The notes under the pieces were generated by a model. The model was not told where the DNA came from, did not search any database, and was given only the letters and a program-made list of their open reading frames with translations. A program made the position numbers and the translations under genes. A stretch of DNA of 40,513 nucleotides from a virus, in IMG/VR virus record IMGVR_UViG_3300027541_000501, positions 1-40,513 of that record, one strand, 5' to 3'. Below are positions 1 to 40,513 of this stretch, in pieces; the stretch's first letter is position 1; every line of letters begins with the position of its first letter.

Positions 1-1842
1 AATATAAACCATCTGCATCTTAGCTGGGTCTAGAACATATCCTGAAGGACCAGTTCCATCCATTTTATCAATATTCCATTGTGACTGTGGAACCTTAACA
101 GTTTCCATCTTCAAATATCTTGCAGAGGTTGTTGTTTGAGCTCTATATGCTGGAGAAATATACATTTCTGTGTCATTGTTAATCTGAATAACTTTATAAT
201 GAGCACCTCTAATAGTGATTTGCTCTCCAACAGTAAGCTGTTTTCTAAATCTTGTATTTGTTCCTTGTACATAGTTTGAATACTGCACAACGTTTACACG
301 ACCAAATAGTTCTTTCTTTGTATATCTACGAACACAGTGGAATTCTTTTCCATCATATTCAAAGAAAAATCCGTTTTGATCATCATAAAGCCCGCATCTT
401 GTTGCAGCACCCTTCCATTTAACAACAGTAATATTTACATCTGTTCCGCCAGGGAATTGATCTGTTGATGGAAGAACTTGTGTAAGAAGCATAGAATATC
501 TAAATGAGTTAGTTCCAAGAACTTCTCCTACAATAAAGTCTCCATTCCAAGGATTGTAGTCTCCAGTAACAGTTGCACCTTCAACTCTAATTGTTGCTCC
601 TGGTTGTAAACCGTGATCCTGACGAGTTGTAACTGTAACCAATGATATACCTACAGCATTGCTTGAACAGAAAATTGTATCAATATCATATGTTGGTGTT
701 AATTTTGCACCAGTTGAAAATTGAATTGACTTACCTGATTGATAACGGAAGTAGCGACGAGTTTGACGAACTGTCTGTACACCGCAAACGTTATTAGCAG
801 TAGTCATAATAACTCCACCGTCAAAAGGTCTATGGTCTACATATCCTTCTGGTCTAGTAAACAAACCAATATTTGCTGTTGCAATTGGATTTGTTACTGG
901 AGTTGCTTGTGTAGTAAGTTGAAATTTAAATTGATTTGGTGCAGAAACGTTTGTAATAAACTGAATGCCACCAATTGGACTTGTTAGATCGTTAATAAGA
1001 ATTGGTGTTCCTGGCAACAATCCGTGAGGTCTAGGAGTTGTTACTGTAATTGTTGAATATGCTGCTTGATCTGAAATTGCTGACCAAGAACCATAAGATC
1101 CAACGTTACCTCCAGTAATATGTGAGTTATCATAAATTCCTCCGCCGTATACACCAGTCATATTTCCATCTTTAATTGTTTGTGCTGGAACTACTCCTTT
1201 TGCACGATATGAAAATGATGTTGCATCAATTACGGTTATTGGATATGTACCATCAGCTGTCTGAGAAGATGTGGTTTCTTGCACAGAAACAATGTCTCCG
1301 TTGACAAGACCGTGGTTAGAAGCTGTTGTTACTGTAACTGTTGATCTTGGAGAAACGCCATCTCCATTAATTGAAATAATGTCATATGAGTTTCCGCCTG
1401 TTGTTCTTGAGAAAAATGTTGGGTAATTAGAGCATGTTACAAGCGCTTCCCACTTTGAAGGCTGAACTCCGTACTCAAAGTCGGTATCCATCAATGATTG
1501 TGGGGCTGCAACTCTTAGTTTTTGCACAGCATCTAAAAGTACTGGTTCAAATGTATTTGTTTCTGCTATTTCATCATAAACAATTGCAAGCTTGTCTGTA
1601 CTAAGCATTGATGCACAGTTATATTCGAGGACAATCGTTGTTCCTGGCTGATTTTTGTTTGTATTATTTTGAGTTACTGAAACATAGCCAAGATTTGGGT
1701 CTGAGAAGTTATAAATAACAATGTTTTTTGTTACGTTGGTAATAAGCATTAATCTTTCTGGCTTAATTACCCTAGGGATTGTTATTGTATTAGTTGTAGG
1801 AATAAACTTGTAGTATGTATCCTCAATCTGTCTTCTAGCCAT
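1..1842 (-). CDS. Large virion/tail structural protein, 3' end outside window
   Basis: The frame is open from an ATG at 1842 to the window edge (614 codons, no stop), so the C-terminus is missing. The N-terminus reads MARRQIEDTYYKF. At least three copies of a motif of the type (T/I)VTVTT...HGL..G are spaced through the protein (HGLVNG, HGLLPG, HGLQPG), each in a beta-rich stretch; such repeats are typical of large phage tail or baseplate proteins. It lies downstream of the collagen-like fibre gene with an 11-nt gap and is probably the distal gene of the same late operon. Exact role (baseplate, fibre or tail hub) cannot be decided from this sequence. Confidence 0.8.
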   Translation of the reverse strand, partial: MARRQIEDTYYKFIPTTNTITIPRVIKPERLMLITNVTKNIVIYNFSDPNLGYVSVTQNNTNKNQPGTTIVLEYNCASMLSTDKLAIVYDEIAETNTFEPVLLDAVQKLRVAAPQSLMDTDFEYGVQPSKWEALVTCSNYPTFFSRTTGGNSYDIISINGDGVSPRSTVTVTTASNHGLVNGDIVSVQETTSSQTADGTYPITVIDATSFSYRAKGVVPAQTIKDGNMTGVYGGGIYDNSHITGGNVGSYGSWSAISDQAAYSTITVTTPRPHGLLPGTPILINDLTSPIGGIQFITNVSAPNQFKFQLTTQATPVTNPIATANIGLFTRPEGYVDHRPFDGGVIMTTANNVCGVQTVRQTRRYFRYQSGKSIQFSTGAKLTPTYDIDTIFCSSNAVGISLVTVTTRQDHGLQPGATIRVEGATVTGDYNPWNGDFIVGEVLGTNSFRYSMLLTQVLPSTDQFPGGTDVNITVVKWKGAATRCGLYDDQNGFFFEYDGKEFHCVRRYTKKELFGRVNVVQYSNYVQGTNTRFRKQLTVGEQITIRGAHYKVIQINNDTEMYISPAYRAQTTTSARYLKMETVKVPQSQWNIDKMDGTGPSGYVLDPAKMQMVYI

Positions 1843-1853
1843 GTTTTATTCTC

Positions 1854-2483
1854 CTAAAATAAGAAACTGCTTGCTGCAAATCTACTGTTCAACTGTGTTT
1901 GTGTTAATGTTGAAGTATACTTTGGATAGTATATTCCAAGATTAAGTAGAGCATCTACTTGCAAAGCATCTGTCTTTGCGTATATTTCATTTGCTACTAC
2001 GTTTCCTGAAGGACCAGTTGGGCCAGTGGCACCCGTATCACCTTTGTCACCTTTAAGACCTTTTATATTTCCTTGTAATGACCATGCACCAGATCCTGAT
2101 GCATCATATATATACCAGTTTCCAGTTGATGTTGCTAGATACTGATCGTTTCCAATTAAATTTACTGGAGCTGGATTTAGTGATGTTGGTGCATTGAGTC
2201 CAGTATAAATCTTACTTCCTCTTTGTCCCTCAATTCCTTGAGGACCAACATTTCCTTGTGCACCAGTTGCGCCTCTTGGAATGTTAAAATTTAAAATTGC
2301 TGCTGAAGCAGTTCCGCTATTTGTAACAGTTGCATTTGTTCCAGCATTAGTTGTATTTACTGTGCCAATTGATATTGTAGCATTTGTACCTGCTGGACCT
2401 TGCGGACCAGTTGGACCCTGTGGGCCTGGTCTAGAACCTGCTACGACAACCCAAGAAGAGCCGTCCCATCTTTTTAGTGACAT
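1854..2483 (-). CDS. Collagen-like tail fibre protein
   Basis: This 209-aa protein has three blocks of Gly-X-Y triplets: near residues 20-33 (GPQGPTGPQGPAG), about 90-110 (GATGAQGNVGPQGIEGQRG) and about 145-165 (GLKGDKGDTGATGPTGPSG), some 16 triplets in all. Collagen-like blocks in phage fibres are known to form trimeric rods. The prolines are in the X position. The short C-terminal part (ending TQLNSRFAASSFLF) is probably a trimerising or attachment tip. A clear AAAGGAG precedes ATG at 2483. Neighbours on both sides are structural genes, and prolyl-hydroxylase-like oxygenases lie about 2.3 kb upstream in the same direction. Confidence 0.88.
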   Translation of the reverse strand: MSLKRWDGSSWVVVAGSRPGPQGPTGPQGPAGTNATISIGTVNTTNAGTNATVTNSGTASAAILNFNIPRGATGAQGNVGPQGIEGQRGSKIYTGLNAPTSLNPAPVNLIGNDQYLATSTGNWYIYDASGSGAWSLQGNIKGLKGDKGDTGATGPTGPSGNVVANEIYAKTDALQVDALLNLGIYYPKYTSTLTQTQLNSRFAASSFLF

Positions 2484-2516
2484 GTATTTACTCCTTTACA
2501 AAGTATACCAAAGTTT

Positions 2517-4403
2517 TTATAAAAAGCCCATCCACATTAAGGCCTGTGTGCTTTGAGATTGAATTCTTGTCCTAGATTCTTGAACCTCATTTGGCTGAAC
2601 CACCCAAGTATTATTAATTGATATATATACTAGGCCAGTTGAAGAATCTACAGCAAGCATGCCTGGTTTTGAACTTGCCACTGGAAAAGCGGCATAATTT
2701 GGATAACTAGTAAAAACTAAGTTTGTATAATAAGATGGAGTATCTAAATCGTTAACGTCTACCCAAAGTTGAACATTGTCTGGATTTGGAGCGCTAGAAC
2801 CAACTTCTACTAATTGTCCTTCATAATCATCTGTATCAATCCAAAGCTCTCCCTCATATTGTGGAGTTGTTGGTTCATCAGCAGAATAAATTAATTCTCC
2901 TGGAGCTGGATTTGGATCAACCCAAAATTCATATTGGGTTGGATCTGGAGCAGTTGTTCCAGTAAAAAATTGTCCATAAGGCATTCCGAGGTCATCTACG
3001 TCAAACCAAATATCTCCTTCTAATGCCGCTGCATTTGGAGGAGCAATCATTCCAAAAAATAAAGTTGCTGGGGTTTGTGTTCCATCTGTGGAAATACTTG
3101 GAAGTCCTCCACCGCCGCCAGCACCTCCAGATACATCTTTCCAAACTAATCCATCAAATACTCTAAGTTTTTCTGCAGCAAGATTATAATATATCTGTCC
3201 TTCTACTGGATTAGATGGAGCAGTATTTGTTCCAATAATTACACCTTGTGTAAATGTGTTTTTAGAAACCCAAACATTTTCTGTTGCTAAACCTAAAGCT
3301 GTTGAAGCATATTCCCAATTTGGTGTAAAAGAATATGGTTCCCAGTATGAAGTTCCAGGAGGATATCCTGTGTTTGCCTCACCAACTCTTATGTAAAAAG
3401 ATCCAGTATAAGATGTTATATCTCCTGGTTGATAATCGTAGCCATTGTCATATGGGCCTTTATAAGCAGCTGGATATGCATTGTATACTTTAAGCGCTCT
3501 TACACCGCTTCTAAATTCATCTGTGTCAAGCCAAAAAGCTCCATGTGCTGGATTTGCAGGTGCAGTATTAGACATTACTGCTTTTGATGGCTCTGTAATT
3601 GCTTCTAAAATTAAAGTATTATTCTCATCGTCATAGAGAATATTCATATTTTTGTTATTAGCGCTTTGGAAAAGCGGAACAATATAATCCTGTACCTGCT
3701 CTTGAGTTAACTGTGGTGTAACGCTTAAAACTATTTTATTATTTTCATCATCATATGTTGCTGTAACATTATTATGATTTGCATGGTTAAATAACAATGC
3801 TGAAGCATCTTGAACAGCTTCAACAAAATCAGTAATATTTGAAGATGTATGTGTATGTCCTACTGGAGATTTGCCAGCAAGCGCTGTTGTCATTGTGCCA
3901 GCAAAATTAGCGTCATCATTTAATGCAGCAGCAAGTTCATTTAAAGTATCTAAAGCTTGTGGAGCAAAATCAATAAGATCAGCTATTTTTTCATCTGTAT
4001 ATAAACCAGCTGCTGATAAAGCAGCATCTGCTTTTGCTTGAGCATCTAAAGCAATTGATAAAGGTATTTGAGACGCAGTAAGTTTTCCAGAAAGATCAAG
4101 TGTTGCTAGTCCGCCAGCAACTCCTTTATCACCTTCATAAACTGTAAGTGGAACATAATCGCCAAGACTATCTTCTAGTTGCCCAAGATTTACACCTTGT
4201 AAGTCTACAAAATTTTTAAGAGTTGTTAATCTGTTTTCAATAGAACTTGGATCTGTAGAATTATTTATTCCCAGCTTTAATTGAATTTGATAAACTGCAT
4301 CATTTAGCCTTCTATGTTGTGCAGAGTGAGAAACCTCTTGAACTGAATTGGTTGCAAGCGGCTGGGTATATGTATCAATCTGGGCGGGATATAAAGTCTC
4401 CAT
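2517..4403 (-). CDS. Tail fibre / virion appendage protein
   Basis: A 628-aa protein. The N-terminal third is helical with a GHTHTSSNITDF segment of the kind found in phage tail-fibre repeats. The central and C-terminal parts carry at least six degenerate copies of a module with the pattern APxxPxxGxxWxDTDD (for example AHGAFWLDTDE, EGQIYYNLAAEKLRVFDG, YEGELWIDTDD), plus a Gly-rich linker (GGAGGGGG). These modules resemble small beta-hairpin repeats of virion fibres. It ends MGFL, 34 nt before the collagen-like gene. Assigned to fibres by composition and context; no enzymatic domain is visible. Confidence 0.82.
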   Translation of the reverse strand: METLYPAQIDTYTQPLATNSVQEVSHSAQHRRLNDAVYQIQLKLGINNSTDPSSIENRLTTLKNFVDLQGVNLGQLEDSLGDYVPLTVYEGDKGVAGGLATLDLSGKLTASQIPLSIALDAQAKADAALSAAGLYTDEKIADLIDFAPQALDTLNELAAALNDDANFAGTMTTALAGKSPVGHTHTSSNITDFVEAVQDASALLFNHANHNNVTATYDDENNKIVLSVTPQLTQEQVQDYIVPLFQSANNKNMNILYDDENNTLILEAITEPSKAVMSNTAPANPAHGAFWLDTDEFRSGVRALKVYNAYPAAYKGPYDNGYDYQPGDITSYTGSFYIRVGEANTGYPPGTSYWEPYSFTPNWEYASTALGLATENVWVSKNTFTQGVIIGTNTAPSNPVEGQIYYNLAAEKLRVFDGLVWKDVSGGAGGGGGLPSISTDGTQTPATLFFGMIAPPNAAALEGDIWFDVDDLGMPYGQFFTGTTAPDPTQYEFWVDPNPAPGELIYSADEPTTPQYEGELWIDTDDYEGQLVEVGSSAPNPDNVQLWVDVNDLDTPSYYTNLVFTSYPNYAAFPVASSKPGMLAVDSSTGLVYISINNTWVVQPNEVQESRTRIQSQSTQALMWMGFL

Positions 4404-4433
4404 ACCTACAATTATACCAACATAACAGTTAGG

Positions 4434-4826
4434 CTACATATCTTCTTGTTTTTGGCCAATGGCTACGTTTGGAGGGTTTTTAGAAGGCATAATATAACAA
4501 TGTGGTCCTTCTGCATATATAAAGTCAGCAAAAATAACATTTAGTTTTTTAAAAAACTGGTCTATACCCAAGCCCTCAAAATTTTCTGATTTTAATTTTT
4601 GGCAAAAAAAGTTATTAAAATCTATTGCTTCTTGCATAGATTCGTGCTTTTTATAAAATTTAATTCCGATGTCTCTTATATTTCCTTGATCATCTGTATG
4701 AAAAACAGCAGTCTCGTATCTACCAGCTGCATTAAGTATAGTATTTACCCTTATAGAGGTAATTGAAAGATTTACAACTTTTCTTATTTGCCACCTTTTT
4801 GTTTCAACTTTTATGTCGTGTGCCAT
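4434..4826 (-). CDS. Hypothetical protein between fibre and oxygenase genes
   Basis: A 130-aa protein I do not recognise. It is mixed alpha/beta with a helical segment (HESMQEAIDFNNFF) and no membrane segment or obvious catalytic motif. Its ATG overlaps the TAA of the upstream oxygenase (TAATG), so the two are probably translated together. The position between an oxygenase and a fibre gene suggests a virion-assembly or modification role, but nothing in the sequence proves it. Confidence 0.75.
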   Translation of the reverse strand: MAHDIKVETKRWQIRKVVNLSITSIRVNTILNAAGRYETAVFHTDDQGNIRDIGIKFYKKHESMQEAIDFNNFFCQKLKSENFEGLGIDQFFKKLNVIFADFIYAEGPHCYIMPSKNPPNVAIGQKQEDM

Positions 4827-5461
4827 TACCAGTTGCCATACTCTCTATTAAAATCTACTTCAAATTTATGTTCTTCTGAAAAGGTATAAAAAGTGTTTAA
4901 AGTATATCTCGTTCCATTTCTTACCTCTTTGACCCCATGAGCATGATGAATATCTCCTGGAAAAAATGCTAGCATGCCAGCTACAATTTTAATTTCAAGA
5001 TCATGTTGTGGAAAATAAATATGTCCATCTTCAAAGTCATCGTTCAAATACAGAACACAACCAATATCTCTCCAGTTCCAAATATGCGGAAGTCTATTAA
5101 AATTTTCATAGTCTGAATGTGGTGGCTGTGCTTGTCCATGTGGCCAACGTATTAAGTTAAAGCAGTCTGGCCAAATATCTTTTTTTAAATTCCAAGATTG
5201 TTTAATTTGTTCTCTAATTCTTGACTCTATTTCCCAAAGCTTTTTTGCAATCTTTATGTCATATTCAGTTCCAAACCCTGCCTCTGAAATTAATAAATGA
5301 ATAATTGATAAATATCTGTTGGTCCACTGATTATCAGGATCAGAATGATTTCTTTTTTCCCATAAATTTTTTTCAGTTAATCTTTTTTCATAATCTAAAA
5401 GCATAGATCTTTCTTCTTCAGTAATGAAGTCGTATATTACTTTAATGTCTTCTTTTGCCAT
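4826..5461 (-). CDS. 2OG-Fe(II) oxygenase, prolyl 4-hydroxylase-like
   Basis: A 211-aa protein with the complete metal- and cosubstrate-binding set of the prolyl 4-hydroxylase family: His115 and Asp117 (PPHSDYEN), His175 (HHAHGV) and Arg185 (GTRYTLN), in a double-stranded beta-helix of normal length. Family members use O2 and 2-oxoglutarate to hydroxylate amino-acid side chains or small molecules. It is first of a TAATG-coupled pair and starts directly after the TAG of the upstream degenerate homologue. The substrate is unknown; collagen-like fibres made in the same operon are an attractive candidate. Confidence 0.88.
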   Translation of the reverse strand: MAKEDIKVIYDFITEEERSMLLDYEKRLTEKNLWEKRNHSDPDNQWTNRYLSIIHLLISEAGFGTEYDIKIAKKLWEIESRIREQIKQSWNLKKDIWPDCFNLIRWPHGQAQPPHSDYENFNRLPHIWNWRDIGCVLYLNDDFEDGHIYFPQHDLEIKIVAGMLAFFPGDIHHAHGVKEVRNGTRYTLNTFYTFSEEHKFEVDFNREYGNW

Positions 5462-6007
5462 CTATACTCCTATTGGAATCCATTTGAATGGGTACTGATT
5501 TTGAAGCATAAAAACTGGAGCAATATTAAAATATATACATTCAATTTTTGTGGATTCGTATTGAATTTCTTGTCCCGCTTCAAAAAGTAAGATTGTGCCT
5601 TCAGCAACACTTTCTTTTTCTTTATTTAAGTATACAAAAAATTCTTCTTTTTGTAAAGAAACTAAACCATTGAAGCATGGAATGTTTATTCCGCCAAAAT
5701 CGTAAATAAATTTTTTATTTACAAGCCCATTAAAATAATCTGAAGAAATATAATATTCTGATTTATTAAAAGAAACTTCCTTATTTAAACATTCATTTTT
5801 TAACATTGCTACTATTTCTTTATAAAGATTAAATATGTCAGAATCGTATATGCCAAATACATTGAATTGGGTAGGGTTATAGGACGGCGCCTTTTTTATA
5901 AAATCAGCAGCATTTCCAGAATTAAAAAAATATACACTATCTGTATCATTTAAAGTAGAAACAATTTTTTCTTTAATGCCTTTAACATTTACATTTTTTT
6001 TAATCAT
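5462..6007 (-). CDS. Degenerate 2OG-oxygenase-like (cupin-fold) protein
   Basis: A 181-aa protein. Its C-terminal half follows the beta-helix pattern of its neighbours (segments FFVYLNKEK, EGTILLFEAGQEIQYE, IECIYFNIAP) but shows no HxD pair and no distal His at the expected places, so it probably does not bind iron in the usual way. The start ATG overlaps the upstream stop (ATGA). It sits between two complete oxygenases, which suggests a partner or substrate-recognition subunit. Fold assignment rests on pattern similarity only. Confidence 0.7.
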   Translation of the reverse strand: MIKKNVNVKGIKEKIVSTLNDTDSVYFFNSGNAADFIKKAPSYNPTQFNVFGIYDSDIFNLYKEIVAMLKNECLNKEVSFNKSEYYISSDYFNGLVNKKFIYDFGGINIPCFNGLVSLQKEEFFVYLNKEKESVAEGTILLFEAGQEIQYESTKIECIYFNIAPVFMLQNQYPFKWIPIGV

Positions 6008-6549
6008 GATAAAGTTTTAATTCTTTGTCTTATAAGCTTTTGTACTTCTGGTTTTAAAGTTAACCACATATGGTTACTATCTACATAATGAATTAGTAAT
6101 ATGCCAACCCTATTGTTTTCAGGATCAGGAAATTCTGGTTTCCAATGCTGTTGATCATTTGCATAAAAACCAATAGCTTCATTTTCTAAAAAAAGATATT
6201 CTTTTCCTTCAATTATTAATGGCCAAGGCTCATTGTGATAAAGACCTATGTCTAAAGTATAGGTGCATGGACCAGAGTCAACATGTGGATTTAAATGCGC
6301 TTGTTTTCCAGAGTACTCTGAAAATATTGCATACGTTGGAACTATGTTTTTATTGTTGAACCATATTTTTGCTGGCTCATGCAATTTGTTTAAAATTTCT
6401 TGAAGAACTTGATCGTCAAATGAGTCTATTCTTTTGCTGTTATAAAAATCATACTCAGCATTTTTTAAAAAGAAATGATTTTTAAAATAATTTTGTATTT
6501 CATTAAAATAGTCTTGTTCAAAAACTTTTTCAATTTTAAATTCTTTCAT
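6004..6549 (-). CDS. 2OG-Fe(II) oxygenase
   Basis: A 181-aa protein with His89 and Asp91 (NPHVDSGPC), a distal His135 (NDQQHW) and Arg147 (NNRVGILLIHYV), the expected ligands for Fe(II) and 2-oxoglutarate. The spacing fits the family, although the protein is compact and begins with an amphipathic helical region. Start and stop overlap both neighbours by ATGA, showing tight operon organisation. It resembles the third oxygenase at 35338-35940 in the HVD signature. The substrate is unknown. Confidence 0.85.
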   Translation of the reverse strand: MKEFKIEKVFEQDYFNEIQNYFKNHFFLKNAEYDFYNSKRIDSFDDQVLQEILNKLHEPAKIWFNNKNIVPTYAIFSEYSGKQAHLNPHVDSGPCTYTLDIGLYHNEPWPLIIEGKEYLFLENEAIGFYANDQQHWKPEFPDPENNRVGILLIHYVDSNHMWLTLKPEVQKLIRQRIKTLS

Positions 6550-7070
6550 CCTACAACCATTTCTATAAAACTTCTATTTGCAGATCCTCCAATTTTTTGA
6601 ATAACATATTCATATTCTTTCCCACTTGGAAATATAAGCATTGTATTTTCTTTTAGCTGTATTGAAAAATTTTGATGTGGCAAGCTAATAAATCCGCCGT
6701 TATTTATTGTATTTAAACAAAATAAAACAACATAGCAGTCTTTTTCAAAAGCTGCACACCTTTGTTTCATTTGTGGGTCTTCTGTTCCTGGGACTTGAAC
6801 AAAATGATTTTCAAATTTCATCCACAAGTTCAATGGTGATTTTATTTCAAGTTCTCTAAGATAGCTGTACATTGCTTTAAAAACAGCTTTATAAAAAAAT
6901 GTTTTTGATTTTAAATTTGTATCATTTTTTGCAAGATCTATGTCGGCTTCATAAATATTGTCTTGGCCCAAAAGGACGTTTTTAAGCTCGTAAGAAATTG
7001 AAGAAAAGTCTATGTCTTTAACAACATTTTCAACATAAACTATATTGTTTAAATACTTAACTATTTTCAT
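6546..7070 (-). CDS. Degenerate 2OG-oxygenase-like protein
   Basis: A 174-aa protein. The C-terminal half aligns by eye with the oxygenase at 4826-5461: NNGGFISLP matches EDGHIYFP, KENTMLIFPSGKEYEYV matches AGMLAFFPGDIHHAHGV, and the Arg before the last strand (NRSFIEMVV) is kept. The distal iron-binding His is replaced by Tyr (EYEYV) and no HxD is visible, so catalysis by the standard mechanism is unlikely. It starts within the upstream gene's 3' end (14-nt overlap). Confidence 0.7.
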   Translation of the reverse strand: MKIVKYLNNIVYVENVVKDIDFSSISYELKNVLLGQDNIYEADIDLAKNDTNLKSKTFFYKAVFKAMYSYLRELEIKSPLNLWMKFENHFVQVPGTEDPQMKQRCAAFEKDCYVVLFCLNTINNGGFISLPHQNFSIQLKENTMLIFPSGKEYEYVIQKIGGSANRSFIEMVVG

Positions 7071-7584
7071 TGCTTAATATCCTTTTTATTCTTTTATTAT
7101 ACCACACGGCAGGATATAAAAAATCTCTTGGAGGTTCTGTCAATTCAAAAATTTTTTTAACCTCATTTTTTTTATATATATGTTTTTCTTTTAAAATTTT
7201 TTTTGTATTATTATAAGCAATATCTGCAATAAAACTTCTTTTAGAAGGAACGTCAATTTTTTGTTGCCCCATATTGTTGTAAAAGAATAAACGTGTTATT
7301 ACTCCTATCCACTTCCATGCGCCAGATGGTCTAAGCTCTGGACTTGTATAAACACGATTTGCTAATAAATTTTTATCTATTGTTAAATAAAGGTCTGGAT
7401 AATCATTTGAGATATAATTAGAAACAATTATTGTTCCAGAAGGATATTTTTTATTTTTATAAAATGCAACACAATATTTTATAATATTGTTGTTTTTAAG
7501 CTCAGTTATTTGAATCCAATAACTATTTAATTTTTCTGGATATTTATCTAAAAATAAATTTGAACTTATTTTTTTTTTAAACAT
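7057..7584 (-). CDS. Hypothetical basic protein
   Basis: A 175-aa Lys/Asn-rich protein beginning MFKKKISSN. I chose ATG 7584 because it lies one base after the stop of the upstream PASTA gene; longer versions would overlap that gene. Segments such as YLTIDKNLLANRVYTSPELR and WKWIGVITRLFFYN are conserved-looking, with a possible acyltransferase-like flavour, but I cannot assign a family. It is the first gene of the run that contains the four oxygenase-fold genes and may belong to the same modification function. Confidence 0.7.
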   Translation of the reverse strand: MFKKKISSNLFLDKYPEKLNSYWIQITELKNNNIIKYCVAFYKNKKYPSGTIIVSNYISNDYPDLYLTIDKNLLANRVYTSPELRPSGAWKWIGVITRLFFYNNMGQQKIDVPSKRSFIADIAYNNTKKILKEKHIYKKNEVKKIFELTEPPRDFLYPAVWYNKRIKRILSNENS

Positions 7585-7585
7585 T

Positions 7586-8671
7586 TTATATCGAAACCGA
7601 GTCGTGAACAAGCATTTCTTGAGTAAAGAATATATCGTAAGGCTCACAGTCAATTGATACAATTTCATGTGAAACTGGAACTGATTGCAGCATTGTTATT
7701 GGCTCAAATGAACTTGAAGCATAACTATAAATTTCATCGGTATTTACAATATCAGCAGTTGCTATAAATCTTGCAAGACCATCTCTTTTTATTAAAATGT
7801 AGTGGTATTGTGAAAAAATATCTCCATTTATAGCTACAACTGTATCTCCCATTTTTTGATGAATCATAACAACGTTTGTTGTAGTATATTCAATTTGTGG
7901 ATTAGTTTCTGTCCAATTGTAAATACTTTGATAAGATTCTGGAGTAGACAAATATGGTACTCCCTCAATATTTGCTGAAATCAAAACATCGCCAACTTTT
8001 AAACTTCCAGCAGCAACTAGTCCATCTGGAGTTCTGACCAAAGTATGTACGCCTAAACTTTTCCAAGTTGATGGTGGCAATACAATTGGTGGTATATATG
8101 GAGGATCTGCTGGTGGAGCAGTTGGTGGATCTGCTGGTGGCCCTGCTGGTGGCCCTGCTGGTGGCCCTGAAGGAGGCGAATTTCCATATGGAGGCGGATT
8201 GCTATATGGATTATAATACGGAGCAACATAAGTATATAATGTTAAATTTACAGTAGTTAAAGCATCTACTAAACTACCAGCAGAAATGCTTTGTGATGTA
8301 ATTTTTTGATCTAATCCGCTATCTGATCCACTTGTTCCAGAAACTGTTCCAACTAATAGTCCAGCTCCAGTTATTGCTGCTCTAGCAGCTGTTTCGCTAA
8401 GTCCATAAACATTAGGAACTGAAATTCCTTCATAAGCATTATAAACAAAGTTAACAGTTGTTCCACGTGGAACAATTTGATTTTCTGAAAATCCGCTATA
8501 AGATTTAAACTTGTTGCTTTCTGCAGAATAATTTGTAACTGAACTTGATGACGAATAATTTAATCCTAGGCCAGCCAATATTGATTCTGCTTCAGATCTT
8601 GTTTTACCAGACAAATTAGGGATAGAAACTTTAGTTGTTATCTTACGACGACGAGATGATTTTCCTGACAT
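7586..8671 (-). CDS. PASTA - proline-rich linker - Hint-like domain protein
   Basis: A 361-aa protein starting at ATG 8671, which shares its A with the TAA of the upstream fibre gene. Order: a basic N-terminus (GKSSRRRK), two PASTA-type repeats (VSIPNLSGKTRSEAESIL and VPNVYGLSETAARAAI, about residues 15-150), a Pro/Gly linker with three 12-bp tandem repeats giving GPPA units, then a Hint-like domain (HTLVRTPDGLVAAGSLKVGD ... EPYDIFFTQEMLVHDS). The usual Hint nucleophile Cys and final Asn are absent, so splicing or cleavage is unlikely. PASTA domains bind peptidoglycan, so a wall-contact role in the virion is inferred. Confidence 0.82.
   Translation of the reverse strand: MSGKSSRRRKITTKVSIPNLSGKTRSEAESILAGLGLNYSSSSSVTNYSAESNKFKSYSGFSENQIVPRGTTVNFVYNAYEGISVPNVYGLSETAARAAITGAGLLVGTVSGTSGSDSGLDQKITSQSISAGSLVDALTTVNLTLYTYVAPYYNPYSNPPPYGNSPPSGPPAGPPAGPPADPPTAPPADPPYIPPIVLPPSTWKSLGVHTLVRTPDGLVAAGSLKVGDVLISANIEGVPYLSTPESYQSIYNWTETNPQIEYTTTNVVMIHQKMGDTVVAINGDIFSQYHYILIKRDGLARFIATADIVNTDEIYSYASSSFEPITMLQSVPVSHEIVSIDCEPYDIFFTQEMLVHDSVSI
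8132..8167. repeat. Three tandem 12-bp repeats in the proline-rich linker
   Basis: The unit TGCTGGTGGCCC is repeated three times in register with the reading frame of the minus-strand PASTA-Hint gene, producing repeated Gly-Pro-Pro-Ala. Flanking sequence holds diverged copies, so the linker length probably varies between related phages. Confidence 0.85.
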
Positions 8672-10158
8672 TATGCAACCAAATCTCCAAATACGACCCA
8701 AGAATTTGCCCCACGCTTTAAACATGTGGCGCTACTCCATTGAGTGCGGAGCTTTAATCCTGGTGTTGCATTAGGCGTAAAACCTTCGCCATTAATTGTT
8801 ATTTGTGTGCCAGTTGTTTGCAAAACTTCAAAGTATGTTCCTACTGGAAAATTAGCTGTAAGATCGCTTGGAATAGTTAATATTCCTGTTGTCATTTCAA
8901 TGAGTTTAAAAGCATCCGCAAGACCTGGTGTGTAAGAAGCCGTCTGTTGAGAAATTGTTGTTAAGTTGTTAGCATCAATATCTGATACTTTTGCAAGCTT
9001 ATACCACCCTCCCGCATGTGCATAATATGCGGCACCTGTTCCATGTACGTGTGCAAACATACCATGTTTATTTGCTGCGGCTGGAAGATTTGCTTCTGAT
9101 GCATATGCTTCCCACATTAACTCTGAGCTTTTAATTGCTCCGTCTGGAAATGTTACTGTACCAGTAGCTGTTAAATTATTTGTTGTTAAAAGAGTTGATG
9201 CTGTTATTGAAGGAGAGGTAATAGATGTTGATGCTGATACAGTTGTAGCATTAAGTCCTCCAACAACAAGGTCGTCTGCCAAAGCTTGTGTCCAATTGAT
9301 TACAGTTGAAGGTTCTGTTGTTACACCTTTAAAAAGTCTCCATTTGTTTTGCTCGTGATCTCTTGCAAGTCCTGAATGTTGATAAGTTCCGTTATTAAAA
9401 CTTCCAACAATACCAATATCAATAATATTTGCTTGATTATTTTCACCGACATAAATTAAAGGGTTTGCAACAGAAAGGTTTTGTGTTGATTGAGTTGTTG
9501 TAGACCCAGTAACTGTTAAATTTCCAGAAACTGTAAGATTTCCTGTATTAACTGTTCCAGTAAAAGATGGATTTGCTAAATTAGCTTTTAAGTTTAGTGC
9601 TGTTTGTGTTGCGGTAGATACAGGCTTATTAGCATCTGATGTATTATCTACATTTCCAAGTCCAACCATTGATTTTGTAATGCCGCCAACTGTACCAGTA
9701 AATGTAGGAGATGCAACTCTAGCAATATTTGTAGAAATTTGAGAATCTTTAATTAAACCAGCGTTATCTAATTGTGGAATACCATTTAAGTCATCTAGTA
9801 AATTTGTAAAGTAAGCAAGGGTAACGTAATCTTCTAGCGTGTCATTTAATCCGCCAGATAAAACAACTTCTGGGGCAGTTGCAAAAACAAATTTATTTGT
9901 TGCATCATTATAAGTAACAGTTATGTGAGAATGATCAGAATGATTTACTGCTAAACCAATTGCATCTTGTGCTGCTTCAGCAAGTTCTGATGGAAGAACG
10001 TTTAGATAATAACAATCTCTCCATCTTGATGTTTCTGAAAATCCAGCTTTAAATCTTCCAACATCTAAAGATAATGCTAATTCTCCTGGTTTTAAAATTG
10101 GATTGTTATCATACCAATTTTGTTGTGTATCCCTACGCATTTGAATTCTAATTGCCAT
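8671..10158 (-). CDS. Tail fibre protein with Mtd-type N-terminal domain
   Basis: A 495-aa protein. The N-terminus (IRIQMRRDTQQNW...NPIL.PGELAL) matches the pattern of the N-terminal domain of phage major tropism determinant-like fibres. The middle carries repeated fibre segments (SFTGTV, VSGNLTVTGS, VGLGNVDNTSDANKP), which are typical of trimeric shafts. The C-terminal end is beta-rich (PVGTYFEVLQTTGTQITING). It probably contributes to host recognition. It is TAATG-coupled to its downstream PASTA-Hint neighbour and overlaps the upstream 99-aa gene by one base. Confidence 0.85.
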   Translation of the reverse strand: MAIRIQMRRDTQQNWYDNNPILKPGELALSLDVGRFKAGFSETSRWRDCYYLNVLPSELAEAAQDAIGLAVNHSDHSHITVTYNDATNKFVFATAPEVVLSGGLNDTLEDYVTLAYFTNLLDDLNGIPQLDNAGLIKDSQISTNIARVASPTFTGTVGGITKSMVGLGNVDNTSDANKPVSTATQTALNLKANLANPSFTGTVNTGNLTVSGNLTVTGSTTTQSTQNLSVANPLIYVGENNQANIIDIGIVGSFNNGTYQHSGLARDHEQNKWRLFKGVTTEPSTVINWTQALADDLVVGGLNATTVSASTSITSPSITASTLLTTNNLTATGTVTFPDGAIKSSELMWEAYASEANLPAAANKHGMFAHVHGTGAAYYAHAGGWYKLAKVSDIDANNLTTISQQTASYTPGLADAFKLIEMTTGILTIPSDLTANFPVGTYFEVLQTTGTQITINGEGFTPNATPGLKLRTQWSSATCLKRGANSWVVFGDLVA

Positions 10159-10457
10159 TATGAATTGCCTCCATCAAGTGATGTATCACTATTATATTGT
10201 TGGTTAGAACTTCCGCCATCAAAAACGCTAAGATTTGGATTGTAAGATCCTGCAATTACTGTATGAACTGGTCCATCATATGTATGAATATGATCTTCTA
10301 AAACATATTGTGAAGAATTGACTGGCATCCATTCTGAACCAGTATGCATCATTAATGCATTCATATTTGTATTAAAATATAAAGATCCAGCATGTCCATC
10401 AGTTGGATGATCTGGAAGTGTTGGCAGTGACAGGGTTGCTAAAAATTGTCTTGCCAT
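10158..10457 (-). CDS. Short fibre-related structural protein
   Basis: A 99-aa protein whose N-terminus (MARQFLATLSLP) resembles that of the next fibre upstream (MARKFLVSLDL) and which keeps the module GHAGSLYFNTNMNALMMHTGSEW, also present there as TGQIYYDSTDNFLYFWNGTTW. It looks like a short paralogue or an adaptor that docks a fibre. No other domain is visible. Confidence 0.75.
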   Translation of the reverse strand: MARQFLATLSLPTLPDHPTDGHAGSLYFNTNMNALMMHTGSEWMPVNSSQYVLEDHIHTYDGPVHTVIAGSYNPNLSVFDGGSSNQQYNSDTSLDGGNS

Positions 10458-10460
10458 TTG

Positions 10461-11951
10461 TTATCCCGTTATAACTACTCTGTATGCTCCGTTTGCTGGT
10501 GCTGTTGCAAACCTAACTGTAACTGTATTCAATGTTGTTCTTTCTGTATCTACTTCAACATTGTTCCATTCAGCTGCTGTTTCAAAAACCTGAATGCTGA
10601 TATCTCTTGAATTTAGTCCATGGTCTACTACGAATACTGATCCTCCGCCACTGACTGTTACATATTGTGCGGTTGTAGAAAGATCTGCTGCAAACTTACG
10701 AGCAATTGCATATTGACGACCATTGTCTAGACCAATCTGCCAACGATCATCTGTCTCATTCCATGTTAATAGTGCATCTTCTTCTGCACCACGGTGAATA
10801 ATAAATCCGCCATCAACTGTTGGTGTAGCAGATTCTGAAAGATTAGAATTAAGGTTAATCTTATTATCTTCAATGTTAACCTGTGTTGTATTTACTGAGT
10901 TAATTGTTCCTAATACATTTAGGTTTCCATTAACTGTAAGATTATTGCCAATTGTTACATCGTTTGGCAAACCAATTGTGACTGTTGAGCCTTCTCCGCC
11001 TGAGTTGGTTACTTCAATTTCATTTGTTGTTCCTTGAATTCCAGCTACATAATCACCAGTTGTTTGTGAACCAAGGTTTACATTTTTGATAGAAACTGCG
11101 CCATCAGATACTGTAAAATCAGCATTTGCAAATGATGCAACACCACGATTTGTTGTTGTTGCAATTTCGGCATCAATTTGAAGTTTGTTATTTACATCAT
11201 CATAAGTTACATCAATGCCTTCGCCTGCAGCAACAAGATCATTTACAATGTCTTCTACACGCTCTTTATTAATTGTTACTGAACCAGAAACAACCTCAAA
11301 GTCTGTGGCTGGGAAACTTGCAACACCTTTATTTGTATGAGTTGCATCTTCTGCAGATATTGTTATCTTATTATTAGCAGCATCTGATGTTACATCAATG
11401 CCTTCTCCGCCTTCAACTTTTAATCCTTCTGTAAGAAGATCAATTGAAACAACTGTATCGTTATCATCTTTTACAGTAAGAGTAGTTGCAACATTTACTT
11501 GACCAGCTGCAGTCAAACGACCTGTGCTATCAACTGTAAATGTTGGGATTTGTGTTTGTGAACCGTAACTTCCAGCTGTTACTGTTGTGTTTGGAAGTCC
11601 AATTGTTGCATCGCCAGATATTGGATCCTTAGATACTGTAATTTCTCCAGGCTCACCAAGGATATCTGGAATGTCGTGTGTGTGATCTGCACGAGCAACT
11701 GATGTAGATGTTCCATCAGATTTTGTATTACCAAAAAATAGAGATGTAGTTTGTCCGCCTGCGCCAAAATCACCAGAGGCTCTTAGCCAAGTAGTTCCGT
11801 TCCAGAAATAAAGGAAATTGTCCGTGCTGTCATAATAAATTTGACCAGTTACAGGACTTTGTGGTTTAGAAGAAGAAGGTAAATTTTGAATGCGGGCATT
11901 CAACAACTCATTCTTTGTGAGATCTAAACTTACTAGAAACTTTCTTGCCAT
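10461..11951 (-). CDS. Tail fibre protein
   Basis: A 496-aa protein. After the shared N-terminal adaptor segment it has repeated beta-prism-like units: two copies of a THTNKGVASFPATDFEVVSGSV-like element (GVASFPATDFEV, GVASFANADFTV) and two VEGGEGIDVT-type segments. These are followed by a shaft (GNNLTVNGNLNVLGTINSV) and a C-terminal domain (VVDHGLNSRDISIQVFE ... ANGAYRVVITG) that resembles the tips of receptor-binding fibres. RBS AGGAG precedes ATG 11951. Confidence 0.85.
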   Translation of the reverse strand: MARKFLVSLDLTKNELLNARIQNLPSSSKPQSPVTGQIYYDSTDNFLYFWNGTTWLRASGDFGAGGQTTSLFFGNTKSDGTSTSVARADHTHDIPDILGEPGEITVSKDPISGDATIGLPNTTVTAGSYGSQTQIPTFTVDSTGRLTAAGQVNVATTLTVKDDNDTVVSIDLLTEGLKVEGGEGIDVTSDAANNKITISAEDATHTNKGVASFPATDFEVVSGSVTINKERVEDIVNDLVAAGEGIDVTYDDVNNKLQIDAEIATTTNRGVASFANADFTVSDGAVSIKNVNLGSQTTGDYVAGIQGTTNEIEVTNSGGEGSTVTIGLPNDVTIGNNLTVNGNLNVLGTINSVNTTQVNIEDNKINLNSNLSESATPTVDGGFIIHRGAEEDALLTWNETDDRWQIGLDNGRQYAIARKFAADLSTTAQYVTVSGGGSVFVVDHGLNSRDISIQVFETAAEWNNVEVDTERTTLNTVTVRFATAPANGAYRVVITG

Positions 11952-11968
11952 GTTTTGTTACTCCTCTT

Positions 11969-12412
11969 TTAGGACAGGTATGCTGTCCCTGAAAATGGCT
12001 GAGCCATAGTTAGCGTCAGGACATTAATACTATTATAGTCTATTCCTGTTTCCAATACGTCACCACTACTAGATTTAACAGTCACGTTTGGATGAAATTG
12101 TAGATTGTGATAAATTGTTACAGAATATACGCCATTTACTGGCCCTGTAACTTGTGCAAGCTCCCAAGGATATACCATGGCAACTTCTGTATTCAAAAGG
12201 TAGTTTGGGGCTCCGTCCCAAGAAAGGTCGGAAGGCTTTGGACCATAAAATCTTGTTGTATCTTTGTCATAATAAAAATCACCAATAAGACCTATAGTAT
12301 TTAATGGGGCTCCATTTCCATTTAGGATACCTTTTCCTCTTGGACCCTGGGCTCCAACATCTCCAATAACAACTTTGTTTACATTTTCATGTACTATTAC
12401 TTTTTCTACCAT
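11969..12412 (-). CDS. Short tail fibre / adaptor with one collagen-like patch
   Basis: A 147-aa protein with a short Gly-X-Y patch near residues 20-28 (GAQGPRGKG), a fibre module (GLIGDFYYDKDTTRFYGPK) and a C-terminal beta domain (VYSVTIYHNLQFHPNVTVKS ... FSGTAYLS) similar in layout to the tip of the 496-aa fibre. It is TAATG-coupled to the gene upstream. Likely a virion appendage protein. Confidence 0.78.
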   Translation of the reverse strand: MVEKVIVHENVNKVVIGDVGAQGPRGKGILNGNGAPLNTIGLIGDFYYDKDTTRFYGPKPSDLSWDGAPNYLLNTEVAMVYPWELAQVTGPVNGVYSVTIYHNLQFHPNVTVKSSSGDVLETGIDYNSINVLTLTMAQPFSGTAYLS

Positions 12413-12756
12413 TATACTGTCACCGACCTATCTAGTGTTAAAAATCCTTCAAGGATTCTTATTTTATTACCGTTTGTATCTGTGACAAGAATGTCATAAG
12501 CTGATTTTGGAAAAATTAATTTATTTGTTGCATTAGCAGGAATAGTAACTGTAATCATATTACCAGCAATATTTATTCCATTAGATGATGGAGTAGACAA
12601 AGTTGTAACTAGTTGCTTTCCGCCTTTTGTATCACGTATCTGCATTTTGGCTGTGGAACCAGTTAGATCAATAGGGTTATCATTTGAGTCTAGATACTCA
12701 ATTTGAAAAGAAAAAGTAGCCCCTTGGTCTACCTCAAAATTTTTTGTTGATGCCAC
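12412..12756 (-). CDS. Beta-sandwich virion protein (BppU/fibre-N-domain-like)
   Basis: A 114-aa all-beta protein with the pattern QGATFSFQIEYLDSNDNPIDLTGSTAKMQIRD, common in N-terminal domains of baseplate or fibre proteins in which a polymer strand reads 'G...F.....Y..G.PIDLTG..A.MQIR'. It is first of the fibre operon, just after a terminator, and probably anchors fibres. The family name is from memory of the pattern and should be treated as tentative. Confidence 0.7.
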   Translation of the reverse strand: MASTKNFEVDQGATFSFQIEYLDSNDNPIDLTGSTAKMQIRDTKGGKQLVTTLSTPSSNGINIAGNMITVTIPANATNKLIFPKSAYDILVTDTNGNKIRILEGFLTLDRSVTV

Positions 12757-12780
12757 AATACCACCTTATTAAATAGAAAA

Positions 12781-12808
12781 GTCCCTATGCTCATTTTAGC
12801 ATAGGGAC
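12781..12808 (-). terminator. Rho-independent terminator after the holin-like gene
   Basis: A 10-bp perfect stem (GTCCCTATGC / GCATAGGGAC) with an 8-nt loop, followed on the minus strand by TTTTCTATTT. It separates the 77-aa holin-like gene from the fibre operon. Confidence 0.8.
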
Positions 12809-12821
12809 CGTCCTAAAGTAT

Positions 12822-13055
12822 TTACTTAGTTAGGCCAAAAGCCTTGTCGTTTTTATTAAGAGCTCTTAATAGAACTGGTGCTACAGCTGCTACTCCAGCC
12901 ATTGCCAAATCTTTTGGATTTGTATTTCCTGTCATATAAAGTGCTAATGCTGCCGCCATAAATGAACGACCATAGCTTGCTAGAATTGCAAGAGCTTTGC
13001 TTGCTTCTTTTCCTAGATCCATTGTTGGTGCCTCTGCTTTCTTTTTCGTTGCCAT
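12822..13055 (-). CDS. Putative holin-like small membrane protein
   Basis: A 77-aa protein: a basic N-terminus (MATKKK) followed by two hydrophobic helices, about residues 21-43 (ALAILASYGRSFMAAALALY) and 50-66 (LAMAGVAAVAPVLLRAL), and a polar tail. Size and two-helix layout fit class II holins, and the same pattern is frequent next to lysis or tail genes in phages. The RBS is AAGGAGAAAAT. The lysozyme-like gene is not adjacent (16204), so the holin call rests on topology only. Confidence 0.6.
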   Translation of the reverse strand: MATKKKAEAPTMDLGKEASKALAILASYGRSFMAAALALYMTGNTNPKDLAMAGVAAVAPVLLRALNKNDKAFGLTK

Positions 13056-13097
13056 ATTTTCTCCTTAATGGGGTTTACCCATATTTATATTCTACCA

Positions 13098-15029
13098 TCA
13101 AGCGGATATATCTACAATTTCACAATTTCCGTCTGATGTACAGGCTAAAGTTTGTGTTCCTGAAGTACCATCTTCGGTTTCATAGAATGACAAATCTTCC
13201 CACCTAATAGAAGACGGCATCTTTGCTAACAATTCAAGATACTGTTCTTCTGTTACTTCTTGATAAGGTGCTTGCTTATATGAATGATCTGAATGTGGTA
13301 GGAATGAAATACCTGATACTTCATCAAAATGCTTGTATACCCAAGCACCAACTTCCATCCACTCATCTTCTTTTACAGACACTGTAATAGATGGTTTATG
13401 CTCACACCATGCACGTTGATAAACAAGCCATGTATTCAAATGATCAATAGCGGTCAAATGATCTCTTGTAATTGCACCTTCTGGTGCCTTTACTGGAAAT
13501 GAAAACACATAAGTGTCATTTGGTTTCATAAAGTCATCTTCTACTGGAATTCCAACTTCTTTTAAGAATGTTGATAAAGGATCTTTCTTATCTCCACGAA
13601 CAGTGCGAATGTAATATGGAGAATGCCATGCATGCATTCCTGAAGAAACTCCTACAAGCTGTGACACCGTTCCAGAAGGCTTAACACATGTAATAGCAGC
13701 AGATTCGTTAATACCAATTTTTGCTGCTTCTGCTTTATTTGTATCTCTTGCATAATCACGAAGGCCTTCTAAAACTTCTGATAGTTTTTTGAGATCTTCT
13801 TTTCCAGAAAAGAATTTATTACCAAACTGACCAGTAAGAGATACACCAAGTAGGCGTTCTTCTTCTGTATTATCTTTCCATATTTTGCGAAGATACTTAA
13901 AGTCTGTAAGTGTTGATTGCCAAGTTCCAAGAATTGTAGCTAATCTAACTTTTTCTGCTACTGTTTTAGCAGTATCTTTTTCACGAATTACAACTTCGGA
14001 TAAATTACAAAACTGATAAGGTCTAAGGATAATTTCTGAGCATGGGTTAGTTCCGTAGTGAATTTCAGGATCTCTTCTTCCCCATCTTGCTGCTTGCTTT
14101 TGAGCAGCGGCAACATTGTATATGCCACGCTCACCAGATTTTGAGTCATATAAGTTTTTCCATTCAGCAATAAACTGCTCCATCTCTGGTTTGCGAGAAT
14201 ATGCTACTGAGTTATTTGACAAAGCTCGTTGTGAATTGTTTTCCCACCAGTTACCTGATTTTGCTGCTGCCATTTCAATGTCATTAATGTTTGACAAAGA
14301 AATCATTGCAGAACGACGTACTCCGCCAACAACTACAACTTCACCTATCTTACACATTATATCGTGTGCCTCAATAGGCTTCAACTGGCGACCTGCTGCT
14401 TGCTTGAACTTAGCAATAGTAAAATCAAAAAGATTAATAAGTGGTTGTGGGCCTGAAGAACGACCACCCATTGTCTTTAAACGTGCACCTGCTGGACGAA
14501 GTTTAGAAACGTCTACAGAAGGAATCTGTCCAGCCCAAAGCATTGCAAGAAGTTCACGATAAGACTTTGCCCAACCAGTCTTAGAATCTTCTACTACAAT
14601 TGTAGTTGTAGATTTTTCAAATGATTCTGGGACGGCAGGAAGCTTATTAACATATTTATATTCAACAGAGAATCCAACACCAGTTCCACACATCAAGATA
14701 TACATTGTTTCATCAAATGATCTTGGGGAATCAACTGGAACAAATGAACAGTTATATCCTGCAACATGGTCTCTATCTAATGCTGCACCTGCAGTCATAA
14801 CAGCTCTCATAGAAGGCATTACGTTTCTATCATAAACCGCTTGCTTTAATTCCTCAACAAGTTTGAGGTCTGGGTAGTAATTAAAGTTTTTAAGGTGGGA
14901 AAGCATAAAGTCAAAGTACCTATCTACAGTTTCACCCCATGTTTCACGACGGTTTTCATCAGACAGCCATCTTGCATATCTTGACAATGCAATAAAGTTT
15001 TCATATGGGTTTTCAATAGTTCTTGACAT
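13098..15029 (-). CDS. nrdJ: Adenosylcobalamin-dependent ribonucleoside-triphosphate reductase (class II)
   Basis: A 643-aa enzyme that reduces ribonucleotides to deoxyribonucleotides using a radical generated from adenosylcobalamin. Visible active-site elements: Cys94 (GYNCSF) and Cys341 (FCNLSEVV) as the reductant pair, Cys330 and Glu332 in the NPCSE loop (radical Cys and catalytic Glu), and a C-terminal redox pair Cys630/Cys636 (CTSDGNC). Length fits monomeric class II enzymes. It has its own promoter at 15088-15116 and appears monocistronic. A cobalamin adenosyltransferase that could make its cofactor is encoded at 33953-34492. Confidence 0.95.
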   Translation of the reverse strand: MSRTIENPYENFIALSRYARWLSDENRRETWGETVDRYFDFMLSHLKNFNYYPDLKLVEELKQAVYDRNVMPSMRAVMTAGAALDRDHVAGYNCSFVPVDSPRSFDETMYILMCGTGVGFSVEYKYVNKLPAVPESFEKSTTTIVVEDSKTGWAKSYRELLAMLWAGQIPSVDVSKLRPAGARLKTMGGRSSGPQPLINLFDFTIAKFKQAAGRQLKPIEAHDIMCKIGEVVVVGGVRRSAMISLSNINDIEMAAAKSGNWWENNSQRALSNNSVAYSRKPEMEQFIAEWKNLYDSKSGERGIYNVAAAQKQAARWGRRDPEIHYGTNPCSEIILRPYQFCNLSEVVIREKDTAKTVAEKVRLATILGTWQSTLTDFKYLRKIWKDNTEEERLLGVSLTGQFGNKFFSGKEDLKKLSEVLEGLRDYARDTNKAEAAKIGINESAAITCVKPSGTVSQLVGVSSGMHAWHSPYYIRTVRGDKKDPLSTFLKEVGIPVEDDFMKPNDTYVFSFPVKAPEGAITRDHLTAIDHLNTWLVYQRAWCEHKPSITVSVKEDEWMEVGAWVYKHFDEVSGISFLPHSDHSYKQAPYQEVTEEQYLELLAKMPSSIRWEDLSFYETEDGTSGTQTLACTSDGNCEIVDISA

Positions 15030-15087
15030 TTTTAGAGTACTCTTTCCGCCGTTTTTCTACAGCTAAATTTTATTTTGGGTAAGTCTA

Positions 15088-15116
15088 AGTATACCTAAAA
15101 GTTTTTATAGGGGCAA
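15088..15116 (-). promoter_or_regulatory. Promoter of nrdJ
   Basis: On the minus strand TTGCCC and TATACT are separated by 17 nt, which fits a sigma-70-type promoter. Transcription would start near 15081 and give a leader of about 50 nt with GGCGGAAAGAG before the ATG at 15029. Confidence 0.65.
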
Positions 15117-15120
15117 GGGG

Positions 15121-16119
15121 TTAAGAAAATTTTTTTTCTAAATGATCAAAAGCATTCTTAGTCAACTGAATCCAATTATATTTTTCATGAATTTTTTCAG
15201 CTTGTGCAAAATAATAGCCAGAATAAGCTTTATAATTTAAAACAACATCATACATAAGTTCTTCAAGATGTTCTTTATTGGGTTTAAACATTTTTCCAAC
15301 ATAAGTATGTCCTACAGATTTAGGTAACTTCTCATCTGTCAATGTTGACTTTAACTTTAGAGGTCCTAAAAATTCTTTATAATCTGCCCAATCATAAGTT
15401 GATATTACTGGCATACCAGTTGCTAAACCTTGCAAAGGGATAAATCCAAATCCTTCTCCCCAACTTGGATAAACAAGTGCATGATGAGAGTGATATAAAA
15501 ATAGGAGTTGACTAGTGTCATACTCTTCTGTTATAATTGATATATTATTATATATATTAGGTAAAGATAATATATTATAATTATTATATATTCTAATAGT
15601 ATTAAATAGATGCGCCTTGATTGTTAAGTGATATTTTGGGTTATTACCAAACAATTTAATAAAAGTTTCAACTACTAATTGTCCGTCTTTTCTTGGAGCT
15701 GGTTCACCAATATGAAGAAATCTAAAAACTCCATCATCTTTTAGAATTCTTTTCTTTGGTTTCCAAAAACTTTCAATTCCATGTCTGTAAACTTTAACAT
15801 CTTTTTCAACACCATTTGCTTTAAAAACATCTGCTGTCCATTGAGATGTTGCCCATACTTCATCACATAGGTTAAATTTTTCAACCCATGCTGGATCCAT
15901 TGAAGTAGATTCCCAAGGTGTATATCCAATTTGATATTGATTTCTATGAAATTTAAAATTGTCAGGTTGAGTAAACATTAATTGTAAATCTGCTTTTGGA
16001 TTTGCAAAATTTACTTTGTGTCCTAAACTTTGTAATGATTTAACTATATTTTGACCAGCATAACCAAATCCCACAGCTGGATTTAATCCCGCTTTTACTG
16101 TGTAATAAGAAATATCCAT
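15121..16119 (-). CDS. Glycosyltransferase family 4-like
   Basis: A 332-aa GT-B-type glycosyltransferase. Visible elements: the N-terminal GFGYAGQNIVKSL loop, HGIESFWKP in the linker, GEPAPRKDGQLVVE at the start of the C-terminal Rossmann domain, and YPSWGEGFGFIPLQGLATGMPVI, the nucleotide-sugar motif (the usual second Glu is Gln). It could glycosylate virion proteins, phage DNA or the host surface; the sequence does not decide. It is divergent from the lysis gene, and its start lies about 20 nt from a plus-strand promoter. Confidence 0.85.
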   Translation of the reverse strand: MDISYYTVKAGLNPAVGFGYAGQNIVKSLQSLGHKVNFANPKADLQLMFTQPDNFKFHRNQYQIGYTPWESTSMDPAWVEKFNLCDEVWATSQWTADVFKANGVEKDVKVYRHGIESFWKPKKRILKDDGVFRFLHIGEPAPRKDGQLVVETFIKLFGNNPKYHLTIKAHLFNTIRIYNNYNILSLPNIYNNISIITEEYDTSQLLFLYHSHHALVYPSWGEGFGFIPLQGLATGMPVISTYDWADYKEFLGPLKLKSTLTDEKLPKSVGHTYVGKMFKPNKEHLEELMYDVVLNYKAYSGYYFAQAEKIHEKYNWIQLTKNAFDHLEKKFS

Positions 16120-16141
16120 AATATCTTTCTGGTCGACTAAC

Positions 16142-16171
16142 TTGACAAGCCCATACTTTGTTTAGTATTAT
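16142..16171 (+). promoter_or_regulatory. Promoter of the lysis gene
   Basis: Consensus TTGACA and TATTAT with an 18-nt spacer, followed by a leader ending in a strong AGGAGGTAACAACCT before ATG 16204. It is the best sigma-70-type promoter in the left half of the window. Confidence 0.75.
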
Positions 16172-16203
16172 TATATTTACTGTCTCTTAGGAGGTAACAA
16201 CCT

Positions 16204-16785
16204 ATGGAGAAAAATATAAAACGTTTGTATGAAGTACTTAGTAATTCTACCATATTCGTTTTGTTTATGGTAGCAGTTTATTTAGTATCAATTACAGATG
16301 GACCTGCATATGCTGTAAAAATTCAGGAGCAATTAGCTGCTGAAAAATTACAGAAAAAAGTAGAGGCTTATTCAGTAGCAACTGATTTAAGTCACTGCGA
16401 TCTTGTTGAAGTTTTGAGCATTGCTGGCTTTGAAGGTCAGGCTCTAAAAAAAGCGTGGGCTGTGTCAAAAACAGAGTCCAACGGAAGACCGCTTGCTCAT
16501 AACGGAAACAGAAAAACAGGGGACAACTCATACGGGATTTTCCAAGTAAACATGCTTGATGACCTCGGAGTTGAGAGAAGAGATCAATATGGTCTCACTT
16601 CCAATTCTAACCTATTTAACCCCATTTTAAACGCCGAAATCGTTTATAGAATGACGAAGCAAGGCAAGGACTGGAGTTCTTGGCCAAGTTACGGAACTGT
16701 AAGATACAAGGAGTTCTTAAAAGAATTTCCTGCAAAGTGTTTAACAATGACAAATAAAACAAAAAAGACAGAGGCAGTAAATTAA
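16204..16785 (+). CDS. Lysozyme / lytic transglycosylase-like endolysin
   Basis: A 193-aa protein with an N-terminal hydrophobic segment at about residues 15-33 (STIFVLFMVAVYLVSITDG), a likely signal-anchor, and a transglycosylase-like domain: KAWAVSKTESNGRP with the probable catalytic Glu, then NSYGIFQVNM and a C-terminal WSSWPSYG. This pattern is that of SLT/goose-lysozyme folds, which cut peptidoglycan. The membrane segment suggests a SAR-type endolysin or a virion-independent muralytic enzyme. Strong RBS AGGAGG. Confidence 0.82.
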   Translation: MEKNIKRLYEVLSNSTIFVLFMVAVYLVSITDGPAYAVKIQEQLAAEKLQKKVEAYSVATDLSHCDLVEVLSIAGFEGQALKKAWAVSKTESNGRPLAHNGNRKTGDNSYGIFQVNMLDDLGVERRDQYGLTSNSNLFNPILNAEIVYRMTKQGKDWSSWPSYGTVRYKEFLKEFPAKCLTMTNKTKKTEAVN

Positions 16786-16798
16786 AACACAAGTAATC

Positions 16799-17023
16799 GT
16801 GGCTTATCAAAAGTTGGCGGAGGAATCAAAAGTTCCTCCGCTGCTTTGCCCAATAGACAAATCAATGCTTTACCCAAACCTAACAGATCAAGATCAGCTA
16901 TTCTTATACTGTTTAGAATGTTCATACAAAAATTATGTTGGACTAGATTTATATGAAAAAGTAGAAAGATACATAGAAAAACACTATGGTAAACAGAATA
17001 CTGAAGAATGGAAAACCTCTTAA
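16799..17023 (+). CDS. Small zinc-ribbon-like protein
   Basis: A 74-aa protein from GTG 16799, with CPID and CLEC motifs about 25 residues apart that could bind zinc. The start is uncertain because no good RBS precedes the GTG. The first codons overlap an inverted repeat (16817-16841). It overlaps the next gene by 38 nt. Confidence 0.55.
   Translation: MAYQKLAEESKVPPLLCPIDKSMLYPNLTDQDQLFLYCLECSYKNYVGLDLYEKVERYIEKHYGKQNTEEWKTS
16817..16841. repeat. 9-bp inverted repeat downstream of the endolysin
   Basis: GCGGAGGAA and TTCCTCCGC form a perfect stem around a 7-nt loop. There is no T-tract (TGCTTT follows), so it may be a weak terminator, an RNA-processing site or a structure that hides the GGAGGA it contains. 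Confidence 0.6.
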
Positions 17024-17258
17024 ACAATTAAGAGATCCAGTTCAACTTTTAGTAAGAACTAAGGTTCCAGAAAAGTGGATTTTGATTGATCAAGAAACTG
17101 GTCAAGTATATCAAGGTTCTGACAGAATGGATTCTTATGGCCCATGGGTAAGACTTAATGTAGACGATAAAGTCATACCAGAAGATATAGCGAATTTACT
17201 ATATGCAATAATTGAAAGTGCGAAAAGTGCCTCGGCGCCAGAAGAGAAAGTGATATAA
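16986..17258 (+). CDS. Hypothetical small protein
   Basis: A 90-aa soluble protein (VPEKWILIDQETGQVYQGSD ... YGPWVRL) I do not recognise; it has the look of a small beta-barrel with a helical tail. It overlaps the 3' end of the preceding gene and is followed 7 nt later by the 88-aa gene, suggesting one transcript. Confidence 0.65.
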   Translation: MVNRILKNGKPLKQLRDPVQLLVRTKVPEKWILIDQETGQVYQGSDRMDSYGPWVRLNVDDKVIPEDIANLLYAIIESAKSASAPEEKVI

Positions 17259-17265
17259 TATACAT

Positions 17266-17532
17266 ATGCTAAGAACTGCAGTATATACTCTAAACTCCAC
17301 ACCAGTTAAACTTAGTATTTCTGATGAAGTTGAAGGACCATCAACTCTACATGTTAAAAATCTAGATAACTCTAAGCATGTTTTTCTTGGCGGAAGTAAT
17401 GTGACATCTACATCATTTGGAATGAAGCTTGAACCACTAGAAAATTTTGTAATTGATCTTGGACCATATGATCATTTGTGGGCAGTTGGAGAAACTGGAT
17501 CTTCTGTATCTGTCCTAATTTTGGAGAGATAG
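17266..17532 (+). CDS. Small beta-rich virion-like protein
   Basis: An 88-aa all-beta protein with the pattern VFLGGSNVTSTSFGMKL ... GPYDHLWAVGETGSSVSVLI. This arrangement is common in short proteins encoded near structural genes of phages and may be a head or tail decoration protein. TATAAT occurs 12 nt upstream of the ATG, but no good -35 is present. Confidence 0.65.
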   Translation: MLRTAVYTLNSTPVKLSISDEVEGPSTLHVKNLDNSKHVFLGGSNVTSTSFGMKLEPLENFVIDLGPYDHLWAVGETGSSVSVLILER

Positions 17533-17567
17533 TTTGAATAAGGGCGCTAAAAAAGTGCTCGGCGGAC

Positions 17568-17596
17568 TAGAAGTATCCAATTTTATATGCTATACT
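17568..17596 (+). promoter_or_regulatory. Putative extended -10 promoter
   Basis: TGCTATACT (extended -10) with a weak -35 (TAGAAG) 17 nt upstream. It precedes the operon of small genes starting at 17661. A short inverted repeat (CTAGAA...TTCTAG) lies in the leader. Confidence 0.45.
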
Positions 17597-17660
17597 AAAA
17601 TACGAAAACATTTAAACTCTAGAAAATATTCTAGGGGCCATCTTAGAAAGTATTACGAAA

Positions 17661-17900
17661 ATGAGCGAAGAAAACGTCAATCTGGAGGATAACCTCCAAA
17701 TGGCTCAATATATTATGTTGGCCAGAATTTATGACCTAATATCCGTGCTAACTAGCCATATGACAGAAAAACCAGAACTTATTCAGAATATTGTAAGCCT
17801 GCACGAACAGGGTCATATTCTTGGCCCAATGCCTGCATTTAAGCCTAAGGAAGAAAATGAGTCAACTACAGGAACAAGTACAGAAGAAACTTCTAGCTGA
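17661..17900 (+). CDS. Hypothetical acidic helical protein
   Basis: A 79-aa protein: a helical N-terminal half (NLQMAQYIMLARIYDLISVL) and a low-complexity Glu/Ser/Thr tail (EENESTTGTSTEETSS). No family recognised. Its 3' end overlaps the next gene by 44 nt. Confidence 0.65.
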   Translation: MSEENVNLEDNLQMAQYIMLARIYDLISVLTSHMTEKPELIQNIVSLHEQGHILGPMPAFKPKEENESTTGTSTEETSS

Positions 17901-18030
17901 TTTTAGGGCGGGAATTTGTAATTCCTGTCTTGAATTTAGCCATATAGAACTTAAATGCACTATGGTAGATAAGCACAGTAAGGAGTATTTTGTAGATTCC
18001 GACTTTACTTGTCCAATAGGAGAATTTTAA
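17857..18030 (+). CDS. Small cysteine-containing protein
   Basis: A 57-aa protein starting at ATG 17857, preceded by AAGGAAGAAA; a longer reading frame from 17821 lacks an RBS. It has CNSC, then C and C further on (KCTMVD, FTCPIG), a possible zinc site. It ends 1 nt before the next start codon region. Confidence 0.68.
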   Translation: MSQLQEQVQKKLLADFRAGICNSCLEFSHIELKCTMVDKHSKEYFVDSDFTCPIGEF

Positions 18031-18031
18031 T

Positions 18032-18253
18032 ATGGCAAGAGAAGTTAGACCATGGGATTTGCTAGATCCAAATACACCTAGAGCTCCTAAGAATGTGCAA
18101 GAGAAAAGAATGGAGACTTGTTCTTCCTGCCCCCAATTTTTTAAACCAACTAAACAATGTAAAGAATGTCTGTGCATTATGCCACTAAAGACACAATTGC
18201 TTAATGCTACATGTCCATTGAATAAATGGGAAGGTGAATTACATGTGTCGTAA
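18032..18253 (+). CDS. Zinc-binding DUF6171-like small protein
   Basis: A 73-aa protein with a dense cysteine pattern: CSSCPQFFKPTKQCKECLCIMPLK ending in TCPLNKW. The order C-x2-C-P-x-F...T-x2-C-x2-C-x-C, then A-x-C-P-x-x-KW, is a recurrent small phage protein (DUF6171-like), probably a zinc-stabilised binding module. RBS AGGAGAATTTTA. The 29-aa gene overlaps its 3' end. Confidence 0.75.
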   Translation: MAREVRPWDLLDPNTPRAPKNVQEKRMETCSSCPQFFKPTKQCKECLCIMPLKTQLLNATCPLNKWEGELHVS

Positions 18254-18332
18254 TTGTGGAGATTGCACAGCAGAACATCCACATTCCACAGATGATTCTG
18301 TGGATATTGTTTTAGATTCTCCAGTATTGTAG
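18243..18332 (+). CDS. 29-aa Cys-rich mini-protein
   Basis: An ATG 8 nt upstream of the preceding stop opens a 29-codon frame beginning MCRNCGDC, ending at TAG 18332. GGGAAGG lies 12 nt upstream. It could be a real translated mini-protein with a CxxC pair. Shortness makes this uncertain. Confidence 0.5.
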   Translation: MCRNCGDCTAEHPHSTDDSVDIVLDSPVL

Positions 18333-18361
18333 TTGACTACAAATTACACTTATGTTATTAT
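18333..18361 (+). promoter_or_regulatory. Promoter of a small RNA
   Basis: TTGACT and TATTAT separated by 17 nt, starting right after the TAG of the mini-gene. Predicted transcription start near 18367. The transcript would be about 80 nt and non-coding. Confidence 0.7.
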
Positions 18362-18366
18362 TACAG

Positions 18367-18449
18367 GAGTGTTTGGTTGAGAACCACCATTCTCCCATTC
18401 ATTAGAAAATCCCCTAGGATCCGCCTCCGAAGGGATTTTCGCTTTTTTG
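18367..18449 (+). ncRNA. Putative phage small RNA (sRNA-1)
   Basis: Bounded by a good promoter and an intrinsic terminator, with no ORF inside. It can fold a first hairpin (TGGTT-GAG-AACCA inside GGAG/CTCC) and a terminator hairpin (GAAAATCCC/GGGATTTTC) whose large loop contains CCUCC, the core anti-Shine-Dalgarno sequence. The motif GTTTGGTTGAG near its 5' end recurs as GTTTGGTGAG in the second RNA at 29964-30088, so the two may be related. Function unknown. Confidence 0.6.
18405..18447 (+). terminator. Intrinsic terminator of sRNA-1
   Basis: A 9-bp stem GAAAATCCC (18405-18413) and GGGATTTTC (18432-18440) followed by GCTTTTTT. Confidence 0.8.
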
Positions 18450-18464
18450 TGATAAAATTATATT

Positions 18465-18575
18465 ATGCCTAGAAGATATTTTTCAGAATTACGCTATGTA
18501 AAGCATTACGCTTTACCTAAGCGTGAGAATATTTTTAGTCGACTAATTAATAAGTTAAAATTAAGAAAAAAATAA
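18465..18575 (+). CDS. 36-aa basic mini-protein
   Basis: Open frame from ATG 18465 giving MPRRYFSELRYVKHYALPKR followed by a Lys/Arg-rich helix. There is no Shine-Dalgarno; an AT-rich -10-like TAAAAT sits 12 nt before the ATG, so a leaderless transcript is possible. It converges with the minus-strand gene ending at 18580. Uncertain. Confidence 0.4.
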   Translation: MPRRYFSELRYVKHYALPKRENIFSRLINKLKLRKK

Positions 18576-18579
18576 TTTT

Positions 18580-18783
18580 TTACAATTTGCTTCTTTTATA
18601 TGCAAAAATCATATCTTCATTGGCGTATTTATCATCACCTGTAAAATCATATAGAATAATTCCTAAAGCTAAACATTCATCATGTTTCCACCAGGTGTAA
18701 CACTTACTACCCTCTACATTTAAACAATTGTGTAAATAGGCTTCTAGCCTCTCTATGACCCATTGTGGAGCTTGTTCTTTCAC
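18580..18783 (-). CDS. Hypothetical small protein
   Basis: A 67-aa protein from a GTG at 18783 that overlaps the TGA of the zinc-finger gene (GTGA). It has Trp-rich segments (YTWWKHDE) and a helical start (WVIERLEAYLHNCL). Family not recognised. Confidence 0.65.
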   Translation of the reverse strand: MKEQAPQWVIERLEAYLHNCLNVEGSKCYTWWKHDECLALGIILYDFTGDDKYANEDMIFAYKRSKL

Positions 18784-18887
18784 TTATGTTCCTTCATATG
18801 TCTATTTAGTGTTTCATGGGCAAAGCCAGATCTTACTTCTATTTCCCGCCCACATATTTCGCAAATTACTACTCTGTGAGATGCCAT
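18780..18887 (-). CDS. 35-aa C2H2 zinc-finger mini-protein
   Basis: ATG 18887 to TGA 18780. The sequence CEIC...HETLNRHMKEH has a Cys2 pair and two His four apart, i.e. a single C2H2-type finger. Single-finger mini-proteins of this type occur in phages and may bind DNA or protein. The stop overlaps the GTG of the next gene, which supports translation. Confidence 0.68.
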   Translation of the reverse strand: MASHRVVICEICGREIEVRSGFAHETLNRHMKEHK

Positions 18888-18893
18888 TATATC

Positions 18894-19643
18894 CTAGTCG
18901 ACTAGATTATTTTTAATTTCGTTTAAGACTATTGAATTCATTTTAGATTGCTTAAACTTTTCATATCTTTTAGTAAGTGGTAAATGTTTTCCATAATATG
19001 CAGGAGCTTGTGCACAAGCATCAGCATATTTAACTAAGTTTTTATTACATCTAAATCTTTTAAGTATTACTTCTCTATCTGTTAAAACTTCAAAATAAAA
19101 TAAAGGTTCATTTTCTTCAATAATAATTTTACCTTTAGTTTTCCAGGTCTGTATTTCTATATTCATAGGTCTAAACCATTGAGAAATATCAAAGCTACCT
19201 GGAATTAAGGTCCCATATTTTGTATATCCAGGTTCATGCATCATTGGTGGACTAAATACTCCAATTGTAGGTTCTTCTGCAAAGAAAAGAAATCCCTGAT
19301 TAAATGATATTGATCCGCCCTCCGTAAATGCTGAAGGTCTTTCAATTTTAAATCCTACAGAAGTCTTTCCAGTAATTTCTAATTTTGGATCATATGGATT
19401 TGTAAAATCAAAGTCTACTTCTGACCCCATTCCAGTTCTAAAAACATATGTATGTTTAAATCTTCCTGTAGCTGCAGGACATTGTAAAAATCCACGATTA
19501 TTTCTTTCATCCCGATTTCTTTTTTCCATAAGCTCATGCATAAGTAAATTAGGTTCAGGATACATCATGTTCCATTCCCCGTAAAAATCTGATTCTGGGG
19601 AAGTTAATGGAGCCCAATATACAATAAGCGGATCTTTTTTCAT
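18894..19643 (-). CDS. Phage protein, probable relative of the protein at 36549-37259
   Basis: A 249-aa protein. ATG 19643 is chosen because a promoter (19651-19679) places the transcription start at or next to this codon, making a leaderless message; the frame extends upstream but would lie in the promoter. It is soluble, beta-rich and Pro/Phe-rich (FLQCPAATGRF, FNQGFLFFAEEPTIGVFSPP, IEENEPLFYFEVLTDREVIL). The last pattern is echoed by PKGTPLFQVIPIKRERW in the protein at 36549-37259, so both may belong to one family (possibly DUF6065). Function unknown. Confidence 0.75.
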   Translation of the reverse strand: MKKDPLIVYWAPLTSPESDFYGEWNMMYPEPNLLMHELMEKRNRDERNNRGFLQCPAATGRFKHTYVFRTGMGSEVDFDFTNPYDPKLEITGKTSVGFKIERPSAFTEGGSISFNQGFLFFAEEPTIGVFSPPMMHEPGYTKYGTLIPGSFDISQWFRPMNIEIQTWKTKGKIIIEENEPLFYFEVLTDREVILKRFRCNKNLVKYADACAQAPAYYGKHLPLTKRYEKFKQSKMNSIVLNEIKNNLVD

Positions 19644-19650
19644 ATAGGAC

Positions 19651-19679
19651 ATAATAGCATTTTCAGTTGAGCAGGTCAA
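19651..19679 (-). promoter_or_regulatory. Promoter for a leaderless gene
   Basis: On the minus strand TTGACC and TATTAT are 17 nt apart. The predicted start falls on the ATG at 19643 or one base before it. Leaderless messages are common in Actinobacteria. Confidence 0.65.
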
Positions 19680-19763
19680 TTCGTTTTTTGAAAATGTTAA
19701 TATAATTTTAATTTGTATGATACGAGTTTTTATACAAATCGGACAAAACGGATAGTGCGCCCA

Positions 19764-19839
19764 TGTGATGCAATTCACAAAAATAGTTTTGCGACACGCC
19801 CGAAAAACACCCCAAAATGTCAGACCCCTATGGTAGGAT
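19764..19839 (+). promoter_or_regulatory. Compound early promoter 1 (CRP-like site + TGTC box)
   Basis: TGTGATGCAATTCACA (19764-19779) is a perfect TGTGA-N6-TCACA palindrome. TGTCAG (19818-19823) lies exactly 10 nt before TAGGAT (19834-19839). It drives the 39-aa gene at 19875. Confidence 0.65.
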
Positions 19840-19874
19840 ACTAGGTATCAAGATAAAGAAAGGTTGGTCTAACT

Positions 19875-19994
19875 ATGGACTACAATGATTACTATGACGA
19901 AATCTATCTAGATATTTATCTAGAGTTTGGTGCTGATTCAGTATCAGACCCCGACTATGCTGAGCAACTTGCTCATGCTAAGGGTGTGAAGTAA
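19875..19994 (+). CDS. 39-aa acidic mini-protein
   Basis: ATG 19875 to TAA 19994, preceded by GAAAGG 13 nt upstream. Very acidic and Tyr-rich (MDYNDYYDEIYLDIYLEFGA). Its own promoter and RBS support it. No family recognised. Its stop lies inside the next CRP-like palindrome. Confidence 0.65.
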   Translation: MDYNDYYDEIYLDIYLEFGADSVSDPDYAEQLAHAKGVK

Positions 19995-20050
19995 ATCACA
20001 CACCCTATGCGGCGTGTCGTCTTGATAATGTCGCTCCCTTGTGTTATTAT
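19985..20050 (+). promoter_or_regulatory. Compound early promoter 2
   Basis: CRP-like TGTGAAGTAAATCACA (19985-20000), which also ends the coding region before it, then GGCGTGTCG, TTGATA (20022-20027), TGTCGC (20029-20034) and TATTAT (20045-20050). -35 to -10 spacing is 17 nt; TGTC box to -10 is 10 nt. Confidence 0.7.
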
Positions 20051-20078
20051 TCCCGTATTAGAAAGAAAGAGGTAGCAA

Positions 20079-20276
20079 ATGTCCGCTAACTTATACAATG
20101 TCCAGTCCCTACTAGTAGGAAAGCCTTATCGTAGCCGTTCCGTAGAGGGCGAAATCGTATCGGCTGAGAAACACCCTCATGCCGTATGGTATGAAAACGC
20201 TGAGGCGTATCTAGTAGAGATACGCAAGAATACAGGTGGCTACACCTATCGCAGCGTAGCCGTAGCGTGTGACTAA
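20079..20276 (+). CDS. Hypothetical small early protein (paralogue A)
   Basis: A 65-aa soluble beta-rich protein with GAAAGAGG upstream. It aligns by eye with the protein at 21518-21733 over its length (YNVQSLLVG / YSIVDLLVD; AEK; W or Y then SVAVACD / TVAVRLTDY), so the two look like paralogues. The stop TGA lies in the next CRP-like site. Function unknown. Confidence 0.75.
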   Translation: MSANLYNVQSLLVGKPYRSRSVEGEIVSAEKHPHAVWYENAEAYLVEIRKNTGGYTYRSVAVACD

Positions 20277-20333
20277 CCTCACACCTACACCCTAGCGTGT
20301 CGGCTTGAAAATGTCGGTGCTATCGGATAGTAT
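20268..20333 (+). promoter_or_regulatory. Compound early promoter 3
   Basis: CRP-like TGTGACTAACCTCACA (20268-20283), GCGTGTCGG, TTGAAA (20305-20310), TGTCGG (20312-20317) and TAGTAT (20328-20333). Spacing is 17 nt from -35 and 10 nt from the TGTC box. Confidence 0.7.
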
Positions 20334-20356
20334 TCCACTATAACTAAATAAGAGGT

Positions 20357-20427
20357 ATGAGCCTAGCAAATAAACCGAAAGGGTGAGCCTAGCAAATAAG
20401 ACCTCAACTAACGAAAGGATAAACTAA
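20357..20427 (+). other. Two overlapping leader mini-ORFs with a 16-bp direct repeat
   Basis: TGAGCCTAGCAAATAA occurs at 20358-20373 and 20384-20399. This creates mini-ORF 1 (20357-20386, MSLANKPKG) and mini-ORF 2 from GTG (20383-20427, MSLANKTSTNERIN), joined by a GTGA overlap. The second ends directly before the ATG of the next gene, and its last codons contain the GAAAGGA signal. A leader-peptide or translational-coupling role is possible. Confidence 0.5.
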
Positions 20428-20553
20428 ATGAAAATGTATCAAACACTAAAATTTGATTGTAAGGCTTGCCACGGAGTAGGCTATCTATTCTATGGCGATA
20501 ACAATGACTACACCATTGACGCTTGCGATTGCGTAAGAGAGGAAAATAACTAA
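20428..20553 (+). CDS. 41-aa zinc-binding mini-protein
   Basis: ATG 20428 to TAA 20553 after AACGAAAGGATAAACTAA. Motif CKACHGVGY with CDC near the C-terminus resembles half of a DnaJ-type zinc finger (CxxCxGxG). Its TAA overlaps the next ATG (TAATG). Confidence 0.72.
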   Translation: MKMYQTLKFDCKACHGVGYLFYGDNNDYTIDACDCVREENN

Positions 20554-20675
20554 TGACTAAATGGGATACAATACAGGCAGATTTAGAGCCTATCACACCA
20601 AAGGTGTGGGGCGATGAACACGAATTCAATAATGATTTTGATGATGATTTTGATTTTGATTTGGAAATGGAGTAA
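20553..20675 (+). CDS. 40-aa highly acidic mini-protein
   Basis: TAATG-coupled to the upstream gene. The C-terminal half is nearly all Asp/Phe/Glu (NNDFDDDFDFDLEME), a composition seen in DNA-mimic or nucleoid-antagonist proteins. That role is only a possibility. Confidence 0.65.
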   Translation: MTKWDTIQADLEPITPKVWGDEHEFNNDFDDDFDFDLEME

Positions 20676-20681
20676 ATAAAA

Positions 20682-20834
20682 ATGGATAGATACTTAGTAA
20701 TAGATATCACTAGCGATGGGCTTGCTTTTGAAACCGCCCAATTTGATTTCTACCTCTCTCCCCTAGGTATGGCGTTAGTAGTAGTGGGCGTTATTGCTTA
20801 CAAGATTTACAAGCGCAGAAAGCGTGTGTTCTAA
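20682..20834 (+). CDS. 50-aa single-pass membrane protein
   Basis: A short polar start, then one hydrophobic helix (SPLGMALVVVGVIAYKIY) and a basic tail (KRRKRVF) that should lie in the cytoplasm. Third gene of the small operon begun by promoter 3. Function unknown. Confidence 0.68.
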   Translation: MDRYLVIDITSDGLAFETAQFDFYLSPLGMALVVVGVIAYKIYKRRKRVF

Positions 20835-20878
20835 AACACAAAACGGATCGGCGTGTCGATTTGACAAAATCGGCAGCT

Positions 20879-20898
20879 GCCCGCAGTCTTTTGCGGGC
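20879..20898. repeat. GCCCGCA hairpin
   Basis: GCCCGCA and TGCGGGC around a 6-nt loop. Related CCCGCA hairpins recur near 22687, 24181 and 26263. It lacks a T-tract, so it may be a weak terminator or a protein-binding cruciform. Confidence 0.6.
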
Positions 20899-20950
20899 GA
20901 TTTGTACCGTTATGTCCGATTTAAGTAGATTCACGGAAAACCCCGAAAAA

Positions 20951-21027
20951 TGTGAGATTTATCACAAAACAAAATGTCCGATTTGTGGCATTACTGGTCA
21001 GTAAATGTCAGACCCCCCTGTTATACT
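20951..21027 (+). promoter_or_regulatory. Compound early promoter 4
   Basis: CRP-like TGTGAGATTTATCACA (20951-20966), TGTCAG (21006-21011) and TATACT (21022-21027) at 10-nt spacing, with an extended -10 TG. Confidence 0.7.
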
Positions 21028-21064
21028 TCAGTTATTAGATAGTAAAAAAGAAAGGTGGTCTAAA

Positions 21065-21271
21065 ATGACTACACTAAATAAAAATAATAAAGTAAATGCT
21101 TTCGACATTATCGAAGAAAAAGGCTTATGCGCTATGGATAAAATTTGCGTATTTTGCTCAATAATGACAGATGGGTGGAATAGTTTTTGCCCAAGATGTA
21201 AAGAATACAAAGGTATGATGAGATTACCTGAAGCCATAGAATACTATGGTGAAGAAATTATTGGATACTAA
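21065..21271 (+). CDS. Small zinc-ribbon protein
   Basis: A 68-aa protein starting at ATG 21065 after GAAAGGTGG. An earlier in-frame ATG at 21005 lies within the promoter and is rejected. CVFC and CPRC, 17 residues apart, make a zinc ribbon. No further similarity recognised. Confidence 0.75.
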   Translation: MTTLNKNNKVNAFDIIEEKGLCAMDKICVFCSIMTDGWNSFCPRCKEYKGMMRLPEAIEYYGEEIIGY

Positions 21272-21289
21272 TAGAAAGGATAACTAATA

Positions 21290-21412
21290 ATGGGTTACAT
21301 TGAAATTTTTAGATTAGATGAACAAGGTGCTGGCTGGGTTGATCTCAGCGAGGCTACGCCTGAAGAATTGCTAAACCTTGAAATTGGCTTATTTCAAGAG
21401 GGAGCTTTGTGA
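21290..21412 (+). CDS. 40-aa hypothetical protein
   Basis: ATG 21290 after TAGAAAGGATAACTAATA; second gene of the promoter-4 transcript. Acidic, helical C-terminus (TPEELLNLEIGLFQEGAL). Its TGA sits inside the next CRP-like palindrome. Confidence 0.68.
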   Translation: MGYIEIFRLDEQGAGWVDLSEATPEELLNLEIGLFQEGAL

Positions 21413-21492
21413 GATTTCTCACAAGGCTAAGCGTCTCAAAATTTGAGAAAATCCGATTTGGATTTGTAAAGCCCGTAAAATTTTGGTAAAAT
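21408..21492 (+). promoter_or_regulatory. Compound early promoter 5 (second class)
   Basis: CRP-like TGTGAGATTTCTCACA (21408-21423), then TTGTAA (21464-21469), a 17-nt spacer and TAAAAT (21487-21492) in the context GGTAAAATTGCC. The TGTCGG box is absent, unlike the other early promoters. Confidence 0.62.
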
Positions 21493-21517
21493 TGCCAACC
21501 TAAAGAAAGGAAAACTA

Positions 21518-21733
21518 ATGAGAAGTTATTCAATTGTAGATTTACTAGTAGACCAATACTATGCGCCTACTTCATTATCCCGCCGTTTCAATGGTGGAAT
21601 TATAAACTTTGCTGAAAAGCGTGAGGATACTTATCCGCCAGAGGGTTGGGAACACTTTGCTATTCGCTACCGCCCAACAGGGTCAATTCAAGACCAATGG
21701 GCTACTGTCGCTGTGAGGCTTACCGACTACTAA
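21518..21733 (+). CDS. Hypothetical small early protein (paralogue B)
   Basis: A 71-aa protein after AAAGAAAGGAAAACTA. It resembles the protein at 20079-20276 (see there). Segments FAEKRED, WEHFAIRYRP and WATVAVRLTDY are the shared core. Function unknown. Confidence 0.75.
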   Translation: MRSYSIVDLLVDQYYAPTSLSRRFNGGIINFAEKREDTYPPEGWEHFAIRYRPTGSIQDQWATVAVRLTDY

Positions 21734-21734
21734 A

Positions 21735-21756
21735 TGTCGGTGGCTTCCGCTATAAT
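21735..21756 (+). promoter_or_regulatory. Early promoter 6
   Basis: TGTCGG (21735-21740), 10 nt, TATAAT (21751-21756), directly after the upstream stop codon. No CRP-like site; there is no room for one. Confidence 0.68.
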
Positions 21757-21783
21757 CTAATCAACTAAACGAAAGGAAAACTA

Positions 21784-21906
21784 ATGAAATTCAATTCTCT
21801 CGAAGACTTCAAGTCTTATGTTATCTCTCAGCGTGAAGCAAGCAAGGCTGAAGCCTTGTCGGTGCTAACTGCTACAATTCCAACAACAGAACGAAAGGAA
21901 AACTAA
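21784..21906 (+). CDS. 40-aa mini-protein containing the next promoter
   Basis: ATG 21784 after AACGAAAGGAAAACTA. The encoded helix (SLEDFKSYVISQREASKAEA) is followed by a tail encoded by the next promoter and its GAAAGGAAAAC leader. Either the gene is real and hosts a promoter, or the tail is read-through of a shortened gene. Confidence 0.6.
   Translation: MKFNSLEDFKSYVISQREASKAEALSVLTATIPTTERKEN
21857..21878 (+). promoter_or_regulatory. Early promoter 7, inside a coding region
   Basis: TGTCGG (21857-21862), 10 nt, TACAAT (21873-21878), with extended -10 TGC. It lies within the 40-aa gene and would drive 21909 onward. Confidence 0.62.
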
Positions 21907-21908
21907 AA

Positions 21909-22106
21909 ATGAAAACAACAACAGAACTAATTGACACAATTCTAAATTGTGATGAGTGCTATGGACAAGGCGTATCGGGTTGGGTATCACCTGACGGCGA
22001 CTATGATTTTGAGTATTGCGAATGTAATCCATACAAAATAATTCTTGACTATGATAAAAGCGTAGTTGATACAGGAACTCTATTTGAAACTGCGGAGGCT
22101 AACTAA
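21909..22106 (+). CDS. Small Cys-containing protein
   Basis: A 65-aa acidic protein with CDECYGQG and CECN, again half of a DnaJ-like zinc site, similar in style to the protein at 20428. RBS GAAAGGAAAAC. It overlaps the next ATG by one base. Confidence 0.75.
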   Translation: MKTTTELIDTILNCDECYGQGVSGWVSPDGDYDFEYCECNPYKIILDYDKSVVDTGTLFETAEAN

Positions 22107-22315
22107 TGTATAAAATAACTGTAACCTATGATGAAAGCAAAACCCCTGATTATGTTTTTCAATATTCAGATGAACTACAAGCACACAAAGAATTTGCTAA
22201 GTATGTTGATTGGGGATTTGCTAACGAATACTCAACTGTAAATTTATTTACACCTAGCGGAAAATGCTACACAAAAATTTTCTATCGTGAAGGTAGAAGG
22301 GTGGTTGAAAAATAA
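22106..22315 (+). CDS. Hypothetical small protein
   Basis: A 69-aa protein (ITVTYDESKTPDYVFQYSDE ... YREGRRVVEK) with an alternating beta/helix pattern. TAATG-type overlaps on both sides place it in one translational unit with its neighbours. Not recognised. Confidence 0.72.
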   Translation: MYKITVTYDESKTPDYVFQYSDELQAHKEFAKYVDWGFANEYSTVNLFTPSGKCYTKIFYREGRRVVEK

Positions 22316-22503
22316 TGATGACAAGAAAAGACTATGTTGCTACCGCAGAAATTCTGCGGTATGTTTCAGATAAAACTCACCCAGCCGTTTTTTCTAAAAT
22401 GGTTGTAGATTTTGCGGAGATGTTCGCAAGAGATAACGAAAGATTTGACGCCACTAAATTTTATTCGGCTTCAAATTACAAAATTCCAAATTTCAGTAAC
22501 TAA
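22315..22503 (+). CDS. Hypothetical small protein of a common actinophage type
   Basis: A 62-aa helical protein (TRKDYVATAEILRYV ... FAEMFARDNERFDATKF). The pattern 'RKDYV..A..L......F...A..FA.DN.RFD..+F' recurs among actinobacteriophage small ORFs as I remember them. Function unknown. Confidence 0.72.
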   Translation: MMTRKDYVATAEILRYVSDKTHPAVFSKMVVDFAEMFARDNERFDATKFYSASNYKIPNFSN

Positions 22504-22521
22504 ATAAAAAAAGGACAGAAA

Positions 22522-22668
22522 ATGAAATTACCAAATAAAGAAAGAATAAAAAAAGTTTTGGAATTGCGGAGATCAAATGCCGCAACTCCAATTCCTAGTA
22601 AAAAAATTTACAAGCGAAAACAAAAACATAAAAAAACCGCTGTTGGTAAAACTATGAATTGGGATTAG
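22522..22668 (+). CDS. 48-aa very basic mini-protein
   Basis: ATG 22522 after AAAAAAAGGACAGAAA. Lys/Arg-rich (KERIKKVLELRRS; KKIYKRKQKHKK), likely nucleic-acid binding. Last gene of the promoter-7 transcript. Confidence 0.65.
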   Translation: MKLPNKERIKKVLELRRSNAATPIPSKKIYKRKQKHKKTAVGKTMNWD

Positions 22669-22724
22669 TTGAAATTTCAACTAAGCCCGCAGTAGCTGCG
22701 GGGTCGGGCGTGTCGTTAAGTAGA

Positions 22725-22789
22725 TGTGAGATTTATCACAGGAATTTTGACGGCGTGTCGCTGAAAATGTCAGCCTTTTACGCTATAAT
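22725..22789 (+). promoter_or_regulatory. Compound early promoter 8
   Basis: CRP-like TGTGAGATTTATCACA (22725-22740) followed by GGAATTTTGAC and GGCGTGTCG, then TGTCAG (22768-22773) and TATAAT (22784-22789). The palindrome centre is about 63 nt before the predicted start, near the classic class I CRP position. Confidence 0.72.
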
Positions 22790-22819
22790 TGCTGCGTATC
22801 CCAACGAAAGGAAATAACT

Positions 22820-23317
22820 ATGGGTTTAGATATGTATCTCCACGCTAAGAAATATGTGGAAAAAGTAAATTGGCAGGTCCTACAAGAAAATCAAGACTTG
22901 TCTTATGATAGTCCTGAAGCAATTAATCCTCTATGGAAAGATATTGTTTCTACCTCTCAAATGTCAGATGTTGCTACAGATATTTATGGCGTAAATGTTG
23001 AAGTTACTTGTGCTTATTGGCGTAAGTCTAATCAAATACACAAATGGTTTGTAGATAATGTACAAAATGGTGAAGATAATTGTGGCGAATACTATGTATC
23101 ACACGATAAATTAAAGGAATTAAGGGAAACCTGCCGTCAAGCCTTATTCGCTAAGGACCCTAGTTTGCTGCCGCCACAAGGTGGATTTTTCTTTGGCAAT
23201 ACCGATATTGATGAATGGTATTGGCAAGATATCAAGGACACTATCAAGAAACTTGATCGGGTGTTCAAATTGTCCGATTTCGACAAATTGTCCTTTTATT
23301 ACAATTCCTCTTGGTAA
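22820..23317 (+). CDS. Conserved phage hypothetical (MGLDMYL family)
   Basis: A 165-aa protein with MGLDMYLHAKKYV, CAYWRKSNQIHKWFVDNVQ, CGEYYVS and GGFFFGNTDIDEWYW. This is a widespread phage protein of unknown function, recognised by its MGLDMYL start and YWRK.N.IH.WF core. RBS AACGAAAGGAAATAAC. The stop TAA overlaps the start of the next promoter box. Confidence 0.82.
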   Translation: MGLDMYLHAKKYVEKVNWQVLQENQDLSYDSPEAINPLWKDIVSTSQMSDVATDIYGVNVEVTCAYWRKSNQIHKWFVDNVQNGEDNCGEYYVSHDKLKELRETCRQALFAKDPSLLPPQGGFFFGNTDIDEWYWQDIKDTIKKLDRVFKLSDFDKLSFYYNSSW

Positions 23318-23318
23318 A

Positions 23319-23346
23319 TGTCGGTGGGCCCGTGTATAATGGGCCC
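23319..23346 (+). promoter_or_regulatory. Early promoter 9, -10 box inside a palindrome
   Basis: TGTCGG (23319-23324), 10 nt, TATAAT (23335-23340). GGGCCC occurs on both sides of the -10 (23326-23331 and 23341-23346). Confidence 0.68.
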
Positions 23347-23364
23347 TCTAACGAAAGGTCTCTC

Positions 23365-24084
23365 ATGAAATTAAAACGTTCTAACGATAGAAAGGTCGCT
23401 AATGCCGTCTCAAAAAATGGAAAAACCCCAACAATTGCCAACACCTTCGGATTACCTGCTGGAAAAGATTTCTCGTGTCCTGGTGCCACTAGTGTTTGTG
23501 AAAGCGTTTGCTATGCAGGAAAACTTGAAAGAGTATACAAGGGAGTAAGAGCGGTCCTCTTACACAATTGGGAATTACTTAAGAATGCAGATGTTGAAAC
23601 TATGGTTTCTCTTCTGGATGAAATGATTGTTGATTTTAAAAAAGATTGTGATAAAAAGTCTGCAGAAAAATTATTCCGTATCCATTGGGACGGAGATTTC
23701 TTTTCAGATACCTACGCATATGCGTGGAAGACTGTAATTAATCGTCATGCGGATGTTCAATTTTGGGTTTATACACGTGTTTATTCTGCTGTACCAATTC
23801 TAATTGACATTCCTAATCTGTCTCTTTATTTTTCTACCGACGATGAGAATAAAGAAATTGCAGGCGCATTGCGTGATTTGCATAATGTCCGTCTTGCATA
23901 CTTAGGCAAAACGTTTGCTGTCACCGAAAGCGTTATGAAAGAATTAACTGGCAAGGTCGGTGCTAAGTGTCCTGAAAATAATAAACAAATTCCATTGATT
24001 TCAACTAATGGCAGCGCATGTGTGTCATGTGGATTGTGTGTATTTAATAAGGCTGATATTAGATTTTCTGCGAGTAAAAAATGA
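23365..24084 (+). CDS. GP88-domain protein
   Basis: A 239-aa protein starting at ATG 23365 after AACGAAAGG; an earlier in-frame ATG at 23311 lies in the promoter. Cys-rich N-terminus (FSCPGATSVCESVCYAG) and C-terminus (KCPENN, CVSCGLCVFNK), with RIHWDGDFFSDTYAYAWKTV between, match the actinophage gene-88 family of unknown function. The CxxCxxC cluster suggests an iron-sulphur or zinc site. Confidence 0.85.
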   Translation: MKLKRSNDRKVANAVSKNGKTPTIANTFGLPAGKDFSCPGATSVCESVCYAGKLERVYKGVRAVLLHNWELLKNADVETMVSLLDEMIVDFKKDCDKKSAEKLFRIHWDGDFFSDTYAYAWKTVINRHADVQFWVYTRVYSAVPILIDIPNLSLYFSTDDENKEIAGALRDLHNVRLAYLGKTFAVTESVMKELTGKVGAKCPENNKQIPLISTNGSACVSCGLCVFNKADIRFSASKK

Positions 24085-24176
24085 TAGAGCTCCTTGGATC
24101 TGTTGCAGCTATTTTATTTATTGCATTGTTACTGTCACCGTTTATATTAATAATTTATATGTTGACAAAACTGTAA
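24081..24176 (+). CDS. 31-aa membrane mini-protein
   Basis: ATGA-coupled to the GP88 gene. Almost wholly hydrophobic (LGSVAAILFIALLLSPFILI), so one membrane helix. Function unknown. Confidence 0.65.
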   Translation: MIELLGSVAAILFIALLLSPFILIIYMLTKL

Positions 24177-24180
24177 AATG

Positions 24181-24231
24181 CCCGCAATATATTGCGGGGT
24201 TATCCACAGATTTAAGTGGACCTGTGGATAT
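24181..24231. promoter_or_regulatory. CCCGCA palindrome with an inverted pair of DnaA boxes
   Basis: CCCGCAATATATTGCGGG (24181-24198) is an 18-bp perfect palindrome. It is followed by TTATCCACA (24200-24208), a consensus DnaA box, and the inverted TGTGGATAT (24223-24231). TATCCACAG/CTGTGGATA form a 9-bp inverted repeat. The same layout recurs at 26263-26313. It could be a replication-initiator site or a DnaA-responsive control element. Confidence 0.6.
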
Positions 24232-24241
24232 TCACGGGAAT

Positions 24242-24312
24242 TGTGAGAAATCTCACAAACACGGCGACACGCCGATAATGGATTAGATAATGTCGCAGGC
24301 TTACGCTATAAT
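24242..24312 (+). promoter_or_regulatory. Compound early promoter 10
   Basis: CRP-like TGTGAGAAATCTCACA (24242-24257), CGGCGACACGCCG palindrome, TGTCGC (24291-24296) and TATAAT (24307-24312). Confidence 0.7.
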
Positions 24313-24342
24313 TCCACTATCAACAAACGAAAGGAAAAAATA

Positions 24343-24594
24343 ATGTCCAACTTCTCAAATTGGAAATCCTACCCGTTTTCAGTAGACGGTGTAGACTTTG
24401 TATCTTTAATTAATCCTGAAGGTTCAATGTATGCTCAAATTCAACGAGTGCCTGCACAGGTATTTACTCAAATGAACGAATCTGCAATTCGTGAGTTAAT
24501 TGGTAAAGTATCTCTCTTATCCCGCTCTGAAATTCAGGATGAGTTAGACCGTGTAAATGAAGGCTACGGTCAGGCTTACCTAGCCCTAGCCTAA
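24343..24594 (+). CDS. Hypothetical small protein
   Basis: An 83-aa protein after CGAAAGGAAAAAATA. It has a beta-rich start (FSVDGVDFVSLINPEGSMYA) and helical end (ESAIRELIGKVSLLSRSEIQ). Not recognised. Monocistronic, between two promoters. Confidence 0.75.
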   Translation: MSNFSNWKSYPFSVDGVDFVSLINPEGSMYAQIQRVPAQVFTQMNESAIRELIGKVSLLSRSEIQDELDRVNEGYGQAYLALA

Positions 24595-24596
24595 AA

Positions 24597-24627
24597 TGTC
24601 GGTGGGTAGGTGTATAATCTACCCACC
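24597..24627 (+). promoter_or_regulatory. Early promoter 11, -10 box inside a 9-bp palindrome
   Basis: TGTCGG (24597-24602), 10 nt, TATAAT (24613-24618). GGTGGGTAG (24601-24609) and CTACCCACC (24619-24627) are perfect inverted repeats flanking the -10. Confidence 0.72.
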
Positions 24628-24646
24628 ACACAACGAAAGGAAAAAA

Positions 24647-24922
24647 ATGCTATCAACCGCAACCGCTCTTATTCAGGCAACTGAAGAAAGTATTTTTGAT
24701 GAGGAAATTATGGGTTTTGCTCAGGCTTTCTGCTATCACGCTAAAGAATTAGATGACGAACAATTCGCTAAATCTATTTATACTTATTCTTGTATGCTTG
24801 CTTCTCTCGCAATAGATAAGGCTACTAAAATTTTGCTAACTGAAACTCAGGTAAAAGAACTTATGGCTACTATTGATGAAATGGAAACAATGAGAGATGA
24901 GGTATTAGAAAATGGGGAGTAA
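24647..24922 (+). CDS. Hypothetical helical protein
   Basis: A 91-aa all-helical acidic protein starting at ATG 24647 after CAACGAAAGGAAAAAA; the longer frame from 24596 would start inside the promoter. It overlaps the next gene by 11 nt. Function unknown. Confidence 0.75.
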   Translation: MLSTATALIQATEESIFDEEIMGFAQAFCYHAKELDDEQFAKSIYTYSCMLASLAIDKATKILLTETQVKELMATIDEMETMRDEVLENGE

Positions 24923-25175
24923 TTTTGCTACTGAACTTGCTGAACTAGACTTAGGTTTATCTTTAGAGGATAGTATAGCTATTCACTTATCCGCTAATCA
25001 TTACCCACCCGTCCCACGATCAATGGTTCAACCTTGTATTGATGCTATTGATGCTTACTATGATGAGGACTATGAACGCCTTATTGACCTACCCTCCCCA
25101 ATTACTTGGAGGGATAAAAATACGGCTCCCGCTTCGGCTATTGTCGAGGCTCACCACCTAGAGGCTTGGTTGTGA
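24912..25175 (+). CDS. Hypothetical acidic protein
   Basis: An 87-aa acidic helical protein (LDLGLSLEDSIAIHLSANH ... DAYYDEDYERLIDLP). Translation is coupled to the upstream gene. Its TGA is part of the next CRP-like site. Confidence 0.72.
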   Translation: MGSNFATELAELDLGLSLEDSIAIHLSANHYPPVPRSMVQPCIDAIDAYYDEDYERLIDLPSPITWRDKNTAPASAIVEAHHLEAWL

Positions 25176-25231
25176 TAAATCTCACAATCATTAGCAAGGG
25201 CTTGCCACTTGTCGGTAGCCCCTGCTATAAT
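25171..25231 (+). promoter_or_regulatory. Compound early promoter 12
   Basis: CRP-like TGTGATAAATCTCACA (25171-25186), TTGCCA, TGTCGG (25210-25215), TATAAT (25226-25231) with extended -10 TGC. Confidence 0.7.
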
Positions 25232-25261
25232 CTACCCACCTACTAATAGAAAGGAAGCAAA

Positions 25262-25438
25262 ATGACCATAAATGGTTATACTTACAAGGTTGGCGATTTA
25301 TTCACCACCCTAAAGTCAAAGAAAACAGGCGTAATCAAAGAGATTATTCCTAACGCATCTGGCTCGGTGCGTGTATTGTTGGAACTACCAACAAAAGAAA
25401 CACGCTGGACAACTATCTCTGCTGATAGCCTAGCCTAA
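25262..25438 (+). CDS. Small SH3-like early protein (paralogue C)
   Basis: A 58-aa protein after TAGAAAGGAAGCAAA. Pattern YKVGDLFTTLKSKKTGVIKE ... RWTTI matches the protein at 26013-26195 (YKKGDVFTTGKSGITGTISE ... RWAMV), so they are paralogues. The length and beta pattern suggest a small barrel (SH3-like). Confidence 0.72.
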   Translation: MTINGYTYKVGDLFTTLKSKKTGVIKEIIPNASGSVRVLLELPTKETRWTTISADSLA

Positions 25439-25461
25439 TTCAATGGCAGGGCTCACCGAAA

Positions 25462-25483
25462 TGTCGGTGGGCTCTGCTACAAT
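25462..25483 (+). promoter_or_regulatory. Early promoter 13
   Basis: TGTCGG (25462-25467), 10 nt, TACAAT (25478-25483), with extended -10 TGC. No CRP-like site nearby. Confidence 0.65.
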
Positions 25484-25519
25484 TCTCTCACACAAACAAA
25501 CAAACGAAAGGAAAAACAA

Positions 25520-25939
25520 ATGAGTAGAGGAAAAGCCATAAATGTAAAGATTGCCACCACAAAGGTAATCAAGGCTCTTGAAACTAAGTTAGCACAAATC
25601 CAAAAGGATAAGGCTAATCAGAAAGTCAATGAGGAAAGATACTCAAAGGCTCAAGAAAAATGGAGTAAAGAAATTGCTAAACTTGCTCTTGCTAAAATCG
25701 CAAAGGCGGAAAATGTCCGTGCTAATGTCCGATACAATGGTATGGTAAATGTAGATTTTGATTTACCTGCTGGTTCTATTGAACTACCTGTTGAACCTAC
25801 TAAGGACTTTGATACTTACCACGATTGGCAGTATAAGGAAATGGTAGAGGAAATTGAGAACGCAATTCGTATTCTCAAAATGACGGACGAGGAAGTTGTA
25901 AGCACTTCAACTTACAATGCTATTGCTCGTTATCTCTAA
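25520..25939 (+). CDS. Coiled-coil hypothetical protein
   Basis: A 139-aa Lys/Glu/Ala-rich protein, predicted mostly helical (residues about 10-65 look coiled-coil: ALETKLAQIQKDKANQKVNE). A short beta segment in the middle (VRYNGMVNVDFDLPAGSIEL) precedes a C-terminal helix. RBS AACGAAAGGAAAAAC. Similar 'KAI..KI...KVI.ALE' proteins are frequent in actinophages. Function unknown. Confidence 0.75.
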   Translation: MSRGKAINVKIATTKVIKALETKLAQIQKDKANQKVNEERYSKAQEKWSKEIAKLALAKIAKAENVRANVRYNGMVNVDFDLPAGSIELPVEPTKDFDTYHDWQYKEMVEEIENAIRILKMTDEEVVSTSTYNAIARYL

Positions 25940-25947
25940 TTAGAGAT

Positions 25948-25981
25948 TTGGTGCTGGGTATCACCTAAGGTAAAACTGCCC
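25948..25981 (+). promoter_or_regulatory. Second-class promoter 14
   Basis: TTGGTG (25948-25953), 17 nt, TAAAAC (25971-25976) in the context GGTAAAACTGCC, matching promoter 5 (GGTAAAATTGCC). No TGTC box. Confidence 0.5.
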
Positions 25982-26012
25982 ACCAACACACCAACAAACG
26001 AAAGGAAATAAA

Positions 26013-26195
26013 ATGTCACCAATTCTAGATACTAAGAAGGGTCGCTTCTATAAAAAAGGCGATGTCTTTACAACTGGTAAATCAGGAATTACTGGCACAA
26101 TTAGCGAAATTATTTCAGTTAGACCAACACTTACAAAACTTGGTTTAGAAACTGAAAAAGGTTTGCGTTGGGCTATGGTAAAAATCGGAGCATAA
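26013..26195 (+). CDS. Small SH3-like early protein (paralogue D)
   Basis: A 60-aa protein after AACGAAAGGAAATAAA. It is a paralogue of the product of 25262-25438 (see there), with a 5-residue longer N-terminus (MSPILDTKKGRF). Confidence 0.74.
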   Translation: MSPILDTKKGRFYKKGDVFTTGKSGITGTISEIISVRPTLTKLGLETEKGLRWAMVKIGA

Positions 26196-26200
26196 TAATC

Positions 26201-26245
26201 TTGGGGCGGGTTTGAACTGTGTAATCATCTAGATTCCCGCCCCAA
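26201..26245. repeat. 10-bp inverted repeat
   Basis: TTGGGGCGGG and CCCGCCCCAA enclose 25 nt. It follows gene D and has no T-tract; it may end transcription inefficiently or be a binding site. Confidence 0.55.
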
Positions 26246-26262
26246 CTTCCCCGATCAAGCTG

Positions 26263-26313
26263 CCCGCAAATATGTGCGGGGTTATCCACAGCGTTACGGC
26301 TGCCTGTGGAAAA
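26263..26313. promoter_or_regulatory. CCCGCA hairpin with a second DnaA-box pair
   Basis: CCCGCA/TGCGGG hairpin (26263-26280), TTATCCACA (26282-26290) and inverted TGTGGAAAA (26305-26313). The order matches 24181-24231. Confidence 0.58.
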
Positions 26314-26324
26314 CCCTGAAAAAA

Positions 26325-26401
26325 TATGAGATTGATCACATGTCCGTTTTGCCCTAATGTCTAACTAACTATAGACAAATGTCGGTGGGGTCTGTTATAC
26401 T
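26325..26401 (+). promoter_or_regulatory. Compound early promoter 15
   Basis: CRP-like TATGAGATTGATCACA (one mismatch to TGTGA-N6-TCACA, 26325-26340), TGTCGG (26380-26385), TATACT (26396-26401). Confidence 0.66.
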
Positions 26402-26434
26402 TAGGCTCAATCTAACAATCGAAAGGAAAAAATC

Positions 26435-27439
26435 ATGGCTCATAACCTTGAAACAAATGGCAATGAAGTTGCCTTTGCTTTGCGTGGAACTCCCGCATGG
26501 CACAATCTCGCAAATCGTATCTTCTCACAAGATGAAGATGTGACTACTCAAACAATGCTTGAAGAAGCAAAATTGGCTAACTGGAATGTTCGCCTCTCTC
26601 CACTAACTGACCATATTTCAGAATCATGGAATGATGTTTCTAATGCTCAATTAGTTATTCGCACAAATCCATTCAATGGCGGAACTGATGTTCTTGCTAC
26701 CGTTGGTAAGCGATACAAGCCTGTTCAAAATGAAGAATTATTTGCTTTCGCAGATAATATTCATGACGCTAACCCTGAGTGCCGTTGGGAATCTGCTGGC
26801 TCTCTAAAGAATGGTAAAGTTGTATTTGGAACCGTTGATGTTCCTCGCACAATGGTATTAGACCCACAAGGTGCTAATGACCAAACCAAACTTTATCTAA
26901 TCGTATGGACATCTCACGACGGCTCTGTTGCTGTTCAAGCAGCGATTACACCTGTTCGTGTTGTATGCCAAAACACTTTGAATCTTGCTATGCGTAATGC
27001 TAAGCAATCATTCAAAATTCGTCACACACAATCTGTTGAGGGACGAATTCAAGTTGCTCGTGAAACTCTTGGGCTTGCTCTTGGATACTTTGATGAATTC
27101 GAGAAAGAAGCGCAGGAACTTTTCAAGGCTGAAATTACAAATGCTGAATTCTCTAAATTGATTCAGACAATTTATCCTAAGCCTGAAAAAGATTCTAAGG
27201 GTGCTCTCAAAAAGTGGGAAAATAAAGTTATCTTGATTGATGACCTTTATCATAACTCACCAACTAACGCTAATATCAAGGGAACAAAATGGGGTGCTTT
27301 CAATGCGCTTACTGAACGCCTTGATTATTTCCGTTCTGGTCGTGGCAATAGCGAATCGCTAATGGCGGGCGCAAGTGGCTTTGACCCTGTTCTTACTGCT
27401 GAGAAAAATAAAATTCTCAAGTTAGTAAAATCATTCTAA
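26435..27439 (+). CDS. DUF932 / phage-plasmid LGT family protein
   Basis: A 334-aa protein after ATCGAAAGGAAAAAATC. Family signature: an N-terminal GTPAWHNLA, VGKRYKPVQNEELFAFAD, IVWTSHDGSVAVQAAITPVRVVCQNTLNLA and a C-terminal TKWGAFNALTERLDYF. Members are common in phages and plasmids; the function is not established. Single-gene transcript ended by a strong terminator. Confidence 0.92.
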   Translation: MAHNLETNGNEVAFALRGTPAWHNLANRIFSQDEDVTTQTMLEEAKLANWNVRLSPLTDHISESWNDVSNAQLVIRTNPFNGGTDVLATVGKRYKPVQNEELFAFADNIHDANPECRWESAGSLKNGKVVFGTVDVPRTMVLDPQGANDQTKLYLIVWTSHDGSVAVQAAITPVRVVCQNTLNLAMRNAKQSFKIRHTQSVEGRIQVARETLGLALGYFDEFEKEAQELFKAEITNAEFSKLIQTIYPKPEKDSKGALKKWENKVILIDDLYHNSPTNANIKGTKWGAFNALTERLDYFRSGRGNSESLMAGASGFDPVLTAEKNKILKLVKSF

Positions 27440-27454
27440 TAAAATGATTACACT

Positions 27455-27487
27455 AGCGGGGGAACTAAAAATTCCCCCGCTTTTTAT
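27455..27487 (+). terminator. Intrinsic terminator after the DUF932 gene
   Basis: GCGGGGGAA/TTCCCCCGC stem with a 7-nt loop followed by TTTTTATTT. tRNA-Asp starts 3 nt later. Confidence 0.88.
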
Positions 27488-27489
27488 TT

Positions 27490-27562
27490 GGTGCGTTAGC
27501 TTAGCGGTTAAAGCGCTACCCTGTCACGGTAGAGATCACGGGTTCAAATCCCGTACGCATCG
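27490..27562 (+). tRNA. tRNA-Asp (GTC)
   Basis: Full cloverleaf: acceptor GGTGCGT/ACGCATC (one G-T pair), D-arm GCTT...AAGC, anticodon stem CTACC/GGTAG with loop CTGTCAC, 5-nt variable loop, T-arm ACGGG-TTCAAAT-CCCGT and discriminator G. CCA is not fully encoded (CA only). Confidence 0.95.
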
Positions 27563-27633
27563 CAATATGAGATAACAATTTCAAATAATGAGACGCCCGC
27601 AATATACTAAGGATGTCCCGCAGCTTTTACGGG

Positions 27634-27709
27634 CGTGACATAGATCATATGGGAATATAGAAAAATTCACTGGAAATCCTTGACTCTTGTCAGTGTGCTC
27701 CACTATAAT
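27634..27709 (+). promoter_or_regulatory. Compound early promoter 16
   Basis: A weak CRP-like CGTGACATAGATCATA (27634-27649, two mismatches), TTCACTGGAAATCCTTGAC, TGTCAG (27688-27693), TATAAT (27704-27709). It drives the long operon 27733-29936. Confidence 0.65.
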
Positions 27710-27732
27710 AGGGCCCAAAGAAAGGAAGTAAA

Positions 27733-28506
27733 ATGCCAAATTGGTGTTACAACGGATTAACCATTGAGGGTAATCCTGATTTAGTAAATGACCTTGTTCG
27801 TCAAATGAACAAGCCATTTGTCATGCTACATGATTCATGGAATATGGAAACACAGGAAATGGAAGTCTCTCAGACCACATATCCAAATCCTGTATTTGCA
27901 TTCTATAATATCTATAACCACCGTCAAGCAGGTATCACAGACCAAGAATATGTTCAACAACCTATTCGTTCTGAGAAATCTTTAGACGACCCTGAGTGGT
28001 GGTCAGATACAATGAAAATAGCCCAAGAAGACAAAGGTTGGTATAACTGGAATGTTGTCAACTGGGGAACCAAATGGGATGTTGCTGTTAAAGACGGTGA
28101 TAAATATCCTGAAACATATATAGAGGGGCCTACTCCTAATGGAGAGAACCTTGTAGTTTATTATAACTTTAATACTGCTTGGTCTCCACCAATGCCTGCT
28201 CTTGCTAAACTATCTGAACAATACCCAAGTTTGTTATTCACCTTATCTTATGAGGAAGAGACAGGTTGGGGCGGAGAATGCGAATTCCTACGTGGAGAAG
28301 TTATCTCTGAAATGGATTATGAAAACAGATGTAGAGATTGTGACGAATATAACACTCTATCCTATTGCGAAGAATGTGATAATGAGTTATGCTCTGCCTG
28401 CAACTATCTAGGTGAAGCAGACCTTGATGCCATCAAGGAATGTCCGACCCATAAGGTATACTTAGACGCTGAACATGTCCCACACTACAGAATGGAGAAA
28501 ATCTAA
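27733..28506 (+). CDS. Api92-like / DUF1281 ferredoxin-like-fold protein with C-terminal zinc motifs
   Basis: A 257-aa protein. The start MPNWCYNGLTIEG and the core WYNWNVVNWGTKWDV ... FNTAWSPPMPALAKLSEQYP are the signature of the Api92-like family found in phages and conjugative elements. The last about 60 residues add four Cys pairs (CRDCDEY, CEECDNELCSACNY, CPTHK), perhaps a RING/B-box-like zinc module. RBS AAAGAAAGGAAGTAAA. Function unknown. Confidence 0.85.
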   Translation: MPNWCYNGLTIEGNPDLVNDLVRQMNKPFVMLHDSWNMETQEMEVSQTTYPNPVFAFYNIYNHRQAGITDQEYVQQPIRSEKSLDDPEWWSDTMKIAQEDKGWYNWNVVNWGTKWDVAVKDGDKYPETYIEGPTPNGENLVVYYNFNTAWSPPMPALAKLSEQYPSLLFTLSYEEETGWGGECEFLRGEVISEMDYENRCRDCDEYNTLSYCEECDNELCSACNYLGEADLDAIKECPTHKVYLDAEHVPHYRMEKI

Positions 28507-29045
28507 TGGAGACAGCACCATACACATACAACCCAAATGCTCTCGTCACAGTAAAACATATTGTTGACGGCGAAGCAACATATGAAACTATCAAGGTTGT
28601 TGACCTAGAGGGAATGCTCTATGTCAATCCAACTATTGATGTAATTGAATCACACACTGACGGTACACACACTGTGCATAACATGAAGCGTACTGATATC
28701 ATGGAGATGTTCCGTCTTCGTGGTTTTACTAATGCTCGTCTTGAACAACAGGAAAAGCAAATCGGTCAAGTTATTGATAACATGACTGCACAAGGTTGGT
28801 ACAACCCTAACACTGATAAGTCAGAAATTCTTTCTGATTTATGTGAAATCTTTGGTCATGAACCAAAGCAAGAAATCAGAATCACTGGCAGCATCACATT
28901 TGATGTTCGCTATGATTGTCCATTAGATGAAGTAGAGGATTTCGATGCCCGCTACTTCCTCCAAGATACATTAACATTAGATGCATATAACGGCGACGTT
29001 ATTGTTGAATCGTTCGATGTCGAAGATGCGGACGTGGACTGGTAA
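28506..29045 (+). CDS. Hypothetical acidic protein
   Basis: A 179-aa protein one base overlapped with its neighbours on both sides (TAATG type). The N-terminal half is beta-rich; the middle contains a helix (NARLEQQEKQIGQVIDNM); the C-terminus has an IRITGSITFDVRYDCPLDEV repeat-like strand pair ending in many Asp. No family recognised. Confidence 0.75.
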   Translation: METAPYTYNPNALVTVKHIVDGEATYETIKVVDLEGMLYVNPTIDVIESHTDGTHTVHNMKRTDIMEMFRLRGFTNARLEQQEKQIGQVIDNMTAQGWYNPNTDKSEILSDLCEIFGHEPKQEIRITGSITFDVRYDCPLDEVEDFDARYFLQDTLTLDAYNGDVIVESFDVEDADVDW

Positions 29046-29257
29046 TGTATTTTGAATTAACTGCGCCAAACCAGTTGGCCCTGCAAAGGGCCTACTGGGA
29101 GGCAGATGTGCTTGGATTGGATCCATTGCATATCAAAGACACCTTGACATTCGAGATAGGAACAGGTAGTATAGAGAAAGTAAGTCGCATTCGTGATAAG
29201 TATAATTTAACTGAAAGTTATACCTCAGAATACGAACCAACAGGTTATAGGAGATAA
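29045..29257 (+). CDS. Hypothetical small protein
   Basis: A 70-aa protein (FELTAPNQLALQRAYWEADVLG). Coupled to the upstream gene by a TAATG overlap; AGGAGATAAT lies at its 3' end for the next gene. Not recognised. Confidence 0.7.
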   Translation: MYFELTAPNQLALQRAYWEADVLGLDPLHIKDTLTFEIGTGSIEKVSRIRDKYNLTESYTSEYEPTGYRR

Positions 29258-29258
29258 T

Positions 29259-29405
29259 ATGTCAGATTACAAGAGCGGTTGGGATGACGGGTATAAGTAT
29301 GCTCGTGAAGAAATCATGGAGAAGCTGCGTGAGATTGATATCTCAGATATTGACTCTTGGATTCTAGATAGATTGTCAGACATGATAGAGGGCGGTAATC
29401 TATGA
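29259..29405 (+). CDS. 48-aa hypothetical protein
   Basis: ATG 29259 after ATAGGAGATAAT; acidic and helical (SGWDDGYKYAREEIMEKLRE). A 'W.DGY..A' start is common among phage early proteins. ATGA overlap with the next gene. Confidence 0.68.
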   Translation: MSDYKSGWDDGYKYAREEIMEKLREIDISDIDSWILDRLSDMIEGGNL

Positions 29406-29611
29406 GTAACAGATTTATCGGATGTGATAAATGTGTCACAGCCAAAGCTGTATATCAAGCAAGAGGCTTGGCAGGAGATTTATTTTTCTGTGGCCACCAC
29501 TACAATGAATTCAAAGAGGCCCTTGACAAATGGTCCTATGAAGTTGTAGACTTATCCATTGAAAACACACAACAAGAAAAGGCGGAAGTAACAAATGGGA
29601 GCACGTATTAA
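29402..29611 (+). CDS. Small zinc-binding-like protein
   Basis: A 69-aa protein with CDKC near the start and FCGHH in the middle, a possible Cys/His zinc site as in RPA-like small phage proteins. It overlaps the next gene by 17 nt. Confidence 0.7.
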   Translation: MSNRFIGCDKCVTAKAVYQARGLAGDLFFCGHHYNEFKEALDKWSYEVVDLSIENTQQEKAEVTNGSTY

Positions 29612-29936
29612 TTATATCTTCAATGAGGGTGAGGACCAGCCTGCGGTATGGCTGTACAGTCATTGGGGAGAAGATGAATGGGAAATTAAATTAGCAGCAG
29701 CATTAAACCATGCCCGTCCAAGGTGGGAAGACACATCTTATTGCATTCGTATGATTATTTCTCATATGATTCAGCATGAGGTCCTGGATGAGACTGGATA
29801 TGGAATTGGTGCTGTAGATAAGCCAAGCAACTTTGCAGCGTGGGACACCACAATTGATGTTGACATGGTTAATAAAATGGTAGACGGTCACACATGGGAT
29901 GAATTTATCAATTATCATTTGGGGGTTACAGTTTAG
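29595..29936 (+). CDS. Conserved phage hypothetical protein
   Basis: A 113-aa protein: INYIFNEGEDQPAVWLYSHWGEDE, then RWEDTSYCIRMIISHMI and a C-terminal 'ETGYGIGAVDKPSNFAAWDT'. I recognise this arrangement as frequent among phages without a known role. Last gene of the operon. Confidence 0.76.
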   Translation: MGARINYIFNEGEDQPAVWLYSHWGEDEWEIKLAAALNHARPRWEDTSYCIRMIISHMIQHEVLDETGYGIGAVDKPSNFAAWDTTIDVDMVNKMVDGHTWDEFINYHLGVTV

Positions 29937-29951
29937 TCTACTAAAATATGC

Positions 29952-29957
29952 TATAAT
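29952..29957 (+). promoter_or_regulatory. -10 box of sRNA-2
   Basis: TATAAT preceded by TGC (extended -10). No clear -35. Predicted start near 29964. Confidence 0.55.
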
Positions 29958-29963
29958 GTAATC

Positions 29964-30088
29964 ACAAACGTTTGGTGAGGCTATCAGGGTTCCTTTCGCC
30001 CAAGTCTTTAAATATGCATAGTGTGGATGCAGCCAAACACCAGGGGCCCAGCAGAGGGAGAGACTGCTAGGGCCCCACTTCTTTTTTT
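29964..30088 (+). ncRNA. Putative small RNA with an anti-Shine-Dalgarno loop (sRNA-2)
   Basis: About 125 nt between an extended -10 promoter and a strong terminator, with no ORF. A small hairpin (GGGT-UCCUUUC-GCCC, 29987-30001) holds a 7-nt loop complementary to GAAAGGA, the Shine-Dalgarno sequence in front of most early genes here; 9 nt (TTCCTTTCG, 29990-29998) match the full CGAAAGGAA. A second hairpin (TGCAT/ATGCA) and an outer GTTTGG/CCAAAC pairing frame it. I propose that it binds early mRNA leaders or mimics the 16S rRNA tail. Both are inference. Confidence 0.65.
30043..30088 (+). terminator. Terminator of sRNA-2
   Basis: GGGGCCCAGCAG pairs with CTGCT-A-GGGCCCC (12 bp with one bulge), followed by CTTCTTTTTTT. 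Confidence 0.9.
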
Positions 30089-30194
30089 AGAGCTGCCCGC
30101 AAAAACCTGAGGATAGCATAGATCATTTACGTGTGTCAAATATATTTCACAGGAATTTCAGCATATGAGACAAACTAACCTATTAGTCATTTTA

Positions 30195-30240
30195 TGTGAT
30201 CCACATCATATGGACAAATGTCGGTGGTATGAACTATAAT
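30195..30240 (+). promoter_or_regulatory. Compound early promoter 17
   Basis: CRP-like TGTGATCCACATCATA (30195-30210, one mismatch), TGTCGG (30219-30224), TATAAT (30235-30240). The palindrome is closer to the start (about -45) than in other promoters. Between sRNA-2 and this promoter (30089-30194) are GCCCGCA and TTCACAGGAATTT repeats but no gene. Confidence 0.65.
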
Positions 30241-30267
30241 TAAGCCATGTCTAACGAAAGGAATAAT

Positions 30268-30489
30268 ATGGAAATGTTTACAGATACTCTAGGAGAACAT
30301 ATTCTAGGGGCTATTCAAGTAGAAATTGAAGAACAACTATTTGATGATTGGAATAATAATAACCTTGATGAGGGGGAGGAATATGCTGAACATAAGTTCA
30401 TTGAATTTGCCTCCAATGACATCAAGAAATCTTACAATGAGTTTTATAATTTAACTCCTGATGATGAATATTATTTTGAGGTTGATTAA
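30268..30489 (+). CDS. Hypothetical acidic protein
   Basis: A 73-aa acidic helical protein (EIEEQLFDDWNNNNLDEGEE) from ATG 30268 after AACGAAAGGAATAAT; an in-frame ATG at 30247 coincides with the expected transcript start and precedes the RBS. It is TAATG-coupled to the next gene. Confidence 0.72.
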   Translation: MEMFTDTLGEHILGAIQVEIEEQLFDDWNNNNLDEGEEYAEHKFIEFASNDIKKSYNEFYNLTPDDEYYFEVD

Positions 30490-30647
30490 TGTTAGGTTAT
30501 ACATATAAGGAGATACAAGAGTTTGGTATTACTTTAAATAGGGCAGAATTTTATCTGCCGCCGTCCGATAAGGAAACCAGGCAAGGTCTATTAACTATTT
30601 GGGATTTCTTTGAAGGCCTATTAGCAGAGGGGTATGTGGCTGAATAA
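30489..30647 (+). CDS. 52-aa hypothetical protein
   Basis: ATG 30489 overlaps the stop before it, and its TAA overlaps the next ATG. Sequence MLGYTYKEIQEFGITLNRAE continues to a helical end (LTIWDFFEGLLAEGYVAE). Tight coupling supports it. Not recognised. Confidence 0.7.
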   Translation: MLGYTYKEIQEFGITLNRAEFYLPPSDKETRQGLLTIWDFFEGLLAEGYVAE

Positions 30648-30865
30648 TGTCTAATCAATTAATTGAATATATGAAGATTCATCAGATTAGTTTACAACAA
30701 GATTTAGAAAAACTATCTGAACAAATGGATGCTCTTGACCCTAATTGTAAGGATTATGCTTATTTAGATGTAGAGTATAACTGGGTATCAGGACAACTTA
30801 CTGCCACCCACCATTTATTGTCAGTGGGCTCTGATATACTTGGCATTCCAACAGAGGAGAAATAA
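30647..30865 (+). CDS. Hypothetical helical protein
   Basis: A 72-aa helical protein (QLIEYMKIHQISLQQDLEKL). TAATG coupling on both sides. Likely a small coiled-coil. Function unknown. Confidence 0.7.
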   Translation: MSNQLIEYMKIHQISLQQDLEKLSEQMDALDPNCKDYAYLDVEYNWVSGQLTATHHLLSVGSDILGIPTEEK

Positions 30866-31146
30866 TGCAAGAACAGGCGGACAAACTACAGCCACATCTA
30901 CAGCGTCTTGTTGACGCTGGAGTTAGCGGCATTGATATCATGCATGGCGAACTCAAACTTCGCATGTTAGAGGCGGAAGCGGAATATGCAGAAGCCAAGC
31001 GTATTGAGGAAGAGAACGATTACTCAGACGCAATGGAATCTATGGAGCGGAAGTATGCAGAAGGAATGCTGGACGCATACACATGGATATATAAAGACAC
31101 ATATGACATCTCATTTGCAATAGCGGCTAAGGAGGCTGGAGAATGA
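30865..31146 (+). CDS. Hypothetical coiled-coil protein
   Basis: A 93-aa protein, strongly helical with Glu/Ala-rich heptads (LKLRMLEAEAEYAEAKRIEE). Overlaps the next gene by 4 nt (ATGA). Confidence 0.72.
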   Translation: MQEQADKLQPHLQRLVDAGVSGIDIMHGELKLRMLEAEAEYAEAKRIEEENDYSDAMESMERKYAEGMLDAYTWIYKDTYDISFAIAAKEAGE

Positions 31147-31502
31147 TACAAGAAATAGATCTACCTGAAGCAACACGTAGGAATGATGTATATAATCAGT
31201 TACTAGAGATTAATAAACTTGTATCTGATTTATCTGTCTTCCCGTCCCTGTTATGGACCTGGTGCTTTGATATTCTTAAAGACATCTTTGAGAATACTGA
31301 AGTTGGCTATGATGAAGCAATCCGTGAGGGTGTTACATTAAAAGAAATCTTTGACCAGTTCTGGGAGGATTCAGATTCTCTGGGACTCACCATGGACCAT
31401 GGCGGAGAAATCCTTGAAGAAACAATCAGAGATTGGATGAGGGAGAAAGACTTCATCGTGGCCCTGGATGACGACAGTTGGTTAGATGAACCAGGAGACT
31501 AA
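31143..31502 (+). CDS. Hypothetical acidic protein
   Basis: A 119-aa acidic protein with Trp-rich helices (SLLWTWCFDILKDIFENTEV). It overlaps the next small frame by 17 nt. Not recognised. Confidence 0.72.
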   Translation: MIQEIDLPEATRRNDVYNQLLEINKLVSDLSVFPSLLWTWCFDILKDIFENTEVGYDEAIREGVTLKEIFDQFWEDSDSLGLTMDHGGEILEETIRDWMREKDFIVALDDDSWLDEPGD

Positions 31503-31626
31503 AGCGGCATTCGCTATAGATCTGGCGGCGGCCTGGCTGGACAACGGCCAGCCTGAGCTGGCCAGGAATGTTTTAAATAAATTAATTACTGATGCAATCA
31601 ATGATGGATTAATCAGTCAAGACTAA
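31486..31626 (+). CDS. 46-aa hypothetical protein
   Basis: ATG 31486 within the 3' end of the preceding gene; helical (AAFAIDLAAAWLDNGQPELA). No clear RBS apart from weak purines. Coupled translation is plausible. Confidence 0.55.
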   Translation: MNQETKAAFAIDLAAAWLDNGQPELARNVLNKLITDAINDGLISQD

Positions 31627-31661
31627 GTTTGTGAGGGCGGGCGGGACCCCTTACGATAGTA

Positions 31662-31697
31662 TTTACAAAAACCCCGAAAAGTGGTAAAATATACCAC
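31662..31697 (+). promoter_or_regulatory. Promoter of the Lsr2-like gene, -10 in a palindrome
   Basis: TTTACA (31662-31667), 17 nt, TAAAAT (31685-31690). GTGGTA (31681-31686) and TACCAC (31692-31697) flank the -10, a likely operator that could allow autoregulation. Confidence 0.68.
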
Positions 31698-31727
31698 AAA
31701 AACAATTGTCTAGAAAGGACAAAACAA

Positions 31728-31877
31728 ATGGCAACAAAGCGTGAATATCTCAAGGCCCAGGGCATTACAGTTGGAGCCCGTGGTCGTTTCTCATCTGCAG
31801 CAAAGCAGGCTCTATCTGAGGCAGCTCAGAAGGGCATTACTTTCACCGCTGAAAACCCTACTTCACGTAAGAAGTAG
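31728..31877 (+). CDS. Lsr2 C-terminal-domain-like DNA-binding mini-protein
   Basis: A 49-aa basic protein after TAGAAAGGACAAAACAA. The pattern REYLKAQGITVGARGRFSSA matches the helix-turn-helix of Lsr2 C-terminal domains (R.WA...G..V..RGR...), including the RGR loop that inserts into the AT-rich minor groove (residues 18-20). The Lsr2 N-terminal oligomerisation domain is missing, so it may act as a monomeric competitor of host Lsr2 or as a small repressor. Actinobacteria-specific family. Confidence 0.75.
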   Translation: MATKREYLKAQGITVGARGRFSSAAKQALSEAAQKGITFTAENPTSRKK

Positions 31878-31889
31878 GATCCTCTAGAA

Positions 31890-31925
31890 GTGGGGGTTGG
31901 TTCCCCTTTCGTTGCCAACCCCCAC
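31890..31925 (+). ncRNA. Stem-loop displaying CCCCUUUCGUUG, complementary to early leaders
   Basis: An 11-bp perfect stem (GTGGGGGTTGG/CCAACCCCCAC) presents a 14-nt loop TTCCCCTTTCGTTG. Its CCTTTCGTTG is the exact complement of CAACGAAAGG, found before the genes at 22820 and 24647. It lies 13 nt after the Lsr2-like gene. A U-tract is lacking, so it is not a normal terminator. Confidence 0.6.
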
Positions 31926-31941
31926 CCCATAATGGTAGAAT
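31912..31941 (+). promoter_or_regulatory. Putative promoter overlapping the stem-loop
   Basis: TTGCCA (31912-31917), 18 nt, TAGAAT (31936-31941). It overlaps the stem, so the loop would be on the read-through RNA from the Lsr2-like gene only. Confidence 0.45.
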
Positions 31942-31965
31942 GGAGCACTAGTAGAAAGAGGAACA

Positions 31966-32253
31966 ATGGCACGGAAAAGAACTCCAGAAGAAAAATTGGC
32001 GGAAGCCATTAAGTTAGCAACAAATGATATTAACTTTAATCCAACACTAGTAGCAAACTATCTAGTTAATTTTGCCCCACATTATACTCAAGATAAAATA
32101 ATGGAACTTATTGAGGCAATTCTCACATATCAATATATGAAATATAATGAAGACTGGGAAGTGGAGGCGGAAACTAGTTATGGCTTAATCAAAGCAAGAG
32201 ATTGGTTTAGACTCCTTGCAGAGAATGACCAATTAGAACTAGAAATGTATTAA
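31966..32253 (+). CDS. Hypothetical protein
   Basis: A 95-aa protein starting MARKRTPEEKLAEAIKLATN, basic at the start and helical throughout (IMELIEAILTYQYMKY). RBS AGAAAGAGG. It is ended by an intrinsic terminator and is the last plus-strand gene of the early block. Confidence 0.72.
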   Translation: MARKRTPEEKLAEAIKLATNDINFNPTLVANYLVNFAPHYTQDKIMELIEAILTYQYMKYNEDWEVEAETSYGLIKARDWFRLLAENDQLELEMY

Positions 32254-32275
32254 ACATATATAAGATAAATTAAAG

Positions 32276-32306
32276 ATACTCCAGGGAAACCTGGGGTATT
32301 TTTTTA
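32276..32306 (+). terminator. Intrinsic terminator of the early block
   Basis: ATACTCCAGG-GAAA-CCTGGGGTAT, a 10-bp stem with one G-T pair and a GAAA tetraloop, followed by seven T. Confidence 0.88.
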
Positions 32307-32730
32307 TGTGCGGATATACGGGCCAAATTCTCTATTTACGATAAATCAAATAAAATCACTGGAATTTTGGCCAAAATCTTTTAAAATGTATATTAAATCT
32401 AATAGAAATATATAGAAATCTGGCCAAATTTTCCAGAAAATGCTTGACAAATACGGGCCAATATGCATATTTACGGGCATATATTTTATATCACTGGAAT
32501 GCTTGACATGCCCAATATAATATGATATGGCCAACATGCCAGCAAATTTGACATTACGGGGGAGTATTTAGTATGCTGAAATACATGTATATCTAATTAC
32601 ATATAACACAATAGTATATGAGATATTATCTGTAGTCATATTCTCCACAATGCTCCACTTTACTCCACTTTAAAAGGCTCTAAAAGGCCTATAGAAGAGA
32701 TAAAAAGTGGGGGGTGGAGTAAGATATTAG
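32307..32730. other. AT-rich gene-free region with short repeats
   Basis: About 425 bases with no credible gene, between convergent transcription units. It holds ATACGGGCCAA twice (near 32316 and 32453), further TTTACGGGC or TTACGGG copies, TCACTGGAAT twice (near 32357 and 32491), three TTGACA boxes (32443-32448, 32503-32508, 32548-32553) and, at the right, CTCCACTTT repeats opposite GTGGGGGGTGGAG. This could be a replication origin or a control region; sequence alone does not tell. Confidence 0.5.
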
Positions 32731-32732
32731 CC

Positions 32733-32915
32733 TTATTCAAATGAAATTTGTGTAGGCTGACGTAGCTCTTGATCCAAGAGAAAATGCGTCTTACACACAA
32801 AATGAATCTTATGCTCTTTGGCTATAATATCTGTTGTCTTATCTTGGCATATATAACATTGAGATGCCATTGCTTTATTTTGTTCTCTTATATAGTCTAG
32901 GTACTTATTTGACAT
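32733..32915 (-). CDS. Small zinc-binding-like protein
   Basis: A 60-aa protein with CYIC and, 20 residues later, CKTH, a CxxC...CxxH zinc site. The ATG directly follows the stop of the SpeD gene. Not further recognised. Confidence 0.7.
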   Translation of the reverse strand: MSNKYLDYIREQNKAMASQCYICQDKTTDIIAKEHKIHFVCKTHFLLDQELRQPTQISFE

Positions 32916-33389
32916 TTATTCCCAAAGGTTCTTTTTGTTCCCGCCTATATTAGGATCCATTAGTCCAGGCGTTTTACCATTAGGGTATTTGGAATACCAG
33001 ACACCATCGGCTTCCCGCCCTTCATTTTCTACAACAAAGCCATTCTCTCTATCAAATAGAATATAGTCCATCTCTACCAAATCAAATGTCTCTTTAAATA
33101 TAGATATAACCTTATCTAATTCTAGTTGACCACAAGTATATAGATCAAATTGAATTAAAGCTGGGTCTATCTCATCCCATATGTGAAAGGCTATATGGCT
33201 AGTTTCTATCATAACGATAGCGGTTAAGCCTTTATTGCCATCCTTATCTACATAGGATGCAAATGGACCCTTAATAATCTTCATATCAATCTGGTTGACC
33301 AGATTAGTTAGAAAATCAATACCCTGTTGTTCTGTATTAATTGGATTCTTTACTTTAGCATTTACAAGTAAGTGTTTATGATATATCAT
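32916..33389 (-). CDS. speD: S-adenosylmethionine decarboxylase-like (SpeD)
   Basis: A 157-aa protein with the prokaryotic AdoMet decarboxylase core: ETSHIAFHIWDE (Ser64 would become the pyruvoyl group, His65 next to it) and FDLYTCG (catalytic Cys86). These pro-enzymes self-cleave and supply decarboxylated AdoMet for spermidine synthesis. The size is slightly above bacterial class 1B enzymes, with an extra C-terminal tail (about residues 125-157). speD is a known auxiliary gene in cyanophages. It overlaps the upstream gene by 4 nt. Confidence 0.82.
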   Translation of the reverse strand: MIYHKHLLVNAKVKNPINTEQQGIDFLTNLVNQIDMKIIKGPFASYVDKDGNKGLTAIVMIETSHIAFHIWDEIDPALIQFDLYTCGQLELDKVISIFKETFDLVEMDYILFDRENGFVVENEGREADGVWYSKYPNGKTPGLMDPNIGGNKKNLWE

Positions 33390-33586
33390 TTTTTCTCCTT
33401 CGGCTTAGGCATTCTGCCTTTAATTAATTCAATTACTTCATCATAGGCAAATTCTGAATATGCCTTTACCTTTAGTTTTTCTATTTCTGAGATTAATTGT
33501 TTTCTCTCAAATGCCACCGCCTTAGCACATCCATTACATGGGCATGCCCAATCTCCCCTACTGGGAGTCTGATTCGGATCTGCCAT
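33386..33586 (-). CDS. Small Cys-rich protein
   Basis: A 66-aa protein from ATG 33586 (GGAG 8 nt upstream; a TTG three bases earlier is less likely). It has CPCNGC near residue 16 followed by a helix (FERKQLISEIEKLKVKAYSE). Overlaps neighbours on both sides. Confidence 0.72.
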   Translation of the reverse strand: MADPNQTPSRGDWACPCNGCAKAVAFERKQLISEIEKLKVKAYSEFAYDEVIELIKGRMPKPKEKK

Positions 33587-33824
33587 CAAATATCTCCATC
33601 AAATCTGACAATGATTTCTCTGGAATATCATTAAAGTAATACTTTCCATCATCAATTGTCCATCCCCGCCATCCATCTGATTCACACCACATTGCTGTGG
33701 CAATCTTCATATCTTCGGGATCTTCCATAATTCTGGTAATTGAATTGTGCCAGTCAACCTCAGCAAATATGGCTTTCCGAAGTGAATCCCACTTAAAAAT
33801 TAAATCAACTAATTTTTGGATCAT
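33558..33824 (-). CDS. Hypothetical protein
   Basis: An 88-aa acidic protein with many Trp (KWDSLRKAIF, WCESDGWRGWTIDDGKYYF). It overlaps the genes on both sides. Not recognised. Confidence 0.72.
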   Translation of the reverse strand: MIQKLVDLIFKWDSLRKAIFAEVDWHNSITRIMEDPEDMKIATAMWCESDGWRGWTIDDGKYYFNDIPEKSLSDLMEIFDGRSESDSQ

Positions 33825-33960
33825 AATCTGGATCTACTGTTCCTGTCTTTTTCCAATATGGGCAACCATTTTCATCATAATCATTTAGACGTTCTAATAG
33901 TTCTTTATTAGTTTTCATCATACGCCATATGTGAAAGCGTAGCTTTAAATATCTAAGCAT
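33805..33960 (-). CDS. 51-aa hypothetical protein
   Basis: Start ATG 33960 is preferred (GGGAGAGAGACAAA upstream) over earlier in-frame codons that would lie inside the adenosyltransferase gene. Basic N-terminal helix (LRYLKLRFHIWRMMKTNKEL), then DENGCPYWKKTG. Confidence 0.68.
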   Translation of the reverse strand: MLRYLKLRFHIWRMMKTNKELLERLNDYDENGCPYWKKTGTVDPDYDPKIS

Positions 33961-34492
33961 TTTGTCTCTCTCCCGCCGCACTTTTAGGCGTCCATAATAC
34001 TTCATTATTTTTATTATTATATCTAGCCATAACAAATAGTAGGTCTGACAGCCTATTTAAATATTTTGGTATCACTGGATTAATATATGGGTTGTCTTTA
34101 CCATCTGATATTGCAGATAATAACCATACTACTCTTTCTGCTCTTCTTACAACTGCTCTGGCATTATGAATTGGACCAGTTGGCAAAATAAATGATCTAA
34201 GTGGCTCTAAGTATTCGTTCATGTCATCTATGACGCTTTCTAACCATAGAACTCTTTCTTCATCTATGTTTAGATCTGATTTAGCTAAATCTGCGCCGAT
34301 ATCAAACAAATCGTTTTGAATCATTTGAACAATATCATTGTATGGCTGAATCATGCCAATTGCTGAATTTGCTTCATCAACTACGCCAATAGCATCTATT
34401 ACAGCATCAAATTTGGCAACCCTGTTGCCATCTGCTAATGAAGTTTCACCATTGTCGCCAGTTTTAGTATAAATTTTGCTAAGTATTACCAC
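33953..34492 (-). CDS. Cob(I)alamin adenosyltransferase, PduO/MMAB type
   Basis: A 179-aa enzyme that transfers the adenosyl group of ATP to cob(I)alamin. Signatures: N-terminal YTKTGDNGETSL (ATP-binding), ARAVVRRAER (cofactor site) and YLNRLSDLLFVMAR near the C-terminus, with typical length. The product, adenosylcobalamin, is the cofactor of the NrdJ at 13098-15029. GTG start overlaps the upstream TAG. Confidence 0.93.
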   Translation of the reverse strand: MVILSKIYTKTGDNGETSLADGNRVAKFDAVIDAIGVVDEANSAIGMIQPYNDIVQMIQNDLFDIGADLAKSDLNIDEERVLWLESVIDDMNEYLEPLRSFILPTGPIHNARAVVRRAERVVWLLSAISDGKDNPYINPVIPKYLNRLSDLLFVMARYNNKNNEVLWTPKSAAGERQNA

Positions 34493-34668
34493 TATAGATC
34501 TTCTTTATCTATTTTTTCTGTAAAGTCTAAATCAGCAAAAATGCTACGACGCATTCTTTCTTCCCGCTTCTGAGCAGTGCTCAAAATTGTTTTACGGGCA
34601 AGTCGTCGTAAATTCTTTACATGACGTTTAGCCCCACGTAAAGACTTTTTATTATTATTTTTTTTCAT
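34492..34668 (-). CDS. 58-aa basic protein
   Basis: ATG 34668 to TAG 34492. Lys/Arg-rich N-terminus (NNNKKSLRGAKRHVKNLRRL) and an acidic C-terminus. RBS GGGAGAG. Probably nucleic-acid binding; start and stop overlap the neighbours. Confidence 0.68.
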   Translation of the reverse strand: MKKNNNKKSLRGAKRHVKNLRRLARKTILSTAQKREERMRRSIFADLDFTEKIDKEDL

Positions 34669-34757
34669 TTCTCTCCCGACGATTTCACTTTCTTATCAAG
34701 CTTATTTATGAATAGTCCAAATGAGTATCCTATGACAAAGCCAATAGAGATACCCAT
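34665..34757 (-). CDS. Small membrane protein, start uncertain
   Basis: Reading from ATG 34757: MGISIGFVIGYSFGLFINKL then a basic tail, ending in an ATGA overlap with the next gene. The frame is open further up and the hydrophobic helix would be longer (LTSVSIFLMG), preceded by AGAGG and an ATT codon, so the true start may be a rare codon upstream near the SSB stop. Confidence 0.55.
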   Translation of the reverse strand: MGISIGFVIGYSFGLFINKLDKKVKSSGEK

Positions 34758-34777
34758 AAGGAATATTGATACTGATG

Positions 34778-35134
34778 TTAGAATGGTACTGCCTCTGACT
34801 TAACTTTACCAAGACTACGTGTTGTTACGGCGATGGTCTCTGCACGAATATCGTATGAGGTACGTGGATTGCCGTTTTGGTCGTTCCAGTTCTCTTCATA
34901 AATTGTGCCAGTAATTGTTACTTCTTGTCCCTTCTTAAGAACATCTGTAGATGCTTCTGCAAGCTTATTCCAGACCTTTACAGTCCACCATGATGTGAGT
35001 CTATCTTCCCACATTCCAGTTTGTTCATTCTTACCACGATCATTTGTTACTACTCGTAGTTTTAGTCCGCCATTACTTAGTACTGTCGGTTCTTGCCCAA
35101 TTCTACCTGTTAAGGTAATAGTTGGATTTGCCAT
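34778..35134 (-). CDS. ssb: Single-stranded DNA-binding protein
   Basis: A 118-aa OB-fold protein: ITLTGRIGQEPTVLSNGGLK, WWTVKVWNKLAEASTDVLKKG, VTITGTIYEENWNDQNGN. It binds single-stranded DNA during replication and repair. The acidic tail is almost absent; the end EAVPF keeps only the last residues of the partner-binding tip. RBS AGGAGAAAAGCAC. Confidence 0.92.
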   Translation of the reverse strand: MANPTITLTGRIGQEPTVLSNGGLKLRVVTNDRGKNEQTGMWEDRLTSWWTVKVWNKLAEASTDVLKKGQEVTITGTIYEENWNDQNGNPRTSYDIRAETIAVTTRSLGKVKSEAVPF

Positions 35135-35166
35135 GTGCTTTTCTCCTAGTCTATATCGGTGTTGCG

Positions 35167-35238
35167 AGCCTCGTCACAGATTTGAACTGTGGACCCCCGC
35201 TTTACAAGAGCGGTGCTCTACCACTGAGCTAACAAGGC
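35167..35238 (-). tRNA. tRNA-Thr (TGT)
   Basis: Minus-strand cloverleaf: acceptor GCCTTGT/ACGAGGC (one wobble), D-arm AGCTCAGTGGTAGAGC, anticodon stem CCGCT/AGCGG with loop CTTGTAA, T-arm CACAG-TTCAAAT-CTGTG. CCA is not encoded. Confidence 0.94.
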
Positions 35239-35242
35239 GTGG

Positions 35243-35313
35243 AGCGGATGATGAGAATCGAACTCACCCCTTCTGCTTGGAAGGCAGAGGCACTACCAAT
35301 ATGCAACATCCGC
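35243..35313 (-). tRNA. tRNA-Gly (TCC)
   Basis: Minus-strand cloverleaf: acceptor GCGGATG/CATCCGC, D-arm GCATATTGGTAGTGC, anticodon stem TCTGC/GCAGA with loop CTTCCAA, T-arm with GTTCGATTC. It lies 4 nt before tRNA-Thr in transcription order. Confidence 0.94.
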
Positions 35314-35337
35314 AACTAATCTAATTATATTAAATTG

Positions 35338-35940
35338 TTACGGCTGTGTCAATGATCCATCTACGCTTATTGGATAGTATTTTGACTTAATCATTTCTGG
35401 GGGCAAAGTCTTTTTTGCAATAACAGCCCAGTGATTTGAAGGAGCAAGATTAATAAATAACATCTTGCAATAATCTGATGGATCTTTAGATGGATATTCA
35501 TCTCTTCCATGCTCATCTATGTCGCCCTTTAAAAACACGGCAGATCCTTTTTTATCTTTAAATAATGTTTCTTGTTGAGTTTCTTTATCCAAAACTCTAA
35601 GTCCCCATTCTGGAACTGTTGTGTCTAAACAAACATCTATTGTATGTGTAGCAGGGAGTGTATCTACATGCATAAATAGTCTTGGATTATACTCTCCAAC
35701 TATCTGATATCTAGTTACTTGATTATATGTAATCTCTAGATCTTCTTCGCCAAATTCTTTTCTAGCAAGCTCTAATATCTTTTTCTCTGTATCTGGATCC
35801 CACTCAACTAAAGTGTCATATCTTCCAAATCTTTTTGTATATTGTAAATCATTAAATCCTGAATCTGCTTCTATGCAAACAGAATATATTTTATCAAAAA
35901 GTTCTTTGCCAAACGGATCTTCTTTGTAAAAAGTTTTCAT
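35338..35940 (-). CDS. 2OG-Fe(II) oxygenase
   Basis: A 200-aa protein with His91 and Asp93 (FMHVDTLPATH) and His144 (DEHGRDEYP), the metal ligands of the family. The usual Arg before the last strand appears as Lys159 (YCKMLFINLAP), so cosubstrate binding may differ. RBS GGGAGATAA. It is the third complete oxygenase of the window, far from the fibre block. Substrate unknown. Confidence 0.82.
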   Translation of the reverse strand: MKTFYKEDPFGKELFDKIYSVCIEADSGFNDLQYTKRFGRYDTLVEWDPDTEKKILELARKEFGEEDLEITYNQVTRYQIVGEYNPRLFMHVDTLPATHTIDVCLDTTVPEWGLRVLDKETQQETLFKDKKGSAVFLKGDIDEHGRDEYPSKDPSDYCKMLFINLAPSNHWAVIAKKTLPPEMIKSKYYPISVDGSLTQP

Positions 35941-35958
35941 TTATCTCCCTAATTAATA

Positions 35959-35982
35959 TGGCCCCATATTTCTATGGGGCCA
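35959..35982. repeat. 10-bp hairpin upstream of the oxygenase
   Basis: TGGCCCCATA-TTTC-TATGGGGCCA, perfect. A minus-strand U-tract is weak (ATATTAATT), so it may be a partial terminator or a processing site. Confidence 0.6.
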
Positions 35983-35996
35983 CACTTTCAACTCTG

Positions 35997-36161
35997 CTAG
36001 TTAGGATTCTTAATTGAATCTGAAACTGAGCCTATGTGTAACGAGTTCTTCTTTCTTTTCCCACCCTGATCTGCATTAAGATTTATTGTATCTTTAGATG
36101 TAGTGGCTCCAGAAGGCTCATTATTTGGTGGAGGCGTTACGCCTGTACCATTCTCAGACAT
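35997..36161 (-). CDS. 54-aa hypothetical protein
   Basis: ATG 36161 overlaps the preceding stop (TAATG). Pro/Asn/Thr-rich start (GTGVTPPPNNEPSGATTSKD) and basic middle (GGKRKKNS), probably disordered. Not recognised. Confidence 0.65.
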   Translation of the reverse strand: MSENGTGVTPPPNNEPSGATTSKDTINLNADQGGKRKKNSLHIGSVSDSIKNPN

Positions 36162-36289
36162 TATGCCCCAAGCGTGTTTTCAGAGTCCATTCCCATGATT
36201 GCTCCAAGATAGACTGAAGATTCATTCTGAATAGACTTGTCATTTACTGTTGGTGATGCAACTGTTGAGCATCCGCACATGTCACACAT
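36161..36289 (-). CDS. 42-aa Cys-rich mini-protein
   Basis: ATG 36289 coupled by TAATG to both neighbours. It begins MCDMCGCST, a possible metal site, and then has no further Cys. Confidence 0.65.
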   Translation of the reverse strand: MCDMCGCSTVASPTVNDKSIQNESSVYLGAIMGMDSENTLGA

Positions 36290-36486
36290 TATAGTGACTC
36301 CGAATAGTCTCCAGCTTCCATTTCTCCCATGGCGCCTTCTTTTTGGAAACCTGCGTTTCCTTGAGTAGACATGTCCTTTGCTGGGAAAGCAGATGCTGGT
36401 GCTTCTGTGTAAGACTCAGTTGCCCAAGGTGAACTTGGGTTGATCTTTGGGTCTGTAAACCCTGTGGTATTGATACCGTCTGTCAT
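36289..36486 (-). CDS. 65-aa hypothetical protein
   Basis: Start ATG 36486 after AAGGAGAAAAAA. Pro/Ser/Ala/Gly-rich, probably unstructured (INPSSPWATESYTEAPASAF). First gene of a coupled run of three small genes, driven by a promoter in the gap to its right. Confidence 0.7.
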   Translation of the reverse strand: MTDGINTTGFTDPKINPSSPWATESYTEAPASAFPAKDMSTQGNAGFQKEGAMGEMEAGDYSESL

Positions 36487-36531
36487 TTTTTTCTCCTTAA
36501 GGTTGTTTAATAGGACCTGCATGCTTTTGGT

Positions 36532-36555
36532 CCACTACAATTATAGCATTAGTGG
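36532..36555 (-). promoter_or_regulatory. Promoter with -10 inside a palindrome
   Basis: Minus-strand TGCTATAAT (extended -10, hexamer 36540-36545). CCACTA/TAGTGG lie symmetrically around it (36532-36537, 36550-36555). No good -35. Drives the run starting at 36486. Confidence 0.55.
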
Positions 36556-37259
36556 TATTCTTTTTTGTTCCATAGGTTGTTTCTATACCAACCAGTAAGA
36601 ACTGATCCTACCTGCCAAATCCTTCTTTTATTATCTTTTCTAAGATCAGTATTTTCTACTGATTCCCAACGCTCACGTTTAATTGGAATGACTTGAAATA
36701 AAGGAGTCCCTTTTGGAACCAAGCCTTCAAAGCCATCTTTAACATAAAAAGGAATTCTTCCTGCTCCAAGAAGATCCTGGTCGCAATCGATGACTGCACT
36801 CATTGTCATAAATGGAGTATCGTATTGATTTAAAGGTTGTGTAATCAAAATGCTATAACCTGGCGGAGTTTTAATTAAATATGGATTGTGCCATGCATAA
36901 TGTTTATTTTCATATCCATTTGGGGCAGGCATTGGATGAGTTATTTCTGGACCACGAACCTGAAGTGGTTCCCAGTAATCTGTTCCTTGTTCTGCAGTTT
37001 GTCCTGGCCATCGGATTACAGATCCATGAACTCCTTGTTCAATAACTAAGTCTGTCCAAAGCTCTGCTGTGTAACCAGTCAAAAATGAATCCATAAATGG
37101 AACACATGCTCTCAATCCAGGATTCATTCCCCACTTTGTAAATTCCATTTTTTGGCCAAGAAACATTGGAGTTTTAGCATACCATTCAGGAACATAATTT
37201 TTTGCAGGCTTCATTAATGGAATATGCTCAAATGCAGAAGCAAATTGAATTTTTTGCAT
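36549..37259 (-). CDS. Phage protein of DUF6065-like type
   Basis: A 236-aa soluble protein. Motifs: VPEWYAKTP, GLRACVPFMDSFLTGYTAEL, KHYAWHNPYLIKTPPGYSIL, IPFYVKDGFEGLVPKGTPLF and a basic end with IWQVGSVLTGWYRNNLW. It resembles the protein at 18894-19643 in the 'G-P-L-F/Y' strand and overall order. It lies in one operon with the tryptophan halogenase. The family name is tentative; the function is unknown. Confidence 0.75.
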   Translation of the reverse strand: MQKIQFASAFEHIPLMKPAKNYVPEWYAKTPMFLGQKMEFTKWGMNPGLRACVPFMDSFLTGYTAELWTDLVIEQGVHGSVIRWPGQTAEQGTDYWEPLQVRGPEITHPMPAPNGYENKHYAWHNPYLIKTPPGYSILITQPLNQYDTPFMTMSAVIDCDQDLLGAGRIPFYVKDGFEGLVPKGTPLFQVIPIKRERWESVENTDLRKDNKRRIWQVGSVLTGWYRNNLWNKKEYH

Positions 37260-37459
37260 TAATTATTCTTTCCGAATTTTGCCCAAAGTCTTTCATGGAT
37301 ATAATACCCAAGAGACTCCCAAGCAATATAAATAAGAGCACCTAGGCTGGCATATTCCCATTCTCCAGTGAACAAGTATATAACTCCAGCAACTCCAACT
37401 AAATGGAATGTTTCCCAACTAAAAGTTTTTAACAAACTTCTTTTATTAGAATCAGACAT
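37259..37459 (-). CDS. DUF2061-like small membrane protein
   Basis: A 66-aa protein from ATG 37459 with GGAGG 7 nt upstream; a longer frame would overlap the neighbour. Two helices: KTFSWETFHLVGVAGVIYLF and ASLGALIYIAWESLGYYIHE, then a WAKFG end. The SWE...H.....WES.GYY.HE.LW pattern is that of DUF2061 (predicted membrane protein). Confidence 0.78.
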   Translation of the reverse strand: MSDSNKRSLLKTFSWETFHLVGVAGVIYLFTGEWEYASLGALIYIAWESLGYYIHERLWAKFGKNN

Positions 37460-37625
37460 TGCTTGCCTCCTCAGACAATCTTTTTCTGTGTTCAATACAT
37501 ACGTCAATAATTGGTCCTTCTTTACCAGACCATAAAACTTCTGCTTTCCCCCAACAACCTTTAATACGACAGGTATCAATAGGATGCTGTTGCATTTCTT
37601 CTTGACTCTTTAGTTCAAAATTCAT
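37452..37625 (-). CDS. 57-aa zinc-binding-like protein
   Basis: ATG 37625 with GGGAGG 6 nt upstream. Motif CRIKGC ... VCIEHRKRL, a CxxxxC...CxxH site, near residues 18-50. It overlaps both neighbours. Confidence 0.7.
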   Translation of the reverse strand: MNFELKSQEEMQQHPIDTCRIKGCWGKAEVLWSGKEGPIIDVCIEHRKRLSEEASNV

Positions 37626-37803
37626 CTTCTGCCTCCCTATCAATTGGTGTTGGTGCGGTTAGTAGAGAACCACATTCCGCACACTCACAGTCTAGCATAT
37701 ACATTGCTATTTCATAAGTTTCTGGATCAAATCTTGCTTTTATTTTTAACATGGCAGAGTTACAGTTTGGACATGCTGTAGTTGGTATGCCACGTAAATC
37801 CAT
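37615..37803 (-). CDS. Zinc-ribbon protein
   Basis: A 62-aa protein with CPNC and CECAEC, typical zinc-ribbon knuckles, and an acidic tail. 1 nt after the stop of the membrane protein gene. Function unknown. Confidence 0.75.
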   Translation of the reverse strand: MDLRGIPTTACPNCNSAMLKIKARFDPETYEIAMYMLDCECAECGSLLTAPTPIDREAEDEF

Positions 37804-37804
37804 T

Positions 37805-38101
37805 TTAACTCAATATCAAACCAAAATGCTTAGCAATTGACAATATTGCTAAAATCGACCATAAAATGTTAAACCAAATAATTGTTGGCAAAGTTTTTAC
37901 AGTAGAAGACCAGATTAGTGCTAAGCTTGAAATTAATGCAAAAATGTACAGCCACCAAAATTGTCTTCCAAGCAAAAGTCCTGGGAAAATGATAGCAATC
38001 TTTGTCATAAAGGCAAAAAACTCTACAGTATTTGGCCTATTCCAATAACTTTTAAATCGCATTGTTTTTAGTGCTTCAATCCATTGCGTTCTAAACTTCA
38101 T
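37805..38101 (-). CDS. Multi-pass membrane protein
   Basis: A 98-aa protein with three hydrophobic helices (about residues 28-47, 48-66 and 72-92; LIWSSTVKTLPTIIWFNILW among them). A basic amphipathic start (TQWIEALKTMRFKSYW) precedes them. It overlaps the halogenase stop by one base, so co-translation is likely. Not recognised. Confidence 0.75.
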   Translation of the reverse strand: MKFRTQWIEALKTMRFKSYWNRPNTVEFFAFMTKIAIIFPGLLLGRQFWWLYIFALISSLALIWSSTVKTLPTIIWFNILWSILAILSIAKHFGLILS

Positions 38102-39675
38102 TAGTTATCTCCTTGATGATAATGTTTCTTTAAATACTCATAATGCGTTGGTGCATCTTTAATAAAATCGTTCCATTTCTTTTGAGATTTCTCAGTTTTA
38201 ATAAAGAAATTTCCAGCAACCTGTTCATAATTTGTAGGATGCAAGTGTTGCCAATATGGAATAGATGCTGCATGTATTGGATACCACTCATGTCCTATTG
38301 CAATTGCATGGAATCCACTATCAATAGCAACTCTGTATGACTGATGCTGTGTTTTATTTACTAACTCTTCAATAAAGTTTGATTCAGTAGATGCCTCCCA
38401 AAGCTTTGGGGCAACATCTCTGGTTGTCATATACTTCCAAAATTCTGTGTCTCTTCTTGAACTTAATGTATAGTGATACTCCAAGAATGTGGCAAATGAT
38501 TCAAAATGCTTTCTTGTAATTCCATTATAGAAATCTCGATCTATAGCATTAAAATATCCACGAGCTAAGAATCTTGCCAACATCATTGCTGACTCATGAA
38601 TAAAGAATAAACCATTAGATTCTAGTGGCTCTAGAAATGCTGCAGATAAACCAATACCAACAACATTTTTTACCCATGTTCTTTCATAACATCCAGACTT
38701 AAAGAATATTTCTCTAAATGCTGAATCTTCTGGAACACGGTGAGCACCAATTCTATCTGCAAGATACTGCTTAAACTCTACAAGTGCTTCTTCTTTTGTT
38801 GTCCATCTATCTGAATATACATAACCAGTACCAATTCTTGAATACAATGGGGCATTCCAAACCCATCCATGCCCTAACGCTGTACAGTCTGTATACAAAT
38901 CAACTTCTTCATCTGGATTTTCATATTGAATTTGAACAGCCCATGCTTTATTTACTGGCAGTCTATCTTTTAGACTATAAAAAGGTTCATTCATTGATCC
39001 GCCCAAAAGCAGGCTCTTAAATCCAGTACAGTCAACAAAGATATCAGCATAAATTTCTCTGCCGTCTTCCAGTATAAGCTTTTCTACCCCATCATCATTT
39101 GTTACAATTTGAGATACATCTGCTTCAATATGCTTTACGCCTCTTGGCTTTGCAAAGTGTTCTGACAGCCATTCGGCAAATTTGATTGCATCAAAATGCA
39201 AAGCAAAATCTCTATCCATTGAGAATCTACCCAATTCTCCATTTTTAGGATTTTTTAATTTTCTAGAATTGAGTAAAACTGATTGTGGAAATAAAGATTC
39301 AACGTAACTTTGAGTAGTGGTTGTTTCTGGAAGATAATGTTTCATAACGTGCCAGTCATTTGCTCCTGGCAATTCACAGTTTTCTAATGTTGGGTGTCCA
39401 AATGGATAATGAAATCCTCCGTCACCAATTCTGTGGAAATTATTAAATTTAATACTTAGTTTGTATGATGCATCTGTAAAATGCATAAATTCTTTATGAT
39501 CAACTCCAATAGCATTTAGCCATGCTGGTAAACCAGCAAGTGTGCTTTCTCCTACTCCAATACTAGGAACATAGGGACTTTCAACAAGTGTTATATCTAC
39601 GTCTTTTAACTGTGAAACAAGGGTACTTGCGGTCATCCAACCAGCAGAACCGCCACCTACAATTACAATTTTCAA
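38101..39675 (-). CDS. Flavin-dependent tryptophan-halogenase family protein
   Basis: A 524-aa protein. N-terminal FAD motif VGGGSAGWMTA (GxGxxG, residues 7-13), GVGEST, the catalytic Lys76 region (YKLSIKFNNF), the halogenase motif WVWNAP (WxWxIP pattern, Ala for Ile), and PLESNG with the second active-site Glu. Family members use FADH2, O2 and chloride or bromide to halogenate aromatic rings. It needs an external flavin reductase, which is not visible here. Such genes are known as auxiliary genes in some cyanophages. Substrate unknown. Confidence 0.9.
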   Translation of the reverse strand: MKIVIVGGGSAGWMTASTLVSQLKDVDITLVESPYVPSIGVGESTLAGLPAWLNAIGVDHKEFMHFTDASYKLSIKFNNFHRIGDGGFHYPFGHPTLENCELPGANDWHVMKHYLPETTTTQSYVESLFPQSVLLNSRKLKNPKNGELGRFSMDRDFALHFDAIKFAEWLSEHFAKPRGVKHIEADVSQIVTNDDGVEKLILEDGREIYADIFVDCTGFKSLLLGGSMNEPFYSLKDRLPVNKAWAVQIQYENPDEEVDLYTDCTALGHGWVWNAPLYSRIGTGYVYSDRWTTKEEALVEFKQYLADRIGAHRVPEDSAFREIFFKSGCYERTWVKNVVGIGLSAAFLEPLESNGLFFIHESAMMLARFLARGYFNAIDRDFYNGITRKHFESFATFLEYHYTLSSRRDTEFWKYMTTRDVAPKLWEASTESNFIEELVNKTQHQSYRVAIDSGFHAIAIGHEWYPIHAASIPYWQHLHPTNYEQVAGNFFIKTEKSQKKWNDFIKDAPTHYEYLKKHYHQGDN

Positions 39676-39695
39676 TTTATTCTCTTTCTAATAAA

Positions 39696-39744
39696 GATTG
39701 GGGATATCATATATATTATACAATATCCCCAATCGGTTTGTAAA
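39696..39744 (-). promoter_or_regulatory. Halogenase promoter with -10 inside a 12-bp palindrome
   Basis: Minus strand TTTACA (39739-39744), 18 nt, TATAAT (39715-39720). GATTGGGGATAT (39696-39707) and ATATCCCCAATC (39723-39734) are perfect inverted repeats around the -10. The same hairpin could also terminate the gene on the right. Predicted start near 39708. Confidence 0.62.
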
Positions 39745-39754
39745 TAGATATTAT

Positions 39755-40513
39755 TTACTTCTTAAGAGTTACCTTAAGCTTAGGGAACTTAGCGTTCCAC
39801 TTCTTTGCTAGAGCATTAAACTCTGCAATATATGTAGCCTTTGCAAGATCAGCATCTGCCTTAGCCTTTGCTAGATCTACTACGGCCTTTGCTGCTGCTG
39901 CGTCTGCTGCAACCTTATCTGCTGCACGAGCAGCCTTTTCTGTTGCAAGGGCAGTCTCTGCTGCAGCCTTAGCAGCATTTGCTGCTGCAAGTTGTGCTGT
40001 AAGGTCTGCTACCTGTGCTGAAAGATCAGTTACGGCAATTACCTTTACTGCTGAAGATGATGGTGTGCTGAATCCAGTTACTGCTGTTGCCATATCTGCA
40101 GATGCAGCATATGCAACAATTGTTACTGGGCCAGTTGCTGGAGCAACAAACTTAACGTCTGCTGTACCAAAATTTGTTAGACCAGATCCTGTAGTTACAG
40201 TATTTGTGTCTAGGGTTGCACCATTAGCAATTGCTGAAATTGACTTTCCAGAAATCTTGTTTCCGAATACGTCAACTGCGCCAATTGTTACAGTGACTGA
40301 GGTACCTGCTGCTGCTGAATTTACTCCTGCTAGAGTAAGCTTATCAATTGCACCAGCAATTCCTTGTACATAATATGTTGTTGTGGTTCCACCATTTGTA
40401 ATGGCTACTGAACCAATTGCTGTCGTTTTAGTATATACATAAAACGTTGCTGTTGTACCTGTTCCAACATTCTGTGACCAAGTAGCAGATCCTGATGATG
40501 CTGTTACTGGAGC
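39755..40513 (-). CDS. Ig-like plus coiled-coil surface or virion protein, 5' end outside window
   Basis: The frame is open without a stop from the window edge to TAA 39755 (252 codons read), so the true start is beyond 40513. The visible N-terminal part has bacterial Ig-like repeats (GTSVTVTIGAVDVFGNKISG, VKFVAPATGPVTIVAYA). These are followed by a long Ala/Lys coiled coil (about residues 160-240: LSAQVADLTAQLAAANAAKA) and a basic C-terminus (FPKLKVTLKK). The layout suggests a trimeric fibre or a surface-attached protein. An internal ATG at 40093 is not the real start. Confidence 0.78.
   Translation of the reverse strand, partial: APVTASSGSATWSQNVGTGTTATFYVYTKTTAIGSVAITNGGTTTTYYVQGIAGAIDKLTLAGVNSAAAGTSVTVTIGAVDVFGNKISGKSISAIANGATLDTNTVTTGSGLTNFGTADVKFVAPATGPVTIVAYAASADMATAVTGFSTPSSSAVKVIAVTDLSAQVADLTAQLAAANAAKAAAETALATEKAARAADKVAADAAAAKAVVDLAKAKADADLAKATYIAEFNALAKKWNAKFPKLKVTLKK

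Follow-up and report, generated by a model that had tools for sequence, protein, structure and literature searches.

A VirX1-like flavin-dependent halogenase as a probable swappable cargo gene of freshwater actinophages

Cyanophages have long been known to carry halogenase genes, and to our knowledge no natural substrate has been established for a phage enzyme. VirX1, from cyanophage Syn10, has halogenating activity, a large and open active site and the preference I > Br > Cl, and takes many small aromatic compounds and heterocycles; motif variants of WxWxIP are known among the halogenases of the family (PMC8407142). Tryptophan halogenases possess a YYHG-type substrate-binding stretch (motif table in PMC8269204). 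A freshwater case is the Actinomycetia phage DSL-LC01 from Dishui Lake, with a halogenase near collagen-like and WhiB genes (PMC10611076).

An intact and complete gene of this kind was found in the window, that is, the whole stretch of 40,513 nucleotides of viral DNA that was analysed (Table 1; loci used for comparison are referred to by L numbers). It was the only PF04820 match of the IMG/VR record, with 340.6 bits against a curated cut-off of 21 in the profile search, and the match to phrog_2928, a phage halogenase family, was full length (residues 1–514). VirX1 was the best match among solved structures, the tryptophan halogenases ranking behind it. The FAD motif G7xG9xxG12 was present, its glycines being invariant in relatives except for one shortened ORF. 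The catalytic Lys is K72, kept in 29 of 30 phage and 80 of 80 bacterial homologues, and E349 and P350 were kept in all of them; the FAD glycines, K72, W271, F347, E349 and P350 are near-invariant over this set. The tunnel motif FLEPLESNG, of the Fx.Px.Sx.G type, occupies residues 347–355. The counterpart of WxWxIP is WVWNAP (residues 271–276), where W271, W273 and the Pro are kept and Ile is replaced by Ala. Ile is found here in 79 of the 80 bacterial homologues, and the 30 phage homologues have Ile (16), Val (8), Ala (3) or Thr (3). As Ala is common to all close freshwater relatives (L006, L008, L160, L166 and L246–L248), it is a trait of the lineage and not a sporadic loss; it could loosen the barrier against monooxygenation. 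The sequence-only reading had described a complete homologue with the FAD motif, catalytic Lys, WVWNAP, PLESNG and the exchange of Ile for Ala, all of which were confirmed, and the key residues, whose loss in close relatives it had named as counter-evidence, were retained.

Table 1. Features of the halogenase region, with positions in the window.
Feature	Position	Strand	Characteristics
Upstream gene, 3' part	39755..40513	minus	Runs off contig; secreted Ig-like and coiled-coil protein; cargo slot anchor
Promoter-like TTTACA-18-TATAAT	39715..39744	minus	-35 39744–39739, -10 39720–39715; 11/12 match
12-bp perfect inverted repeat around -10	39696..39734	minus	GATTGGGGATAT / ATATCCCCAATC; terminator-like hairpin, upstream gene end
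VirX1-like flavin-dependent halogenase	38101..39675	minus	524 aa, TTG start; PF04820 2e-101; phrog_2928 5e-136; VirX1 (6qgm) 1.7e-90
Small membrane protein	37805..38101	minus	98 aa; start codon overlaps halogenase stop
Zinc-ribbon-like protein	37615..37803	minus	62 aa; CPNC...CAEC
DUF2061 small membrane protein	37262..37459	minus	PF09834 1.1e-11; probable ATG at 37459
DUF6065-like protein	36549..37259	minus	phrog_7084; predicted dUTPase-type beta fold
2OG-Fe(II) oxygenase-like protein	35338..35940	minus	200 aa; invariant H91xD93...H144xR146

The dN/dS ratio of the halogenase was 0.045 against L004, 0.10 against L008 and 0.23 against L006, with dS near saturation in the last two comparisons, indicating that the gene is under purifying selection and evolutionarily maintained. 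Since the catalytic residues are kept and synonymous change greatly exceeds non-synonymous change, what is maintained appears to be a functional enzyme; the suggestion that it could be active was thus strengthened, and it is probably active. Besides the change to Ala, it counts against a working halogenase that no gene for a flavin reductase was seen among the part of the window genes examined and that freshwater habitats contain little bromide or iodide. A recent capture of the gene from a host was rejected, as a search of the bacterial genome collection with the single protein turned up no close homologue and as the gene matches the phage in codon use (RSCU correlation 0.89).

In an IQ-TREE phylogeny with cyanophage and bacterial halogenases, a comparison advised by the same reading, the halogenase fell within a clade of 19 phage proteins and one MAG protein (L073) which includes VirX1 and has 100/100 support; VirX1 was placed via syn9 gp42, to which it is identical over 312 aa. 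Apart from the clade, the window halogenase and VirX1 (Syn10 CPUG_00131, syn9 gp42) are alike in length, catalytic residues and YPFG region, and each shares its operon with a DUF6065-like gene. The identity to syn9 gp42 is 34%, VirX1 has WxWxIP instead of WxWxAP, and VirX1 belongs to a cyanophage, whereas the window gene belongs to an actinophage and is not beside tail-fibre genes. The cyanophage members of the clade adjoin tail-fibre genes and many 2OG oxygenases, with the exception of S-B64. The nearest annotated phage records, Synechococcus phages Sf-CH11 and S-B64 (43% over the full length), differ in neighbourhood, which is a structural/2OG cassette in the former and replication genes in the latter. 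The DSL-LC01 protein (25%), with the altered motif IEPLDFSS, is on a long branch outside the VirX1 clade. PrnA, RebH, PyrH and Thal share the fold, the FAD motif, the Lys and the Glu with the window halogenase but differ in their YYHG stretch; the bacterial proteins with this stretch fall in a separate clade outside that of VirX1. The best bacterial match, L073 (43%), comes from a MAG contig where efflux, methyltransferase and AMP-binding genes flank it; being nested among phage proteins, it was read as a probable phage-to-bacterium transfer. QhpG and LodB, two flavoproteins that take part in protein maturation, showed a distant likeness to the family, far below the cut-offs.

The promoter-like element of the halogenase was kept in L004, was one base off in L008 and reached 12/12 in L246 and L248. 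The inverted repeat is followed by a T-rich stretch, and L006 has a different stem sequence in a similar promoter/hairpin layout. Hairpins occupy the corresponding position in most halogenase-free relatives, where the promoter-like layout is different. The hairpin was read as the putative terminator of the upstream gene, sharing bases with the cargo promoter. The "own palindromic promoter" formerly attributed to the halogenase was half right for this reason: the promoter-like element is there and overlaps the repeat, but the hairpin belongs to the 3' end of the upstream gene. The palindrome as operator of a halogenase-specific regulator was rejected on the same evidence. A window-wide scan gave 22 inverted repeats around -10-like boxes versus 12.9 in shuffles, an excess too weak for a general claim; hairpins enclosing such a box are at 12781–12808, 24601–24627 and 39696–39734.

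The upstream gene is complete in L003 (L003:3872–4921), where it encodes 349 aa with the signal peptide MKSFKKIALAVVAAMTMSTLVATSASA followed by Ig-like and coiled-coil parts, as read by eye. It was first assumed to encode a virion protein, an idea dropped in view of the signal peptide, the product not being evidently of the virion. This signal peptide is of the Sec type, and the protein recurs in conserved form in dozens of contigs from freshwater phages; it was not found in the annotated phage collection. Relatives of the locus were collected from viral contigs via this gene and another conserved neighbour, disregarding the halogenase, and the slot was defined as the space between the upstream gene and a set of conserved small genes, with an ORF of ≥150 aa as occupant. 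In the best 80 hits of each search, which are not phylogenetically independent, 23 of 55 distinct slots were empty, 10 held a luciferase-like monooxygenase, 7 a 2OG-Fe(II) oxygenase, 7 a radical-SAM/SPASM protein and 6 the halogenase described here; other occupants were few, and some slots held two. The luciferase-like occupant matched alkanesulfonate monooxygenase (FMNH2-dependent) and the SPASM occupant PF13186 and BtrN; no match was obtained for a 257-aa occupant (c120). Because most near phage relatives have no halogenase at this place, the gene is accessory, in accordance with its earlier description as auxiliary, and judged by these counts it is swappable cargo in a freshwater actinophage slot.

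Membrane, zinc and DUF6065-like genes, which had been announced downstream, were indeed present (Table 1). The 98-aa membrane protein was also found beside or near the halogenase in L006, L008, L009, L246 and L248; relatives of the zinc-ribbon-like protein are present in halogenase-free relatives too. A DUF6065-like gene directly adjoins the halogenase in syn9/Syn10 (after VirX1 itself), S-CREM1, Sf-FP1, P-TIM40 and L009, and is near it in the window, L006, L008, L018 and L019. Within the actinophage family it was detected at 5/5 loci with a halogenase versus 3/45 without (Fisher 2.6e-5, kinship uncorrected). At L177, one of these five, the halogenase is of a different clade, and the pairing must therefore have arisen at least twice. 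This second, distant halogenase of the same phage family (L177:12235–13044, whole gene in L324) is nearest to that of Pelagibacter phage HTVC008M and lies near DUF6065-like, 2OG-like and DUF2061 genes. The DUF6065-like gene also occurs without a halogenase in other loci and in haloviruses; an exclusive partnership was rejected, as no halogenase was present in the stored flanks (about 6 kb where the contig allows) of the other loci matched by the L009 DUF6065-like protein.

A dUTPase-type fold was predicted for the DUF6065-like protein: all top Foldseek rows of its model (pLDDT 80) were dUTPases (5.5e-4), and VIA gave Z 9.7 and rmsd 4.7 with 128 aligned. Motifs 3 and 4 of dUTPases are traceable in the sole region aligning to these enzymes, and motif 2 (RSG/RSS) and the glycine-rich motif 5 were missing in a 28-sequence alignment inspected by eye. 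The DUF6065-like S-CREM1_70 (L032:7618–8388) is annotated as "triphosphate nucleotidohydrolase", in agreement with such a fold, and a weak DUF6065-like match (E 2e-4, phrog_17480) is at 18894–19778 of the window. The model of the 2OG-Fe(II) oxygenase-like protein (pLDDT 88.7) matched 2OG oxygenases (Foldseek 3.5e-8; double-stranded beta helix), and its fold resembles protein and collagen prolyl hydroxylases. Another 2OG-Fe(II) oxygenase (4826–5461; PF13640, 1.6e-9) is located in the tail module, adjoining several family-less proteins of ~180 aa. Small downstream ORFs (77 aa, 54 aa and a CxxCGC peptide near 36170–36290) were rejected as RiPP-like halogenase precursors, being conserved in halogenase-free relatives. 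The tiny protein beginning MCDMCGCS (36165–36300) resembles a MCVECGC... family that many freshwater phages have in this position.

By its gene content the window is from an actinophage: ribonucleotide reductase and GP88 are nearest to those of Streptomyces and Mycobacterium phages, and WhiB, absent from this 40.5-kb fragment, was found in 7/7 full-size relatives (95–113 kb), while among 14 control genomes only Corynebacterium matched. The host is probably a member of the freshwater Actinobacteria, the habitat being read from contig sources and related literature. The window also encodes a class II (B12-dependent) ribonucleotide reductase (13098–15029) and a cobalamin adenosyltransferase (33953–34492; PF01923, 1e-46), which may supply the cofactor of the former, and an S-adenosylmethionine decarboxylase (32916–33389; PF02675, 2.6e-13).

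The reading that we favour, and hold to be fairly probable, is that of a working VirX1-type FADH2-dependent halogenase, optional cargo of freshwater actinophages, which would act on an aromatic substrate larger than free tryptophan. From intactness, catalytic residues, selection, clade, slot and associated genes, established by sequence, we infer activity, halide, substrate, transcription and benefit. Transcription of the gene would start from a promoter of its own, located where the secreted-protein gene ends, and a short operon with the membrane protein and the dUTPase-fold protein would follow. According to the family mechanism, FAD reduced by a host flavin reductase would yield, with O2 and halide, hypohalous acid, which would pass the FLEPLESNG-lined tunnel to K72; an electron-rich aromatic group would then undergo electrophilic halogenation directed by K72 and the motif Glu. 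This group may belong to a protein or peptide, as an aromatic residue, or to a bulky host metabolite; such substrates fit the VirX1 clade and the company of tailoring enzymes, and a host metabolite seems about as likely as a protein-bound substrate.

Free tryptophan, named among the possible targets in the sequence-only reading, is an unlikely substrate. Although the family name and the overall fold suggest an enzyme that shifts tryptophan pools, the protein belongs to the VirX1 clade and not to that of the actinobacterial tryptophan-halogenase-like proteins, several of which carry the [FHY]YHG stretch; this stretch, found in five bacterial homologues, is absent from it, and its alignment to most tryptophan halogenases stops near residue 427, so that we give this explanation very little credence. 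The WxWxAP change shared by the whole lineage, at a position where bacteria keep Ile, and the distant similarity to QhpG and LodB would suit a flavin monooxygenase or other oxidase which has lost halogenation. Such a loss is improbable: the FxEPxESxG motif is retained along with K72 and the two Trp, the position of the Ala is freely variable in phage relatives, and established halogenases also include motif variants (PMC8407142). An action of the halogenase and its partner on nucleotides or phage DNA, by base halogenation, might be supposed from the dUTPase-type fold and from the homologues in halovirus HJTV-1 and cyanophage S-RIM4, which have ribonucleotide reductase genes close by. The partner, however, is without dUTPase motifs 2 and 5, many DUF6065-like genes have no halogenase nearby, and we know of no PF04820-family halogenase that uses nucleotides, all of which makes this idea hardly credible.

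Between the two versions of the substrate, each a serious candidate that falls short of being probable, the evidence is divided. Halogenation of aromatic residues in a protein produced in the course of infection (tail fibre, adhesin, phage surface or host envelope), changing adhesion, stability or superinfection, is the protein-bound version of the favoured reading; many VirX1-clade relatives sit in tail-fibre or collagen-like modules with 2OG-Fe(II) oxygenases, the radical-SAM/SPASM and 2OG types of the slot often modify proteins or peptides, and the prolyl hydroxylase-like fold at 35338–35940 and the faint likeness to QhpG and LodB point in the same direction. Nearness to structural genes is nevertheless weak evidence, because they fill much of a phage genome; moreover, the S-B64 copy is among replication genes, the upstream secreted protein has no more than 2 Trp and 6 Tyr among its 349 residues, and no sequence pattern of a substrate emerged. 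A small host metabolite (indole, phenol or a signal molecule), halogenated for instance to poison competitors, block superinfection or detoxify, would fit the substrate range of VirX1 (PMC8407142) and the alkanesulfonate monooxygenase-like occupant, a small-molecule enzyme, but no biosynthetic genes or exporter were recognised beside the halogenase, and the DUF6065-like association and the tail modules of the relatives would be left unexplained. More speculatively, and rather doubtfully, the end of the secreted-protein gene may be one dedicated locus at which oxidative tailoring enzymes with unrelated types of cofactor replace one another (FADH2 halogenase, FMNH2 luciferase-like monooxygenase, 2OG-Fe(II) oxygenase, radical-SAM/SPASM and JmjC-like), all with one shared purpose, such as the chemical modification of a surface protein or peptide of phage or host; halogenation would be one version of it, helped by the dUTPase-fold partner. 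An actinophage slot with interchangeable redox enzymes and such a partner was not met in the part of the literature covered by our search.

The enzyme is thus of a known kind, and it is the setting, an actinophage cargo slot, that is new. A natural WxWxAP enzyme of the VirX1 type is on offer for biocatalysis. The VirX1 type is extended to freshwater actinophages, in which the gene is, from its sequence and distribution, swappable cargo under purifying selection. Its recurrent partners, the DUF6065-like protein of predicted dUTPase fold, a 2OG-Fe(II) oxygenase and a small membrane protein, together with the other occupants of the slot, limit where the halogenated target has to be sought.
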